From assembly GCF_900142095.1 (NCBI RefSeq), contig NZ_FQZP01000006.1, positions 1 to 64,000 of the forward strand: a DNA stretch of 64,000 nt. Reading direction: 5' to 3'. Position 1 is the first letter of the stretch. Each line of letters begins with the position of its first letter. Both the position numbers and the translations under genes were made by a program. The DNA comes from Thermoclostridium caenicola (GTDB lineage: Bacteria; Bacillota; Clostridia; DSM-8532). This document shows positions 1 to 64,000 of the stretch, piece after piece. A model generated the notes under the pieces. The model was not told the origin of the DNA and did not search any database. It saw nothing but the letters and a program-made list of their open reading frames with translations.

Positions 1-73
1 CAGAATCTATTGGATACTTAGGGGGTTACAACACGGAAGCTTACTGTATCGTGTAGGAGGCTGATTTTTATTC

Positions 74-154
74 CTACAAATCGTTGACACTATCCGTCCT
101 CAGGTCATTATTGACATCCTGCTGAATCTTCGACAGAATTTCCTGGTAATCCAA
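74..154 (-). CDS. Possible 26-residue small protein downstream of the FapA-like gene
   Basis: A short reading frame starts at TTG 154, eight bases after a strong AGGGGG ribosome binding site that overlaps the stop codon of the upstream DUF342 gene, and ends with TAG at 74-76. The peptide is acidic and polar, beginning MDYQEILSKIQQDV, with no membrane segment. Placement and spacing suggest translational coupling to the gene before it. I recognise no family. It could be a real small protein, a regulatory leader, or the decayed start of a longer gene, so confidence is low. Confidence 0.35.
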   Translation of the reverse strand: MDYQEILSKIQQDVNNDLRTDSVNDL

Positions 155-166
155 AATCGTTTCCCC

Positions 167-1756
167 CTACCTCGTTTTGATGGCGTTATCCTTGAAATAA
201 AAGACCGTCATGGGTGTTTCCTTGGTGATCTCTTCGCCTATGCCTTTTATCTCCACCCTGACCCGTGGATAGCACCTGTTCCGGACGATAACCGCTCCTT
301 CGCCCGGAGTTTTCAGGTCATCGGTCAGGTTCCTCAGCTCATATTCCAATTCCTTGATCTGTTCCTTCAGATCCGAATACTGGTTCTTCAGCTCCTCGAA
401 CTGGATGCGCTGTTCTTCTGAAAGATCGGATGAGCAGGAGTAAACATGAATATGCTGTTTGAGCTGTGTCAATTGATCCCTGAGCTCTTTCAGATGGAGC
501 TTTTTCTGATCCAGTTCCATCTTGAGATTGCTCCGGTTAAACCCTCTGACCCGGATTACGGTCCGGTTCTCGGCAACATTGCCGATGTCTGCGGCGGATA
601 CCCGGATTTCCGCATCGATGGTACCGCCGATGATCTTGCCGCGGGGCGCTTCGACAATGACCTGCCTGGCCTTTATGTTGGCATTGATGCAATAGAATCC
701 CACATAAACATTGCCCTCACATTCCACGGTGATATCGGACAGGAATTTGACATAGAGATTCTTTTTGCAGCGAAGCACGGTTTTGCCCTTGCCGGCGATA
801 CCGCCCCGGATGTATACGTTGCCGTCCCGGCTCCCGATTTGATCGGCAGCCCCGACGCCGTACTCGCCGAGGATCTCCAGGTCCTTGTCGGAAACGGCAC
901 AGAAATTGTCTTCCACGGTCCCCTTAACAGACAGGTAGCCGTCAAAACCTATATTACCGGTGGAAAAATCGATATCCCCGTTGATTTCAAGAAAATCGTA
1001 GACGCCGATAGTATCCCCCTTGTAATAGACTGCCCCGGTCTTCTTGGCGTACAGGGTGGTCACGCCGTCCTTGGTTTCCTCATAGACTGAGGTACGGTCA
1101 TACAGGAGCGGCAGCCATTTGCCCGGAATGGGAGGAATCGGGTTGCCCCGGACGCTCTTGCCGGGTATTCCGGGAGTGGGATTCTTTCTCTCGCCCAGCC
1201 AGTCGCCCTTGTTGACCCGGTGGATTAGATTCAGCTCGTAATGGTTGACATTGCCCGAATCATATACCTGGGGTTTGGGGGTTTGAATTTCATATAGCTT
1301 GATTTCGGCATCCGTTCCGTTGATTGCGGGCACACCCTCGGCTATCAGGTATTCAACACTCGGGGAAAGACTCCCGGTGAGCACCTCTGTCTTGATGCCG
1401 TAAACAACACCGGCTTTGCGCAGTGCCTCATAGATCTCCCTGATCAGATTGTCACGGTTCTCAGGCGCCAGGTCTTTGTCGGGGACGTACAGGGTCATGT
1501 AGGCCCGCAACTCATCGTTGGACACATGAATAATAACGCGATCCCGTTCCTGGCCGAACAGGACAGGACCATGGGGTGCATTCAGGAGAGCGTTTTTTAT
1601 GGCGGTAAAACTGATGATTTTTATCTGGGGGAAAGAATTCTGCAGTATTTTGCTGAACGCCTCCATGGAAAGGCCCTTTGCCGTGGATTTGATATAGAAA
1701 TATCCCGCATCCCGGGAGATCTCTATATACTCGTTTTTAAACAACAGTAGAGCCAT
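167..1756 (-). CDS. FapA-like DUF342 family protein
   Basis: A 529-residue soluble protein of the DUF342/FapA (flagellar assembly protein A) family. The N-terminal third is a mixed domain. Residues about 180-400 carry the Gly-rich beta repeats typical of the family (NPTPGIPGKSVRGNPIP, then strands rich in G, N and V that probably form a beta-helix). A coiled coil follows at about 415-485 and a short beta domain ends the chain. The ATG at 1756 is preferred to the one at 1783 because AAGGGG lies nine bases before it and nothing precedes the other. FapA-type proteins are linked to cell-surface or flagellar functions, but no flagellar gene is nearby, so the role here is open. Confidence 0.8.
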   Translation of the reverse strand: MALLLFKNEYIEISRDAGYFYIKSTAKGLSMEAFSKILQNSFPQIKIISFTAIKNALLNAPHGPVLFGQERDRVIIHVSNDELRAYMTLYVPDKDLAPENRDNLIREIYEALRKAGVVYGIKTEVLTGSLSPSVEYLIAEGVPAINGTDAEIKLYEIQTPKPQVYDSGNVNHYELNLIHRVNKGDWLGERKNPTPGIPGKSVRGNPIPPIPGKWLPLLYDRTSVYEETKDGVTTLYAKKTGAVYYKGDTIGVYDFLEINGDIDFSTGNIGFDGYLSVKGTVEDNFCAVSDKDLEILGEYGVGAADQIGSRDGNVYIRGGIAGKGKTVLRCKKNLYVKFLSDITVECEGNVYVGFYCINANIKARQVIVEAPRGKIIGGTIDAEIRVSAADIGNVAENRTVIRVRGFNRSNLKMELDQKKLHLKELRDQLTQLKQHIHVYSCSSDLSEEQRIQFEELKNQYSDLKEQIKELEYELRNLTDDLKTPGEGAVIVRNRCYPRVRVEIKGIGEEITKETPMTVFYFKDNAIKTR

Positions 1757-1968
1757 GTTATAATACCCCTTGTAAACGCTCAATTAATTGTTTTATATAT
1801 AATTGTAATTCGATATCGGTTTAGTAGAAAAACGACAATAAACGACATGTTCATGTTCAAATTTACATTTTAATTATACAGTAATGCCTGTCAGGCGTAC
1901 AAGAAGTCTTGCATTTTGCCGGATACATTATTTACGTTAGACAGCAAACCAAAAAGGACAGTGAACCC

Positions 1969-2871
1969 ATGGAATGGCATGCAGAAAAAGAGCGCGTCAT
2001 ATTGCGGAACGTGGCACAGTTTGACCTTCAGCAAACCTTTGAATGCGGACAGTGCTTCAGGTGGCGAAGGCTGGAGAATGGCAACTGGCTGGGGATTGTC
2101 AGGGGCAGGGTGGTGGAGGCCGAACAGGCAGGCCGCGATATCATCTTTCATAACACGGAGCGATCCGATTTTGTCCGGATGTGGCATGAATACTTCGACC
2201 TGGGCCGTGATTATGGTGCGGTGCAGCGTGAGCTTTCCCGTAATGATCCGGTCATGAAGGAAGCCATTGCCTTCGCGCCCGGACTCAGGCTTCTGAAACA
2301 GGAATTTTTCGAGATCCTCATCTCCTTCATCATTTCACAGAACAACAATATCCCCAGGATCAAAAGGATTGTGGAATGCCTGGCCCAAAACTACGGAAGG
2401 CCGGTAGTCTACCGGGAACATGTCCTTTATGCCTTTCCGGAAGCGGATGTGCTGGCCGCTCTGTCCGAGGAATCCCTCCGGTGTATCAGGGCGGGATACC
2501 GGGCCAGGTACATCATCCGTGCATCCCGGCAGGTGCATGCGCTTGATGTGGACGCGCTCGGGAAAATGGATTCCGGCAGTGTGAGGCAGGCGCTTCTTGC
2601 GCTGCATGGGGTCGGTGAAAAAGTGGCGGATTGCGTCGGGCTGTACAGCGGGCTGATGCCTGACGCTTTTCCTGTGGACAGGTGGGTCAGACGCGTGATG
2701 GAAACGCTGTATCCGGAAAGCGGAACCACCAATGAAGCGATTGTGGCCTTTGCGCGAAGGAAGTTCGGGCCGCTTGCCGGCATCGCCCAGCAATATCTGT
2801 TCTACTTTGCCCGGGAAAACCGGATCGGCATGGACAACCCCGGCAGCGAGGCAGCCTCGTCGACGGACTGA
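1969..2871 (+). CDS. 8-oxoguanine DNA glycosylase/AP lyase, OGG1 type
   Basis: A 300-residue base-excision repair enzyme that removes oxidised guanine from DNA and nicks the abasic site. The N-terminal OGG domain has the FECGQCFRW motif (residues 25-33). The helix-hairpin-helix GPD core has HGVGEKVADC with the predicted catalytic lysine at 218, followed by FPVDRWV with the catalytic aspartate at 237; both match the human OGG1 Lys249/Asp268 arrangement. An in-frame ATG at 1909 exists, but the ATG at 1969 has an AGGA site upstream and starts just before the conserved domain. It appears monocistronic; a separate promoter for the next gene follows its stop codon. Confidence 0.88.
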   Translation: MEWHAEKERVILRNVAQFDLQQTFECGQCFRWRRLENGNWLGIVRGRVVEAEQAGRDIIFHNTERSDFVRMWHEYFDLGRDYGAVQRELSRNDPVMKEAIAFAPGLRLLKQEFFEILISFIISQNNNIPRIKRIVECLAQNYGRPVVYREHVLYAFPEADVLAALSEESLRCIRAGYRARYIIRASRQVHALDVDALGKMDSGSVRQALLALHGVGEKVADCVGLYSGLMPDAFPVDRWVRRVMETLYPESGTTNEAIVAFARRKFGPLAGIAQQYLFYFARENRIGMDNPGSEAASSTD

Positions 2872-2880
2872 GCCGGCTCT

Positions 2881-2909
2881 TTGAACTGCGGATTCCGCGA
2901 TGGTATAAT
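2881..2909 (+). promoter_or_regulatory. Sigma-A type promoter for the lipoprotein gene
   Basis: TTGAAC at 2881-2886 and TATAAT at 2904-2909 are separated by 17 bases, and the -10 is preceded by TGG, an extended -10 element. It starts ten bases after the glycosylase stop codon and 76 bases before the lipoprotein start. Confidence 0.65.
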
Positions 2910-2984
2910 GGAAAAGGATGTAAAGTTTTATGGGCCTGTCCGCTGCCAGGCGGGATATGGCCTTTTGAAAAGGAGGGGTACGGG

Positions 2985-4034
2985 ATGGCAAAGTGCCGAT
3001 CCCTTATTTTCCACATTGTAACCCTGTTCCTGTGCCTTGCGCTGTTGCTGGCCGGGTGTGCCAGGATGCAAGACGTGACGGAAACAGATGAACCGGCGGA
3101 TACTCCTGAAGCTACCGCAAAAGAAACCCCTGCTCCCGAAATCACCCCAACGCCTGTTCCCAACCCGGATGCCGGGCTGACCGAAAGCATGGTTTCGGAT
3201 TACTTTTACCGGAACTATCCGGATATGACCCTGCTGGACTGCTTCATTGAGGACTTTGACAGGGACGGCCATGAAGAGGCGCTGGCTGTGGCAGGTTTTG
3301 GAGATGAGATTTCAGGCTTCTATATCCTCAGGTACAGGAACGGCGACCTGGTACAGGTGGGCGACATGGCCGGGAATGACAGCGGGTATGCCATAGAGCA
3401 TGTGGAACCGGTCCGTATGAACGGCAGCAACAAGACCTATATCCATGCTGCACTGACCAATTTTGTCAACCTGTACGGCTTTTCCCTTTATGCGCTTGAC
3501 GGAGATGAAATCCGGTTGCTGGTCACCAGCGCATCGCCTACGGGAGTCGGGGATGACGGGCTTCTGGATCTTGAAGATGACGGCGTATACGAAGGCTATT
3601 ACCAGCACAGGTGGAGCTATGACGTTTATTATTATCCCGTCTTCAGCACATACCTCTGGAAGGATGGCGAATTTGTGCCGGATATCTGCCGCATTGAGCT
3701 GCCCGATTATCCGGACAGCATTGAAGATACGATACACGAATACCTGATCCTGAGCATCCTGGACCTTGACCATTGCCGGGAAGCTGATGACAGGCTTGCC
3801 ATGCTCTTTACAGGCGATCCCGGGAAAGCACCCGAACTCCATCTGGATGCCATAGCCGGTGCCTTGTTCAATGACATCATGGAGCTTGATGACGGTCTGA
3901 ACCTTAAGGTCAGCCGGAAGGGCAATCAGGCCACAGCCCGGATGTCCGTTGCCGACACGGACGGAACGGGATATGCGTATACCTTTCATCTGGTAAAGAT
4001 GGATTATGGCTGGAGCATCAAAAGCATAGAATAA
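2985..4034 (+). CDS. Predicted lipoprotein of unknown function
   Basis: A 349-residue exported protein. The first 25 residues form a lipoprotein signal peptide: basic MAKCR, a hydrophobic run, and the lipobox LLAGC with the lipidated Cys at about 24. A Thr/Pro/Glu-rich linker (about 28-65) tethers the folded part to the membrane. The rest contains Asp-rich, FG-GAP-like segments such as FIEDFDRDGHEEALAV and LLDLEDDGVYEG, which resemble metal-binding loops seen in beta-propeller or VCBS-like proteins. Start ATG has AAAGGAGG upstream. No family can be named with confidence. It has its own promoter and a strong terminator after it. Confidence 0.75.
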   Translation: MAKCRSLIFHIVTLFLCLALLLAGCARMQDVTETDEPADTPEATAKETPAPEITPTPVPNPDAGLTESMVSDYFYRNYPDMTLLDCFIEDFDRDGHEEALAVAGFGDEISGFYILRYRNGDLVQVGDMAGNDSGYAIEHVEPVRMNGSNKTYIHAALTNFVNLYGFSLYALDGDEIRLLVTSASPTGVGDDGLLDLEDDGVYEGYYQHRWSYDVYYYPVFSTYLWKDGEFVPDICRIELPDYPDSIEDTIHEYLILSILDLDHCREADDRLAMLFTGDPGKAPELHLDAIAGALFNDIMELDDGLNLKVSRKGNQATARMSVADTDGTGYAYTFHLVKMDYGWSIKSIE

Positions 4035-4077
4035 TACCGGTGAGGCCTTTCTTCGCCGGAAAGAAGGCGGAAAGAAC

Positions 4078-4109
4078 AAAAGAGACTGTCGTATGCGACA
4101 GTCTCTTTT
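4078..4109. terminator. Bidirectional intrinsic terminator
   Basis: A perfect 13-bp inverted repeat (4078-4090 with 4097-4109, loop GTATGC) begins with A and ends with T runs. It separates the lipoprotein gene on the plus strand from the convergent tRNA genes and can serve both. Confidence 0.85.
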
Positions 4110-4110
4110 C

Positions 4111-4185
4111 TGGTGACCCCAAGGGGATTCGAACCCCTGTTACGGCCTTGAAAGGGCCGTGTCTTAACCACTTGACCATGGGGCC
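4111..4185 (-). tRNA. tRNA-Glu (anticodon TTC)
   Basis: The reverse complement folds as a standard cloverleaf: acceptor stem GGCCCCA with TGGGGTC, anticodon stem CGGCC/GGCCG around loop CTTTCAA (anticodon TTC), a T arm with GGTTCGAATCC, and an encoded CCA end. It is the distal gene of a two-tRNA transcript. Confidence 0.95.
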
Positions 4186-4192
4186 TTATAAA

Positions 4193-4269
4193 TGGTAGCG
4201 GCGGTCGGATTTGAACCAACGACACTGCGGGTATGAACCGCATGCTCTAGCCACCTGAGCTACGCCGCC
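4193..4269 (-). tRNA. tRNA-Met, elongator type (anticodon CAT)
   Basis: Reverse complement cloverleaf with anticodon stem TGCGG/CCGCA around loop TTCATAC (anticodon CAT), T arm GGTTCAAATCC and an encoded CCA end. The anticodon stem lacks the three consecutive G:C pairs of initiator tRNA and the first acceptor pair is G:U, so elongator Met is more likely than fMet. It is the promoter-proximal gene of the pair, seven bases from tRNA-Glu. Confidence 0.93.
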
Positions 4270-4298
4270 ATATTTCCGGCGTGTTAGCGCGCTTTTAT

Positions 4299-4327
4299 AG
4301 TATAGCAAAGTCCTGAAACGCAGTCAA
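4299..4327 (-). promoter_or_regulatory. Promoter of the tRNA-Met/tRNA-Glu unit
   Basis: On the minus strand TTGACT (4327-4322) and TATACT (4304-4299) are 17 bases apart, about 30 bases before the tRNA-Met gene. This is a near-consensus vegetative promoter, as expected for stable RNA. Confidence 0.75.
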
Positions 4328-4554
4328 GCATTTTTTTTCGCTTGTTTGGCTGCCTGTGTTAACCATTTCTTCCTGTGGACGGTACGGCCGTTTGCCCCCG
4401 CGCCTGAGTCGCCGTGCCCGAACCTTGTCCTGATGCCAAACTGCCTGTCCGGACGTGTTGCCGGCAGGTTCTGAAATCTGGTTATGTTCGGGTTCCTGCC
4501 TAATATAAATAAAGTAAGAGAAAGAATCCATTGCTCAGGGTGGAGGCGGCTGTT

Positions 4555-4764
4555 TTGAAAATCAAGATCTTTTCCGGTGATGATATCCGGACTCTGGAAT
4601 CCTTGGTTAACCGGTTCATCAGCAATAAGCAGGTGATCGCGCTGAAGCAGTCTGAGTCCGTGGACAGGAACAACCAGTGGCGGTTGACCATCACGGTATT
4701 CTATGATGATTACTATCGCTACGACTACATCGATGAGGCGTTTATAAACGGGGCATCCAGGTAG
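4555..4764 (+). CDS. Small Cse60-like (DUF2758) sporulation protein
   Basis: A 69-residue protein starting MKIKIFSGDD and ending with a TVFYDDYYRYDYIDEAF-type acidic tail. The order beta strand, helix with LESLVNRFI, then beta strands with LTITVFYDD resembles the small sporulation protein Cse60/DUF2758. I chose TTG 4555 because GGAGG sits nine bases upstream; the TTG at 4531 has no such site. Family assignment is from overall pattern only. It precedes the glycosylation cluster by about 115 bases and may be a separate unit. Confidence 0.55.
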   Translation: MKIKIFSGDDIRTLESLVNRFISNKQVIALKQSESVDRNNQWRLTITVFYDDYYRYDYIDEAFINGASR

Positions 4765-4879
4765 CCCGGCCTGACCGGATGCTGCCGGCCGATGGGCTGT
4801 ATGCCCATTTCGAACGATTTTCGGCACACCTGCGTATCATGAATATGTGTACAACCTATGACGCCATTGGGGGACGAAT

Positions 4880-5647
4880 ATGAAAGTATTGATATTATGC
4901 GGTGGCCGGGGACTGAGAATGCATGAGCTGACCAGGGATATGCCCAAGCCGCTTGTTCCCATTGCCGGTAAGCCGATGCTGTGGCATATCATGAAGCTTT
5001 ACAAGCATTACGGCTTTGACGATTTTATCCTGCTGCTGGGATACAGGGGCGACAGGATTAAGGAGTATTTCATGGATTATCCCTGGAAAAACCACAGCTT
5101 TGTCCTGGACACCCAGAACAGCCGTATCACCTTGCTGGAAGAGGCGGAAAACTGGAAGATTACCTTTCTGGACACAGGCCTGGATACCACGACCGGGGAC
5201 CGGATCAAAAAGGCGCGGGATCTGGTCGGCAACAAGACCTTTATGGCCACCTACGGGGATGGCCTGGCGGATATCAACCTCCATAAGCTCCTGGTCTTCC
5301 ACAGGGAAAAAGGGCGTATTGCCACCGTGACAGGGATCAGCAAGAAAAGCCAGTATGGCACCATGACGGTACGGAACGGCATTGCGGATTCGTTTGTGGA
5401 AAAGGAAAGCAGGGAAGGCATCATTAACGGCGGCTTTTTTGTTTTTGAGCCGGGTGTGTTTGATTACCTCTCAGCCGTTGAGCCCAATATCCTTGAAAAA
5501 CACGCCATGGCCGATCTTGCCAGGGACAGGCAACTGGCCGTCTATATGCACGACGGGTTCTGGTATGCCTGCGATACCTACTATGACGTCATGACCATGA
5601 ACAAGATGGCGGAGGAAGGCATGGACCGATGGAGGGTATGGAAATGA
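4880..5647 (+). CDS. rfbF: Glucose-1-phosphate cytidylyltransferase (RfbF-like)
   Basis: A 255-residue sugar nucleotidyltransferase predicted to join CTP and glucose-1-phosphate into CDP-glucose. The N terminus [14 protein letters not shown] is the nucleotide-binding signature (GGRGLRM at 8-14), followed by [13 protein letters not shown]. Later segments YGDGLAD (Mg-binding Asp) and [14 protein letters not shown] match RfbF proteins rather than RfbA/GalU. Its stop overlaps the next start (ATGA), and the next gene is a CDP-glucose dehydratase-type enzyme, which supports cytidylyl specificity. The pathway feeds deoxysugar or branched-sugar synthesis for surface glycans. Confidence 0.85.
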
Positions 5648-6645
5648 GCGGTTTCTGGAATGGACGCAATGTTTTTGTAACGGGTTGCACAGGCTTTCTG
5701 GGAAGCCACCTGGTGAAGGCCCTGAAAAGCAAAGGGGCTGTTGTGACCGGTCTGGTGCGTGACAGGGTACCGTCATCCGGTTTTTTTCATGATCTTTCGG
5801 GCATCAGCCAGGTCTACGGTTCACTGGAAGATTACGCCCTTCTGGAGAGGGCTTTGAATGAATATGAGATCGATACGGTATTCCATGTGGGGGCGCAGGC
5901 CATTGTCGGGACGGCTAACCGGAATCCCCTGTCCACCTTTGAGGCCAACATCCGGGGCACCTGGCATGTGCTGGAGGCCTGCAGGAGAAATCCGCTGGTC
6001 AAAAGAGTCATTGTGGCATCCAGCGACAAGGCCTACGGGGATCAGGAGGTGCTTCCCTACAATGAAAACATGCCGCTACAGGGAAGGCATCCCTACGATG
6101 TCTCCAAAAGCTGCGCCGATTTGATCGCGCAGGCCTATTACCATACCTATGGCCTGCCGGTTTGCATCACCCGCTGCGGGAACCTGTACGGCGAGGGGGA
6201 TACCAATTTCAACCGGATTGTTCCCCAGACCATCCTGAGCGTGCTTAAGGGGCAGGCGCCCGTCATACGCAGTGACGGGACCTTTATCCGGGACTATTTC
6301 TATGTGGAGGATGCGGTCAGCGCCTATATGCTCCTGGCTGAAAAAATGGAAAGCGAGGGGCTTTTCGGTGAGGCCTTCAACTTCAGCAATGAGATCCAGC
6401 TGACGGTTCTGGAACTGGTCAATAAAATCCTGGACATCATGGGTTCAAACCTGAAACCGGTTATCCTGAACCGGGGAAACCATGAGATCCGGCACCAATA
6501 CCTGGATGCATCCAAGGCCAGAAGGCTCCTGGGATGGTCGCCCCGCTACACCATTGATGAAGGATTGAAAAGGACGATTGAATGGTACCGGGCATATTTT
6601 GGGCAAACCGATCGGCATGGCCTTGAGGAGTGTGTCGGGGGATGA
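5644..6645 (+). CDS. rfbG: CDP-glucose 4,6-dehydratase-like SDR enzyme (RfbG-like)
   Basis: A 333-residue extended short-chain dehydrogenase. The Rossmann motif TGCTGFLG lies at 13-20, a serine/aspartate pair at ASSDK (125-129), and the catalytic YxxxK at Tyr151/Lys155 (YDVSK). The fold and the preceding RfbF suggest conversion of CDP-glucose to CDP-4-keto-6-deoxyglucose; a GDP-mannose dehydratase-type substrate is the alternative. ATG 5644 overlaps the RfbF stop as ATGA, so the two are translationally coupled. The next step enzymes of dideoxysugar synthesis (such as the RfbH dehydrase) are absent, which leaves the final sugar unknown. Confidence 0.8.
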
Positions 6646-7574
6646 ACGAGCTTGTTTTTTGCACGGTGATTTCCAGGTTCAGGTTGTACCAGGCCATTGC
6701 CATGCTCTGCTCGCTCCAGGAAGTCCTGAAGGATCCTGTTCTGTATGTGCTCTGCGTGGATGAAGAAACACACCGCCTCATCAGCAGGATGGGATGGCAG
6801 CGCATCCGGCTGCTGCATCTCTGTGAGCTCAGGCACGAAGCGCTGGCCCAGGTCAGGAAAAACCGACGGATGAACGAGTATTGCTGGACCCTGAAGCCGC
6901 TCCTGATAGAGGCGGTGTTCTCGCGCGATCCCAAGATCGACAGGGTGACCTATGTGGATGCGGATCTTTTCTTCTTTGCCGATCCGTCGGTGATCTTCCA
7001 GAGCCAGCCCGACTGTTCGGTGCTTTTGTCCCGAGGCGATATCGTCATTCCGTCCCTTGCTCCCGAGAACAAGGCGAGGCTCCAGTCCCTTCTCGGCCGG
7101 TACAATTCCGGTTTCATCAGCTTCAAAAGAGATGAAACCGGGCTGGACTGCCTCAGATGGTGGAAGAACCGCTGCCTGGAATCCTGCGTCAGCAAGCCCG
7201 AGGCAGGCCTTTTCGGCGACCAGAAATACCTGGACGACATGCCTGCCAGGTTTCCGAATGTCTGTGAGATCCGGACACCGGGTGTCAATATCGGTCACTG
7301 GAACCGTGCCCAATACCAGTATTCCATTGTCGACGGAAAGGTATATGCCGGGGCAAACCAGCTGATTTGCTACCATTTCAGCGGTTTTCGCGTGCTGAGG
7401 GGCAACCGGATCATCATGATCCATGAACAGAGCGCTGCGGATCTGCCTTTCTTCTATGGGATTTACATACACATCCTGCAGAATGTGATCCACAATATCA
7501 GCAGGATTGACCCGGGATTCGACGGCTATTCCGATGCCCAGGACCTGGAGCGGAAGGAGAGTGACAAGAAATGA
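6642..7574 (+). CDS. Glycosyltransferase (DxD type, paralogue of the gene at 8895)
   Basis: A 310-residue cytosolic glycosyltransferase with an A-type fold. Conserved blocks are EYCWTLKP (79-86), the metal-binding VDADLFFF (105-112) and [11 protein letters not shown], followed by a HW(N) segment and a C-terminal YHFSGF. The same blocks occur at identical positions in the protein encoded at 8895-9845, so the two arose by duplication. Start ATG 6642 overlaps the stop of the dehydratase gene (ATGA), and its own stop overlaps the next gene, so the cluster is translationally coupled. Donor and acceptor are unknown; a CDP- or UDP-sugar donor is inferred. Confidence 0.75.
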
Positions 7575-8779
7575 GGGCAAGCATCATCATCCCTTCCTGG
7601 AATGCCCGGGAACGGCTTTACCTGAACCTTGTGGCGCTGAACAACCAGGATTACCAGGGTGACGATGTGGAGATCATCGTGGTGGATAACGGCTCCACCG
7701 ATAACACCCTGGACATGCTGAAAAATTTCAAATCCAGGTTCCCCCTGCGGTTCATCCGCCTGGAAGAGAACCGGGGCATTGCTCGGGGACGCAACCAGGG
7801 CATCCTGGAAGCCCTGGGGGAGATCCTCATCTTCCATGACAGCGATATGATCGCCTCCAGAAGTTTCGTGCGGAAGCATATTGAGGCCCATGAGCAGGGG
7901 GATGACCTGGTGGTCTGCGGTCTGTTCTGGAAACGCATTTTTTCGTTCTTCTACAAGAAGTTCAGCCACGAGCAGATGGCGCGATTCGAACGCATGGCCG
8001 GCAGCCTTCTGAACCTTGCGGATCCGCCCCAGGACCGGATGCCCCTCATCACCGAGGCTGATGTGCTGGACGGAAGCTACGAGAAATACAGCTTCGACCT
8101 GGATCTCCCGTTCATTGTGGATTTGAAGCAGGTCCTGGCCAGGTACGGCAGCACCCTCACCGGATACAACCTGCCCTGGCGCTTCTTCATCACCAACAAC
8201 CTTTCGGTACCCAGAAGCAAAGTGATGGGCGTGGGTATGTTTGACGAGGGCATTGTCCGGTACGGCTATGAGGACTATGACCTGGGTATCCGGCTTTTCA
8301 AGGACGGCTGCCGGTTTGTGGTGGCAGAGGACATCATGAGCTGTCACCAGGAACACCCGGCCAACTTCACCTGGGTGGACGTGGTGGAGAACGTGACCTA
8401 TATCTGCGAAAAGTATAACCATATCTTCTATCTGGATATGCAGATGGTCTGCCTCCAGGAGGCGCTGAAGACCGATTCGGACAGAATCAACCTGGTGGTG
8501 GGCGATATCCGGCAACTGCTGGCGGAAGAGTCGAGCCATCCGATCCTGTGGGTGTTTCTGAAACTGCTCAATATCATCCGAAAGAGTCACTACAAGCCTT
8601 ACAGGGGGCCTACGGCGGATGTCATCATCAACATTGCCGACAGTATTCCCATGATCATCCGGCAAACGAGGGAATGGGTTGAAGCACGGAAAGCGGTCCA
8701 TTTTGTCAGGATGCTGCGCGATTTGCTGAAGATGGCGCTCAATATCGAGCTGGGCCCGAAGATCGGCCTGAATATCTGA
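7571..8779 (+). CDS. Family 2 glycosyltransferase
   Basis: A 402-residue GT2 enzyme. The N terminus [11 protein letters not shown] begins the nucleotide-sugar binding fold; IIVVDNGSTDNT (about 35-46) and FHDSDMI (DxD metal site, about 92-98) are the donor-binding motifs. A later YGYEDYDLGIRLF segment is the usual ED acceptor/catalytic motif. The C-terminal 130 residues are helical and not recognised. It starts inside the stop of the previous gene (ATGA). Within this cluster it probably adds one sugar to a surface or spore glycan. Confidence 0.82.
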   Translation: MRASIIIPSWNARERLYLNLVALNNQDYQGDDVEIIVVDNGSTDNTLDMLKNFKSRFPLRFIRLEENRGIARGRNQGILEALGEILIFHDSDMIASRSFVRKHIEAHEQGDDLVVCGLFWKRIFSFFYKKFSHEQMARFERMAGSLLNLADPPQDRMPLITEADVLDGSYEKYSFDLDLPFIVDLKQVLARYGSTLTGYNLPWRFFITNNLSVPRSKVMGVGMFDEGIVRYGYEDYDLGIRLFKDGCRFVVAEDIMSCHQEHPANFTWVDVVENVTYICEKYNHIFYLDMQMVCLQEALKTDSDRINLVVGDIRQLLAEESSHPILWVFLKLLNIIRKSHYKPYRGPTADVIINIADSIPMIIRQTREWVEARKAVHFVRMLRDLLKMALNIELGPKIGLNI

Positions 8780-8894
8780 GAAGAAATGGCTCCCGGCAAA
8801 TCAACCGGGTGGACGATCCATGACGGGTTTTCATCCATCACCCCCCATGAGGGAGGTCAAGGTGGATTCAAGCATCAGGAAAGGGGTTGGGCAC

Positions 8895-9845
8895 ATGGAT
8901 GCTTTTCATTTTTCAACTGTGGTTTCCAGGGATCATCTGTATAAGTTCCTGGCCATGAGGTCTTCCCTTCAGGAGCATGCCGGTAACTACAAGCTGTTTG
9001 TGCTCTGTGCCGACAAGGCGGTGTATGATGTCCTTAAGGCCATTCCCTTTCCAAACCTTGTTCTGGTGCAGCTTAATGAGATTGAGGACGATGCGCTCCT
9101 CAAGGCAAAAGCCAACCGCCTGTTCCATGCTTATTGCTGGACGCTGAAGCCGGTGTTCCTGAACTACGTTTTGAATACCTTCCCGGATGCCGGTTACTTT
9201 GCCCATCTGGATGCGGACCTCTTCTTCTACGCGGATCCGGCCGCCATATTCGCGGAAAAGCCCACCGCGTCCCTGTTCCTGACCCATCACAGAAATTCAA
9301 AGGCCTTTGAGGGGTTTTACAACATCACCGGGATCTACAATACCGGGTTTGTGGGGTGCAGGAGGGATGACACGAGCCTTGCGGCCATCGGGGAATGGGC
9401 GCAGAAATGCATTGAGCATTGTCCTATCAAGGAAGAACCCGAGCACAAGCTGTTCGGAGATCAACGCTATGTGGAGGATTGGCCCCAGCGGTATGAAAGG
9501 GTGCATACCGTGGTGTCCATCGGGGCCAATGCGGCCCTGTGGAACATCACCAACTACAAGGTTTCCCGGAAGGGGAAACAGGTCTGCCTGAACGGCGTAC
9601 CGCTGATCTTCTACCATTTTTCAGGCCTGTCCATCATCAGCCGGTATGAGTATAACTTATGCTGGTATTACCACATCGAAGATCAAAAGATTGTCTCGTG
9701 GATCTACCATCCCTACCTGGAAAGGCTTTCAGCCGCCATTGGCGGGGTGCAGGAGCATTTTCCGTGGTTCAAATGGGGATTTTCGAACCCGAAGGAGTTG
9801 CCCCACACGCATCGCTATGTATTGGATGCCGGTGGCGGCGTATAA
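8895..9845 (+). CDS. Glycosyltransferase (paralogue of the gene at 6642)
   Basis: A 316-residue protein with the same blocks as its neighbour at 6642: AYCWTLKP (79-86), LDADLFFY (105-112), a FGDQRYVEDWP segment and YHFSG near the C terminus. The frame is open from 8820, but ATG 8895 aligns exactly with the start of the paralogue and follows an AGGAAAGG site. A 115-base gap separates it from the GT2 gene, longer than the other junctions in the cluster. Two paralogues flanking a GT2 enzyme suggest consecutive additions of related sugars. Confidence 0.72.
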   Translation: MDAFHFSTVVSRDHLYKFLAMRSSLQEHAGNYKLFVLCADKAVYDVLKAIPFPNLVLVQLNEIEDDALLKAKANRLFHAYCWTLKPVFLNYVLNTFPDAGYFAHLDADLFFYADPAAIFAEKPTASLFLTHHRNSKAFEGFYNITGIYNTGFVGCRRDDTSLAAIGEWAQKCIEHCPIKEEPEHKLFGDQRYVEDWPQRYERVHTVVSIGANAALWNITNYKVSRKGKQVCLNGVPLIFYHFSGLSIISRYEYNLCWYYHIEDQKIVSWIYHPYLERLSAAIGGVQEHFPWFKWGFSNPKELPHTHRYVLDAGGGV

Positions 9846-9904
9846 GCGGCTATTGTGAACGCGACAAGCCAATTTCAGCCTTTTCTGCGACCTGTATAGT
9901 ATTC

Positions 9905-10086
9905 AGAGATTGCCACGCTCGTTCCACTCGCTCGCAATGACGCCGGATATGTGCTTGCAGAGGAAGGGAGCCCGTAAAGTGTTAGGCTGAGATTGCTTCG
10001 TCGTTCTGCTCCTCGCAATGACATGAGAAAAGGCCTGCCCGGTAATACTGAATGCTGTCATTGCGAGCTGTGCGAAGCAATCTTTT
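9905..10086. repeat. Dispersed ATTGCGAGG-type intergenic repeat, copy A
   Basis: The gene-free stretch 9846-10201 holds several linked words: GATTGCC...CTCGCAATGACG, AGGAAGGGAGCCCGTAA, TGAGATTGCTTCGTCG followed by CTCCTCGCAATGAC, and TCATTGCGAGC with GCGAAGCAATC. The same words recur at 36200-36400, some in opposite orientation. Short inverted ATTGC/GCAAT pairs could fold into hairpins. No coding potential is evident. Elements built on this word are known in many bacterial genomes. Confidence 0.7.
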
Positions 10087-10201
10087 CATCCCATCCAACC
10101 GTCAACTTCCCACATCCGTGATTGTATGTTATGCTATAAGCGTTGCATACTAAACCAGCAGGCCCGGTTAAGCCCTGCTGGCGGGAAGGCAAGGCGGTTT
10201 C

Positions 10202-10981
10202 ATGAAAGAGAGGATTTACACCATTCCCATAACGGAGGCCTTTGAGCAGGACACCGAATGCCCCCTGTGCGTCTGTGAGAAGAAGCTTGAACAGGATGCG
10301 CTGGAATATGCCCTCGGTCCGTCCCTGATGGAACCCGACAGCCGGATGGAGACCAACCGCATGGGCTTTTGTGCGCACCATTTCACCAAGCTGTACAATT
10401 CACAGAAAAACCGCCTTGGATTGGGGCTGATCATCGAAACCCATCTGGCCGAGCAGGCAGCCGTCATTGGAAAACTCTACCGGCAATACGCGGATGCCAT
10501 CGGGCAGGAAAGCGAAAAAGGCCTGCTGGAGTCGGCCATGGGACGGCTATCGGGGAAGGTTTCGGGTACCGACAGGTTCTCGGAGGAATTGACCAGGTAC
10601 CTGGAAAACCTGGAGAAGTCCTGCGCCATATGCAGCCGGATTGAAAAGAACATGGACAGGTTTGTGGGCACCATCCTCTACCTGTTCTTTAAGGAACCGG
10701 ATTTCAGGCGAAAGTTTGAATCTTCAAAGGGATTCTGCCTAAAGCATATGAAATCGCTGGCGGAGGGAAGCAAAAAAGAGCTGAACGGCGGAAAGCGGGC
10801 CGAGTTTATGAAGACGCTGCTTCCCATCCAGATACAGCACCTGGAACGGATCCACGGGGAGGTCAGGCATTTTACCGAAATGTTTGATTACAGGAACCGG
10901 GAAGGGGACTGGAAAAACTCCCGGGATGCCGTTCCCAGAAGCATTGAAAAGATTTGCGGTCCCTGTGATCTGCAAAGGTAA
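10202..10981 (+). CDS. DUF6062 family protein
   Basis: A 259-residue soluble, largely helical protein. Cysteine pairs at the N terminus (CPLCVCEKK, about 20-28), FCAHH (about 58-62), CAICSRIE (about 141-148) and FCLKHM (about 178-183) form a repeated C-x2-C plus C-x2-H pattern that suggests bound metal, probably zinc. This architecture matches the family named DUF6062, whose function is unknown. It ends 35 bases before mazG and lies just upstream of the conserved sporulation cluster, so it may be co-transcribed with it. Confidence 0.75.
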   Translation: MKERIYTIPITEAFEQDTECPLCVCEKKLEQDALEYALGPSLMEPDSRMETNRMGFCAHHFTKLYNSQKNRLGLGLIIETHLAEQAAVIGKLYRQYADAIGQESEKGLLESAMGRLSGKVSGTDRFSEELTRYLENLEKSCAICSRIEKNMDRFVGTILYLFFKEPDFRRKFESSKGFCLKHMKSLAEGSKKELNGGKRAEFMKTLLPIQIQHLERIHGEVRHFTEMFDYRNREGDWKNSRDAVPRSIEKICGPCDLQR

Positions 10982-11015
10982 CAGGCGCGACGACAGGATA
11001 CAGGAGATGGAGAGC

Positions 11016-11816
11016 ATGAAGAAATACACGTACAAGGATCTTCTGGATATCATGGCAAAACTCAGGAGCCCGGGAGGCTGTCCCTGGGACAGGGAACAGG
11101 ACCATAAAAGCCTAAAACGGTACCTGATCGAAGAAGCCTATGAGGTGCTTGAGGCCATCGATGAGGAGAACCCTGCCAAGCTCTGCGATGAGCTGGGGGA
11201 TCTCCTGCTGCAGGTGGTGTTCCATGCCCAGATCGCCAGGGAGAACGGCCAGTTTGACATGGAAGATGTGGTTCACGGTGTCAGCAGCAAGATGATCAAC
11301 CGACACCGCCATGTGTTCGGGGAGGAAGAGGCCGAAACCCCCGAGGATGTCATCCGGATATGGGAGGAGATCAAGAAGGAGGAAAAGGGCCAGGAAACCC
11401 AGACGAAGGTCTTAAAAGGCGTTCCGGCCAATCTCCCGGCATTGATGCGCAGCTACAAGGTTCAGGAGAAGGCCGCCCAGGTGGGCTTTGACTGGGATAA
11501 GGCGGAGGATGCCTTCAAAAAGCTTGAGGAAGAGGTGCAGGAACTGAAGAAAGCCTGTGAAAGCAAAGACCAGGCGGAGATCGAGGAAGAGATGGGCGAC
11601 TTGCTGTTTGCCGCGGTCAATGTGGCCCGTTTCCATAAGGTACAGCCCGAGCTGGCCCTTTCCGCCACCGTCAACAAGTTTATCAAGAGATTTGAGTATG
11701 TGGAAACAGAAAGCGCAAAGCAGGGAAGACAATTACAGGACATGACCCTGGAAGAAATGGATGCCCTGTGGGAGGAGTGCAAACGGAAGGAACGCGGGGA
11801 TGCGTCTCCCGTTTAA
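11016..11816 (+). CDS. mazG: Nucleoside triphosphate pyrophosphohydrolase MazG
   Basis: A 266-residue all-alpha NTP pyrophosphatase with tandem MazG domains. The first has CPWDREQDH (22-30), EEAYEVLEAI (39-48) and CDELGDLLLQ (57-66), which carry the Mg-binding E-x2-E plus E-x2-D residues. The second has EVQELKKA and EEEMGDLLFAAVN. It hydrolyses non-canonical or stress-related NTPs. ATG 11016 is chosen because AGGAG lies nine bases upstream; the ATG at 11007 is too close to that site. In Bacillus the equivalent (YabN, there fused to a methylase) sits in the same order before yabO-yabP-yabQ-divIC. Confidence 0.92.
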   Translation: MKKYTYKDLLDIMAKLRSPGGCPWDREQDHKSLKRYLIEEAYEVLEAIDEENPAKLCDELGDLLLQVVFHAQIARENGQFDMEDVVHGVSSKMINRHRHVFGEEEAETPEDVIRIWEEIKKEEKGQETQTKVLKGVPANLPALMRSYKVQEKAAQVGFDWDKAEDAFKKLEEEVQELKKACESKDQAEIEEEMGDLLFAAVNVARFHKVQPELALSATVNKFIKRFEYVETESAKQGRQLQDMTLEEMDALWEECKRKERGDASPV

Positions 11817-11837
11817 GCAGGAAAGGAGGCGGTCTGA

Positions 11838-12077
11838 TTGCGGATCGACAAGTTTCTGAAAGTCAGTCGGATCATCAAGCGGAGAACACTGGCCAGCGAG
11901 GCCTGCGACAGGGAAAAGGTCTTCATCAACGGCAGAGTGGCCAAGCCCGGATCCCAGGTCAAGGAGGGGGACATCGTTGAGATCCGGTTCGGTGAACACG
12001 TGACCCGATTCAGGGTGCTTAAAACGACAGAACACGCCAAGAAAGAAGAAAGCGCCGATATGTACGAGCTTCTGTAA
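11838..12077 (+). CDS. rqcP: S4-domain RNA-binding protein RqcP (YabO)
   Basis: A 79-residue protein that is nearly all S4 domain: MRIDKFLKVSRIIKRR, then REKVFINGRVAKPG and EGDIVEIRFG. RqcP helps ribosome-associated quality control by assisting RqcH in adding alanine tails to stalled nascent chains. Start TTG 11838 follows AGGAGGC at good distance. It sits 21 bases after mazG and upstream of yabP, as in Bacillus. Confidence 0.9.
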   Translation: MRIDKFLKVSRIIKRRTLASEACDREKVFINGRVAKPGSQVKEGDIVEIRFGEHVTRFRVLKTTEHAKKEESADMYELL

Positions 12078-12280
12078 TCCATGCAGAAGCTTTTTTAATG
12101 GGAGTCAAATGCCGGCGGGCACATGGAACCGAATGGTACGGCGAAAGATCGGCGGAAGCCCACAGGCCTTGCGGCCGCAACTTTAATCCGGTGGCATATC
12201 CCGAACCGCCCGCGCATAATATCAAACGACGGCATAGCGGAACCCTGGGTTGGCGCAGGCATGGAATCGGAGGTGCTGTT

Positions 12281-12571
12281 ATGGTTGAAGACCGCAAAGC
12301 CTTTGAGCAACGTCAGCAAAACATCATCCTGAAGGACAGGAGACGGCTCATGGTTTCAGGGGTTCGACACGTTGAAAGCTTCAATGAGGAATGCATAGTC
12401 CTCGATACGGAGAACGGGCTGTTGGTGATACGGGGTGCCGGATTGCACATCAACAAGCTCAACGTGGAAACATCCGAACTGGATGTGGAGGGAGACATCT
12501 GTGCCATGGAATACCTGGACGAGGGCGTACCGCAAAGAAAAGGAGGCTTCTTCTCGGGGCTTTTCAGATAG
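12281..12571 (+). CDS. yabP: Sporulation protein YabP
   Basis: A 96-residue protein starting MVEDRKAFEQ. Two short beta-rich repeats (RRLMVSGVRHVESF and GLLVIRGAGLHINKLN) typify the YabP/YqfC family, needed for spore cortex formation in Bacillus. The frame is open from 12098, but ATG 12281 has GGAGGTG six bases before it and matches the family start. The 203 bases between rqcP and this start show no gene. YabQ follows after 16 bases. Confidence 0.88.
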   Translation: MVEDRKAFEQRQQNIILKDRRRLMVSGVRHVESFNEECIVLDTENGLLVIRGAGLHINKLNVETSELDVEGDICAMEYLDEGVPQRKGGFFSGLFR

Positions 12572-12587
12572 AAAGGCGGCACGGTAG

Positions 12588-13064
12588 ATGAGCACAATTG
12601 CGGGTTATGAGCTTACTGTGGTTGGGGGCGCTGCGGCTTGCGGGCTGGTTTTGGCATTTCTGTATGATCTTTTCCGAATCAAAAGGCGATTTGTCAGGAC
12701 ATCGGTTATTTTTATCCATATTGAAGATATCCTGTTCTGGGTGATTGCAGCCATCATCGTTTTTCTGGCCTCCTACATCATCAGCAGCGGCGAGACCAGA
12801 TTTTACTTTTTCTCCGGGCTGTTTCTGGGCGGGTTTCTTTATCTGGCCCTTCTCAGCAAGATCGTGTCCTGGGTTCTGACGGAACTTATCAAAGCGATAC
12901 TGTGGCCATTCAGGCAGATTCTCCGCCTCCTGGCGCCTGTCTTCAGGGTGTTTCTGCGCCATACCAGGAAGGGTCTTGGCAAGTTCCGAAACCAGGTTGC
13001 CGTCAGGGCCTACCGCATCAGGGTTGACATGAGGCGCCTCAGGAACGCCATGACCAAGAAATGA
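12588..13064 (+). CDS. yabQ: Spore cortex biosynthesis protein YabQ
   Basis: A 158-residue membrane protein with about four predicted membrane segments (about 7-25, 42-63, 70-90, 95-118) and a very basic C-terminal tail from about 120. The motif GLVLAFLYDLFRIKRR near the N terminus is characteristic of YabQ, which is required for cortex peptidoglycan formation during sporulation. Co-directional and adjacent to yabP, as in other spore formers. Confidence 0.9.
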   Translation: MSTIAGYELTVVGGAAACGLVLAFLYDLFRIKRRFVRTSVIFIHIEDILFWVIAAIIVFLASYIISSGETRFYFFSGLFLGGFLYLALLSKIVSWVLTELIKAILWPFRQILRLLAPVFRVFLRHTRKGLGKFRNQVAVRAYRIRVDMRRLRNAMTKK

Positions 13065-13072
13065 GGAAACCG

Positions 13073-13100
13073 TTACAATTTCATGACAATATGGTATAAT
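13073..13100 (+). promoter_or_regulatory. Promoter candidate for divIC
   Basis: TTACAA at 13073-13078 and TATAAT at 13095-13100 are 16 bases apart, with TGG before the -10 (extended -10). It lies directly after yabQ and 51 bases before the divIC start, so divIC may be expressed independently of the sporulation genes. Confidence 0.55.
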
Positions 13101-13150
13101 ATCAGTAACAGAAACCCTTATGGGAACGCGTCTACCAAGGATAAAGCCGG

Positions 13151-13447
13151 GTGAACATTGTGGTGAAGAAACGAAAACGGAAAAAGGGATGGTGGGTATT
13201 CCCGCTGTTGTCGGTGGCGTTTGTTTATACAGCCTTTACGGTTTATTCCCAATCCAGGGAGATGACCGCCATCCGGATCGAGATGAAAGAAGTTCAAAAG
13301 CGCATAGAGCGGGAAAAAGCCCTCAAACAGGAGCTTCTCCGGCAGAAGGATGAACTGTCCAGCGAGGAGAGCATTGAAAAGATAGCTCGGGAGAAGCTGG
13401 GCATGGTCAAGGACGGGGAAAGGATTTTCGTGGATATCAACCAGTAG
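13151..13447 (+). CDS. divIC: Septum formation initiator DivIC/FtsB family
   Basis: A 98-residue bitopic membrane protein: a very basic cytoplasmic start (VKKRKRKK), one membrane helix (about 13-30), and an extracellular coiled coil rich in E, K and L (about 35-75), ending with the conserved SIEKIAREKLGMVKDGE. DivIC works with FtsL and DivIB in the divisome. GTG 13151 is taken as start with AAGG ten bases before it; nearby GTG codons at 13160 and 13163 are alternatives. A terminator follows 20 bases after the stop. Confidence 0.88.
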   Translation: MNIVVKKRKRKKGWWVFPLLSVAFVYTAFTVYSQSREMTAIRIEMKEVQKRIEREKALKQELLRQKDELSSEESIEKIAREKLGMVKDGERIFVDINQ

Positions 13448-13468
13448 GCGGAAATCGTTTGGATATAG

Positions 13469-13505
13469 AAAGATTCCATCCGGTAGCCGGAATGGAATCT
13501 TTTTT
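13469..13505 (+). terminator. Intrinsic terminator after divIC
   Basis: Arms AAAGATTCCAT and ATGGAATCTTT flank a short GC-rich loop (CCGGTAGCCGG) and are followed by a T run. It closes the mazG-divIC cluster. The following bases up to 13795 are AT-rich and show no supported gene. Confidence 0.85.
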
Positions 13506-13795
13506 GATGGTGCGCCATATAAGCCAACTAGAACTTTCGCTAAAGATATTTCTTGAGGAGAAAAGCGCGATCTCAAGTCTGGTTTTGCGTTTGTTACATT
13601 AAAATATGCTTTTATTACATTTTGATATAATTTGACATCATAAAATATATAATACATATATCAGAAATATTTCAATTAGTATGGAGATGATGGAAATGAA
13701 TGTTTTTACAGGATGATAGCCGTATAGCCTGTCATATGAATGCTACCAGTAAAGCTGTCTACCGTAATCCAAAAAAAGTAAAAGGGGTTGTACGA

Positions 13796-14564
13796 ATGCG
13801 CTTAAAACGTGTTGTAGCATGGCTTTTATGTGTTCTGATGATTGTATTGGCTATGCCGACGTTTGCATCTGCTACTTCCGCAAACTGCGCGGCTACAGAA
13901 ACAGATGTTTCGGAATTTCAGACAGCATCTGGGCAGCCAGATGACTTTATGTCAGCTGTAAATGATGTTATTGAAGCAAATAAAAAATACCAGGCCGTGA
14001 TTGACAGGGTAAACGCCCGATATGGCACAAAAGTACGATTGGCAACTCCGGAAGAGCTGAAAAAGGTGGGCCTTATACCGGAGAAAATTACTATTTCACC
14101 TGAAGAATTTGAAGCGGAATTAATAAGGGAAATAGAAGCCAGCAAGGCGGCCAATCTTGAAGCCCAGGAAGCAGCATCAAAACTCAAGAGGATAAAGAGC
14201 GATGAAAGCGGAAGTGGTGTTTGCAGTCCCGGGAGAATAACAACACCTATGGCTTCCTATCCATATTATCATTCTAAGCAGGTAAAAGGCGCAAATGTTC
14301 ATCTGGAAGCAAGGGTTTTTGATACCGGAGGATACTGGAAATTCTCTTCCGTTGAGTCTGTTTGGACTACTTCCACGCAGAGTATTCCCTATCCATGGTT
14401 TTTTGCAGAAACATACAATTACGAATTTATTGATTCTCGCAGAACCTGCGCTATTAATATATGGTTTTACTATCGATAAATATGGGAATATTGTCGATTC
14501 GTATGCTTCGCGATATGTGGAGTTTTGGGCTGGCACCAATATGGGTCCGCCTAGTTCAAACTAA
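13796..14564 (+). pseudogene. Frameshifted secreted protein of unknown function
   Basis: ATG 13796 follows AAGGGG and opens a frame with a clear signal peptide (MRLKRVVAWLLCVLMIVLA, then FASATSA). A helical, Lys/Glu-rich middle follows, then a Tyr/Trp-rich beta region ending at a stop in 14477-14479. The frame starting with the codons for INIYGF near 14456 continues to 14564 as YGFTIDKYGNIVDSYASRYV, which reads as a natural ending. A single-base indel near 14455-14465 would join the two into about 255 residues. The base composition is distinctly AT-rich compared with neighbours, suggesting transfer. Either a real frameshift mutation or a sequencing error is possible. Confidence 0.55.
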
Positions 14565-14596
14565 AAGCGTCTGGTATCCTACTATAACGACTAAAC

Positions 14597-14625
14597 AAGG
14601 CTATCTCGAATAATGAGATAGCCTT
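14597..14625. terminator. Hairpin after the frameshifted gene
   Basis: AAGGCTATCTC and GAGATAGCCTT form a perfect 11-bp stem around GAATAAT. The plus-strand T tail is weak, but position just after the open frame fits a terminator. Confidence 0.6.
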
Positions 14626-14631
14626 GTCCAT

Positions 14632-14770
14632 GTGTGCCCAGCATGGGCGCAATCTAACGGGTGAAAGTCCCGAATACGCCCTGGTAGTGGGAAGTGTATA
14701 GCTTAAGACGAGGGTGTCCATTGCGAGGTGGAATCTGAAGGAAGTCGGGTGGCAAACCTCTGGTCTGACG
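14632..14770 (+). mobile_element. 5' remnant of a group II intron
   Basis: The start GTGTGCCCAGCATGGGC and the following GGGTGAAAGTCCC, GTAGTGGGAAGTGTATAGC and CGAGGTGGAATCTGAAGG are hallmarks of the 5' (domain I) part of bacterial group II introns. About 140 bases remain. No reverse transcriptase/maturase frame and no domain V-VI are present before glnS begins on the other strand, so the element is truncated and cannot move on its own. It lies next to the AT-rich frameshifted gene. Confidence 0.75.
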
Positions 14771-14774
14771 TCAG

Positions 14775-16475
14775 TCAGCCATTCCCAGCCTGCTGTTTCG
14801 ATGCGATCTTAGCCCAGGTGTCCTTCAGACCCACGGTCCGGTTGAAGACCAGGTTGCCGGGCTTGCTGTCCTTATTGTCCACGCAGAAATAGCCAATCCT
14901 CAGGAACTGGAACTTTTCCTCGGGCTTCGCATCCTTGAGGCACGGCTCAAGCTTTGCACCCTTGATGACGATCAACGAGTCCGGATTGATGTAATCCTTG
15001 TAGTCGCTGCCGTCCGGAATATCATCCGGGTTTTCCACAGCAAAGAGCTTGTCGTAGAGCCTTACCTCCGCATCGATGGCGTGCTTTGCCGATACCCAAT
15101 GGATGGTTCCTTTCACCTTTCGGCCGTCGGGGGACTCTCCGCCGCGGGAGGCGGGATCATAGACGGCCCGGACCAGGGTAACCTCGCCGTTCTCATCGGT
15201 CTCGTATCCGGTGCATTTGATGAAGTAGGCGTTTTTCAACCTGACTTCGCCGCCGGGTTTCAGCCTGAAATACTTGGGCGGCGGATCGATGGCAAAGTCA
15301 TCGCGCTCGATGTAGATCTCTCTTGAGAAAGGAACCTTCCGGGTTCCCTTTTCAGGCCTTTCAGGATTGTTCTCCACATCGAATTCCTCGACCAGATCTT
15401 CGGGGTAATTCTCAATGACAACCTTGAGCGGCTTTAAGACGGCCATAACCCGATCGGCATTCTTGTTCAGATCCTCACGGACGCAATGCTCCAGAAGTCC
15501 CCAGTCGGCTACGCTGGCGGTCTTGGAAATGCCGTTGAGCTCGATGAAATTGCGGATGGAAGCGGGCGTGAAGCCGCGCCTTCTGAGAGCACGCAGGGTG
15601 GGCATCCTCGGATCGTCCCAACCGTCCACATAGCCCTTTTCCACCAGTTCGCGAAGCTTTCTCTTGCTCATGACGGTATAGTTGATGTTGAGCCTTGCAA
15701 ACTCGTACTGGCGCGGCGGGTTGGGAATTTCCAGCTTTTCGAGGAACCAGTCGTACAGGGGCCGGTGATCCACGTATTCAATGGAGCACAGGGAGTGGGT
15801 GATGCCCTCGATGGCGTCCTGGAGCGGGTGGGCAAAATCATACATGGGGTAGATGCACCATTGGGTTCCCGTGCGGTGATGCGGTTCCTTCTTGATTCGG
15901 TAGATGACAGGATCCCGCATGTTGAGGTTGGGGGAGGCCATATCGATCTTGGCACGCAAGGTTTTTTCCCCGCTTTCAAACTCGCCCTTCCTCATGCGTT
16001 CAAAGAGCTCCAGGTTCTCCTCGATGCTCCTGTTGCGGTATGGGCTTTCCCTGCCGGGCTCGGTGAGGGTGCCGCGATATTCGCGCATCTCCTCTGGTGA
16101 AAGATCGTCAACGTAGGCCAGGCCTTTCTTGATAAGCTGTACGGCGTATTGATAAATCTGCTCGCTGTAGTCGGAGCCGAAATAGACTCTGTCGCCAAAA
16201 TCAAAGCCCATCCAGCGGATATCTTCGATGATGGCGTCCACGTACTCCACGTCTTCCTTTGTGGGGTTGGTGTCGTCAAAGCGCAGATTGCATTTGCCGC
16301 CATACTTCTCGGCCATTCCAAAATCCACGCACATGGCCTTGGTATGACCGATATGCAGATAGCCGTTTGGCTCGGGCGGGAATCGGGTTCGTATTTCCTT
16401 AACTCTGCCGGACTCCAGATCCTTTTCGATGATCTCTTCAATAAAGTTCTTCGATCTGCGTTCCATTTCTTCCAT
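14775..16475 (-). CDS. glnS: Glutaminyl-tRNA synthetase
   Basis: A 566-residue class I aminoacyl-tRNA synthetase. [17 protein letters not shown] carries the HIGH motif at 41-44, and VMSKR at 268-272 is the KMSKS-type loop. The segment [10 protein letters not shown] and the C-terminal anticodon-binding beta barrels match GlnRS rather than GluRS. Many Firmicutes lack GlnRS and make Gln-tRNA by transamidation; some Clostridia have it. Start could be ATG 16475 or ATG 16466. It follows argC-argB on the same strand but is separated from argB by a terminator. Confidence 0.93.
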
Positions 16476-16501
16476 ACACTAATCCCTATCCTTCAACTTT
16501 T

Positions 16502-16538
16502 GATAAAAAAGGACGCAATCGTTTGCGCACCTTTTATC
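16502..16538 (-). terminator. Terminator of the argCB unit
   Basis: On the minus strand AAAGG-TGCGCAA pairs with TTGCG-TCCTTT around a four-base loop and is followed by TTTTTTATC. It separates argB from glnS. Confidence 0.75.
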
Positions 16539-16581
16539 ATATGGGTATTATAAGCCAATGCAGGGGGAAAGTAAACATGGG

Positions 16582-17487
16582 TCAGAGCTTCTCTTTTTCA
16601 TAGTAAGGGATCAGCTGTCTGGTGATCATGGTTCCGATACCCTTGTTGGTGAATATCTCAAGCAGGATGCAGTGCGGAATCCTTCCGTCGATGATATGGG
16701 CACGGCCGACGCCGCCTTCCAGGGCGCGTATGCAACCCAGTACCTTGGGGATCATGCCGCCCACAATGGCCTTCTCCTCGATCATCCGATGCACCTCGTC
16801 ACTGGTGATGACGTGGATAACCTTGTCCTCGGCCGACTTGACACCCTCCACATCGGTGAGCAGGATCAGCTTTTCGGCCTTCAGCGCTGCGGCCAGTTCG
16901 GCGGCCACCGTGTCGGCGTTGATATTGTAACTCTGGCCGTTTTTGTCGGTACCGATGGGCGCTACCACCGGGATGTATTCACTGTGGGTCAGGAGCTCCA
17001 GGGCCCTGGTATTGATTTTGGTGATTCTGCCCACAAACCCCAGATCCACCGGTTTTCCGTCCACGATTTCCATGTGCTTCTCGCATTCCAGGAGCATGCC
17101 GTCAATGCCGCACAGGCCGATGGCCTTTCCGCCTTTCTGGTTGATGAGTGAAACGATTTCCTTGTTGGTTTTGCCAACCAGGACCATCTGTGCGACTTCC
17201 ATGGTGCTGCTGTCGGTCTTTCTGAGACCGTTCACGAATTCGGACTCCACGCCGAAGCTTTTCAGCGCTCTGGAAATATCGGGACCGCCCCCATGAACAA
17301 CCACGGGATTGAGCCCGATGTACTTCAGCAATGTGATATCCTCCATGACCGAGTTTTTGAGCTCCTCACTGATCATGGCATTGCCGCCGTACTTGATCAC
17401 CACGGTTTTGCCGGCAAGGGCCTGGATATAGGGAAGGGCCTCGATCAATATCTCCGCTTTTTTGATGATTTCCGTGTAGTCAAACAT
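16582..17487 (-). CDS. argB: Acetylglutamate kinase
   Basis: A 301-residue amino acid kinase that phosphorylates N-acetylglutamate, the second step of arginine synthesis. Visible motifs are [10 protein letters not shown] (29-38), [13 protein letters not shown] (about 60-72), the arginine-contact region, and [12 protein letters not shown] with [10 protein letters not shown]. The N-terminal helix of about 25 residues before the kinase fold is the type found in arginine-feedback-inhibited, hexameric enzymes. It follows argC by 37 bases in one transcription unit. Confidence 0.95.
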
Positions 17488-17524
17488 AGTTTTACTCTAT
17501 CCTCCAATGCATACCTTAATGAAC

Positions 17525-18565
17525 TTACAGGAAGAAACCGACGGGCGAAAGTCCCTCGGTCTCAACGAAACCGGCCATCAGGTTCAGGGCCTGAACGGCC
17601 TGACCGGCCGAACCCTTGCCCATGTTGTCCAGGGCTGACAGGACGATGAGCCGGTTGAGCCGTTCGTCCAGGTTCACGCTGATATCGATGCGGTTGGACC
17701 CCACCACAAACCTGGTTTCAGGCAGCACGCCCGGCGGCAGGATCCGGACGAAGGGTTCATCCTTGTAGAATTCCCTGTATGCCTCCAGGATATGGTCACG
17801 AGAAACCGGTTTTGCAAGATTCATGTATATGGTGGCCAGCATACCGCGCTTCATGGGTGCCAGGTGCGGCGTGAATGACACCGCCACATCCCTGCCGGCC
17901 AGGAAGGACAGTTCCTGCTCGATCTCGGGGGTATGCCGATGGCTGATGATCCCGTAAGCCTTGAAATTCTCGTCGGTTTCACAGTAGGAATAGGCCAGAT
18001 CGCTCTTCCGGCCTGCACCGGATACACCGGAGGTGGCATCGATGATGATGTTGTCGGTGGAAACCAGTCCGTTTTTCAGCGCGGGCGCAATGGCAAGGAT
18101 GGAACAGGTGGGATAGCAGCCCGGATCCCCTATCAGGTCCGCGTTCCGTATCTTGTCGCGATAGAGTTCGGGAAGCCCGTAGACGGCTTTCTCCAAAAGT
18201 TCCGGTGCCCCGTGGGTCAGCTTGTAAGCCTTCTCGTAACGGGTGCGATCCCTGAACCGGAAATCGGCGCTGTGATCGATCACGCGTTTCCCGTTTTGGA
18301 CCAGTTCCCGGGTAATATCGGTGGAAACTCCGTGCGGAAGTGCCGTGATGAAATAATCGGCCTTTTCGCACAGGGCCGGGATGTCCAGTTTATCGCACAC
18401 CAGATCGAATGTACCCCTGAATGCGGGGTAAATCTCGGAAAAGGGCTGCCCTGCAAAGCTGTTTGAAACGACTGTGGTCAGCCTGATATCCTTGCGCCGG
18501 TGGAGCAGTCGGACCAGTTCCGCGCCCACATAGCCTGTGGCGCCGATGATGCCTACCTTTATCAT
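17525..18565 (-). CDS. argC: N-acetyl-gamma-glutamyl-phosphate reductase
   Basis: A 346-residue NADPH-dependent reductase for the third step of arginine synthesis. The Rossmann motif GATGYVG is at 8-14, the catalytic cysteine is Cys150 in GDPGCYPT, and HRHTPEIEQE carries the conserved active-site histidine. ATG 18565 is preferred because GGGAGG precedes it by eight bases and the protein then starts MIKVGIIGATGYVG; the upstream extension to 18622 is not conserved in type. It is the first gene of the argC-argB unit under an ARG-box promoter. argJ and argD are not in the window. Confidence 0.95.
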   Translation of the reverse strand: MIKVGIIGATGYVGAELVRLLHRRKDIRLTTVVSNSFAGQPFSEIYPAFRGTFDLVCDKLDIPALCEKADYFITALPHGVSTDITRELVQNGKRVIDHSADFRFRDRTRYEKAYKLTHGAPELLEKAVYGLPELYRDKIRNADLIGDPGCYPTCSILAIAPALKNGLVSTDNIIIDATSGVSGAGRKSDLAYSYCETDENFKAYGIISHRHTPEIEQELSFLAGRDVAVSFTPHLAPMKRGMLATIYMNLAKPVSRDHILEAYREFYKDEPFVRILPPGVLPETRFVVGSNRIDISVNLDERLNRLIVLSALDNMGKGSAGQAVQALNLMAGFVETEGLSPVGFFL

Positions 18566-18648
18566 GAACCATACCTCCCTGGTTATTATACCGTTATGGC
18601 AGAGAAAGGAAAAGCAAAACAAAAGGGTAATATTACCGATGGTTTATA

Positions 18649-18678
18649 ATTATACAATATATATGAATAAAAATTCAA
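18649..18678 (-). promoter_or_regulatory. argC promoter
   Basis: On the minus strand TTGAAT (18678-18673) and TATAAT (18654-18649) are 18 bases apart, about 80 bases before argC. The ARG box covers the -35 and upstream spacer. Confidence 0.65.
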
Positions 18679-18679
18679 C
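18662..18679. promoter_or_regulatory. ARG box (ArgR/AhrC operator)
   Basis: TATGAATAAAAATTCAAC matches the Bacillus AhrC-binding consensus CATGAATAAAAATKCAAK at 16 of 18 positions. It overlaps the argC promoter, so arginine-bound repressor would block RNA polymerase. A divergent ABC ATPase gene starts 183 bases away and is less likely to be the target. Confidence 0.75.
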
Positions 18680-18861
18680 ATCTATTTGCTTTTAGCCTTT
18701 ATATATAGCTTTAGCCGGTTTTCTTGGCTGTTTTTCCTTATGCAAACTAGCCAAATGCCAATTTTTATTTTTGTAGAAAAGATAGCTAGTTAATCCAGCT
18801 CGTTCATGTTAGATTTTTTGTATGGGTCAAACGACGCAATATATAATAGGAGGGAAATTTA

Positions 18862-19977
18862 ATGGCTGGTGTAAGGCTTAAGAACGTCAGCAAGATTTAC
18901 CCAGGCGGAGTAAGAGCTGTTCACGATTTCAACATTGATATTGAAGATAAGGAATTTATCATTCTTGTTGGTCCTTCCGGATGCGGAAAAACCACGACCC
19001 TCAGAATGATTGCCGGTCTTGAGGAGATTTCCGAGGGCGAACTGTACATAGGGGACAAGCTTTGCAATGATGTGGCTCCCAAGGACAGGGACATCGCCAT
19101 GGTGTTCCAGAACTACGCCCTGTATCCTCACATGACCGTTTTCGACAATATGGCATTTGGTCTGAAGCTGAGAAAGACCCCGAAGGATGAGATCAAGAGA
19201 AGAGTTCATGAGGCTGCAAGGATCCTCAGCATTGAGCACCTTCTCGACAGAAAGCCGAAGGCGCTCTCCGGCGGTCAGAGACAGCGTGTTGCCCTGGGCC
19301 GTGCCATCGTCCGTGAACCCAAGGTATTCCTTATGGACGAGCCTCTGTCCAACCTGGACGCCAAGCTCAGAGTTCAGATGAGAACCGAGATCAGCAAGCT
19401 CCATCTGAAACTCAACACCACCTTCATCTACGTTACCCACGACCAGACCGAAGCCCTCACCATGGGTACCCGTATCGTGGTCATGAAGGATGGCTTAATC
19501 CAGCAGATCGACACGCCCCAGAAGCTGTATGACGAGCCTTCCAACCTGTTCGTCGCCGGATTTATCGGAAGCCCGCAGATGAACTTCGGTAATGCGATTG
19601 TTGAGAAGAGCGACGATGGCAAGATCAGCCTCAGGTTCGGCGGATACAGCCTGGAGCTTCCTCCTGAAAAGGCATCCGTGCTTGAGAAGCAGGGATATGT
19701 GGGTAAGGAAGTCGTGTTTGGCGTTCGTCCCGAGGATATCCACGAGAATGCCGCAAGCCTCGGAGCCCATGCCAGCATTCCTCTCAACGCAGACGTGGAA
19801 GTTACCGAAAGACTCGGTTCCGAAACTCTTCTCTATGTGGTTATCAACGATGCCAACTATACGGCAAGGGTCAGCCCGAAATCCACTGTTCAGGCTAACG
19901 ACAAGATTCAGCTCACCTTTGATATGGGCCGTATCCATATCTTTGATAAGGAAACAGAGAAAGCAATTGTTCACTAA
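18862..19977 (+). CDS. Carbohydrate ABC transporter ATPase, MsmX/UgpC type
   Basis: A 371-residue ATPase that energises carbohydrate importers. It has Walker A GPSGCGKTT (about 40-48), Q-loop FQNYALYPHMT, signature LSGGQRQR, Walker B KVFLMDEPLSNLD and switch histidine YVTHDQ, then a C-terminal TOBE/MalK regulatory domain (about 240-371). No permease or binding protein is adjacent, so it resembles MsmX-type shared ATPases that serve several sugar transporters. Codon use is biased toward frequent codons, suggesting high expression. AGGAGGG precedes the start and a strong terminator follows. Confidence 0.92.
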   Translation: MAGVRLKNVSKIYPGGVRAVHDFNIDIEDKEFIILVGPSGCGKTTTLRMIAGLEEISEGELYIGDKLCNDVAPKDRDIAMVFQNYALYPHMTVFDNMAFGLKLRKTPKDEIKRRVHEAARILSIEHLLDRKPKALSGGQRQRVALGRAIVREPKVFLMDEPLSNLDAKLRVQMRTEISKLHLKLNTTFIYVTHDQTEALTMGTRIVVMKDGLIQQIDTPQKLYDEPSNLFVAGFIGSPQMNFGNAIVEKSDDGKISLRFGGYSLELPPEKASVLEKQGYVGKEVVFGVRPEDIHENAASLGAHASIPLNADVEVTERLGSETLLYVVINDANYTARVSPKSTVQANDKIQLTFDMGRIHIFDKETEKAIVH

Positions 19978-19988
19978 TCCGGTAAAGG

Positions 19989-20022
19989 AAAAAGGCCGCT
20001 TCCTTAGGGGAGCGGCCTTTTT
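19989..20022 (+). terminator. Intrinsic terminator after the MsmX-like gene
   Basis: AAAGGCCGCT pairs with AGCGGCCTTT around TCCTTAGGGG and is followed by a T run, 14 bases after the stop codon. Confidence 0.9.
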
Positions 20023-20183
20023 CGGCGCGCATTTTCCATGTGCGGACAGATCTTTGCAAAAAGGCAGACAGGCGTTTGATGAGCCCCGCGGAGGGGAATA
20101 ACTATATGAGGCGGGTATTTTCGGCCCGATTGAGGGGGTTGCCCTGCTGCCGATATCCGGGGTTTTGTCAGGAGGGAAGAAGT

Positions 20184-21017
20184 TTGCGAGTGGTGGGCTT
20201 CTGCGGTCCCAGCGGAACGGGGAAAAGTCACCGGGCGCTTTGGGTTTCCCGGGAAAACGGGTTGGACTATATCATCGACGACGGCCTTTTGATCCACGGC
20301 AACCTGGTTGTTGCCGGAAAGTCTGCCAAAAAAGCGCCATCAAAGCTCAGTTCCATCAGGACGGCGCTTTTCCAGGAGGAGGATCACCGGGAAGAGGTCA
20401 AGAAAGCCATCAGGGAACGGAAACCGGATGGTATCCTGATCCTGGGCACGTCCGACAAGATGATCAGCAGGATTGCCGAAGTGCTGGAACTGGGAGAGGT
20501 ACAGGAATGGATAAAGATTGAGGATGTGGCCACTCCCCTTGAGATCGAGCAGGCCAGGAACACGAGGGAAAAGCAGGGAAAGCATGTGATACCGGTTCCC
20601 GCCATGGAGATCAAAAAGCAGTTTTCGGGGTATTTTCTGGATCCCCTGCAGTTGTTCAAAAGGAAGGGAAAGGCCGAGTTCCAGAAAATCGGGGAGAAAA
20701 CGGTTGTGCGTCCGACCTTCAGCTATTTTGGGAAATATACCATTTCCGACTATGCCATTTACCAGCTGATCAACCACATCATCGTATCCATGCCTGAAAT
20801 GGAGAAGATAGCGCGCTTCCGCTGCAATAACACCCCTGATGGCCTGTTTGTGGATATGGACGTGGTTATGGTTTTTGGCTATAATTTAGTGGATGCACTC
20901 AAACGCGCGCAAAACACCATCAGCCAGGAACTGGACCGCTTCGCAGGGATTAACCTGACCAGGCTCGTCATCAATGTGAAGACCCTTGTCATCTCCAAAT
21001 CGTATCAGAATGCCTGA
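20184..21017 (+). CDS. P-loop protein with C-terminal Asp23-like region
   Basis: A 277-residue protein. Residues 1-16 read MRVVGFCGPSGTGKSH, a Walker A loop at 8-15 typical of P-loop ATPases or kinases. A second block KPDGILILGTSDKMI could be the Walker B strand. The last 80 residues (YAIYQLINHIIV to LVINVKTLVI) follow the strand-helix pattern of Asp23/YloU envelope-stress proteins. TTG 20184 has AGGAGGG nine bases upstream, so it is preferred over frames opening at 20040. It lies 17 bases before sigH and is probably co-transcribed. Function unknown. Confidence 0.65.
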   Translation: MRVVGFCGPSGTGKSHRALWVSRENGLDYIIDDGLLIHGNLVVAGKSAKKAPSKLSSIRTALFQEEDHREEVKKAIRERKPDGILILGTSDKMISRIAEVLELGEVQEWIKIEDVATPLEIEQARNTREKQGKHVIPVPAMEIKKQFSGYFLDPLQLFKRKGKAEFQKIGEKTVVRPTFSYFGKYTISDYAIYQLINHIIVSMPEMEKIARFRCNNTPDGLFVDMDVVMVFGYNLVDALKRAQNTISQELDRFAGINLTRLVINVKTLVISKSYQNA

Positions 21018-21034
21018 TTCATGGAGGAGTAACC

Positions 21035-21688
21035 GTGCTGAAGACCGATGAAAACCACATCACCCATCCGGAGGAACTTGAGGACGAAGAAATCATACAC
21101 CGCATCCGCAATGGCTGCAAGTGGGGCATGGAGCATCTGATCGAAAAGTACAAACCCGTTGTCCGTGCCAAATCCAGATCCTATTTCCTCGTGGGCGCCG
21201 ACCGGGAAGACATTGTTCAGGAAGGCATGATAGGGCTGTTCAAGGCGATTAGGGACTACAGGGAGGACAAGAGCATTCCCTTCAGGATGTTTGCCGAGAT
21301 GTGCATCACCCGCCAGATCATCACGGCCATCAAAACAGCCACAAGGCAGAAGCATATCCCGCTGAATTCCTATGTTTCACTCAACAAACGGCTGTTTGAC
21401 GAGGAATCGGACAAGATGCTCATCGAGATGCTCCAGGAAGTCTCCGTTACCGATCCGGAAGAACTGTTCATCTCCAAGGAAGACTACAGTGTCATAGAGA
21501 GCAAGTTGCTGGAGCTTTTAAGCCCGTTTGAAAAACAGGTACTCAGCATGTATCTGAGCGGCATCGCCTACCAGGAGATCGCCCGCCAGCTGAACAAGCC
21601 TGTGAAGTCCATTGACAATGCGCTGCAGCGGCTGAAGAAAAAGATAGAAAAAAGCCTGCTGAACAACAGGCATGAAGCGGGAGCATGA
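21035..21688 (+). CDS. sigH: RNA polymerase sigma factor SigH (Spo0H)
   Basis: A 217-residue sigma-70 family factor directing early-stationary and sporulation genes. Region 2 contains ADREDIVQEGMIGLFKAIRDY and the -10 recognition helix around FAEMCITRQIITAI. Region 4 has FEKQVLSMYLSGIAYQEIA, a helix-turn-helix for the -35 element. GTG 21035 with GGAGTAACC upstream is the start. In many Clostridia sigH is followed by rpmG-secE-nusG; here a gene-free stretch of about 350 bases follows instead. Confidence 0.93.
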   Translation: MLKTDENHITHPEELEDEEIIHRIRNGCKWGMEHLIEKYKPVVRAKSRSYFLVGADREDIVQEGMIGLFKAIRDYREDKSIPFRMFAEMCITRQIITAIKTATRQKHIPLNSYVSLNKRLFDEESDKMLIEMLQEVSVTDPEELFISKEDYSVIESKLLELLSPFEKQVLSMYLSGIAYQEIARQLNKPVKSIDNALQRLKKKIEKSLLNNRHEAGA

Positions 21689-21701
21689 GTCATACAAAAA
21701 G

Positions 21702-21723
21702 CGCCTGTTGGCCGAACAACAGG
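21702..21723. other. Hairpin after sigH
   Basis: GCCTGTTG and CAACAGGC form a perfect 8-bp stem around GCCGAA shortly after the sigH stop. There is no T run, so it may be an RNA-stability or partial termination element. Confidence 0.45.
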
Positions 21724-21760
21724 CTAATATCATTAAATGTGCTAAAAAGGAGGTAAAAGT

Positions 21761-21793
21761 ATGTTAAGGTATCAGTGTCAGGTTCAAGTATAA
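21761..21793 (+). CDS. Possible 10-codon peptide with strong ribosome binding site
   Basis: In the gene-free stretch after sigH, AAGGAGG is followed seven bases later by ATG and ten codons (MLRYQCQVQV) before TAA. The site is among the best Shine-Dalgarno matches in the window. It could encode a leader peptide, mark the remnant of a deleted gene, or be chance. The remaining bases up to zapA show no other gene. Confidence 0.3.
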   Translation: MLRYQCQVQV

Positions 21794-22044
21794 ACGAATT
21801 TTGTCGAAAAAGCAAGAAACAAGATATTATAGATAGGGTATAAACTGGGAACGGGGTCTCCGGGCGGGCCTGGCTTAATCCTGTCGGTTTCCGGCAGACT
21901 TTGTGTTTCCCTTGACAAAATATAGTATAATAAATTCAAAGACAGGCGGTACGGCCTCTCACAAGAGATAAAAGGATACCATCCGGAATCGGCATCAGCG
22001 GGGGATCAAAAACCCCGGCAGGGATTGGGGAGTTGAGCTGCGAA

Positions 22045-22485
22045 ATGGCTGAAGAAAAAAACAAAGTGGTCGTGAGAATTGCGGGCAATGAGTATGTCCT
22101 GTGCGGTACAGAATCGCCGGAGTACATACAAAGGATAGCCCTGCTGGTGGACAGGAAACTTCAGGAGATCACCCGCAAGAACCATTTGCTCAGCACCTCC
22201 ATGGCTTCCGTCCTGACGGCCATCAATATGGCCGACGAGATGATCAAGGCCCAGGAAGCCTGCGATCGTTCGGAATCCGAGCTGAAGGAACTGAGAAGGA
22301 AGGTCCAGGAGCTGCGGGAGGACGTCTACCGATTCAAACAGGAAAACGAAAAGCTGAAGGAGATTCAGTCCAATCTGCAGATTGAGCTCACCAAAAAGGA
22401 AACTGAGCTGAATGAAGTCAGAAAGACCCTGTCCACCCTGTCCAACAGGAAAGTGCCGAGCGCTGATGAAGGAGGTATCAGCTAA
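22045..22485 (+). CDS. zapA: Cell division protein ZapA
   Basis: A 146-residue FtsZ-associated protein. The N-terminal ZapA domain (about 5-95) has VVVRIAGNEYVLCG and SPEYIQRIALLVDRKL, then INMADEM. The rest is a long coiled coil (about 60-140) for tetramer formation. ZapA bundles FtsZ filaments at midcell. ATG 22045 is taken as start; an in-frame TTG at 22033 lies too close to its GGGGAG site. The next gene starts at the base after its stop. Confidence 0.85.
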   Translation: MAEEKNKVVVRIAGNEYVLCGTESPEYIQRIALLVDRKLQEITRKNHLLSTSMASVLTAINMADEMIKAQEACDRSESELKELRRKVQELREDVYRFKQENEKLKEIQSNLQIELTKKETELNEVRKTLSTLSNRKVPSADEGGIS

Positions 22486-23076
22486 ATGTTTGATAAGCCG
22501 ATTTCATGGGGAGAGCTGATCACCATTGTACTTTTTGTTCTGGGAGCCGCCCTTATCTTTTATCTGATCCTGGCGGCTGCCAACCTGGTAAGGCTTCTCA
22601 AGAATGTCAACCGGCTGTTTGACAGCAATAAAGAAAACATCAATCAGACCCTGGAGAAGCTTCCCAGGATCGCCAGTGATGCCGAGAAGATAGCCGATAC
22701 GCTGAAAAACAATGTGGAAGCCATCGATCAGGCGGTCAAGGATGTGGGCAAAATCACCTCATCGGTGAAAAAAGGCGTGGAAACCATCCAGAACGATATC
22801 CTGGTCAAGGCGAAAATTTTCATGGATATCATCGACGCCGTCCGAAAATACTTTGACAAGAAGAAGAAAGCCTCCGCTTCCAGAAAGAAGGAAGCAGCCG
22901 TTTACAGGTACAAGTATAAAAAGGATCAGGATAAACCGGACGAAGTCGAGATCATTGCCTATGAAAAGCCGGACAAGCCCTGCGACGGTTATATAGAGGA
23001 TTCGGACAACACGGAGACAGAATTGGAGTCAGCCAAACAAGAGGATGTCGGGGAAGACGAAAGTGAAGCAGATTGA
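22486..23076 (+). CDS. Membrane-anchored coiled-coil protein, DUF948-like
   Basis: A 196-residue protein with one N-terminal membrane helix (about 10-33), a long amphipathic helical region (about 40-125) with heptad-like spacing, a very basic patch (KKKKASASRKKEA) and an acidic low-complexity tail. This resembles DUF948-type general stress or division-associated proteins. Its start directly abuts the zapA stop and its end overlaps the next gene, so the three form one unit. Confidence 0.65.
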   Translation: MFDKPISWGELITIVLFVLGAALIFYLILAAANLVRLLKNVNRLFDSNKENINQTLEKLPRIASDAEKIADTLKNNVEAIDQAVKDVGKITSSVKKGVETIQNDILVKAKIFMDIIDAVRKYFDKKKKASASRKKEAAVYRYKYKKDQDKPDEVEIIAYEKPDKPCDGYIEDSDNTETELESAKQEDVGEDESEAD

Positions 23077-25519
23077 TCAAATGGAGCTCCTGGCGCCGGC
23101 CGGAACCTTCGAAAGCCTGAAAGCAGCTGTCGCTAATGGCGCGGATGCGGTCTACCTGGGCGGGGAGCAGTTCAACGCCAGGATCGGAGCGGGCAATTTT
23201 TCCAACAACGAGCTGGAAGCCGCGCTGGAATATGCCGCTGAACGAGGCGTCAAGGTCTATATCACCATGAATACGCTCACCAAGGACAGTGAGATGGATG
23301 AAGCCCTGCAGTTTGCGGGCTTTGTTTATGAAAAGGGTGCGGATGCCGTTATCGTGCAGGATATCGGGCTGGCCGGGCTTCTGCGCCATTCTTTCCCGGA
23401 ACTCAAACTCCATGCCAGCACCCAGATGACCATCACCAATTCTGCAGGCATCCGGCAATGCGAAGCCATGGGCATAAGCCGGGTGGTGCTGGCAAGGGAG
23501 CTGACGCTGGAAGAGATTGAGGCCCTGTGCAAAACCACTGATGCCGAGATCGAGGTGTTTGTCCACGGGGCCCTTTGCATATGCTATTCAGGCCAATGCC
23601 TCATGAGCAGCTTCATTGGTTGCAGGAGCGGCAACAGGGGCAGGTGCGCCCAACCATGCCGGCTGCCCTGGCGTATCCGAAAAAAGGATGGCGCCTGGTC
23701 GGAGGAGGCCTATTACTTAAGCCCGAGGGATTTGATGGGGCTGACCGAGCTTCCGGGACTCCGTAAAGCCGGTGTCACCTCGCTGAAGATCGAAGGGCGC
23801 ATGAAGTCTCCCGAGTATGTGGCCGTGGTGACAGGCATTTACAGGAAGTACCTGGACAGGCTGAGGGCATACGGCGAAGAGGCATATCGCATCGATGAGG
23901 CGGATCTGGAAAAACTGGAACAGATCTTCAACCGGGGAGGTTTTTCCACGGGTTATCTGAAGGGTATCAAGAGTTACCGTTCGCTGGTCTATCCCGTCCA
24001 TCCCAAGAACCGGGGAGTCCGAATCGGAACGGTTATCGACGCGAGAAGGGATGCGGTGCGTGTTCAGCTTGAAAAGCCCCTGAGCATGGGGGACGGCATT
24101 GAAGTCTGGGATACCGCTCAGGGGGTTCCGGACATCATCGTCAGTTCCATCGTGCTTGATGGTGAGCATGTGCGATTCGCTCCTGCCGGAACCTCGCCCT
24201 GGGTGGGGGATATGAAGATGCGGGTGGAAAAGGGAAGCCAGGTGTGGCGCACCTATTCCAAACCCCTGATGCTGGAGGCAAGGGATTCCTTTGAGCGGGG
24301 TGAAGTGCGCCGGGTGCCCCTCGAAGCCGTCTTCCGGCTGGAGGCGGGCGCGCCGGCATCCCTTGAGCTGACCGATCCGGACGGAAACCGGGTTGAAGTC
24401 TTCTCGGAGATTCCCGCTGAAAAGGCGGAAAAAATGGCCCTCGATGAGGAGCGGATCACCCGGCAAATCCAGAAGACCGGGGATACGCCCTACAGGGTGG
24501 AACAGGTCCGTGTTGAAACCGATGGCATCGGTACCCTGCCGATATCCGCTTTGAACGCCATGAGAAGGGAAGCCATTGAAGCCCTCGGCGCCATCAGGCG
24601 GGCAGCCGGAAAACGCGAAAAAGCTGATTTGAGTAGCAGGCCGCCCTTTGCGGTTACCGGCATGGGGAAGGAGCCGGAATCCGTGCCGGCCCTGACGGCC
24701 TTCTTCCTTTCAAAACCCTTGCTGCCGGCAGGATATGACCGGTATGTGGCGCGCATCTATCTTCCGCTGCTGGGAAGGGAGGAGCTTAGGCCCATCCGGG
24801 AATGCTTCCGGGGTGAGATCTTCATCTGGACGCCCAATATCGTCAGAAATGGGGAGATGGACGGCCTGATGAATGCCCTGGACCAACTGGAGGGGATGAT
24901 TGACGGTATCAGCGCGGCCAATCCCGGAACCCTGCGCGCACTGGGGGAACATCCAGGGTCCTTCCGTATCCATGCGGATGCCCCCATGAACCTGTTCAAC
25001 TCCCATGCCCTGGCCGTGGTAGCCCAATGGGGAGCTTCTTCTGCGTCCATTTCCCCGGAGCTCAGGCTGGATGAAGCCGAAAGGCTGAATGCCCATGGGC
25101 TGCTTCTGGAGGCGCAGGTTTACGGCCGGGTCCAGCTCATGACCCTGGAATACTGCCCGGCAAGTCTCGCTGGTGCATGCGGTATGGCCTGCGATGGCTG
25201 TGAAGCGTCCAGGGGCTTTCTGCGCGACAGGAAGAACAAGGTGTTTCCCTACATGCGGGATGGCGGGACAAAACGCACCCTGCTGTTCAGCGCCGAGCCT
25301 GTCTTTCTGGATGAGCCGGATAAGCTGCTAATAAGCGGCATTAAACACTTCAGGATGGTCTTCACCGATGAAGACGATTTAACTATCCAGGCAGTGTCCC
25401 GGTGGTTCCATGCGCGGTTCAGCGGCAAGCCGCCTGCAATGGATGAAAGGGAGCGGGAGGCGCTGGATCGACTGCTGGCAAAAGGTACAGGTAAGGGCCA
25501 CTGGTTCAGGGGTGTATAG
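23063..25519 (+). CDS. U32 family protein, RlhA/YdcP-like
   Basis: An 818-residue protein starting with MELLAPAGTFESLKAAV after a short leader, the U32 signature with a TIM-barrel-like start. The cysteine-rich block CICYSGQCLMSSFIGCRSGN followed by RGRCAQPCRL is the family hallmark and probably binds an iron-sulfur cluster. A DUF3656-like middle and a second Cys block (CGMACDGC) near residue 710 follow. E. coli RlhA of this family hydroxylates 23S rRNA C2501; older annotations call such proteins collagenase-like peptidases. GTG 23063 is preferred for its GGGG site; ATG 23045 and ATG 23081 are alternatives. Confidence 0.82.
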   Translation: MKQIDQMELLAPAGTFESLKAAVANGADAVYLGGEQFNARIGAGNFSNNELEAALEYAAERGVKVYITMNTLTKDSEMDEALQFAGFVYEKGADAVIVQDIGLAGLLRHSFPELKLHASTQMTITNSAGIRQCEAMGISRVVLARELTLEEIEALCKTTDAEIEVFVHGALCICYSGQCLMSSFIGCRSGNRGRCAQPCRLPWRIRKKDGAWSEEAYYLSPRDLMGLTELPGLRKAGVTSLKIEGRMKSPEYVAVVTGIYRKYLDRLRAYGEEAYRIDEADLEKLEQIFNRGGFSTGYLKGIKSYRSLVYPVHPKNRGVRIGTVIDARRDAVRVQLEKPLSMGDGIEVWDTAQGVPDIIVSSIVLDGEHVRFAPAGTSPWVGDMKMRVEKGSQVWRTYSKPLMLEARDSFERGEVRRVPLEAVFRLEAGAPASLELTDPDGNRVEVFSEIPAEKAEKMALDEERITRQIQKTGDTPYRVEQVRVETDGIGTLPISALNAMRREAIEALGAIRRAAGKREKADLSSRPPFAVTGMGKEPESVPALTAFFLSKPLLPAGYDRYVARIYLPLLGREELRPIRECFRGEIFIWTPNIVRNGEMDGLMNALDQLEGMIDGISAANPGTLRALGEHPGSFRIHADAPMNLFNSHALAVVAQWGASSASISPELRLDEAERLNAHGLLLEAQVYGRVQLMTLEYCPASLAGACGMACDGCEASRGFLRDRKNKVFPYMRDGGTKRTLLFSAEPVFLDEPDKLLISGIKHFRMVFTDEDDLTIQAVSRWFHARFSGKPPAMDEREREALDRLLAKGTGKGHWFRGV

Positions 25520-25560
25520 CCCGGCCGCTTTTCGAATAGACATGGATAAGGAGTGGACTT

Positions 25561-26058
25561 ATGGGGGAAATAGAGGTTTTTGTGGAGATCGTCCGGGAAG
25601 GGGTCGTCCTGCCGGCCTATGCCAATCCATGGGATGCGGGGATGGATGTTTGCGCGGCTTGTGACGTCCTGATCCCGCCCGGCCAGACCGTGATCATACC
25701 CACCGGTCTGAAGCTGGCCATACCCGAGGGATATGAGATCCAGGTGCGGCCAAGGAGCGGTATCAGCCTGAATACGCCGCTTCGGATATCCAATTCCCCG
25801 GGTACCATCGATGCCGGGTACCGTGACGAATTGGGCATCATCATGACCAATACCTCCCGGGAAGACCAGGCCGGCGACAGCGAGCCCCTGCCGGTAAGCT
25901 CAAAGGGCAATCGCCAGGGAACGTATTTTATCAAAAAAGGAGACAGGATAGCCCAGCTGGTGCTGGCCCAGGTGCCCCGCATGCGGCTTTGCCTGGTGGA
26001 TTCGGTAAAGCGCATCGGTCAGGACCGCGGAGGCGGCTTTGGCTCCACCGGTGTCTGA
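25561..26058 (+). CDS. dut: dUTP diphosphatase
   Basis: A 165-residue trimeric-type dUTPase that hydrolyses dUTP to dUMP. All five motifs are visible: DAGMDVCA (1), RPRSGIS (2), PGTIDAGYRDELGIIM (3), KKGDRIAQLVLA (4) and the C-terminal GGGFGSTG (5). There is an insertion of about 20 residues between motifs 3 and 4 (TSREDQAGDSEPLPVSSKGN), which lengthens the protein relative to the usual 145-150. AAGGAG precedes the start. Confidence 0.93.
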   Translation: MGEIEVFVEIVREGVVLPAYANPWDAGMDVCAACDVLIPPGQTVIIPTGLKLAIPEGYEIQVRPRSGISLNTPLRISNSPGTIDAGYRDELGIIMTNTSREDQAGDSEPLPVSSKGNRQGTYFIKKGDRIAQLVLAQVPRMRLCLVDSVKRIGQDRGGGFGSTGV

Positions 26059-26153
26059 CGTGTAAAGATAGCCTTGGGTAACGGGCTGTTCGCCGGACTG
26101 GGCAGCAGGGGATTTGCTGTCGGATTTTCAGACAAAGGAAAGGATGGTTGCAG

Positions 26154-27281
26154 ATGATCAACAGGGACAGACTCGTAAACAGTTTTCTCGATATGGTTCG
26201 CATAGACAGCCTTACCAGGCAGGAGAGGGGCATGGCCGGTTACCTTCTGAAAACCCTGAAGGAGATGGGATTTGAGCCCTATGAGGACGATACGGGCGCA
26301 AAAATAGGCGGCAATGCGGGGAACGTGATCTGCCGTGTGCCCGGCATTCCCGGAAAACCCGCTTTGCTGCTCATGGCTCATATGGATACCGTGGCCCCGG
26401 GCATCGGCAAAAAACCCGTGGTTGACGGGGACCTGATCCGTTCCGACGGGACCACGGTGCTGGGCGGCGACGACGCGGCCGGGATCGCAGTGATCCTGGA
26501 AACCGTGCGTGCCATCAGGGAAGATGGTTTGCCCCACGGCGACCTGTACCTGGTGTTTACCGTGGCGGAGGAAGGCGGGCTCTTTGGGGCGAGGAACCTG
26601 GATATCAGCAAAATACCGGCCGATTTTGCCTTCATCATGGATGATGAGGGGCCCATCGCCACGGCGGCCGTCAAAGCGCCCTTCTATAACCGGTTCAAGG
26701 CCACCTTCATCGGGCGGGCAGCCCACGCCGGACTGGAGCCTGAGAAAGGCCTGAACGCCATTCTGCTGGCGTCAAAGGCGCTGGCGGAACTGCCCCATAT
26801 GGGCCGTATCGATGAGGAGAGCACGTCCAACATCGGTATCATCAACGGGGGCATTGCCCGCAATATCGTGAGCGAGACATGCGTGGTGGAAGGCGAGGTG
26901 CGTTCCATCCATGAGGACCGCCTGGAAAAATACACCCGGGAGATCCTGGACCATATCCGGGCTGTGACCGAAAAGATGGGCGGTCGCGTCGAGATAGAAG
27001 TGGAGCGCATGTATCCGGGTTACCATCTCGAAGAAACCAGTCCTATTATTCGTATCCTGAAGGATGCGGCCCAAAAGGCCGGCCTTCCCCTGAACCTCCA
27101 TGCCACAGGGGGCGGTAGCGATACCAACGTGATCAACGGCTACGGGATACCCGCCGTGGACATCAGCGTCGGCATGGACAGGGTTCACAGCACCGAGGAG
27201 CGGATCCGGATCTCCGATATGGAGAGGGCCTGCCGTTTCCTGGAAGCCATTATTGCGACCGCCCTGACATATAGTCGCTGA
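26154..27281 (+). CDS. M20-family metallopeptidase, tripeptidase T-like
   Basis: A 375-residue cytosolic zinc peptidase. HMDTV holds the first metal ligand (His76, Asp78), GGDDAAG the bridging Asp106, and AEEGG the catalytic Glu139/140 pair; GGGSDTNVI near the C terminus carries the last ligand region. An inserted dimerisation domain (about 180-290) is present. It most resembles peptidase T-like proteins that cleave small peptides. ATG 26154 follows AAAGGATGG. Its 3' end overlaps the convergent MotB-like gene by 32 bases. Confidence 0.85.
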   Translation: MINRDRLVNSFLDMVRIDSLTRQERGMAGYLLKTLKEMGFEPYEDDTGAKIGGNAGNVICRVPGIPGKPALLLMAHMDTVAPGIGKKPVVDGDLIRSDGTTVLGGDDAAGIAVILETVRAIREDGLPHGDLYLVFTVAEEGGLFGARNLDISKIPADFAFIMDDEGPIATAAVKAPFYNRFKATFIGRAAHAGLEPEKGLNAILLASKALAELPHMGRIDEESTSNIGIINGGIARNIVSETCVVEGEVRSIHEDRLEKYTREILDHIRAVTEKMGGRVEIEVERMYPGYHLEETSPIIRILKDAAQKAGLPLNLHATGGGSDTNVINGYGIPAVDISVGMDRVHSTEERIRISDMERACRFLEAIIATALTYSR

Positions 27282-28170
27282 TGATCTTCTGAAGATTGCC
27301 ATCCTTGATGTTGATGGAAATCTGGATGCGCCGGTTCTTGCTTTTGGCCGCCTCGTCATCGCCCAGGGCAATGGGCCTGAACTCAGAGAAGCCGGATGCC
27401 TGGAAATAGGCGCCGTATTTGGTTTCAAGCACCGGGTTACTCTTCATCATGGTTACGATGACGGCGATAGCGCGCTGGCAGGACAGGTTGTAGTTGTACT
27501 CAAAAGTATCGTCGGAATCGGCATATCCTGAAACGATGATGGCGTCAATATTCTTCCTGGTCTCCGGATCGCTGAGAATCCGCTCGAAGGCCACGGCGAA
27601 CTTCTCCAGGAGCTTTTGGCCGCTGGCGGATATGCGGCTGCTTCCTTTATCAAATAATAAACTGCTGTTGATGACCAGGTTGGCGTTGTCATCAATGTCC
27701 ACAAGGGGCTCCCCGCCTGTAGAAAGCAACGGGCCGAGCTCCTTTTCTATGGATTCCTTCACCTGGCCCAGGATGCTCAGGCGAAGGACCGAGATCTCCT
27801 GAAGCTGCGACCGAACCTTGGAAAGCTCCTCCTCTTTCTGGGCGAGGGCGGCCCGGTCCTGTTCCAGTTGGATCCTGAGGTTTTCAATTTCGGCCTCCCG
27901 GCTGCTCAGCGTGCTTTCCAGACTGCTGAGTTCGGCCTTTTTCGTCTCCAGTTCCCGGTTCACCGATTCCAGCTGGGCCTGCTTTCCGGCCAGCGCCATA
28001 TCGGCCTTCATGAGCCTGTCATCCCATACGCTGGCGTTGACGATCTGGCGGATGACCAGTATCAGGATACAGAAAAAAAGTACGAACACCAGGGAGGACA
28101 TCACATCGGTAAAGGAAGGCCAGAAGGATTCTTCTTCGGTGGCTTCACGCCGGGCTCTTGCAAGTCTCAT
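27250..28170 (-). CDS. MotB/OmpA-like protein (ZorB-like stator subunit)
   Basis: A 306-residue inner-membrane protein. A short cytosolic start leads to SFTDVMSSLVFVLFFCILIL: one membrane helix (about 24-43) preceded by Asp22, the position of the proton-carrying Asp in MotB and ZorB. A long coiled coil (about 55-135) and a C-terminal OmpA/MotB peptidoglycan-binding domain (about 160-300, with SGYADS and NRRIQISI) follow. It is coupled by ATGA to the MotA-like gene. Together they should form an ion-driven membrane motor. Type I/II Zorya effector genes are absent nearby, so a defence role is unproven. Confidence 0.75.
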   Translation of the reverse strand: MRLARARREATEEESFWPSFTDVMSSLVFVLFFCILILVIRQIVNASVWDDRLMKADMALAGKQAQLESVNRELETKKAELSSLESTLSSREAEIENLRIQLEQDRAALAQKEEELSKVRSQLQEISVLRLSILGQVKESIEKELGPLLSTGGEPLVDIDDNANLVINSSLLFDKGSSRISASGQKLLEKFAVAFERILSDPETRKNIDAIIVSGYADSDDTFEYNYNLSCQRAIAVIVTMMKSNPVLETKYGAYFQASGFSEFRPIALGDDEAAKSKNRRIQISINIKDGNLQKIISDYMSGRSQ

Positions 28171-29279
28171 GGATTCACCTGCCTTCTGTCAACGCTGGCC
28201 ACGGCCGCCTCATGGTAGTTCAGCAGCCTGTCCGGTATCTCGTAAACGGCCTTAAGGAACATTTCGCGGTCTTTTCGGGAATCATCCAGGCAGATCCTGA
28301 GATCGGAAATGACGGAGGTCATGTTTTCCAGTCTCCGGTTACTGGCCTGAATCTCGTCAATGATGCCCTCCAGGGTTTCCGCGCATCTGCTGATCCTGGC
28401 GCCACACTCAGAGATGGCCTGTGAAGTTCTGTCGAGGGAGTCGCAGAGGTAACCGGAGCTGGCCCGGAATTGTCCGATATTGGCCGAAAAATCCTCGTTG
28501 AAGTTTTTAAGGCCTTTGAGGCAGTCGGAAAAGCCTGATACCAGCTGCTCGAAAACGCCGATGGCCTCTCCCAGGTCCTGTGCCGTTTTCTGAACGAGAT
28601 CCTCGCCGTCCTTGTCGTCCTGGCGCAGCTGTTCCATGACCTCAGAGGCCACCTTGATATCCAGGTATTCTTCCAGCTGGGTGATCAGAAGCTCCTTTGC
28701 CGCAGCAGCGCTGAACAGGGAGGACGTGACCATGAAAAGAATTGAGAAGCCGGTCCCCAGGAGGCTTGTCACAAAGGCAACGGCCATGCCCTTGAAGGAA
28801 GAAATCAAGAGAGCCAAAACATCGGCACCGGTTTCCTGCATCAGCGTGTCGGCGTTGGTACTGGACATGATGTCGCCCATGTTCCCCACCGCATAGGTGA
28901 GCCCGATAAAGGTTCCGAACAGGCCGGTGGTGATGAGCAGGCTGTTGGTTCTTTTCAGGAAGCGCTCTGCCAGAAGGCAAGGCTTGAGGCAAACCTCCAT
29001 GCCGGTCTGAATGATGGAAAGGGTATTGATGCCGGAAAGGCCGCTTTCGGCTGCCTCCCGGTATTCCTCGGCAATCCATTGGAGCATGTCTGAGGAAAAT
29101 TCCTTCAGGTCACCTGCGCAATAACCTGCCAGTTCTTCGGACAGGCTGATGTACCTGCGCCTGACCAGGGTATTGGCATAGGATGCGCCGATGAATATGA
29201 ACATGATCAGTAAGGTGATGAAGGTTCCCACACCGCCCAGCTGGCGGTACAGGCTTATCAGACCATCCAGCACAGTCAA
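28167..29279 (-). CDS. MotA/TolQ/ExbB-like protein (ZorA-like stator subunit)
   Basis: A 370-residue membrane protein. One helix near residues 15-33, then a pair around 112-135 and 148-185 with the conserved TTGLFGTFIGLTYAVG and a Gly-rich FVTSLLGTGFSILF, match the MotA/ExbB proton-channel core. The C-terminal 170 residues are a long cytoplasmic coiled coil, as in ZorA, rather than the compact MotA end. It is the first gene of a two-gene unit with the MotB-like partner. Flagellar genes are absent from the window. Confidence 0.75.
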   Translation of the reverse strand: MTVLDGLISLYRQLGGVGTFITLLIMFIFIGASYANTLVRRRYISLSEELAGYCAGDLKEFSSDMLQWIAEEYREAAESGLSGINTLSIIQTGMEVCLKPCLLAERFLKRTNSLLITTGLFGTFIGLTYAVGNMGDIMSSTNADTLMQETGADVLALLISSFKGMAVAFVTSLLGTGFSILFMVTSSLFSAAAAKELLITQLEEYLDIKVASEVMEQLRQDDKDGEDLVQKTAQDLGEAIGVFEQLVSGFSDCLKGLKNFNEDFSANIGQFRASSGYLCDSLDRTSQAISECGARISRCAETLEGIIDEIQASNRRLENMTSVISDLRICLDDSRKDREMFLKAVYEIPDRLLNYHEAAVASVDRRQVNP

Positions 29280-29541
29280 TCACATCCTCTGTTGCAGGCT
29301 TGTCCCGTTTTCCGGCAACCGGTACTCAGGCCGGTCGATTAAATGTATATGGGACATGCCCCGCATTTAGAACATTTCCGGGCGGTGTGGAGCGATCCGG
29401 GTTTAAATGCCGTGCTGCGCACCTGGCGAAGGCCAGTTTGTGGCATGCTTTATTTCCAATGCGGGCATGAAACATGGAACAGACAAGATGGGCAAAAGGC
29501 GGACAAGCCCGGTCGGAAAAGGAGGGGCTCAGAAAAGCAAA

Positions 29542-29586
29542 TAAAAATGGGATCTGTCCCACAATCCTTATGGAACAGTCCCATTC
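29542..29586 (-). terminator. Terminator of gdhA
   Basis: On the minus strand AATGGGA plus CTGTTCC pairs with GGGACAG plus TCCCATT (one-base bulges) and is followed by TTTTATTT. It lies about 55 bases past the gdhA stop. The rest of the gap 29280-29642 shows no gene. Confidence 0.75.
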
Positions 29587-29642
29587 CTGTAAGAAGACTC
29601 TCGCATATTGCCAAAACCGATGCTTTGACCGGTTCTGTCGAC

Positions 29643-30980
<1,338 letters not shown>

Positions 30981-31158
30981 TTATCCTCCAATTCATGACA
31001 TAAAAATGAATTTGACACCTAATCAACTTGCACACCGACCTTTATCCTCCGGCTGGATGCGATACCGACGGAACCCCTGCAGGGCCAGTGCTTCCAATAT
31101 TTTTCTATTTTGTCCCATACAGTAAATTGTAAAATTAACTATTTATTAGAACAAGGTA

Positions 31159-31187
31159 ATTATAACAAAGTCACCCTGAGTGTGCAA
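31159..31187 (-). promoter_or_regulatory. gdhA promoter
   Basis: On the minus strand TTGCAC (31187-31182) and TATAAT (31164-31159) are 17 bases apart. The leader to the gdhA start is about 175 bases. A weaker pair, TTGTTC (31154-31149) and TACAAT (31131-31126), also with 17-base spacing, lies just downstream. Confidence 0.65.
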
Positions 31188-31309
31188 GATCATAAATCAA
31201 AAATTGCAAATTGATATCCATGTGTTTTATGCATGGCATGGCGTTTACGCATATACGTTATTTTGCGCAGCTGCCGCCTTATAAATTTTTCCGGCTGGCG
31301 GATCGGAAA

Positions 31310-31340
31310 GCAAAAAAGAAAGATGCCTTCCGGCATCCTT
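31310..31340 (-). terminator. Terminator of the nfnAB unit
   Basis: On the minus strand GATGCC and GGCATC pair around GGAA and are followed by TTTCTTTTTT, a few bases past the nfnB stop. Confidence 0.85.
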
Positions 31341-31351
31341 CGTGTCTTTCT

Positions 31352-32752
31352 TCATGATTGGGCTTTTGCCCGGATATATTCATCGATGGCCTTCGCCGCC
31401 TTTTTCCCTGCACCCATGGCCAGGATGACGGTTGCGGAGCCGGTTACCGCATCTCCGCCTGCAAAAACACCCTCCCTGGATGTCTGGCAGGTATTCTCGT
31501 CGACGACAATGCAACCCTTCTTATTGGTTTCAAGTCCCGTCGTGGTGCTCCGGATGAGGGGATTGGGCGATGTGCCGATGGCGATGATCACCGTGTCCAC
31601 CTCAAGAACATGCTCGGAACCCTCTTTGGGAACGGGACGCCTTCTGCCTGAAGCGTCGGGCTCGCCCAAGGCCATCTCCACGCACTCCATGCCGCGGACC
31701 CAGCCCTTTTCGTCACCGAGGATCCGGGTAGGATTGGTGAGGAGCTTGAAGATGATCCCTTCTTCCTTCGCGTGATGGACCTCTTCGAGACGGGCCGGCA
31801 TTTCGGCTTCGGAACGCCTGTATACGATATAAACGTTATCGGCACCCAGGCGCTTTGCGCTTCTTGCGGCATCCATGGCCACGTTTCCGCCGCCCACCAC
31901 CGCTACATTACGGCCCCGGAAGACAGGCGTGTCGGCTTCCGGGAATTTATAGGCTTTCATCAGGTTGATTCGGGTAAGGAATTCATTGGCCGAATAGACC
32001 CCGTTCAGGTTTTCGCCGGGTATCCCCATGAACATGGGCAGACCGGCGCCCGAACCGATGAATACGGCTTCATAGCCTTCTTCAAACAGCTCGTCCACGT
32101 TCAGCGTTTTTCCGATCACCATGTTGGTACGGATCTCCACGCCAAGGGCCTTCAGGGCATCAATTTCCCGCTGGACCAGGTCCTTGGGAAGCCTGAATTC
32201 CGGGATGCCGTACACCAGTACGCCTCCGGCCTTGTGGAAGGCCTCAAACACGGTGACATCATAGCCCATCTTGGCCAGATCGCCGGCGCAGGTGAGTCCG
32301 GCCGGTCCGGAACCTATCACGGCCACCTTTTTGCCATTGCGCGGGGATTTGACCACCGGCTTTGTGATATGCTTCATGTACCAGTCGGCGGCAAAGCGTT
32401 CCAGCCTACCGATGGCCACGGGTTCTCCCTTGATGCCGCGCACGCATTGCTGCTCGCACTGGGTCTCCTGGGGACATACCCTTCCGCATATGGCGGGAAG
32501 GCTGTTGGTTTCATAGATTTTTTCATAGGCCTTTTCAAATTCCCCGGCAGCGATCAGGGTGATGAATTCCGGAATCCTGACGTTGACCGGGCAGCCCGAC
32601 ATGCAGGGCCTGTGCTTGCAGTTGAGGCAGCGCTGTGCCTCTTCGATGGCCATTTCTTCGGTATAGCCCAGGGCAACCTCGGAGAAGTTCCTGTTCCTGA
32701 CCTGGGGATCCTGTTCCGGCATGGGAACCTTTTTCAGAGACATATTAGGCAT
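31352..32752 (-). CDS. nfnB: NfnB: FeS-flavoprotein subunit of NADH-dependent ferredoxin:NADP oxidoreductase (GltA-like)
   Basis: A 466-residue flavoprotein related to the glutamate synthase small subunit. Two N-terminal cysteine clusters (Cys42/45/50/54 and Cys89/93/99/103) bind [4Fe-4S] centres. GSGPAG (147-152) binds FAD and GGGNVAMDAARSAKRLG binds NADP(H). With the overlapping upstream gene it forms NfnAB, which couples ferredoxin and NADH oxidation to NADP reduction. Automatic annotation often calls it glutamate synthase, but the partner shows it is the transhydrogenase. Its start overlaps the nfnA end by eight bases. Confidence 0.88.
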   Translation of the reverse strand: MPNMSLKKVPMPEQDPQVRNRNFSEVALGYTEEMAIEEAQRCLNCKHRPCMSGCPVNVRIPEFITLIAAGEFEKAYEKIYETNSLPAICGRVCPQETQCEQQCVRGIKGEPVAIGRLERFAADWYMKHITKPVVKSPRNGKKVAVIGSGPAGLTCAGDLAKMGYDVTVFEAFHKAGGVLVYGIPEFRLPKDLVQREIDALKALGVEIRTNMVIGKTLNVDELFEEGYEAVFIGSGAGLPMFMGIPGENLNGVYSANEFLTRINLMKAYKFPEADTPVFRGRNVAVVGGGNVAMDAARSAKRLGADNVYIVYRRSEAEMPARLEEVHHAKEEGIIFKLLTNPTRILGDEKGWVRGMECVEMALGEPDASGRRRPVPKEGSEHVLEVDTVIIAIGTSPNPLIRSTTTGLETNKKGCIVVDENTCQTSREGVFAGGDAVTGSATVILAMGAGKKAAKAIDEYIRAKAQS

Positions 32753-33590
32753 TCAGAACACCTCCCAACCGGCAGGCGTGGCGTTCCAGGGAGATCCTTT
32801 CATCTTCCCTGTAAATGGAAAGCCGCCGAATCAATTCGTCGAAATCCACCAGGTGACCGTCAAAATCAGGTCCGTCCACGCAGGCAAATTTGGTCTCGCC
32901 GCCAACTGTGACCCGGCATCCGCCGCACATGCCCGTGCCGTCGATCATGACGGGGTTGAGGCTGACAATGGTCTTGATGCCGTACGGCCGCGTGACGTCG
33001 CATACCACCTTCATCATGATGGGCGGACCGATGGCAATGACCACATCGTACTGTGCCCCTTCTTCGATGCGCTGTTTCAGGATGTCGGAGACGAAGCCGC
33101 GGGTTCCGTTTGAACCGTCATCGGTGGTGACAAACAGACGGTTGGACACTTTCGCCATTTCCTGCTCGAGAATGATCAGGTCCTTGTTCCTGAACCCGAT
33201 GATGACGTCCACTTCAACGCCCAAGCCGAACAGTTTCTTGGCCTGCGGGTAGGCGATGGCGGTGCCCAGGCCGCCGCCTATCACAGCGGCTTTCTTAACC
33301 CCCTCAAAATGGGAGGCCACACCCAGAGGGCCGCAAAAATCGGCGATGGCATCACCGGCTTCAAGGCTGCCCAGAAGCCTGGTGGTGGCGCCAACCTCCT
33401 GAAAGATGATGGTCACGGATCCCTTTTCCCTGTCGTAATCCGCGATGGTCAGAGGGATTCTCTCACCCTCATCATGAACCCGCAGGATGATGAACTGGCC
33501 TGGCTCAGCCTTACGGGCAACATAAGGCGCCTCAATCTCAAGCAGTTTCACCTGGGGGTTCAGTATCTCTTTCCTCAGGATTCTGTACAT
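32745..33590 (-). CDS. nfnA: NfnA: ferredoxin-NADP reductase-like subunit
   Basis: A 281-residue flavoprotein of the dihydroorotate dehydrogenase electron-transfer (PyrK-like) family. The FAD barrel has IPLTIADYD (45-53), the NAD fold has VIGGGLGTAIAYP (103-115), and a C-terminal [2Fe-2S] site has Cys222, Cys225 and Cys237 (GMCGGCRVTVGG). It binds NADH and passes electrons to NfnB. Gene order nfnA-nfnB with overlap is typical of Clostridia. Start has AAGGAG upstream. Confidence 0.88.
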   Translation of the reverse strand: MYRILRKEILNPQVKLLEIEAPYVARKAEPGQFIILRVHDEGERIPLTIADYDREKGSVTIIFQEVGATTRLLGSLEAGDAIADFCGPLGVASHFEGVKKAAVIGGGLGTAIAYPQAKKLFGLGVEVDVIIGFRNKDLIILEQEMAKVSNRLFVTTDDGSNGTRGFVSDILKQRIEEGAQYDVVIAIGPPIMMKVVCDVTRPYGIKTIVSLNPVMIDGTGMCGGCRVTVGGETKFACVDGPDFDGHLVDFDELIRRLSIYREDERISLERHACRLGGVLNA

Positions 33591-33847
33591 ACCGAACGTC
33601 TCCTTTGCCTTGAGCTATGAGCTGTTAGGATTAATTATACACGGTGATCTGCCCTGTGTGAAGTTATATATCTTATATATCCTATCAGGGTGATATGAAA
33701 AATGCCTTACGTGCTGTGATGCGGATGTGCTTCCTGCTTTTCAGGCGGATGAAAACCGGACAGGACAGGGTTTTTGCCAATGTCCACATATAACCTGCGG
33801 GTGGTTCATAAGCTTTATGGGCGGATATTCACTGAAGGAGTCTGTGC

Positions 33848-35398
33848 ATGGCCCGTCGCTCACTGAAGTACAACGCGGCTGTTCTTTCCATAACCGGCTT
33901 TCTCGTTAAGGCCATTGGTTTCTTTTACCGCATTTTCATCGCCAACTGCATCGGTGCTGAAGGCCTGGGGCTGTACCAGCTGATTGTACCCATCTACTCG
34001 CTCCTGGTCCTGGTCCTGTCGGCCGGCATATCGGTGGCGGTATCTCGTTTTGTGGCGGAAGAGACATCCTCCGGCAGGATACGCGCGGGCATGAAAATCG
34101 CATCATTGGCTGCCGGTGTGGTTCTTGTTACAGGCGTTGTTGTTTCGCTGATTCTGATTCTGAACGTGGACACCATGCTGCTGGCATTTGCCAAGGATCT
34201 CCGGGCACGCAGGTCCCTGCTCTGGATGCTCGCCCTGGTTCCCCCAATTGCCGCAGCATCGGCCTATAAAGGCTATTTTTACGGGAAGGAGCAGGTTATT
34301 CCCAATGCCATCGGGCAAGTGGCCGAACAGTTGTCCAAGCTGGCTTTTGTGGTGGTCATGCATCCTCATTTCGTCAACAAAGGCATTGAAAGCATGTGCC
34401 TGCTCGCCACGCTGGGTCTCATGGTTGGCGAATGCGTCAATGTCTTCTGCGTGTTCTGCGCTTTCCAGTATGAGAAGTTCAAAAACCGCGCCAGACCGGA
34501 GAGGGAAATCCGTACCCGTACCCTGGCCAAGAAGCTTGTCAGGACTGCCCTTCCCATTTCTGCCAACCGGCTGGTGCTTTCAGTTTTGGGGACAGTGGAA
34601 AGCCTCATCATTCCGCAAAGGCTGACCCTTTCAGGGCTGACCTTCCAGGAAAGCCTCGAGGTTCTGGGACGGCTCAACGGCATGGCAGCTCCCCTGGTGT
34701 TCTTCCCGTCCATGCTGCCCATGGCGCTGGCGACTGCACTGGTTCCGGCTATCGCCGGGGCTGTCTCCTCGGGCAGGTATGCGGTGGCCAACAGGCAGAT
34801 TTCCCAGTCCATCCGTCTGACCCTGACCATGGGGCTTGTATTCACCGCATTTTTTGCCATATGCAGCCATGAGATAGCCGAATTCATCTATCCTGGAAAG
34901 GATGTGGGTCATATCCTGCACCTGCTGTCGTACACAGGGGTATTCCTGTATCTCCAGCAGACCATGCTGGGCATCCTCAACGGTTTGGCGAGGGAATCGG
35001 CCATCCTGTGCAACACCCTCACCGGGAGCATCGTCAGGATTCTTCTGGTCTGGTTCTGCCTGCCGATCTGGGGAACGGATGCCTATATTGTAGGGGTTAT
35101 CGCAGGAAGCCTGATCACCATCATCCTGAACTTCCTGGAGATATCCAGGATAACGGGCATGTCCATCGATATCGGCGAGTGGTTCATAAAGCCGCTTGCG
35201 GCCACTCTGGCAGGTGCACTTCTGTCCCTGCTCATCAAGCGGATTCCCGGCCTTTGGGGAGGGGCGGGTAGGCTGCAGTTGTTGATCCCCATGGTCATTT
35301 CATTTGCTGTTATTGTGGTGGTTTTCATGGTGACAGGAGTTATCAGGAGCGAGGACATCAGGCGATGGACCCGCCGGAATCATGCCGCGCTGTATTAG
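33848..35398 (+). CDS. spoVB: Stage V sporulation protein B, lipid flippase family
   Basis: A 516-residue polytopic membrane protein of the MOP/polysaccharide flippase superfamily with about 14 predicted helices. The N-terminal RSLKYNAAVLSITGFLVKAI and FFYRIFIANCIGAEGLGLYQL are characteristic of SpoVB, which is required for spore cortex synthesis, probably by flipping a lipid-linked precursor. Start ATG has AAGGAG eight bases before it. The 217 bases after its stop are purine-rich and contain only the CtsR box. Confidence 0.9.
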   Translation: MARRSLKYNAAVLSITGFLVKAIGFFYRIFIANCIGAEGLGLYQLIVPIYSLLVLVLSAGISVAVSRFVAEETSSGRIRAGMKIASLAAGVVLVTGVVVSLILILNVDTMLLAFAKDLRARRSLLWMLALVPPIAAASAYKGYFYGKEQVIPNAIGQVAEQLSKLAFVVVMHPHFVNKGIESMCLLATLGLMVGECVNVFCVFCAFQYEKFKNRARPEREIRTRTLAKKLVRTALPISANRLVLSVLGTVESLIIPQRLTLSGLTFQESLEVLGRLNGMAAPLVFFPSMLPMALATALVPAIAGAVSSGRYAVANRQISQSIRLTLTMGLVFTAFFAICSHEIAEFIYPGKDVGHILHLLSYTGVFLYLQQTMLGILNGLARESAILCNTLTGSIVRILLVWFCLPIWGTDAYIVGVIAGSLITIILNFLEISRITGMSIDIGEWFIKPLAATLAGALLSLLIKRIPGLWGGAGRLQLLIPMVISFAVIVVVFMVTGVIRSEDIRRWTRRNHAALY

Positions 35399-35533
35399 GA
35401 TGTGAAATAGAAAGAAATTTAAAGAAATAGAGAGAAAACAAGAGAATGGATGAGATGATGTACAAAATTCTGCCTGTGAAAGTCGGTGTGGGATTTGATC
35501 TCGAAAGGTAAGAGAAGGTAAAATGAGCTTGAA

Positions 35534-35550
35534 GGTCAAAGAAAGTCAAA
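35534..35550. promoter_or_regulatory. CtsR operator upstream of hsp20
   Basis: GGTCAAAGAAAGTCAAA fits the CtsR heptad direct repeat (RGTCAAANANRGTCAAA) at every fixed position. It lies 65 bases before the hsp20 start, so heat-induced loss of CtsR would release hsp20. No CIRCE element was seen. Confidence 0.75.
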
Positions 35551-35615
35551 ATCAAAATAACCGAATAAGATAATGATGTGCAACCAAAACTAAAAAAGAA
35601 AACGGAGGTGTTACG

Positions 35616-36065
35616 ATGTTCAGTTTAATCCCTTTTTCCAGGAGAAACAGCGGTATTTCCAGAAGAGACGACTTCTTCGGTTTGGAACAGTTCTTCCATG
35701 ACTTTTTCCGGGATCCCTTCTTCTCCAGGCTCTCATCCTTTGCATCCCCCATCAGGGCCGACGTGCGGGAGACCGAGCATGAATACATTGTAGAAGCTGA
35801 AATTCCGGGCGTTCGCAAAGAAGATATCTCCATAGAGATCTCCGATGATGTCCTGACCCTGGGGGTGGACACCAGGAGGGAAGTGAACGAGGAATCCGAG
35901 GGCTACATCTACAGGGAACGCTCCACCGGCTCCTTCAAGCGCAGCTTCCATGTCCAGGGTATCAGGAATGACGACGTGAAAGCTTCCTACAAGGATGGCA
36001 TCCTGACCATTGTTCTTCCCAAAGACGAAAAGACAAAAGGGGCCAGGAGGATCCAGATCGACTAA
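35616..36065 (+). CDS. hsp20: Small heat-shock protein Hsp20
   Basis: A 149-residue holdase chaperone. The short N-terminal arm (SLIPFSRRNSG to FFRDPFFSRL) is rich in Phe and Arg; the alpha-crystallin domain (about 45-140) contains EAEIPGVRKEDISIEI and ends with YKDGILTIVLPKDE. A basic tail follows. AACGGAGG precedes the start. Regulation by CtsR is inferred from the operator upstream, and a hairpin terminator follows. Confidence 0.93.
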   Translation: MFSLIPFSRRNSGISRRDDFFGLEQFFHDFFRDPFFSRLSSFASPIRADVRETEHEYIVEAEIPGVRKEDISIEISDDVLTLGVDTRREVNEESEGYIYRERSTGSFKRSFHVQGIRNDDVKASYKDGILTIVLPKDEKTKGARRIQID

Positions 36066-36092
36066 TCATAAAACCTTTCCATTCTCACGATA

Positions 36093-36136
36093 GCATCCGG
36101 CAGACACGCTCCGGCAGTCTGCCGGATGCACTTATT
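36093..36136 (+). terminator. Hairpin terminator after hsp20
   Basis: A 13-bp perfect stem (GCATCCGGCAGAC with GTCTGCCGGATGC) around an 11-base loop, followed by ACTTATTTA, lies 27 bases after the stop. Confidence 0.75.
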
Positions 36137-36172
36137 TAGTTGGATGTAACAGGTTGGAAGTTGAATTGTTGG

Positions 36173-36194
36173 AGACCCCGAGTGGTCTTTTTTT
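36173..36194 (+). terminator. Second short terminator
   Basis: AGACC and GGTCT pair around a six-base loop (CCGAGT) and are followed by seven T. It may back up the hsp20 terminator or belong to the adjacent repeat. Confidence 0.5.
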
Positions 36195-36199
36195 CATAT

Positions 36200-36400
36200 C
36201 ATTGCGAGGAGCAGACCGACGAAGCAATCTCAGTCACTTCCGTAACCAACCGCGGGTATGAAGAGATTGCCGCGCCTCACTTTGCGAGGCTTTCAATGAC
36301 AACCGTACAGGAAAGGGAGCCCGTAAGGGTTAAGGCCGCATTGCGATAAGGTGCCAAAACAGCCTGTGAGAATGGGATAAGGGCGCCTGCTCGCAATGAC
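36200..36400. repeat. Dispersed ATTGCGAGG-type intergenic repeat, copy B
   Basis: Shares with copy A (9905-10086) the words ATTGCGAGGAGCAGACCGAC followed by GAAGCAATCTCA, GATTGCCGCGC...CAATGACA, AGGAAAGGGAGCCCGTAA and TCGCAATGAC. The GAGGAGCAG word is inverted relative to copy A while the GGGAGCCCGTAA word is in the same orientation. No reliable gene lies in 36066-36534. Confidence 0.7.
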
Positions 36401-36445
36401 AAGGCGGGCATGGCTTTATGATGCCATATTTGGACAAATGGCCGT

Positions 36446-36474
36446 TTGCATGGGTTACAGGAGTTATGTATAAT
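36446..36474 (+). promoter_or_regulatory. Promoter for the PHP/prfA unit
   Basis: TTGCAT at 36446-36451 and TATAAT at 36469-36474 with 17-base spacing, 61 bases before the PHP gene. Confidence 0.6.
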
Positions 36475-36534
36475 TGATCAGGTAAAAGATGAGGCTATGG
36501 AACGAAAAGGATCCAGCCATCAGGAGGCATCATC

Positions 36535-37254
36535 ATGAAACTCGTCGCCGATTGTCACTTTCATACCATTTCAAGCGGCCATGCATACAGTACACTCGAC
36601 GAATACGCAAGGGAAGCGTCCATGAAGGGACTGGAGCTTATTGCCATGACCGACCACGGACCTGCCATGCCCGGCAGTGCCCATATCTACTATTTCCATA
36701 ATCTCAAGGTCATACCCGACTATCTCTACGAGGTTGAGATCCTCAAGGGTATGGAAGCCAACATCATCGACCGTGACGGCTCCCTTGACATTACGGGCAT
36801 GGATCCGAAAGAACTGGACGTTTTGATCGCCAGCTACCACACGCCCTGCCTGAAGCCCGGTACCACCGAAGAGAACACCAAAACCTATATCGGGGCCATG
36901 AAGAATAAATATGTGAACATCATTGGCCATCCCGACGATGGCAGGATTCCCGTGGATTATGAAGAACTGGTGCGGGCGGCTGCAGAGTACGATGTCCTGA
37001 TTGAAATGAACAACTCCTCCTTAAGGCCCATCGCTTTCAGGCAGAACGCCAGGGAAAACTATATGCGCCTTCTGGAGTGCTGCGAGAAGCACAAGGTTTC
37101 CATCATCGTGAACACCGATGCCCACATCCATACCGATATCGGCGAGTTTTCCGAGACGCTTGCCCTGCTCCGGCATGTGGGTTTTCCAAGGGAACTGATC
37201 GCCAATGCCAGCGTTGAGCGCCTTAAAAAGAAGCTGGTATCGAGAAGGGGATGA
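36535..37254 (+). CDS. PHP-domain phosphatase, YcdX-like
   Basis: A 239-residue metal-dependent phosphatase of the PHP superfamily. The four metal-binding blocks are visible: DCHFHTISSGHA (6-17), MTDHGPAMPG (about 39-48), IGHPDDGRI and NTDAHIHTD. Length and motif order match YcdX-type proteins rather than histidinol phosphatase or DNA polymerase PHP domains. Substrate unknown. AGGAGG precedes the start. prfA follows after 62 bases. Confidence 0.85.
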   Translation: MKLVADCHFHTISSGHAYSTLDEYAREASMKGLELIAMTDHGPAMPGSAHIYYFHNLKVIPDYLYEVEILKGMEANIIDRDGSLDITGMDPKELDVLIASYHTPCLKPGTTEENTKTYIGAMKNKYVNIIGHPDDGRIPVDYEELVRAAAEYDVLIEMNNSSLRPIAFRQNARENYMRLLECCEKHKVSIIVNTDAHIHTDIGEFSETLALLRHVGFPRELIANASVERLKKKLVSRRG

Positions 37255-37316
37255 CCTGAACCCCGGGATGCGGCAAATCCTGATCTATGCCCGGAGCGGA
37301 CGCATGAGGTGAAAAC

Positions 37317-38393
37317 ATGTTTGAAAAGCTTGAAGCCATAGAAAACCGGTTTGAAGAGTTGAATATGCGCCTGACCGAACCCGATGTGCTCAACGATCCG
37401 ACCCAGTACGCAAAACTCATGAAGGAGCATGCGGAACTCTCGGAGATCGTTGACAAATACAGGGAGTGGAAGGGGTTCCGGAAGGCTTATGAGGATGCCC
37501 GGCTCATGCTGGATGAAAAGCCCGATCCCGAGCTCGAGGAAATGATTGAGCAGGAAATGAAAGAGGCCTCCGCGGGTATGGAAAGGACCGAGAGGGAATT
37601 GAAAATCCTGCTCATGCCCAGGGATCCCAACGATGACAGGGATGTCATCATCGAGATCCGGGCAGGGGCAGGCGGCGATGAAGCAGCGCTTTTTGCGGCG
37701 GACCTCATGAGGATGTATACCCATTACGCCGAGTCCAAGGGCTGGACGGTCAACCTGATCGATGCCAATCCCACCGAAATCGGCGGTTTTAAGGAAGTGG
37801 TCTTTGAGGTGGAAGGAAAGGGTGCCTACAGCCGCTTCAAGTTTGAAAGCGGGGTGCACCGGGTGCAAAGGGTGCCTGCCACCGAATCCAGCGGTAGGAT
37901 ACATACTTCCACCGTAACGGTTGCCGTGCTTCCCGAACCGGATGAATTGGATGAGATCGAGATCAACCCGGCCGACATCGAGGTGGATACCTTCCGGGCG
38001 TCGGGCGCCGGCGGACAACACGTCAACAAGACCTCGTCGGCCATCCGCATCACCCATATCCCTACCGGGATTGTGGTCACCTGCCAGGACCAGCGCTCCC
38101 AGCACAAGAACCGGGAGAAGGCCCTGCGGGTGCTCAAGGCCAAGCTCAACGATATAGAAAGGCAGAAGCAGTTCAACGAAGTGGCTGAAAACAGGCGTGC
38201 CCAGGTGGGTACGGGCGATCGCAGCGAGCGGATCAGAACGTACAATTTCCCGCAGAGGCGCGTGACCGATCACCGCATCGGCTATACCCTGTATCGGATC
38301 GACGAGTTCCTGAACGGGGATATCGAAGAGCTGATAGAGGCGCTGATCACATCCGATCAGGCGGAGAAGCTCAGCAGGAACGAAGAAGAATGA
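37317..38393 (+). CDS. prfA: Peptide chain release factor 1
   Basis: A 358-residue class I release factor that reads UAA and UAG. The codon-recognition tripeptide is PAT at 187-189 in [10 protein letters not shown], which marks RF1 (RF2 has SPF). The catalytic GGQ is at 232-234 in [11 protein letters not shown]. The N-terminal helical domain has [15 protein letters not shown]. Many Firmicutes have hemK after prfA; here an intrinsic terminator follows at once. Confidence 0.96.
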
Positions 38394-38395
38394 GC

Positions 38396-38419
38396 AAGGG
38401 GGCACAAGGCCCCCTTTTT
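38396..38419 (+). terminator. Terminator of prfA
   Basis: GGGGGC and GCCCCC pair around a five-base loop, flanked by AA and a five-T tail, directly after the prfA stop. The convergent DUF3298-like gene ends just beyond and may share it. Confidence 0.85.
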
Positions 38420-38420
38420 G

Positions 38421-39092
38421 CTACGGTTTGATTCTCAGATTGTCCCCAAACAGGATCCAGGGTACGGTGAAGGTCTGGATACCGGAAACATAGGGGGCGA
38501 TGGTGTACAGCGGATAGAAAATGACAACGCCGTTTTCTGCAAGGTAAAAGTTTTTCTCGTCGAAGAATTTGACGATGTTCTTTTCCAGGTCATCCAGGTA
38601 TGGTACCTGTCCGGTTTCCTGCCTGCGCAGGGCCTCGTTCTCTACGGTCCTGATGATCACGGTTCTGTAATCGTAACCCGCCTTGAACAGATCGCTGAGC
38701 TTCAACAGCGTCCCGCGGCTCAAGTCCCAGGTGTCACCGAAACGGACGGTATTGCCGTGGGCGCCTCCCGTGAACTCATACTGGTCATAGAAAAGGCTGG
38801 CGATAGGTTTCTTGCAATAGGTCGGCTCAAAGGTCTGGATCAGTTCATAGGTATGGAACGGGAACTCCTGTGACATGGCGTACTGGTATTGCCTGACCGC
38901 CTGGGGATACAGGCGTGTCCTCGCATAGTTGAAGCTGGCCCTGGCTTTCTGCCTGAAATACAGATTGAACCGGGATGCGGCGTGGTCATACCCGTCCATG
39001 TGCGGCACCGACAGCCTGATGTTGACCATCGGGGTTCTTCTGTAATAGAACGTGTCCTTCAGCTCCTGAGACCTAATCCATTCGCAGTTCAC
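38421..39092 (-). CDS. DUF3298/RsiV-like domain protein
   Basis: A 223-residue protein. GGAHGNTVRFGDTWDL followed by LLKLSDLF and a C-terminal FYLAENGVVIFYPLYTIAPY is the typical DUF3298 pattern found in RsiV-like and lysozyme-binding proteins. No signal peptide is present with this start, which is odd for a family that is usually exported. GTG 39092 is chosen because GAGGTGG lies seven bases upstream; the longer frame to 39308 would overlap the CYTH gene. It lies downstream of the CYTH gene on the same strand. Confidence 0.65.
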   Translation of the reverse strand: MNCEWIRSQELKDTFYYRRTPMVNIRLSVPHMDGYDHAASRFNLYFRQKARASFNYARTRLYPQAVRQYQYAMSQEFPFHTYELIQTFEPTYCKKPIASLFYDQYEFTGGAHGNTVRFGDTWDLSRGTLLKLSDLFKAGYDYRTVIIRTVENEALRRQETGQVPYLDDLEKNIVKFFDEKNFYLAENGVVIFYPLYTIAPYVSGIQTFTVPWILFGDNLRIKP

Positions 39093-39183
39093 CTTATACC
39101 ACCTCAACAGTATTCTATTGAGGCGGTGCGGATCCTGTGCCTGTACCCATGGGAGAATGCGGTGAAAATGTGAGGTGTCTGCG

Positions 39184-39660
39184 CTAATCCTTATGCTCCC
39201 AGGTATTGTAGGGGTGTTTGGCCAGGTAGGCATTATAGTATCTGGGATCCGCCGTAACCTCCCGACCGACCCAGGGAGGCAGGGAAAAGCGCTGATCTTC
39301 CTGCTCAAGCTCTATTTCGGCGATGCAGAGCCCCTGGTTCACGCCGGTAAATTCATCCACTTCCCATGTCATGCCGTCATGGACCAGCGTGTATCGGACC
39401 TTTTCGATCAGGGGCTTTATACACATCCTTTCCAAAAGGTCTTCCGCATCGGGCAGGGGGATCTCATACTCGTATTCCGTCCGGGACGCCCCACGGGAAG
39501 GTCCCTTTATGGTCAGGTAACCCTTGCTTCCATCGGTTCTGACCCGGATAACCCTGTGGGTATCGGCAACGATATACCCCTGCCGGTATGTTTTGCAGGA
39601 AGCTCCGTTACGGTATCCGCTGCCCGTTACAAGGAACTTTCTTTCAATCTCCTGACGCAT
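39184..39660 (-). CDS. CYTH domain protein (triphosphate tunnel enzyme family)
   Basis: A 158-residue protein starting MRQEIERKFLV, the CYTH signature with the ExExK-type metal-binding motif at 4-8. Repeated basic/acidic strands (RVIRVRTDGSKGYLTIKG, TEYEYEIPL, WEVDEFTG, IAEIELEQE) form the eight-stranded tunnel. Family members hydrolyse inorganic or organic triphosphates; some are class IV adenylate cyclases. ATG 39660 with GGAG six bases upstream gives the standard family start; the open frame to 40002 is not needed. Confidence 0.85.
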   Translation of the reverse strand: MRQEIERKFLVTGSGYRNGASCKTYRQGYIVADTHRVIRVRTDGSKGYLTIKGPSRGASRTEYEYEIPLPDAEDLLERMCIKPLIEKVRYTLVHDGMTWEVDEFTGVNQGLCIAEIELEQEDQRFSLPPWVGREVTADPRYYNAYLAKHPYNTWEHKD

Positions 39661-39810
39661 AATCATCTCCAGGTATCGTCCGCCCGCAAAGGGCATCCCG
39701 GGATGCGCCTTTACGGGACCGTATCGGGATATGCTTTCAATATATCCGTTCCTGAAGGGAATTTCAACGTTTGATCTGTCTCTTCCTCTTTTGTCATGCA
39801 TGGATTTCTT

Positions 39811-39839
39811 TTGTAGGCTTTGGTGACTTGGTGTATAAT
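39811..39839 (+). promoter_or_regulatory. Promoter of the sensor/regulator/kinase operon
   Basis: TTGTAG at 39811-39816 and TATAAT at 39834-39839 are 17 bases apart, 48 bases before the first sensor gene. Confidence 0.6.
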
Positions 39840-39886
39840 GTAAATAAAAAGGCGAATTTTGCCGATTTGTTGGTGAAGTTTGGGAT

Positions 39887-41215
39887 ATGGATTTTCTCAT
39901 CCATGACAGGTTCATATTGGGCGTGCTGATAACCTGCTGCACAGCCCTGTGCGGTTGTGCTGCTTCCCTGGTATTGACCGGCAGCTCATCCGCCGGTGCC
40001 AAGCGCGCCTTCCTGTATGTGATGTTTTATGTGCTTGCCCATGAGACCAGTTCGCTGATCGTTTTGCATGCGACATCGCCGGATATGTTCAGACTTCTGG
40101 TTGCCGTCAGGGCCGCCAGCGCCTATCTTCTGGCAACATCCCTGCTGCTTTTCACCGGATATTATACGGACAGACGCTGGCTGAAAGGGCTGGCCCTGGG
40201 CGTGCACCTGGTTTCCGTGGGACAGGTGGTACTCCCGTTTCTGAACAGGCAATGGGCGGAGCGGCTCGTGATGCTGTCCGGGCCTTTTGAAGCGCAATAC
40301 TGGGGTTTGGCCCTTTGGTATGCCCTTGTGCCGGGGACATTCTGCATCATCCTCTCGGTTATCTTCATTCTCCATGCGCATCACCATGGGCGCAAACTGA
40401 CCGTGGTTTCCTTGATCTTTGCGTTTTTGCTGCTGTGCATGGGAGCGCTTTCGATCCTGCAGCTATCCACAAGGGACATGGTCCGGGACAACATGCACCT
40501 GATCATTTTTCTGGGCCTTCTGGCCGCAAAACTGAAGGCCATGCCCTTTCTCAGCAGGGATGCCAAATACATTTCCCGCGCCGATATCCATGACGGGTTT
40601 TCCGAGGCCGTGATCATCTTTGACCGGAGAGGCCGGGTTGTTCATATCCATGACGGACTTAAAACCATCAAACTGTCCGACAGGCTCAGGGATATCCAGG
40701 AAAAGCTGGCGGAGGAAGGGGTGCTGAATGAATCGGGAGCCCTTTCCCAGGGGCGTATTTTGATAGAAGAACAACATCCCGTCCACCTGCAGTATAAGAT
40801 TTCACCCCTTCAGGCGGAAGGAAAAGTGTTGGGAAGGATCATCAACCTGCGCGATGTTACGGAGCTGGTCAATCTCCAGATGGAATTGTCGCAAAAGAAC
40901 AGGCAGTTGGAGTTGGCTTTTTCCAGGAAACAGCGGGCGGCACGGGCTGTGAGGCAACTGGCCGTGGAGAGGGAGCGGGCCAGGATACTGGACCAGGTCA
41001 ATGCCACCGCCAATGCCTATATCAGCAGGGTTCGCCGTGATGTGGCGCAACTTGAGGCTGAAATGGCGACCGGAACGGACTTTCCCACGAAGATCAGGAT
41101 GATGAACGAACAGTTGCTGGAAGTCACCCGGAGCGTCATTGAGGAAATACGGGCCACCGTAAGGAAACTGAACCATGTGCCTGAGGGATGCGAAACCCTT
41201 GAAGATATGGAATAA
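39887..41215 (+). CDS. 7TM sensor protein resembling a histidine kinase but lacking the kinase domain
   Basis: A 442-residue membrane protein. About seven membrane helices (residues 8-215) form a histidine-kinase-type 7TM sensor, followed by a PAS-like domain (about 232-328, AVIIFDRRGRVVHIHDG) and a coiled coil. The dimerisation helix at 363-380 (ERARILDQVNATANAYIS) aligns with ERNSLAKEIHDVLGHSLN of the kinase encoded at 41886, but Asn372 replaces the phosphorylated His. The chain ends before any HATPase domain. The shared layout suggests duplication and decay, or specialisation as a signalling partner. Confidence 0.75.
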   Translation: MDFLIHDRFILGVLITCCTALCGCAASLVLTGSSSAGAKRAFLYVMFYVLAHETSSLIVLHATSPDMFRLLVAVRAASAYLLATSLLLFTGYYTDRRWLKGLALGVHLVSVGQVVLPFLNRQWAERLVMLSGPFEAQYWGLALWYALVPGTFCIILSVIFILHAHHHGRKLTVVSLIFAFLLLCMGALSILQLSTRDMVRDNMHLIIFLGLLAAKLKAMPFLSRDAKYISRADIHDGFSEAVIIFDRRGRVVHIHDGLKTIKLSDRLRDIQEKLAEEGVLNESGALSQGRILIEEQHPVHLQYKISPLQAEGKVLGRIINLRDVTELVNLQMELSQKNRQLELAFSRKQRAARAVRQLAVERERARILDQVNATANAYISRVRRDVAQLEAEMATGTDFPTKIRMMNEQLLEVTRSVIEEIRATVRKLNHVPEGCETLEDME

Positions 41216-41244
41216 TGCTTGCAGAGACAGGAGGCTGGGGCCTT

Positions 41245-41886
41245 ATGATACGCGTCTTGATTGCAGATGACCATGCGCTGCTGACCGACAGCCTGAAAAT
41301 GGTACTGGAAAGCTTTGACGGCTTTCAGGTTGTGGGGATTGCCCATGATGGCTGGCAGGCCTGCGAAATGTGCAAAGAAATCAGGCCGGATGTTGTTTTG
41401 ATGGATATCAGGATGCCGATACTGGATGGCATCAACGCCATCGCCAAAATTAAGGATGTTGATCCCGGCATCAAGGTTATCATTCTTACCTCGCTGGAGG
41501 AAAAAAACCATATCTTCAAAGCCTTTATGAACGGTGCGGATGCGTACCTGATGAAGGATACGCCTCCGGATCGCCTGAAGGTTCTGATACAGTGCGTCCT
41601 GTGGGGGTACCAGGTTTTGGGTGGCGAACTGAAGGAACTCCTCGATTCGGCCTGCAGGGACAGGATACAGGACAGGAAAAGGGATCAGGTTCTGGCGGCC
41701 CTCAAGGAAGAAGACGTCGAGATCATCAAATGTATCAGCGAGGGCAAGAACAATAATGAAATCGCTGAAATCTTCGGATATGCCAACGGAACGGTAAAGA
41801 ACAAGGTAACCCGGCTCCTGGAGATCACCGGAACGGGAAACCGGGCACAGCTGGTCATGTTTGCGCTGAAGCACAACATCATCTGA
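41245..41886 (+). CDS. NarL/LuxR-type response regulator
   Basis: A 213-residue DNA-binding regulator. The receiver domain has Asp8/Asp9 (IADDH), the phosphorylated Asp54 in VLMDIRMP and a conserved Lys in YLMKD. The C-terminal LuxR-type helix-turn-helix (about 150-210) contains CISEGKNNNEIAEIFGYANG and TVKNKVTRLLE. ATG 41245 has AGGAGG ten bases upstream. It is sandwiched between two 7TM sensors; its stop overlaps the next start by one base (TGATG), so it is coupled to the true kinase. Confidence 0.9.
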   Translation: MIRVLIADDHALLTDSLKMVLESFDGFQVVGIAHDGWQACEMCKEIRPDVVLMDIRMPILDGINAIAKIKDVDPGIKVIILTSLEEKNHIFKAFMNGADAYLMKDTPPDRLKVLIQCVLWGYQVLGGELKELLDSACRDRIQDRKRDQVLAALKEEDVEIIKCISEGKNNNEIAEIFGYANGTVKNKVTRLLEITGTGNRAQLVMFALKHNII

Positions 41887-43580
41887 TGCCGGCGCCGGAT
41901 TTTGGACGGGTAGGGGGTGGCATTACGACCACAAACATACTGTTCAACCTCATCAGTATTGCGGTCTTATCGGCCTATCTGGCGTTTATATACCATGCGT
42001 CCATCAAGACCGGACCCATGAAATACTATATAGCCGTCCACTTCTTTGCGTTCATTTCGCTGATGGTGGATTTCCTTGCCCTGCTTGCCCAGGGAACAGG
42101 TGCCCAGCATCTCTTTACCATTCTCTCCTCCTCGGCCGGTATTCTGTGTTCGGTTGCCCTGATGTGCTTCGGCCTTGTCCTTTTGCGGAAAAAGAGCCTG
42201 AACCGGTACTTTCTTATCGCTGTCTATCTGATCCCCACCCTGTCTTTCCTGTTTGCCCTCCTTGCGGAGCAATCCCTGATTCTTGAACAGGCAGCGGGCA
42301 TCCCAAAGCCCGGCACGCTGTACAAGATCCATTCCTGGGTGGAATACCTGTTCCGGGTTTCCGCCTGTGTGCTGCTGGCGGCCACAGTGACAAAAAGGAT
42401 CAGGATCTCGCCTTTTGAAATCTTTTTGGTGGCGGCGTCCATGGTCTCCTTCACGCTCAAAATCATGATATCCCTCCAGCAGCCTGCTTATGTATCGCCC
42501 GTCGGTCCGATCATGGCCCTGATGGTTTTCAGCCTGCTGTTTTTTGGCTCGGCCAAGCTGGGGATGTACCATGTGATGGCGCTGGGCATAAAACGGAGCC
42601 TGGAATTGTACGGTGAAGCCGTATTTATCATGGACAGCAGGGGAAAGGTGGCCTACATGAATCCGGCATGCGAGGGCTTGGAGCATGACACCTTCCAGGC
42701 CGTTTCTGATGTCTGCCGCCTTGAGGCGCAGGAACTCAGGGATTATGCTGAGGAGGAAAGAATCCTGGAGGTTTCGCATAACCACGGTGTATACACGGTC
42801 AGAATGCGCGCAGCTCCATCCCTGCTCCGGAACAGAGCAGGAACCATATGCGTGATACATGATGATACCGCGTTGAAAACCGCCATCAACCACCTGAAGG
42901 AGAAGAATGAGGAACTGGTGATGTTGAACAACAGCATCCGGCTGCTCCAGGACCAGACCAGCCACCTGGCCGCCATCGAGGAAAGGAACAGCCTGGCCAA
43001 AGAGATACACGACGTACTTGGACACTCCCTCAACCTCGCCCTGCACACTCTGGAAAGCAATCGGCTGATCCTGGACACCCAGCCGGAGAAGGCCATGATG
43101 AGGCTCAAGCAGGTCATCGCCGATATCGACAGGGGTATCGGGGAAATCGCGGCGCATGCCGAGCCCAGGGAGAAACAGTCGCCCCTGTGGTCCCTGCTTG
43201 CCGAAATGGCGGATCGCCTGGCCGAGATCGGGGTCAGGATGGACGTAATCCGTTCCAGATACACGGGCGAAATGACCGATGATATGGTAAAAACCATCTA
43301 CAGGATATGCCAGGAGGCCACAACCAATGCCATCAGGCATGGCAAAGCCGACCAGATCACCGTTTCCATCAAGGAAAAAGCAGGCCTGTTGCACATCCAT
43401 ATCATCGATAACGGTAAAGGGTGCGGGAAGATTATCAAGGGCAATGGTCTCAGGGGAATGGAGGAACGCGTCGGAAACCTCGGCGGTTACGTTTCCTTCA
43501 ACAGTTTCGAGGATGGCAACGGATTTATGGTCCACGCCTTCATCCCGCTGGAAAACATGGCGCTCCAAGGCGGCCAATGA
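41886..43580 (+). CDS. Sensor histidine kinase, 7TM-PAS-HisKA_3
   Basis: A 564-residue membrane kinase. Seven helices (about 15-230), a PAS-like domain (AVFIMDSRGKVAYMNP, about 245-330), a coiled coil, then the HisKA_3 helix with His375 in AKEIHDVLGHSL and an HATPase domain with ATTNAIRHGKA (N box), IIDNGKGCG (G1) and NGLRGMEERV (G2). It should phosphorylate the co-encoded LuxR-type regulator. The signal is unknown. A promoter and a hairpin-rich RNA region follow the gene. Confidence 0.9.
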   Translation: MPAPDFGRVGGGITTTNILFNLISIAVLSAYLAFIYHASIKTGPMKYYIAVHFFAFISLMVDFLALLAQGTGAQHLFTILSSSAGILCSVALMCFGLVLLRKKSLNRYFLIAVYLIPTLSFLFALLAEQSLILEQAAGIPKPGTLYKIHSWVEYLFRVSACVLLAATVTKRIRISPFEIFLVAASMVSFTLKIMISLQQPAYVSPVGPIMALMVFSLLFFGSAKLGMYHVMALGIKRSLELYGEAVFIMDSRGKVAYMNPACEGLEHDTFQAVSDVCRLEAQELRDYAEEERILEVSHNHGVYTVRMRAAPSLLRNRAGTICVIHDDTALKTAINHLKEKNEELVMLNNSIRLLQDQTSHLAAIEERNSLAKEIHDVLGHSLNLALHTLESNRLILDTQPEKAMMRLKQVIADIDRGIGEIAAHAEPREKQSPLWSLLAEMADRLAEIGVRMDVIRSRYTGEMTDDMVKTIYRICQEATTNAIRHGKADQITVSIKEKAGLLHIHIIDNGKGCGKIIKGNGLRGMEERVGNLGGYVSFNSFEDGNGFMVHAFIPLENMALQGGQ

Positions 43581-43634
43581 CCGCTAAATGGAGAAAACAG
43601 TGCAAAAAGCACTCGAAAAGATGACCAAAATCAC

Positions 43635-43662
43635 TTGATTGGACTTTTTGATTGGATATAAT
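43635..43662 (+). promoter_or_regulatory. Promoter of the candidate small RNA
   Basis: TTGATT at 43635-43640 and TATAAT at 43657-43662 with 16-base spacing. It lies in the gap after the kinase gene and points to a start near 43670, exactly where the first hairpin begins. No open reading frame follows. Confidence 0.65.
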
Positions 43663-43669
43663 ATGTTCT

Positions 43670-43845
43670 AAGGGTTTATAGAGCTCCGGGTGGTTATTCC
43701 ATATAAACCCTAGATGTCTTTGCCCCCCCCAAAGACTAAAATGTTCTACAAAAGAATAATGGTTCTTGCTTAAGAACCATTATGAGTCCGGAGATAATCT
43801 TCATCTCATAAAAGGCTATGAATGCATGATTCATAGCCTTTTAGT
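43670..43845 (+). ncRNA. Candidate small RNA with a C-rich loop and five hairpins
   Basis: From the predicted start five stems follow in series: 43671-43680 with 43702-43711; GTCTTT with AAAGAC (43716-43736) around GCCCCCCCC; 43756-43767 with 43772-43783 (12 bp, loop GCTT); GAGAT with ATCTC (43791-43807); and a 15-bp terminator stem (43809-43823 with 43829-43843). An eight-C loop exposed on a short stem is a common way for Gram-positive small RNAs to pair with Shine-Dalgarno sequences. No coding frame is present. Family unknown; minus-strand transcription is possible but lacks a visible promoter. Confidence 0.55.
43809..43843. terminator. Bidirectional terminator between the small RNA and the PRTase gene
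   Basis: A 15-bp perfect stem beginning with TAAAAGG and ending CCTTTTA around a five-base loop. It can end the plus-strand RNA and the convergent phosphoribosyltransferase transcript. Confidence 0.8.
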
Positions 43846-43874
43846 CATTCTTTTTGGTATCCGACGGCCGTTTG

Positions 43875-44438
43875 CTATTTTTCGATGGGTTCGCCCTCCG
43901 CATTGAACAGTGGGAGGTATTCGAGGTAGATGATATCTTCCCTGTATTTGGCGTCGCCTTCGGCCAGGATGGCCGCCTTGCCGACCACCGTGCCGCCCGA
44001 CATCTTGACCAGCTTTTCCACGGCAAAAATGGATTCCCCGGTGCTGATGACATCATCAATGATGAGAACCCGTTTGCCTTTCAGGAGCTCGGCATCGTTT
44101 TTGTCGATGTAGAGCGTCTGCTTCCTGGCGGTGGTAATGGACTGGACTTCAACGGTGATCGGATCCTTCATGTAAAGCTTCTGGGCCTTCCGCGCCACGA
44201 GATATTTTTCGGCATTCATCTGGCGGGCCATTTCGTGAATCAGCGGTATTCCCTTGGCCTCGGCTGTTATCATGATATCGTGTTCCGGAATTTTCCGGAT
44301 AAGTTCCCTGGCGCAGGCGGTGGTCAGCTCCACGTCGCCGAGGATCACAAATGCTGCTATCTTGAGATCCTGGCTGATGCTGCAAAGCGGCAGATCCCTT
44401 TCCAGGCCCGCTACCTTAATCCTGTATGTTTCCTTCAT
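43875..44438 (-). CDS. Adenine phosphoribosyltransferase-like protein
   Basis: A 187-residue type I phosphoribosyltransferase. The PRPP-binding loop is RVLIIDDVISTGES (about 122-135), preceded by IMITAEAKGIPLIHEMA and YLVARKAQKLYM. The layout fits the clostridial branch often annotated as adenine phosphoribosyltransferase, which differs from canonical Apt in its N terminus (LPLCSISQDLKIAAFVILGD). Purine salvage is the likely role, but the base is uncertain. It is monocistronic, with a good AGAGGTG site upstream. Confidence 0.78.
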   Translation of the reverse strand: MKETYRIKVAGLERDLPLCSISQDLKIAAFVILGDVELTTACARELIRKIPEHDIMITAEAKGIPLIHEMARQMNAEKYLVARKAQKLYMKDPITVEVQSITTARKQTLYIDKNDAELLKGKRVLIIDDVISTGESIFAVEKLVKMSGGTVVGKAAILAEGDAKYREDIIYLEYLPLFNAEGEPIEK

Positions 44439-44632
44439 TGATTAATCACCTCTTAAAACTTCCCGCATACCTATAACTTTAACACTTATGGAAGCACCGA
44501 ATCAAGCACAAGTTGTACAAGCGTCACAGGACTTTTAAATCGTGTCCGATGACAAAAATGCGCCGGCAGTTTCCCGCATCCGCTTTTGCCCTGAAATCAG
44601 TCTTTCTTGCTGGGCATCGGATTATCCCCGCA

Positions 44633-44679
44633 AATTCATTGCCATGATGGGCGGATGTTCATATTTGTGGCAATGAATT
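44633..44679. repeat. 12-bp perfect inverted repeat
   Basis: AATTCATTGCCA (44633-44644) is repeated inverted at 44668-44679 with a 23-base centre. It lies between the divergent phosphoribosyltransferase and secreted-protein genes and could be an operator or an RNA hairpin. The rest of 44439-44802 shows no gene. Confidence 0.5.
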
Positions 44680-44802
44680 CGTGTAACCTGCTTATCTTTT
44701 GCGTTTTGCAGGACAAAAATGTTTTTTGTATACGCGAATTATTAAATATTGACACCTATGACTTGATTGAATCGGGAGAAAATAATCATGGAGGTGATCA
44801 AA

Positions 44803-45372
44803 ATGGCACTAAAAGGTGTGGCAGCTGTTGCCGTCATTGCCGGCCTTCTGGTAACAACCCCGGCCGTCGCCGTCGGTCATGGAACCGAAAACAGGGAGCC
44901 GGTGCGCCAGGAAAGGCTGAACCAGGAGGAAAAAAGGCCGGAACTTGACAACAGGGAAAAGGCTCCGGAAGATATTAAGGAGCATAAAAAGGAAAAGAAG
45001 GACGGTCGCAGGAAAAGAGGTTACTGCGAGTTTGTAAAGGATCCTTTGGGCACGCTGGAAAAAAGAAAAAGCGAGGTCCAGCAACTCCTGAAGGAAGGCA
45101 AAATTCCGAAGGAGAAAGCCGAGTCCATCCTGAAAAGAATTGACGAGAAAATGGCGGAAATCAAGGCATTCAACGGGCTGAGCCTTGAAGAGAAGCGCGA
45201 AAAACTCATCAGGGACTGCAGGGAATACCTGGACGGCCAGGTGAAGAAGGGCCTCCTGGAACCCGAAAAGGCGGAACGCATCTATAAGGAATACGCTGAA
45301 AAGATTAAAAAATGGGACGGAACGGGATATCCCAGGTTCTTCAGGAAATTCACCGGGGAGAAAACCGAATAA
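44803..45372 (+). CDS. Secreted highly charged helical protein, DUF2680-like
   Basis: A 189-residue exported protein. A signal peptide (MALKGVAAVAVIAGLL, cleavage near AVAVG) is followed by a Glu/Lys/Arg-rich chain. Two similar helical units, LLKEGKIPKEKAESILKRID and DGQVKKGLLEPEKAERIYKE, recall the KEGKITKEQADA pattern of DUF2680-type clostridial secreted proteins. Three cysteines are present. ATG 44803 has GGAGGTGATC upstream; earlier in-frame starts would place charged residues before the signal peptide. Function unknown. Confidence 0.65.
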   Translation: MALKGVAAVAVIAGLLVTTPAVAVGHGTENREPVRQERLNQEEKRPELDNREKAPEDIKEHKKEKKDGRRKRGYCEFVKDPLGTLEKRKSEVQQLLKEGKIPKEKAESILKRIDEKMAEIKAFNGLSLEEKREKLIRDCREYLDGQVKKGLLEPEKAERIYKEYAEKIKKWDGTGYPRFFRKFTGEKTE

Positions 45373-45451
45373 TCGGGGCAAAACGGGAAAGAGACCTGAT
45401 ACAGGTCTCTTTATGCCGTTTCATATTTGATAGTCTTTTGCTTTCCGAACG

Positions 45452-46255
45452 CTATTCCAGGTTCAAACGCTTCTTCAGGATATGGTTGGTAATCAGGAAG
45501 TAGCCTGCCGACAGCAAGGTGAAGAAACCGATGGTGAACCACATGACATAATGGAACAGTGCAATGGAAGTCTGCAGGCTTTCCTGCAGCGTATCCATGT
45601 AGTGCTGCAGCACCCTGACATTCGGGATGAGGGTCAGGCAGGCAAACAGGATTTGTGCAAAAGCGGTCAGCCCGAGGAAAGCGCCCAGGGAAGCCATGGT
45701 CCTGTGCCGGTTGGACAGATGTCCCAGGGCGATGGACGCATAGATGAGCAGGATACCGAAAACGGTGGTGGCAATGCCTGCGAGGAAGATTTCCAGCACA
45801 ACCAGGCTTCCTGTGGGGCCGAAGATGGTCAGAAATTCTGCTATAACTGCAAAAAGATCCAGCATCAACGCCCTGTTGGCAATTTCATCAAAGGTCAGGA
45901 TAACGATGGAGAGGAATGCCGCAACAAGGCTTCCCAGGTTCCATAAAACCGATATCAGCAATTTGCTGACAATGTGCTGCCATGGTTCCACCGGCAGGGT
46001 GAACATCAGATACCCTTCATCGGACAGCAGGTTCTTGTGGAAGCGTTGGATCATGACCACAAAGGTCATGACAAACATCCCCATCAGGATCATGATGTAC
46101 ACGATGGCGCTGATGAATTCGGGGACTTCGGAGCCCCCGGCCGTCAGGGCCGAGATGAGTTTGGTGACAGCCGCAGCAATCAGCATAGCGGCGTATATGG
46201 GCATAAACGTTCTTCCCGTGGCTTTCAGTTCATACTTTAAAAGCTTGCCTAACAT
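45452..46255 (-). CDS. ABC transporter permease, exporter type
   Basis: A 267-residue membrane protein with six predicted helices (about 16-35, 50-72, 105-130, 140-175, 180-205, 235-258). MLGKLLKYELKATGRT is the usual start of ABC-2 type permeases in GntR-regulated export systems. Its start overlaps the end of the ATPase gene by seven bases. The substrate is unknown; YtrA-type systems respond to cell-wall antibiotics. Confidence 0.8.
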   Translation of the reverse strand: MLGKLLKYELKATGRTFMPIYAAMLIAAAVTKLISALTAGGSEVPEFISAIVYIMILMGMFVMTFVVMIQRFHKNLLSDEGYLMFTLPVEPWQHIVSKLLISVLWNLGSLVAAFLSIVILTFDEIANRALMLDLFAVIAEFLTIFGPTGSLVVLEIFLAGIATTVFGILLIYASIALGHLSNRHRTMASLGAFLGLTAFAQILFACLTLIPNVRVLQHYMDTLQESLQTSIALFHYVMWFTIGFFTLLSAGYFLITNHILKKRLNLE

Positions 46256-46944
46256 CTGAACACCTCCCTGAACAGACCGTCCACCGATTTTCCCTGTTCC
46301 CTGATCTCATCCACCGACGAAGACAGGACTACCTGGCCTTCACGGATGAAAATCACGTGATCGAGAATCTTTTCCACGTCCGAGATCAGGTGGGTGGAGA
46401 TGATGATTGTCGCTTCCGGGTTATAATTGCTGATGATGGTTTCCAGGATATAATCCCGGGCCGCCGGATCCACGCCTCCTATGGGTTCGTCCAGAAGATA
46501 CAGTTCCGCTTCCCGGCTCATGACCAGGATGAGCTGCACCTTTTCCTTGGTGCCCTTGGACATGGTCTTCAGCTTGTCATTCGGGTTAATGTTGAGCCTT
46601 TTGAGCATATCATAAGCCTTATCCGGCCTGAAATCACCGTAGAAGTCTCTGAACAGCCCGATGATGTCATGGACGCGCATCCAGTCGTTCAGGTAATTCC
46701 TTTCCGGGAGGTAGGACACGATCTTTTTGGTGCCGGTTCCAGGCTTCATGCCGGCTATGCGTATTTCACCCGATGTGGGTGTCAGAAGTGCGTTGGCAAG
46801 CTTAATCAGGGTGGTTTTGCCGCTGCCGTTGGGTCCCAAAAGCCCAACAATTCTGCCCCGCTCAATGGTCAGGTTGACATCCGAGAGCGCTTTTTTACCG
46901 CCATAGGATTTCGTCAGACCTTTGCATTCCAGAATGGCATTCAT
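46249..46944 (-). CDS. ABC transporter ATPase, exporter type
   Basis: A 231-residue ATPase. Walker A is GPNGSGKTT (about 37-45), a divergent signature segment lies at TMSKGTKEKVQL, Walker B is ELYLLDEPIGGVD and the switch histidine is STHLIS. The signature MSKGTKEK instead of LSGGQ is usual for this exporter branch (YtrB/BcrA types). It is coupled to the GntR regulator upstream by ATGA and to the permease downstream. Confidence 0.88.
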   Translation of the reverse strand: MNAILECKGLTKSYGGKKALSDVNLTIERGRIVGLLGPNGSGKTTLIKLANALLTPTSGEIRIAGMKPGTGTKKIVSYLPERNYLNDWMRVHDIIGLFRDFYGDFRPDKAYDMLKRLNINPNDKLKTMSKGTKEKVQLILVMSREAELYLLDEPIGGVDPAARDYILETIISNYNPEATIIISTHLISDVEKILDHVIFIREGQVVLSSSVDEIREQGKSVDGLFREVFRC

Positions 46945-47312
46945 TTCCCTACCTCCTCGATCATATTGTTGATGATGGACAGGATTTCTTTTTTGTCAAA
47001 ACCGAGCTTTTTCATTTTCTCCAGGAACTCCGATACCTGTTCCCTGGCAATTCTTATTCTGGCTTTTTGAATCATCTCCGAATCCTCCGTTATCGATCGA
47101 CCGCTGGTGCGGTGCGTGATGATGAGTCCGTCTTCCTCCAATTGGGCCAGCGCCCGCTGCATGGTGTTGGGATTGACTGAGGCTTCCCTGGCCAAATCGC
47201 GTACAGAAGGAAGTTTCGCTCCTGGAGGATAGACCCCGGAAAGTATCATCCATTCGATATGTTCGACCAATTGCGTGTAGATGGGTCTGTCCGGTTTCAG
47301 GTCCCAGGGCAT
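46941..47312 (-). CDS. GntR-family regulator, YtrA type
   Basis: A 123-residue regulator. The winged helix-turn-helix (about 10-78) contains YTQLVEHIEWMILSG, LPSVRDLAREASVNPNTMQRA and the wing around RTSGRSI. The short C-terminal tail with no ligand domain defines the YtrA subfamily. It heads the three-gene exporter unit, and the palindrome just upstream is its likely operator. Confidence 0.9.
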   Translation of the reverse strand: MPWDLKPDRPIYTQLVEHIEWMILSGVYPPGAKLPSVRDLAREASVNPNTMQRALAQLEEDGLIITHRTSGRSITEDSEMIQKARIRIAREQVSEFLEKMKKLGFDKKEILSIINNMIEEVGK

Positions 47313-47324
47313 TCGATCACCCCT

Positions 47325-47362
47325 TTGTATTATTGTATTAAGCGCTTAATACAATAATACAA
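47325..47362. promoter_or_regulatory. 38-bp perfect palindrome, GntR/YtrA operator
   Basis: Bases 47325-47343 (TTGTATTATTGTATTAAGC) are exactly repeated inverted at 47344-47362. The palindrome begins 13 bases before the GntR start codon. Each arm holds two TTGTATT words, so it may bind more than one dimer. YtrA-type regulators repress their own operon from such sites. Confidence 0.8.
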
Positions 47363-47401
47363 TAATCGTGCCACCAGGTCAAGTGTTTTTCCAAAATTAA
47401 A

Positions 47402-47427
47402 TGCCGGACTTAATGCTAAGTCCGGCA
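47402..47427. other. Hairpin TGCCGGACTTA/TAAGTCCGGCA
   Basis: A perfect 11-bp stem around ATGC in the gap between the GntR operon and the chemoreceptor gene. No T run follows. The remaining bases up to 47741 show no supported gene. Confidence 0.5.
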
Positions 47428-47741
47428 CCCGGCATAAAGGAGGTGAGGCGCCTCCTTGGGACGGTCCGGATGAACCATTCCCTGATATAGTCTATTCAGA
47501 AATTGGACAAGTGTGACAGGCTGCGACAGGTTTTTGATCGATACTGGCGGGTGTCCTGTCCTGCCGTCGGGGAATAGGCGGAAAAAGAAAAAGACGGCAA
47601 CAGGCGGTTTACAGTGCGCGATTCACGACAGATATTGTAAGAATATTGTAGATATTTACAAAATGTTTCGATAAAAAATATAGTGGTAAAAAATAAGTGT
47701 TGTTCAAGTATATAGATGAACTGAAACAGGGGGTACTCTAA

Positions 47742-49241
47742 ATGAGCCAAGCAAATGCTGTCAAACAATCGAGCTATGATCTGAAGCGCGTGGATAAGGT
47801 AAATCTGATTGCAATATGGTGTGTCATTGCGCTCTATGCGCTTACCAATATCGTGACGTATGGGCTGAATGCGTTTACGGATGTCATCAAATCCATAGTC
47901 GTGGCAGGCCTTGCAACAGGACTGTATTATCTGAACCTTCCACAGTTTATTAAATCCCTGCTTTTCGGTCTGCTCCCTTTATTGGCCATGATGGCCTATT
48001 TCCTGATTACAGGGTTTGATCTGGGAAACCACTATATTGCTTTTGCTGCCGTTGCCATGATCGCGTTATACTTTAACGAAAGGCTTACCCTGGTTTTTGG
48101 CGTTATCAGCAATGTTCTGCTCATAGTGATGTTCCTGCTGGCCGGTGAGGTCTTTATGGGACCGGTGGGAAACGATATCCTGGTTGTCGAATTCATCAAG
48201 GTGCTCGTCGTGTTTAACGGCGCGCTGGCGCTCCTGTACTTTTTGACCAGGTGGGCAGGCGAGCTTGTGAAGAACGCTTCTGCCGAAACGGATAAAGTCG
48301 GCGAATTGGCGGCCAGGCTCCAGACTGTGATCGCCCAGGTTGAAACAGGTTCCCAGAACCTGAATAACCATATCGAAACCGTAAATAAGACCATTGGCGC
48401 CACGAAGGAATCAAGCAAGGGCATCTTTGTGTCCATGAACGAGATGGCAAAGGCCATCCAGGAAGAAGCGTCCAGCATTTACAAGACCAATGAGGCCATG
48501 AACAGTTCCATGGATCTGGTCAGCCAGACCCAGGCCATTTCGGGTTCCATAGCTGAAAAATCAAAGGAAATGGCACAAACCATTGAGCAGGGTAACGAAA
48601 AAATTGCCGAAATGGTGGCTCATAACGAGGTCATCAGCAAGGCTGTGGGCTCCGCCAAGGCAACGGTTAACGAGCTGAACCAAAGCATGGAGCGGGTTAA
48701 CCGGGCCTTGGACGAGATCCTGGAGATTGCCGAGCAAACCAATATGCTGGCTCTCAATGCGGCCATCGAGGCGGCGCGGGCCGGCGAGCAGGGCAAAGGG
48801 TTTGCCGTTGTGGCCGATGAAATCAGGAAGCTGGCAGAGCAGAGCAAGGCGACTGCCGACAATATCAGCCGTATCATCCAGGAGCTGACCGAACGCTCCA
48901 TGGATACCCTCAAAAAAGTGTATGAGGGCGATGCAGCAGTCCGTGAAGGTAATCGGATACTGGAAAACATTACGGACTTCTTCAGCCGGATGAAGGTTTC
49001 GGTGGAGGATGCCAACCGTCAGTTGTTTGAAGGTGTTGAGGGAACCAAGCATGTGACCGAGATCTTTATTGAAATCCAGAAACAGATAGAGAACGTGGCC
49101 AGCATTTCGGAAGAAAATGCGGCATCCACCGAGGAAGTGCTTGCCACTCTGGAGGATCAGAACAACAATATCATGCAGATCCATGAAGCCATGGCAAACA
49201 TCGGCAGGCTCAGCAGGGAACTGCGCGGGCTTGTATCGTGA
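47742..49241 (+). CDS. Methyl-accepting chemotaxis protein with membrane-embedded sensor region
   Basis: A 499-residue chemoreceptor. The first 185 residues contain about six membrane helices in close succession with no large outer domain and no clear HAMP, so sensing may occur within or near the membrane. The cytoplasmic signalling hairpin carries [20 protein letters not shown] and [18 protein letters not shown], the CheA/CheW contact tip. It is monocistronic. No che genes are in the window. Confidence 0.9.
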
Positions 49242-49362
49242 TGTTTGAAAAGGAGGGGGGGGACAGCAGGAGAATACTGTGTGTCCTGAAAGCGGAATAC
49301 CGTATTCCCTGTTGGAAAGAGGGGCGGCTTTAGGAGCCACCCCTCTTTTAATCTGTTCTGCC

Positions 49363-51894
49363 TTATGCGGTTTCGATCTGGCTTTCGGCGATGAGGCCCA
49401 GGTGTTCCACGGCCCATTCGCGCAACTTGTACTTGAGGGTCTTGCCGGCTGCGTTCATGGGGAAGGATTTCATGAATTCCACATACTTGGGCGTTTTGTG
49501 CTTGGCCATATGGGTGCGCACGTAGTCTTTCAGTTCCTCGGCGGTCATTTCCTCGCCATCCTTGAGGATGACGCAGGCCATGATCTCCTCGCCGTATTGC
49601 TTGTCGGGCACACCGATGACCTGGACATCGCTGACCTTGGGATGGGTGTAGATAAAGTCCTCAATCTCCTTGGGATAGATGTTTTCGCCGCCACGGATGA
49701 TCATATCCTTGATTCGCCCGGTGATCTTGAAATAGCCGTTTTCGTCCATCCGGGCCATATCACCCGTATGCAGCCAGCCATCCGCATCGATGACAGCTGC
49801 CGTTGCCTCGGGCATTTTGTAGTAACCCTTCATGACATTGTAGCCCCTGGCCACAAACTCGCCGTCGGTGTTGGGCGGCAGATCCTTTCCGGTAACCGGA
49901 TCCACGATCTTGCATTCCACACCGGGCAGGGCTCGGCCGACCGTGTTGACCCTGACTTCAATCGGATCGTCCACGCGGCTCTGGGTGCATCCGGGGGAAG
50001 CCTCGGTCTGGCCGTATACGATAGTGATCTCCTTCATGTTCATCTTGTCCACCACATCCTGCATCACCTTGATGGGACACGGGCTTCCTGCCATGATGCC
50101 GGTTCTCATGTGGGAGAAGTCGGTCTTGGCGAAGTCCTCATGCTCCAGCATGGCGATGAACATGGTGGGAACGCCATGGCATGCCGTTATCTTTTCTTTG
50201 TTGATGCATTCCAGGGCCACTTTCGGGGAGAAGTAGGGAATGGGGCACATGGTGGCGCCATGGGTCATGGCAGCCGTCATGGCCAGCACCATGCCGAAGC
50301 AGTGGAACATGGGGACCTGGATCAGCAGACGGTCCGCCGTGGAGAAATCCAGGCAGTCACCGATGGTCTTGCCGTTGTTCACCACGTTGTAGTGGGTCAG
50401 CATGACGCCCTTCGGGAAGCCTGTTGTGCCGGAGGTGTACTGCATGTTGCAGACGTCGTCCTTATGGATGGTGTAGGCCCGACGGTAAACTTCCTCAACG
50501 GGTACCTTGTCGGCCAGCGCCATGGCTTCGTCCCAGGTCAGGCAGCCCTTTTGCTTCGAATCGATGGTGATGATGTTCCTGAGGAACGGAAGGCGCTTGA
50601 TGTAGAGGGGCTTTCCGGGCTCTGCGGTCTCCAGTTCGGGACAGAGTTCCCGGATGATGCCCACATAGTCAGAATCCTTGAACCCATCGATCATGACCAG
50701 CGTATGGGTATCCGACTGGCGCAGCAGATACTCGGCCTCATGGATCTTGTAGGCCGTGTTGACCGTTACGAGGACCGCCCCGATCTTCACGGTTGCCCAG
50801 AAGGTGATGAACCACTGGGGCACATTGGTGGCCCATATGGCCACATGATCCCCGGGCTTTACGCCCAGTGCGATCAGGGCGCGGGCAAAGGTGTCCACAT
50901 CATCGCGGAATTCCGCATAGGTCCTGGTGTAGTCGTGGGTGATGAATTTGAAGGCATACTGGTCGGGGAATTCCTCAACCACACGATCGAGCACCTGGGG
51001 GAACGTCAGATCGATGAGGATATCCTTCTCCCAGATGTACTGTCCCGTGCCCGCTTTGTTGGTATACAGCCGGCCCCGTCTCATGTCCTTTCTCAGGTAT
51101 TTAGACATGTAATTGGCGTAGTTGGGGAATACCACGCCGGCGTCCGCCAGATCCGGCGCCCAGCGCTTCACCCATTCAAGGGAAATATAACCGGCATAGT
51201 TGATGGAACGCAGGGCCATGATGAAATCATTGATGGGAAGATCGCCTTCTCCCACCATGCGGTAGGAAACCTTGCCGTCTGCCATGACAGAGTCCTTGAT
51301 ATGGACGTACTTGATATAGGCGCCCAGGTTCTGGACGGTTTGACCGGGTGTTTCGCCCGCAAAACGGTAGGGATGGTGAAGATCCCAAAGCGCTCCCACC
51401 GCATCGCTTCCGATAGCGTTGAGCAGATTGCAGAGCCTGCGGGTATCGCTGTAAACGCCGTTGGTCTCCACAAGCAGCGTTACTCCCTTTTCCTCCGCTA
51501 TGGGAACCAGCTTCTTTAAGGCGGCGATAACGACCTCGTCGTCCACCTCTCCCTGGGGTTGGGGTTCTTTATCCGCCAGGATGCGGACATAGGGGGTTTT
51601 GAGCTTTGCCGCCAGCTCGATGTACTGGACGATCTCTTCATGGTTTTCCTCAGCCTTGTCGGCGAATTTCAGGCAGCAGCCCGACGAAAGGCAGGGGATT
51701 TCAAGGCGCAGCTTCTGCAGCTTATTGATGGTTTGGGGAAGCTCCGCTTCAGTAAAGGGCTTTGCCCGGACCGCAAAGATTTCCTTGCCCAGGCCGCGTA
51801 TTTCGATGCCGTCAAAACCAAAGTCCTTGGCCATGGAATAGATATCCGGCCAGTCAAAATCTGGACATCCCAGGGTCGAAAAAGCCAGTTTCAT
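49363..51894 (-). CDS. Fusion of a TIM-barrel sugar isomerase/epimerase-like domain and an AMP-forming acyl-CoA ligase
   Basis: An 843-residue two-domain protein. Residues 1-275 resemble xylose-isomerase-like TIM barrels (MKLAFSTLGCPDFDW, FDGIEIRG, TLLVETNG, ALWDLHHPYR, VHIKDS, SLEWVKRW). From about 305 an ANL-superfamily ligase follows with YTSGTTGFPKGV (P loop), YGQTEASPG, GWLHTGDMAR and the hinge GRIKDMIIRGGENIYPKEIE. The catalytic lysine region is PMNAAGKTLKYKLRE. The linker 275-305 is short and in frame. ATG 51894 has AGGAGG eight bases upstream. A T-box leader precedes it. Substrate unknown. Confidence 0.85.
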   Translation of the reverse strand: MKLAFSTLGCPDFDWPDIYSMAKDFGFDGIEIRGLGKEIFAVRAKPFTEAELPQTINKLQKLRLEIPCLSSGCCLKFADKAEENHEEIVQYIELAAKLKTPYVRILADKEPQPQGEVDDEVVIAALKKLVPIAEEKGVTLLVETNGVYSDTRRLCNLLNAIGSDAVGALWDLHHPYRFAGETPGQTVQNLGAYIKYVHIKDSVMADGKVSYRMVGEGDLPINDFIMALRSINYAGYISLEWVKRWAPDLADAGVVFPNYANYMSKYLRKDMRRGRLYTNKAGTGQYIWEKDILIDLTFPQVLDRVVEEFPDQYAFKFITHDYTRTYAEFRDDVDTFARALIALGVKPGDHVAIWATNVPQWFITFWATVKIGAVLVTVNTAYKIHEAEYLLRQSDTHTLVMIDGFKDSDYVGIIRELCPELETAEPGKPLYIKRLPFLRNIITIDSKQKGCLTWDEAMALADKVPVEEVYRRAYTIHKDDVCNMQYTSGTTGFPKGVMLTHYNVVNNGKTIGDCLDFSTADRLLIQVPMFHCFGMVLAMTAAMTHGATMCPIPYFSPKVALECINKEKITACHGVPTMFIAMLEHEDFAKTDFSHMRTGIMAGSPCPIKVMQDVVDKMNMKEITIVYGQTEASPGCTQSRVDDPIEVRVNTVGRALPGVECKIVDPVTGKDLPPNTDGEFVARGYNVMKGYYKMPEATAAVIDADGWLHTGDMARMDENGYFKITGRIKDMIIRGGENIYPKEIEDFIYTHPKVSDVQVIGVPDKQYGEEIMACVILKDGEEMTAEELKDYVRTHMAKHKTPKYVEFMKSFPMNAAGKTLKYKLREWAVEHLGLIAESQIETA

Positions 51895-51926
51895 ACCACA
51901 ATCCTCCTGACGTGTTTTGATCAAAT

Positions 51927-52230
51927 AAAAAAAGCCTCCGCCTTCCTGCATTCAAGAAGACGAAAGCTTTGCTTCCGCGGTACCACTTCTTTTGGCCAAA
52001 ATGGCCCACTCATGCAGCATCCGCCCGGTCAGCCGGGTTAATGCCTTCCCGTTGTAACGGCGGGAATCCGTCCATGCCTACTTGCCGGAAGCGAACCTGC
52101 TTCCGGGGGTTCAGATGGCTGCTCGAGGGGGAGCCCACTTTCTGCTCCGCGCGCTGTTTCGCACCGTCCAACAGCTCTCTGAGCCGCATAAGCAGTGTGT
52201 TTTCCCTGTCATCGCATTTATCCGGTTTGT
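51927..52230 (-). ncRNA. T-box riboswitch leader
   Basis: The minus strand carries the T-box AAGTGGTACCGCGGAAGC (51988-51971). GGAAGC can pair with GCTTTC as antiterminator, while GCTTTCGTCTTC pairs with GAAGGCGGAGGC before a T run (51967-51927) as terminator. Upstream, Stem I has the CAGAGAGCTG and GGTGCGAA features. By spacing to CCT-CGAGC the specifier is probably GCT (Ala, 52134-52132); CTC (Leu) one base along is possible. TGGT predicts a tRNA with discriminator A, which fits both. It controls the fusion gene by uncharged tRNA. Confidence 0.85.
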
Positions 52231-52234
52231 AAGT

Positions 52235-52263
52235 ATGCTATCAGATTCCAATGTACTTGTCAA
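52235..52263 (-). promoter_or_regulatory. Promoter of the T-box leader
   Basis: On the minus strand TTGACA (52263-52258) and TAGCAT (52240-52235) with 17-base spacing. Transcription would start near 52228, just before Stem I. Confidence 0.7.
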
Positions 52264-52386
52264 GGTACATCATGGATGGAAAACGGCATCCTCCCGCATC
52301 TTTCTGTTCAGGTTCCCCCGGTAACCTTCTTGTCCCTCGGGTCATATGATGGTTTTATGGAGCATGCGATGCGAGAGGTGTTCATG

Positions 52387-52584
52387 ATGCCGGATGGCGT
52401 ATCCCAGGAGTTCTATCCGGGTTCTTTCAGAGGCAGGCGCTTCCCCAGGCGATACCCCGTCATCCGTCGCCCGATATACGGTCCGGTCATCGTACCCGGA
52501 TTCCGGTATCCCTTCCGTTACCGGCCGAGGGGATTCCTTTACCGCTATGGGCCCTTGTTCTGGCTTCTTGAGATGCTGGATTGA
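52387..52584 (+). CDS. Possible small Arg/Pro/Tyr-rich protein
   Basis: A 65-residue frame, very rich in Arg, Pro, Tyr, Phe and Gly (RRFPRRYPVIRRPIYGP and RYPFRYRPRGFLYRYG). Such composition is seen in some small spore-coat or DNA-binding proteins. ATG 52387 has GAGGTG eight bases before it; an ATG at 52384 is equivalent. A terminator follows 19 bases after the stop. I recognise no family, and composition bias makes chance possible. Confidence 0.4.
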   Translation: MPDGVSQEFYPGSFRGRRFPRRYPVIRRPIYGPVIVPGFRYPFRYRPRGFLYRYGPLFWLLEMLD

Positions 52585-52602
52585 CAGGTTCCTTCTCCGG
52601 AC

Positions 52603-52631
52603 AAAAGGCATCTCTCTGTGAGATGCCTTTT
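52603..52631. terminator. Bidirectional terminator
   Basis: AAAAGGCATCT pairs with AGATGCCTTTT around a seven-base loop between the small convergent frame and the YesM-like kinase gene. Confidence 0.8.
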
Positions 52632-52645
52632 GTCCCTTGCTTGCT

Positions 52646-54424
52646 TCAAACCGGCTGGATTGCCGGAACATCTTTTTTCTTGATGACGGGCAGGACCATT
52701 TCCGCAATGGTGCCGATCCCGGGCTCGCTGATGTAGTAGAGCCCATATCCTTCCCCGTACTGGAGCCGTATGCGCTCCTTGATGTTGTGTATGCCGATAG
52801 TGTTGAAGCGTTTTCCCTTATTGGAATCGCTTTGGTTAAGCGTGTAGACCGTGGCCAGATCCATTCCCGAACCGTTGTCAATCACCTCGATATGCAGCTT
52901 GTCGTTCTCGATGAAGGACAGGATCTTGATAAACCCTTTGTCTTCCATATCCTCAAAGGCATGGAGGATGCAATTTTCCACCAGCGGCTGCAGGACAAAG
53001 CGCAGGATTTCGCAGTCGCATGTCTCCGGATCCAGTTGGGTTGAGAATTCGAAGGTATCGCCATAACGGAATTTCTGGATCCGGATATAATTCTTGAGAT
53101 TTTCCACCTCGTCGCTCAGGGTGGTCAGGGTTCCCGGCTGGGCCAGGTTGTATTTCAGAAGGTTAATCAGCGAGGTGCACATATCCGCGATATTGTTCAT
53201 GTTCTGGAGCACGGCAAGCCATTTGATGGAATCCAGGGTGTTATACAGGAAATGGGGATTGATTTGGGCCTGGAGCACCTGGAACTCCAGCTCCGACTTG
53301 CGCTTCTGCTCTTCAAATTCCTTTTTGTAGTAGCTCTGGATCTGGTCCATCATGATGTTGAAGGTATCCCCCAGAATACCCAGCTCGTTCTTCAGTTTGA
53401 GGGAGACCCTGAAATCCAGATCGCCCCGCTCAATGCGTTTGCATGCCTGTATCAGGGTCTTGACAGGCCTTGTGATGGACTGGGTTGAAAGCAGGATGAA
53501 GGTGAAAGAAATAATGGCCGTAGCAAACAGGATAGTGTTGAAAATGAACAGCAGGCTGCGGCTCCTTTCGGTAAGCGGCAGGGCTTCAATCATCCTGACG
53601 ATCTTCCAGTCGGCCATCTCGATGGTTTCGGTGACGATGATACTGTCCCTGCCAAATACCGGCCCGCGAAGCTGCAGGTTTTTTGCGGTAAGGATTTCGG
53701 GATACTGCTCGAGTACGGGCTCAAAATTGCTGATGATGGGATGGTTGAATATGATGTTGCCCTCCGTGTCCACCACCATGATCTTCTCGTCGAGCTCCAC
53801 AGTGGACAGCGAGAACATTTCACGGACAACCTGGTAATCGATGTCCAGGACGATCAGCCCGATGAGCTTCTGCGTCTCAATGTTGTAGACAGGACAGATA
53901 TAGGACATGACACTGAAATAGTTGTCGGGATAATACTCCACCTCGTGAACATTGGTCCACAGCTCTTTGACCTTTTTTTCACGCATGACGGTGAAATACC
54001 GGGAAACGAAGTCGAAAACCTGTTCCTCGTCGATGGAAAGCGTGCTGGAATAGACATAACCGAGTTCGCTGACAATATGCGCGCCCTTTATAAAGGACTG
54101 GGTGCCGATGGTGCCAAGAAGGAGCGAACTGATCTCATTGCGCCGCTCAACCTTTTCCTGATCCGATCCGGACTGGGGCTTTGGAAGCATGTCCACCACC
54201 TTGGCGTTGGCGCCCAGCGCGTTGCCTGTGCTGCGAATGATGTCTGCCATAAAGTCAAACTGGGATTTGATCTTATTGGTGACCAGAACGTTGTAATCTA
54301 CCTCATATTTGCGGAACTCATCCAGATAGACATACCGGTTGGCCGCCCACATGGTGGCCAGCAGGAAAAAAGTCAATCCGGCCATGCCGATAAATATACG
54401 AAAAGAAATGGATCTGAACCCCAT
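52646..54424 (-). CDS. YesM-type sensor histidine kinase
   Basis: A 592-residue membrane kinase: helix 1 (about 8-27), an extracellular dCache-like domain (about 35-285), helix 2 (about 288-312), HAMP (about 313-366), a His-kinase domain with His391 in QAQINPHFLYNTLDSI, and an HATPase domain ending with IDNGSGMD and TIGIHNIKERI. This family pairs with AraC-type regulators to control sugar uptake. It is divergent from its likely partner, the YesN-like gene at 54858. Confidence 0.92.
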   Translation of the reverse strand: MGFRSISFRIFIGMAGLTFFLLATMWAANRYVYLDEFRKYEVDYNVLVTNKIKSQFDFMADIIRSTGNALGANAKVVDMLPKPQSGSDQEKVERRNEISSLLLGTIGTQSFIKGAHIVSELGYVYSSTLSIDEEQVFDFVSRYFTVMREKKVKELWTNVHEVEYYPDNYFSVMSYICPVYNIETQKLIGLIVLDIDYQVVREMFSLSTVELDEKIMVVDTEGNIIFNHPIISNFEPVLEQYPEILTAKNLQLRGPVFGRDSIIVTETIEMADWKIVRMIEALPLTERSRSLLFIFNTILFATAIISFTFILLSTQSITRPVKTLIQACKRIERGDLDFRVSLKLKNELGILGDTFNIMMDQIQSYYKKEFEEQKRKSELEFQVLQAQINPHFLYNTLDSIKWLAVLQNMNNIADMCTSLINLLKYNLAQPGTLTTLSDEVENLKNYIRIQKFRYGDTFEFSTQLDPETCDCEILRFVLQPLVENCILHAFEDMEDKGFIKILSFIENDKLHIEVIDNGSGMDLATVYTLNQSDSNKGKRFNTIGIHNIKERIRLQYGEGYGLYYISEPGIGTIAEMVLPVIKKKDVPAIQPV

Positions 54425-54456
54425 ATAAAAGCCTCCCCCCCATACGGCTTAAAGTT

Positions 54457-54486
54457 ATTATACCTCAATGGCCGGATCACTGTCAC
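54457..54486 (-). promoter_or_regulatory. Promoter of the YesM-like kinase gene
   Basis: On the minus strand GTGACA (54486-54481) and TATAAT (54462-54457) with 18-base spacing, 33 bases before the start codon. Confidence 0.5.
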
Positions 54487-54628
54487 ATTCCGCCTGAAGG
54501 TTTATGCTGGAAAATAACCCTGAATCCAAAAGAAGTCATGGGTGGCTTATGCTTAGAATCATCGGATTGACAGCATGATGATTTGTAGCTTTGTACAAAA
54601 ATACCATACCTGCAGGAGAAAAAATTAT

Positions 54629-54657
54629 TTGTTTTATTCAATTCGTTGATTTATTAT
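54629..54657 (+). promoter_or_regulatory. Promoter candidate of the YesN-like gene
   Basis: TTGTTT (54629-54634) and TATTAT (54652-54657) with 17-base spacing, leaving a leader of about 195 bases. No other gene is seen in 54487-54857. Confidence 0.4.
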
Positions 54658-54857
54658 AAGATCGTGGCTGTTCCACAGCAGGTAGCCTGATGGATGCAGA
54701 AGGAGACCAAATCCAATTCCGGCTGGAAACCATATGATCCGCACAACCATTCCATCGGATTTGATGCCGGAATGGAAAGGATAAGATTATCTCAGGCGCT
54801 TGACCTGTGCGTTTCCTGGTTTTTTTGCTCATTTTACAAGGGGGGCTTGGACAATAA

Positions 54858-56423
54858 ATGAAAAGGGTAATGGTCGTAGACGATGAATTCCTCGTCCGGC
54901 TTGGGTTGCGCACAACTATGGATTGGGAAGCGCATGGATACAGGATTGTCGGGGAAGCCTCAAATGGGAAGGAAGCCCTGGAGATGTTTGACGAGGCCAA
55001 TCCGGACATTCTGCTGACAGATATCAAGATGCCGGTCATGGATGGTTTCAAATTGATCGAGGAAGTCAGGAAAAGGAAAAAGAATATCCAGATCGTCATA
55101 TTAAGCCATTATGACGAGTTTTCCTATGTCCAGAAAGCGCTGGAATTCGGCGCGACTCAGTATATCCTCAAGTCCGAAATGAATGATCAAAAGCTGATCG
55201 ATCTCCTGCAGAAGCTTTCCCTCAAGGAAAAGGACCAGGCTGTGGAAGAGATCGATATCAAGGCGGAGCGGGAGAATTACTTAAAGGATCTCCTCTTTGG
55301 CAAGCCGGCCGATGATGATTTCGCGGACCAGGCAGACATGGCGCCCCCGGCGGGTTTGTTCAGCGACAGCGCCTACATGGCCGCCAAGGGATTCTGTGAG
55401 ACATCCATGCTGCATGAGGATTCCAGGAAGATGCTCTCCCAGACCGTCAAAACCATGCTGGAAAAAGCCTTTTCCGAATCATCGAACGTCATGATTTTTT
55501 ATAAGGATCAACTCTATTTTACTTCTATTATATGTGTCAAGGACGTCGATTCGGTCAAGGGGTCACATGACATCGTGAAGTCCATGCAGCAGCTGATCCG
55601 GAATATCAAGCAGTATTTCGAAGTCGTGGTTCAGATTGGCCTGAGCAGCGCGGGGAAGCCAGAGCGGTTTCCAGTCATGATAGCGGAGGCGGAGCAGGCC
55701 AGAAAGACCTGCTTCTTTTCCCTGCAGCCCATTGAGGTGTTTTTCCCGGAGATGGTCCAGGGGAAGGACAGAACCATCCGGGTCAGCCGCAGCAAGCTGT
55801 CTTCGTTTATTGAAGAGAAGGACAGGGAAGGACTCAGGCAATACATCGCCGGCATTTTCAATGAACTGAAGCTGCTCAGGAGCTACGGCACATTCAAGAA
55901 TGCCGTTATTGATCTGCTATCTGTGGCCAGGACCATTTGCGAGGAGCAGAACATCGACCAGACATCATCCCTGTCCCCGGCAAAATTCTCCTATGAGAAT
56001 TGCCTGGTGATGCCCTTTGTTGATAATGTGGAAACCTATATCCAGGAGCTTTATGCAGCCATTTCCGATGCGGCTGTGAACCGTGAATCAGGCTATTCGG
56101 CGCTGGTCCAGAACACCATTGCCTACATCAGGAACAATTATGCCAGCAATATCAGCCTCTCCGATGCGGCAGCCTATTCCCAGGTCAGCAGCAGCTACCT
56201 GTCCCTGATCTTCAAGCAGGAAACCGGCGTCAATTTCAGCAATTTTTTGACCGATTACCGCATGGAAATCGCCAAGAAGATGCTGATCACCACCAATAAA
56301 AAGATCTATGAGATCGCCGAAGAGATCGGTTTTTCCAGCCCGTATTATTTCAGCAAGGTGTTCAAGGAATATACGGGAATGACCTGCAAGGAATACAAGG
56401 ACAAATATACCGGAACTCACTGA
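54858..56423 (+). CDS. YesN-type response regulator with AraC DNA-binding domain
   Basis: A 521-residue regulator. The receiver (1-120) has VVDDE and phosphorylated Asp55 in LLTDIKMP. A middle region (about 130-400) of unknown fold follows, and the C-terminal AraC pair of helix-turn-helix motifs (about 415-518) has NISLSDAAAYSQVSSSYLS and EIAEEIGFSSPYYFSKVFKE. It is expected to be phosphorylated by the divergent YesM-like kinase and to activate the downstream carbohydrate transporter. Start has ACAAGGGGGG upstream. Confidence 0.92.
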   Translation: MKRVMVVDDEFLVRLGLRTTMDWEAHGYRIVGEASNGKEALEMFDEANPDILLTDIKMPVMDGFKLIEEVRKRKKNIQIVILSHYDEFSYVQKALEFGATQYILKSEMNDQKLIDLLQKLSLKEKDQAVEEIDIKAERENYLKDLLFGKPADDDFADQADMAPPAGLFSDSAYMAAKGFCETSMLHEDSRKMLSQTVKTMLEKAFSESSNVMIFYKDQLYFTSIICVKDVDSVKGSHDIVKSMQQLIRNIKQYFEVVVQIGLSSAGKPERFPVMIAEAEQARKTCFFSLQPIEVFFPEMVQGKDRTIRVSRSKLSSFIEEKDREGLRQYIAGIFNELKLLRSYGTFKNAVIDLLSVARTICEEQNIDQTSSLSPAKFSYENCLVMPFVDNVETYIQELYAAISDAAVNRESGYSALVQNTIAYIRNNYASNISLSDAAAYSQVSSSYLSLIFKQETGVNFSNFLTDYRMEIAKKMLITTNKKIYEIAEEIGFSSPYYFSKVFKEYTGMTCKEYKDKYTGTH

Positions 56424-56654
56424 CGCGACAGGAAAGGGTTACCTAAAAAATGTGATGATTTTCTAAAAAAATTAAAAAATCTTTCTCCTGCGCAAGCAAA
56501 AGCAGCTAAAAATTGTGAATTAAGTATAAACATATTCCATTTCAATAGCATTTCCAACGTTCTACAATTGAATCATCAAGGATTTGTGGTTGGGACATGA
56601 ATGCCCGCGGGATGCATGACCCGGCCAGATATTCTATTGGCACGGGGGAATACC

Positions 56655-58775
56655 ATGAAACCACTTAAGACCAACACAGCCAGGAAAGACGCCGGCCCCG
56701 GGAAATCCCTCAGCGGCTTGCTGACTTTCCGCGCCAGGCTGATCCTGGCCTTTATGCTCACCATTCTGCCCATCATCCTGCTAGGTCAACTCTCGTATAC
56801 AAGGGCATCCTCATCCATCAGGGAGACAGCCGAGAAGACATCACTGGAGACCATCAAGCAGATCACAAGGTATCTGGAAAATACCATGTCCGTCGTGGAA
56901 TCTGCTGCCAAACAGATAGCCGAGGACAAGGATCTTCAAAGATATGTGGTATCCGTAAACGAACAGTATAATTCCGCCATACTGGACGCCAGGGATCGTC
57001 TCAATCAAATGCTCACCTCGCTCAAGGCCAGATATCCGGAAATAGCGGAAATTGCCGTTCTGCTGGGAAACGGCCGCTCGGTCATCACCCACAATTCGAA
57101 CCTGGCCAAGAATGCACTTGAAAGTTTGCAGGGGGATTCCCTGATGAATACCGCCCAGGAAAAAAATATGCTTTGGGTGGGTGAGCATCTCCAGCTGGAC
57201 GCGCTGCTGTCCAATCCCTCATCCTATGCCATGTCCCTGATTCGCCCCATTAAGGGCGCAGGCCTGTCCCAGACAAGGGGCTATATCATCATAGACGTCA
57301 ATGACAGGCTGGCAGCAGACGCCTTCCATGGCGTCAACCCCGGCAGCGGCAGCGAACTGCACCTGGTAAGCCCTGACAACAGGGATATCGTTTATGAGAT
57401 GGATGAAGAATCCGGCACGCTTGTCATGAGCACGGAAGCCCGGGAGCCCATCACCGGTATGGACTTTTTCGCGAAAATCGCGGAAAGCGGATCGGAATCC
57501 GGTGCCTTTGAAGATGTATACAAAGGGGAGGAGCATCTCGTCCTGTATACACGGGTGGGTGATACGGGCTATCTGCTGGTGGGCCTGATTCCCACATGGA
57601 ATTTTGTGGTTTCGGCGGAGGCCATTAAGGGGACGACATTGCTTCTGACCATTATATCAGCGTCCGTTGCCATCCTCATTGGGCTCATTCTTGCCATGAG
57701 CATGGGCAAAACGCTGAACAGGCTGATCCAGGCATCCCGTAAAGCGGCTGGCGGGGATTTCACCGTAACCTTCCAAAACCACAGGCAGGATGAGTTCGGC
57801 ACCCTTGCAGAAGCGTTTACCTCCATGATCGGCAATATGCGTCAACTGATAGAGAACGCTGCCGATACGGCCCGAAAGGTGATCGAATCGGCCCATACCG
57901 TCGCGGTGACGTCCAGGGAGGCAGCAGCCGCATCCCAGGAAGTGGCCAATGCGGTCAGTGAAATTTCCAGGGGAGCTACAGAGCAGGCCGCCGATGCAGA
58001 AAAAGGCTCTGAGAAAATGCGGCAGCTGGCTCTGCAGATCAATTCGGTTTCCAGGCATGCCGGGACCATAGCTTCCTACTCAAAGGGAGCGGCCACATTG
58101 GTGGGTCAAGGCCAGATATCGGCCAGCTCGCTTGAAAGTAAGGCAAAGGAAACCATCAGGAACACCCAGGGGCTCATCGCCGATATCCGCGCCCTGGAGG
58201 AAAACTCCAGGCAAATCGGCAAGATCATTGTCGTAATCGACAATATTGCCAGCCAGACCAATCTGCTTTCCCTGAATGCGGCCATTGAGGCGGCACGGGC
58301 CGGTGAGGCCGGCAAGGGCTTTGCCGTTGTGGCAGACGAGATCAGGAAGCTGGCCGAGCAGTCGGCTGCCGCTGCAAGGGAAATTACAAAGATCATCAAG
58401 GATAACGGTTCCCAGACCGCCCGCGCAGTGGAACGGGCCGAGGCGTCCCAGAACATCCTGCAGGACCATAACGCTGCCCTGACTGACACCCTGAAGATAT
58501 TCGACAAAATATCCCGGTTCCTGGGTTCACTGGGCAGCCAGGTGGACGAAATCACCAACGGCGTGGAACTGATGAACCGTTTCAAGGACGACGCTACCCT
58601 GGCCATACAGAACATCTCGGCGGTTTCCCAGCAGATTGCTGCATCCACCCAGGAGGTGACTGCATCCTCCGAGGAGCAGTATTCAAGCATCGAACAGCTT
58701 TCGGCCTTCGCTCAGCAGCTTGATGATGCGGCCAGGATGCTCAGTGAATCCATTGCCCGTTTTAAGGTCAATTGA
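56655..58775 (+). CDS. Methyl-accepting chemotaxis protein with dCache domain
   Basis: A 706-residue chemoreceptor: a basic start, membrane helix 1 (about 27-48), an extracellular dCache-type ligand domain (about 55-320), helix 2 (about 325-350), HAMP (about 350-405) and a methylation/signalling helix pair with tip [23 protein letters not shown] 56655 has GGGGGAA upstream; the frame open from 56601 lacks such a site. Position between YesMN and the binding protein suggests it senses the same sugar. Confidence 0.9.
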
Positions 58776-59044
58776 GCGCAGCCTTAAAAAATTACACAAA
58801 AATTTTTCAGGATATCAAATAGAATTATAGCTTTGACAAAAAAATAACTATACGCCTGTTAAACATTGTGCAGAAAATACAAAATCAGTCCATTTAGCGC
58901 CGTGGTTTTGGATATTACAATGAAAGTGAACGAGCTGATATGGGAATTGCATGCGATCCATACGTCAGCAGTCATGCAGAAGGTTCATGAGTCTGATGCA
59001 TGAAGCGACAAAAAACCAAAAAGATCAAAAGGGGGAATTTTTGA

Positions 59045-60499
59045 ATGAAGAAATTCAGACGGGCTCTTGTCTTGGTGATGACCCTGGCCCTGGCTCTTAC
59101 CTTTGTAGCCTGTGGCGGCTCCCAGGGCGGAACAAACGCAACGCCTGCACCAAGCCAGTCATCAGGATCCGGCTCAAACAACAACCAGTCGGGTTCAGGA
59201 TCGTCAGAAGGTTTCAACTGGCGCGCCTATGAAGGCACAACCCTGAACGTTATGTTCAACCAGCACACCTATGCTGACGCAGTCATCGAGAAACTGCCTG
59301 AGTTTGAAGCCAAGACCGGAATAACTGTTCAGTACTCCGTTACTCCGGAAGAGAACTACTTCGACAAGCTGACCACCGCTCTGAACAGCCGTTCCGGTAA
59401 CCCTGACATCTTCATGACGGGTGCCTACCAGGTTTGGGAATATGCTCCCGCCGGCTACATTGAGCCCCTGGAAGGCTACATCAACGATCCCAACAAGACA
59501 GCTCCCGATTACAACTTTGCTGACTTCTATCCTTCCATCGTAGGTACGCTCCGTTGGGACCTCGTTCCCGGACATAAGGTTGGCGAAGGCTCTCAGTGGG
59601 CAATCCCCATGGGCTATGAGATCAACAACCTGGCTTACAACAAGAGAGTCTTTGACGAAAAGGGTCTTAAGCCCCCGACGAACACCGACGAACTGCTTGC
59701 AGTCGCCAGCCAGCTGAAGGAATTCAACGGCCCTGGCAGCTACGGTATAGCACTTCGCGGTACAAGAAACTGGGCTACCATCCATCCTGGCTACATGTCC
59801 CTGTTTGCAACATGGGGCGCTCAGGATTTCGTCATCGAGAACGGCAGACTCGTATGTAAGCTGGATTCTCCGGAAGCTATCGCTATGACCGATTACTGGG
59901 TGAAGCTGATCAAGGCCGGCGGTTCTCCTCAGTGGTCCACCTACACCTGGTATCAGGCCGGTGCTGACCTCGGCGCAGGAAAGGCTGCAATGCTCTTCGA
60001 CGCTACCTGTAACGGTTACTTCCAGAATCCCGCAGGCGCTTCAGCCGAAGCCGGCAACCTGGCATGGGTTGACGTTCCGCTGCCGCCCGGAGCAACCGCT
60101 TCCAAGTCCAACGTTTGGGTATGGTCCATGGCTATGAACGCTGCTTCCAAGAATAAGGACGCTGCCTGGTACTTCATCCAGTACTTCACCAGCCCTGAGT
60201 TCATGCTCTGGTCCGGTACCGAAGGCAACTGTGTTGACGCTCCGCGTAAGTCTGTAGCTGAGAGCGACAAGTACAAGGAAGTTGTAGGCAAGGCTTACGG
60301 CTACCTGGAAGCTCTCGAAAAGGGTCTGCCCAACGCAACCATTCAGTTCACACCTCAGCCCTACTTCTTTGAGACCACAACTGAGTGGGCAGCTACCCTG
60401 CAGGATCTGGTTGGTGGCAAGTACTCATCCACCGAGGAAGCTATGAAGCAGCTCACAGAGAAACTGAATCGTATCGTAGAAGACATCGAGGTTGAATAA
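59045..60499 (+). CDS. Extracellular carbohydrate-binding lipoprotein of an ABC importer
   Basis: A 484-residue solute-binding protein. Signal peptide MKKFRRALVLVMTLALALTF ends in the lipobox FVAC with lipidated Cys23, then a Ser/Gly/Asn-rich linker to about 55. The mature part is a family 1 (MalE/UgpB-like) fold: NPDIFMTGAYQVWEYA, GYEINNLAYNKRVFDE, and KAAMLFDATCNGYF. Aromatic-rich segments suit sugar stacking. Codon use is strongly biased, so it is probably highly expressed. Permeases follow after a 428-base gap. Confidence 0.93.
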   Translation: MKKFRRALVLVMTLALALTFVACGGSQGGTNATPAPSQSSGSGSNNNQSGSGSSEGFNWRAYEGTTLNVMFNQHTYADAVIEKLPEFEAKTGITVQYSVTPEENYFDKLTTALNSRSGNPDIFMTGAYQVWEYAPAGYIEPLEGYINDPNKTAPDYNFADFYPSIVGTLRWDLVPGHKVGEGSQWAIPMGYEINNLAYNKRVFDEKGLKPPTNTDELLAVASQLKEFNGPGSYGIALRGTRNWATIHPGYMSLFATWGAQDFVIENGRLVCKLDSPEAIAMTDYWVKLIKAGGSPQWSTYTWYQAGADLGAGKAAMLFDATCNGYFQNPAGASAEAGNLAWVDVPLPPGATASKSNVWVWSMAMNAASKNKDAAWYFIQYFTSPEFMLWSGTEGNCVDAPRKSVAESDKYKEVVGKAYGYLEALEKGLPNATIQFTPQPYFFETTTEWAATLQDLVGGKYSSTEEAMKQLTEKLNRIVEDIEVE

Positions 60500-60544
60500 C
60501 GCGATAGGTTTCTTGTTGAGGGACTTGCGAGACAAAATTGATGT

Positions 60545-60572
60545 CAGGCCGGGGGCCGCAAACCCCCGCCTG
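60545..60572 (+). other. Strong GC hairpin between binding-protein and permease genes
   Basis: CAGG plus CGGGGG pairs with CCCCCG plus CCTG (one C bulged) around CCGCAAA, 46 bases after the stop. There is no T run. It probably stabilises the upstream message and lowers expression of the permeases. The rest of 60500-60927 shows no supported gene. Confidence 0.55.
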
Positions 60573-60927
60573 CATCCCAAAATCAGAAGGAGAGACGAGG
60601 AAGTTGAATGCAGCATGTATTGCGGGATGAGGTTATTGAGTTTTATTAATGTCCCCAGTTCCCATCCACAGATTCTCGCAATAGGCTTCCTGTTATAATC
60701 GTTCGTTCCTGCCGAAAATTCAAGGTCGCCTGGATGAGTCAATCAACCAATGAAAGCCTCGCTGTCAGCCGACAGATGACGCGCAAATCTGAATAGATAT
60801 CCCAAAAAACGAGAGCATTAGCAAAGCTCAATAGCTTCATTCCTGAATCTTTGTAAAGAAAATTTTACAAAGTTTGGTTTTCTATACCCTAAAACCTCAA
60901 AAGAAAATGGATTGAGGAGGCAAGAAG

Positions 60928-61878
60928 ATGGCTTTCAACAAGAAAGATGCAGCCAAGAACGATCTCAATACGGTGCCATGGTTGACAAAAGCCAGACCTT
61001 ATTTAATCATGGCGCCATCCCTGCTGATTACAATTGGTATCCTGGTACCGTTTGCAATGGCAATCTATTATTCCTTTACAAGCTATACCTTCAAGCTGCC
61101 CACCTTTAAATTCGTCGGGCTGAAGAACTGGCTCAACATGTTCAAGGACCCGGCCTTCTGGCACGCCATATGGGTTACCATCCGTTACGCATTCTTCGCC
61201 ACAATCGTGGAAATGGGCCTGGGTCTGGGTATAGCATTGCTGCTCGGCAATACGGAGAACAAGTTTACAAAGTTCCTGCGAGTTGTGCTGACCTTCCCGC
61301 TGATGGTTGCGCCCGCAATTGCGACAATCATATGGCAGCTCATGACCAACAACTCGGTAGGTATCCTGGAAAAATTCCTGAACATTTTCGGTGTTTACAA
61401 TTTCCCCTGGGCCGCTTCCCATGCGACGGCCATGTTCACGGCGGTACTGATCGATACATGGGTATATTGTCCTTTTGTTATCATCCTTATTCTTGCAGGT
61501 ATTCAGTCACTGCCCAAATCGCCGTTTGAATCGGCCAAGATCGACGGCGGAAGCGCCTGGTTCAACTTCAGGAACCTGACGCTGCCCATGATTAAGCCCT
61601 GTATCTACATCGCGCTGCTGTTCCGACTCATGGCTTCCCTGCAGGAATTCTCCATCATCTTTGCCCTCACAAAGGGAGGCCCCGGAGATACCCTGATGAA
61701 CCTGTCGGTTACAGCCTACAACACGGGCTTTGCCTTCCAGAAATTTGCCGCATCATTGCCTATCATCCTGGTGCTGTGGGTTATCGTTAACCTGACCGCC
61801 AAGCAGATCGTCAAGAAGTGGCAGTATTCACAGAAGGTAGCCAGCGGTAGGGATGCTGCAGAAGGAGGTAAATCATGA
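60928..61878 (+). CDS. Carbohydrate ABC permease, MalF/UgpA type
   Basis: A 316-residue inner-membrane protein with six predicted helices. The EAA loop that contacts the ATPase is ESAKIDGGSAWFNFRNLTLP, near residue 205. The N terminus (KARPYLIMAPSLLITIGILVPF) is the usual first helix of MalF/UgpA proteins. AGGAGG precedes the start. It overlaps the next permease by four bases (ATGA). Confidence 0.93.
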   Translation: MAFNKKDAAKNDLNTVPWLTKARPYLIMAPSLLITIGILVPFAMAIYYSFTSYTFKLPTFKFVGLKNWLNMFKDPAFWHAIWVTIRYAFFATIVEMGLGLGIALLLGNTENKFTKFLRVVLTFPLMVAPAIATIIWQLMTNNSVGILEKFLNIFGVYNFPWAASHATAMFTAVLIDTWVYCPFVIILILAGIQSLPKSPFESAKIDGGSAWFNFRNLTLPMIKPCIYIALLFRLMASLQEFSIIFALTKGGPGDTLMNLSVTAYNTGFAFQKFAASLPIILVLWVIVNLTAKQIVKKWQYSQKVASGRDAAEGGKS

Positions 61879-62696
61879 GACGGAAAAGAATGATCAACAA
61901 CGCAGTGAAGAACGGCCTTCTGGCGCTGTATGCCATATTCGCGCTGTTCCCGCTGTTCTGGATGGTGCTGATTTCCTTTAAGTCCGACGCGCAGATGTTC
62001 AACACCACGTTCATCTTCGATCCCACCCTGGAAAACTATGAAGCGGTGCTTCTCCGCACAGACTACTTCAAGTACTTCTTTGACAGCGTTATCGTATCGG
62101 TTATAGCGGTTCTGGTTTCAGTCCTGGCCGGTGTTCCGGCGGCCTATGCCCTGGCCCGGTACAACTTCAAGAAGAAGGAAGACCTGGCCTTTACCATCCT
62201 GTCCTTCAGGTTCGCTCCTGAAATCCTGGTGGTTCTTCCGCTGTTCATGATCTACCAGAAGATCGGCCTCTACGATACCTATTTCGGCCTGATTTGGGTG
62301 TACCAGCTCATCACCATGCCCCTGCTCATATGGGTTATCCGCGGTTACTTCGAGGACATTTCGGTTGAAATCGAGCATGCGGCCATGGTGGACGGTTATA
62401 CCTGGTGGCAGGTGTTCCTGAAGAGGCTTCTGCCCCTGATCAAACCCGGACTGGTTTCCGCAAGCCTTTTGGCCTTCATCTTTGCCTGGAACAACTTCAC
62501 GTTCCCTCTGATGTTGAGCGGTACGAAGGTTGAGACCATTACGGTTGCATCGCTCAAGTACATTGCTTCGGATACGGTTCACTACGGTCAGATGGCCGTT
62601 GCGGCGACAGTTTCAGCGCTTCCCGCTGTTATCTTCGCACTGTGCATACAGAAACATCTGGTACGCGGCCTCAGCTTTGGTGCTGTGAAGGGATAA
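61875..62696 (+). CDS. Carbohydrate ABC permease, MalG/UgpE type
   Basis: A 273-residue inner-membrane protein with six predicted helices. The EAA loop is EIEHAAMVDGYTWWQVFLKR, near residue 160. The start RRKRMINNAVKNGLLALYAIFALFPLFWM and the conserved FKSDAQMF match MalG/UgpE. It is coupled to the preceding permease by ATGA and is followed by an ATPase gene after nine bases. Confidence 0.93.
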   Translation: MRRKRMINNAVKNGLLALYAIFALFPLFWMVLISFKSDAQMFNTTFIFDPTLENYEAVLLRTDYFKYFFDSVIVSVIAVLVSVLAGVPAAYALARYNFKKKEDLAFTILSFRFAPEILVVLPLFMIYQKIGLYDTYFGLIWVYQLITMPLLIWVIRGYFEDISVEIEHAAMVDGYTWWQVFLKRLLPLIKPGLVSASLLAFIFAWNNFTFPLMLSGTKVETITVASLKYIASDTVHYGQMAVAATVSALPAVIFALCIQKHLVRGLSFGAVKG

Positions 62697-62705
62697 GGTG
62701 AGAAA

Positions 62706-63872
62706 ATGGCTAAGATAGAACTTTTAAATATAACCAAACGATTTGGAAAGTTTACGGCTCTCGATAACGTAAACCTTGAGATCAAGGACAATGAGTTCTT
62801 TGTTCTGTTCGGACCGGCAGGCGCGGGAAAAACCACGCTGCTCAATACGGTTGCCGGGCTTGTGATGCCCGAGGAGGGCCTCGTCAAGTTCAACGGGGAG
62901 ATCATGAACAAGGTGGATCCCTCACACCGCAACGTGGCGATGGTTTTTGAGAATTATGCCCTGTATCCCAACCTGACGGTTTATGAAAACATCGCATCTC
63001 CGCTGCGCAGCCCGCTCTACAAGAAAGACGATGCGACCATAGACAAGGAAGTCCATCGTGTAGCGAAGATCCTGAGAATCGACCATCTGGTGGAGAGGCT
63101 GCCCAGCCAGTTGAGTAACGGTCAGAAGCAGCGCGTGGCCATCGGACGGGCGTTGGTCAGGAATCCAAACGTTTTCCTGATGGATGAGCCCATCGCCCAC
63201 CTGGACGCCAAACTGCGCCATCATATGCGCAGTGAGCTGAAGGAAATGCAGTCCAGCTTCAACTCCACCGTTATCTATGTCACCCACGACTTCCTGGAGG
63301 CGGTCAGCCTTGGCGATAGGATCGCCATCATCAACGAAGGCAAAATCGTACAGGTCGGAACCCGTGAGGAAGTGTACTACACGCCTTGCAACGAGTTTGT
63401 GGCAACCCTCGTGGGCGAGCCCGAAATCAACCTGGTGGACGGACGCCTGGTTGTGGATAACGGCAAATACTATGTTGAAGTCATGCAGAAGGGCTATCTG
63501 ATGCCGCTGCCTGAGAACTCCGGAATTATCAAGAAGCTGGTCGATTCCGGTATCACCGAGTACCATCTGGGCTTCAGACCCAACAACGTCAAATACACCT
63601 TCCAAAAGCAAGATGGCTTGCTGCGCGGAACGGTCTACAGCTTTGAATCCATCGGTAACAAGGCCGTCCTGATTGCCAAGATTGGCGACCAGTTCCTCCG
63701 GATGATCGCGCCCAATGATCTGCAGGTCAAGCTGGACCAGGATGTCTATGTCGAGTTGCCAATCAGCAAAGCCACATTCTTCAATGCACAAACCACCCAG
63801 TTTATCGGCACCTCTGATGAGGCTGCCATATACAGGCTTGTGCAGGAGCAGCTGAGCAAGGGGGTGCAATAA
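62706..63872 (+). CDS. Carbohydrate ABC ATPase with a variant signature motif
   Basis: A 388-residue MalK/UgpC-like ATPase. Walker A is GPAGAGKTT, the Q loop is FENYALYPNLT with Glu replacing the usual Gln, the signature is LSNGQKQRVAIG instead of LSGGQ, Walker B is VFLMDEPIAHLD and the switch His is in YVTHDF. A TOBE-type C-terminal domain follows (about 240-388). These changes suggest it is one half of an asymmetric ATPase pair with the next gene, which overlaps by one base. Confidence 0.88.
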   Translation: MAKIELLNITKRFGKFTALDNVNLEIKDNEFFVLFGPAGAGKTTLLNTVAGLVMPEEGLVKFNGEIMNKVDPSHRNVAMVFENYALYPNLTVYENIASPLRSPLYKKDDATIDKEVHRVAKILRIDHLVERLPSQLSNGQKQRVAIGRALVRNPNVFLMDEPIAHLDAKLRHHMRSELKEMQSSFNSTVIYVTHDFLEAVSLGDRIAIINEGKIVQVGTREEVYYTPCNEFVATLVGEPEINLVDGRLVVDNGKYYVEVMQKGYLMPLPENSGIIKKLVDSGITEYHLGFRPNNVKYTFQKQDGLLRGTVYSFESIGNKAVLIAKIGDQFLRMIAPNDLQVKLDQDVYVELPISKATFFNAQTTQFIGTSDEAAIYRLVQEQLSKGVQ

Positions 63873-64000
63873 TGTCCAAGCTGATCATCAAAAATCTGTA
63901 TAAACGCTATGAGAACAAAGGCAAGAAGAAGACAGACAAAAATGAGTTTGCAGTCAACAACCTGAGCCTGGAGTGCGAGGATGGTGAGTTCATTGCCATA
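63872..64000 (+). CDS. ABC ATPase, partial at window end
   Basis: The first 43 codons of a second ATPase: MSKLIIKNLYKRYENKGKKK, then an unusual Lys-rich insertion, and FAVNNLSLECEDGEFIAI, which is the strand before a Walker A loop. The window ends before the nucleotide-binding motif. The ATG overlaps the stop of the preceding ATPase by one base (TAATG). Confidence 0.8.
   Translation, partial: MSKLIIKNLYKRYENKGKKKTDKNEFAVNNLSLECEDGEFIAI

Follow-up and report, generated by a model that had tools for sequence, protein, structure and literature searches.

The non-coding stretch on the 3′ side of a two-component kinase operon (positions 43635-43845 of the window, that is, of the whole 64,000-nt stretch of DNA analysed) very probably carries a genuine gene for a structured RNA, as judged from its comparison among relatives. 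The predicted RNA, whose elements and neighbours are listed in Table 1, represents a new family without an Rfam match that is confined so far to one genus (MAGs). The LuxR-type regulator encoded next to it probably controls the RNA gene directly, and we lean towards a reading of the whole in which the neighbouring two-component system has a trans-acting regulatory RNA of ~175 nt as its output.

Table 1. Elements of the RNA locus and neighbouring genes (positions in the window)
Feature	Position	Strand	Basis or remark
Sensor/membrane protein, operon gene 1	39887..41215	+	ORF; orthologue in the same place in 5/5 genomes; no Pfam match
Response regulator, receiver + LuxR-type (GerE) DNA-binding domain	41215..41886	+	Pfam PF00072, PF00196
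Sensor histidine kinase (HisKA_3 + HATPase_c)	41886..43580	+	Pfam PF07730, PF02518
Site 1, operator-like palindrome AGTGC-AAAAA-GCACT (AGTGCAAAAAGCACT)	43599..43613		Centre -63; probable response-regulator site
Site 2, block ATGACCAAAATCAC	43621..43634		Centre -41.5; probable response-regulator site, weaker
-35 element TTGATT	43635..43640	+	Consensus scan and five-genome alignment
-10 element TATAAT	43657..43662	+	16 nt from the -35 element; TATAATATG invariant in five genomes
Predicted small RNA, ~175 nt	43669..43845	+	Promoter, conserved structure, terminator, genus-wide conservation
Hairpin H1, GGGUUUAUA/UAUAAACCC	43672..43710	+	Arms 17/18 columns invariant, loop 9/22
CUCCGG(GU) in the H1 loop, 5′ half of the proposed pseudoknot	43684..43691	+	Pairs with 43786-43793
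Hairpin H2, C-rich loop	43716..43736	+	Arms 12/12 columns invariant
Hairpin H3, AAUGGUUC/GAACCAUU core	43756..43783	+	Core arms 14/16 columns invariant, loop 0/8
GUCCGGAG, 3′ half of the proposed pseudoknot, Shine-Dalgarno-like GGAG	43786..43793	+	UCCGGAG 7/7 invariant, flanks variable
Terminator-like hairpin, 15 pairs	43809..43843	+	Arms 23/24 columns invariant, loop 0/9
Phosphoribosyltransferase-domain gene, convergent	43875..44438	-	PF00156; downstream neighbour in 5/5 genomes

A small RNA gene had been predicted here from the letters of the DNA alone, and that prediction is supported within the genus, where promoter, stems and synteny are all conserved. The four other genomes of the genus, which in the GTDB contigs are Clostridiaceae MAGs including DTU059, each contain a DNA match to the element (E 1e-26 to 3e-36, 74-77%), and the gene order around it is identical in all five; the response regulator is 78-80% identical within the genus. 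The genes beyond the element, at window:44767-47312, encode a DUF2680 protein and a GntR/ABC transporter cluster, and most of the genus keeps them in the same order. The alignment comprises five sequences, two of which are nearly identical and one of which (G001) was joined from a copy split over two contig ends. The arms of the four hairpins taken together are invariant in 66 of 68 columns, with the H3 core and the terminator counted in, and the pooled loops of H3 and the terminator in none of 17; two linkers are invariant in 3 of 21 and 0 of 5 columns, and hairpin loops and linkers vary in length as well as in sequence. Stems that stay constant while loops are free give the locus the look of a structured RNA. 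A covariation check of the five sequences found no pairs with double changes, and the stems draw no support from covariation because they are nearly invariant.

Rfam 15 gives no gathering match in 43560-43900, nor any match there at permissive thresholds, and the best sub-threshold match, to OTKONC, scores 22.5 bits where the cut-off is 141.4. Elsewhere in the window, an Rfam family for group II intron D1-D4 matches positions 14717-14861 just above its cut-off of 32, with a borderline 33.5 bits. The covariance model derived from the five members recovers their main copies at 145-188 bits, and a search with it through 32 genomes of the family and 291 of the class yielded nothing convincing outside the genus, as would be expected of a new family at the level of the genus; the best other match scored 34 bits (among the 291 class genomes), and the weaker matches that were examined consist mostly of the terminator hairpin. 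The original prediction had pointed to stem conservation in relatives and to a covariance search against related Clostridia, and on both counts the stems prove to be conserved within the genus only. The exact pattern of the C-rich hairpin occurs in the GTDB contigs in the four known MAGs of the genus and in seven other matches, of which the three inspected all lack the rest of the element and were discarded. Genus g2 has relatives of the phosphoribosyltransferase at 65-70% identity, but their surroundings yielded no kinase operon and no RNA.

The whole RNA is predicted to fold with -59.7 kcal/mol (z = -6.2; none of 200 shuffles is as stable), and z lies between -3.3 and -7.7 across the five sequences of the genus. 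Because the minus strand folds about equally stably, the orientation of the gene rests on the promoter. Among the hairpins originally described, three and the 15-pair terminator are conserved, and the further small hairpins, at approximately 43741-43757 and 43781-43807, belong to the fold of the window's own sequence and are not kept in relatives. The loop said to present eight C's consists of a G followed by C8 (43722-43730), and a run of C6-C8 is found at this place in all five genomes. The final hairpin would be a terminator of moderate strength, since its U-tract is short (TTTT lies within the stem, and T5 follows only ~11 nt further on); it is possibly bidirectional and shared with the convergent gene.

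Because a promoter consensus scan by itself is unconvincing, performing at the level of chance (2 found versus 1.3 expected), the case for the locus rests on conservation. The promoter that had been proposed, with its predicted transcription start at ~43669, is present and has the form TTGAT(T/C)-16-TATAAT in each of the five genomes. The element could alternatively be the stable 3′ UTR and bidirectional terminator of the kinase operon, yielding at most a processed 3′-UTR RNA, in which case the promoter-like site would be incidental. The operon mRNA should indeed run into the element, because the plus strand has no T-run terminator after the kinase stop (43580) and before the element, and the final hairpin is symmetrical and could serve the convergent gene too. 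However, the TTGAT-16-TATAATATG promoter and the 50 bp upstream of it are better conserved than the kinase gene, whose DNA is 70-73% identical in the genus, and a plain 3′ UTR needs no operator, no promoter and neither the invariant C-loop nor the CUCCGG/UCCGGAG blocks. The 3′-UTR explanation is therefore rather unlikely, and an RNA gene with its own promoter is preferred.

The conserved blocks upstream of this promoter look like two operator sites, 21.5 nt apart, with centres at -63 and -41.5, which are usual positions for an activator. In the five-way alignment, 13 of the 15 columns of site 1 are invariant, and AGTGCN5GCACT without mismatch is confined, among the matches listed, to this locus. 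Site 2 and its flank are invariant in 18 of 21 columns; the block itself, exact or with one mismatch, occurs at this locus only, in all five genomes, and it scores poorly on the site-1 matrix.

The suggestion that control of the RNA is linked to the LuxR-type regulator is strengthened by these operator-like repeats and by the recurrence of their motif in genus g5. An orthologous sensor-regulator-kinase operon, with a regulator 49-50% identical, is present in this sister genus (G014 and G018), and the covariance search did not find the RNA at the operon in either genome. Behind the kinase, G014 contains the tandem sites GTGCAAAAGTCAT, GTGCAAAAACCCC and GTGCAAAAAACAC, and G018 contains ATGCAAAAGTCAC twice together with GTGCAGGAATCAC; these RTGCAAAA-type sites are spaced by 20 and 22 nt in both genomes, as against 21.5 nt in the genus of the window. 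When a symmetrised matrix built from the genus palindromes is tested against shuffles, the best three sites give p = 0.0005 for G014 and 0.012 for G018, values that are somewhat optimistic because the motif was first spotted by eye in the same regions; the p value for the own best site of G018 is 0.14. The simplest reading of the g5 motifs is that they are sites of the co-encoded regulator. Because an operator-like motif recurs beside an orthologous operon that lacks the RNA, the RNA promoter is most likely activated by its LuxR-type neighbour, by way of the two candidate sites.

These tandem RTGCAAAA sites behind the g5 kinase, at L241:4866-5196 and L242:3671-3992 (minus strand), lie before genes for apparently exported proteins. 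In G018 the product of that gene is a surface protein whose domains are of the beta-helix, PKD, lectin-like (LamG) and S-layer (SLH) types. The g5 sites and the exported-protein genes form a probable regulon of the LuxR-type system. One regulator with one type of operator would thus seem to be wired to an RNA here and to an exported protein in the sister genus, an apparent rewiring that is suggested because the same system in g5 apparently faces a cell-surface protein gene. With the RNA gene, a LuxR-type two-component system of uncultured Clostridia gains a probable direct RNA output.

Within the RNA, CUCCGG of the H1 loop and the downstream UCCGGAG are the halves of a probable pseudoknot. In all five sequences, 7-8 pairs can be formed between them. 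The RNA may be real and yet act via this pseudoknot or via the Shine-Dalgarno-like UCCGGAG, by protein or ribosome binding or as an RNA sponge, the C-loop being a part of the fold only. Consistent with such a role, UCCGGAG is invariant amid variable flanks, CUCCGG is retained despite a one-base shift in its position, and the long-range helix appears in the energy-optimal folds of four of the five sequences when the terminator is omitted; on the other hand, invariance is just as strong in the C-loop and its stem, and the length of the complementary helix alone does not exceed that in loop shuffles (p 0.11-0.33). We consider action via the pseudoknot or UCCGGAG unlikely. A two-state RNA, in which UCCGGAG mimics a Shine-Dalgarno sequence and locks the anti-Shine-Dalgarno CUCCGG of the H1 loop until a target or the ribosome binds and frees it, with the C-loop remaining open, is quite improbable. 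The 5′ end can pair with the tail instead in several of the five sequences, and at alignment columns 4 and 137 one pair of this helix changes from A-U to G-C between species; G000 has A-C there.

In agreement with the original description of a stretch without a reading frame, no conserved reading frame was found on either strand in the five-genome alignment. The differences that follow the Shine-Dalgarno-like GGAGGUA fall mostly at third codon positions, as they would if a very short peptide (AUU/AUC/GUU-UUC/UUU-AUA/AUC-UCA-stop) were encoded and the RNA were an mRNA or a dual-function RNA, but this frame comprises only four codons without an ATG, GTG or TTG start, its stop is lost in G004, and no longer frame is conserved. 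With no conserved ORF and no standard start, the peptide was rejected as highly improbable.

The proposal that the RNA acts through its C-loop on ribosome binding sites, for which the loop had been called ideal where these are G-rich, is tentative, and we put its chances a little short of even. It is chemically plausible, 7-8 G's stand at the ribosome binding sites of several genes, and G7 followed by ATG within 2-10 nt occurs 63 times in the five genomes versus 19 times for the reversed pattern; the same abundance, however, is seen in genera without the RNA, which have a similar excess of G7 ribosome binding sites. Because the whole family habitually uses G-runs as Shine-Dalgarno sites, complementarity to the C-loop is weak evidence for a target in this family, and because genera without the RNA are equally rich in G7 sites, a block of translation by the C-loop is argued from the analogy with LhrC and RoxS/RsaE. 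The G-run sites of the family could serve the RNA but did not arise for it.

The gene for an AbrB-type regulator has a G7-G8 ribosome binding site in all five genomes of the genus, and AbrB genes in genera without the RNA have G5-G7. Across the bacterial family, ribosome binding sites of AbrB-family genes are runs of 5-8 G's (L243-L260, L190, L205, L215, L224, L230), and many of its genomes, with the RNA or without it, commonly have G7 sites. RpiB has a G7 site in three genomes of the genus, and also in one genus without the RNA. The gene for a D-2-hydroxyacid dehydrogenase has a G7 site in two genomes, and its GGGGGGGGAAAAGAC is nearly the full complement of the C-hairpin; this leader complementarity is found in G000 and, with one bulge, in G003, and is absent in G004, where the dehydrogenase gene has GGAGGAG, and G001 and G002 are without the gene. 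The segment of the RNA that this leader (GGGGGGGGAAAAGAC-ATG, at L188:276-290 and on the minus strand of L237) complements, apart from one mismatch, is GUCUUUGCCCCCCCC. AbrB, RpiB and the dehydrogenase at first looked striking but were downgraded as specific targets, since the G-runs of AbrB and RpiB are also found in genera without the RNA and the dehydrogenase match is missing from G004, G001 and G002. On the contig of the RNA itself, in two genomes, several genes with G7 sites are located at window:54422, at G000:C6:66114 and 71575, and at G003:C94:1946, 7409 and 16530.

According to the mechanism that we propose, the phosphorylated LuxR-type regulator would bind the two helically phased sites and activate the promoter, whose -35 element is weak. 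The transcript would then fold into H1, the C-loop hairpin H2, H3 and the terminator, with CUCCGG of the H1 loop paired to UCCGGAG. The C6-C8 loop, and possibly the H1 loop too, would pair with G-rich ribosome binding sites of mRNAs, and this pairing would lower translation of the targets. We infer transcription, binding of the regulator, activation rather than repression, the pseudoknot and the target pairing alike.

Both C-rich loops directed at Shine-Dalgarno regions and control by two-component systems are established in Firmicutes (PMC4132741, PMC5419742). The LisRK-dependent LhrC sRNAs of Listeria carry UCCC motifs in their loops, and such motifs are credited with blocking translation by pairing to the Shine-Dalgarno sequence (PMC4132741). 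The RNA of the window resembles LhrC in being an sRNA of a low-GC Gram-positive that is linked to a two-component system, a control that is here predicted, and that has C-rich loop motifs; unlike LhrC, which is present in five copies, it is present once, lies next to the gene of its predicted regulator and has a pure C-run, a proposed pseudoknot and no Rfam relation. LisR is an OmpR-type regulator, of another class than the LuxR-type. RoxS/RsaE, which is induced by the two-component system ResDE, pairs through C-rich regions with G-rich sites of mRNAs (PMC5419742). The present RNA differs from it in matching no Rfam model, in its fold and in its regulator. VR-RNA of Clostridium perfringens is driven by VirR/VirS, and its response regulator requires a pair of boxes in helical phase immediately upstream of the -35 element (PMC2838878). 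The RNA described here is likewise clostridial and has two phased candidate sites upstream of its -35 element, whereas the VirR boxes consist of a different motif in direct repeat and the two RNAs have no known sequence relation. VirR belongs to the LytTR class of regulators.

In proteobacteria, LuxR-type response regulators directly activate genes for small RNAs, namely GacA those of RsmY and RsmZ and RcsB that of RprA; RsmY/Z titrate CsrA via GGA motifs and RprA uses Hfq. Unlike here, the regulator's own gene is not known to be adjacent to these RNA genes. The 6C RNA of Actinobacteria has two hairpin loops of approximately six C's, which the C-loop resembles in length, although the present RNA occurs in another phylum, has one such loop and matches no Rfam model. 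In common with the regulatory RNAs of Firmicutes that bear C-rich loops, it has, at the level of sequence, a promoter and a terminator of its own, no ORF and a conserved C-run in an accessible hairpin loop, and it adds a new family to a kind of RNA that other Gram-positive bacteria are known to possess.
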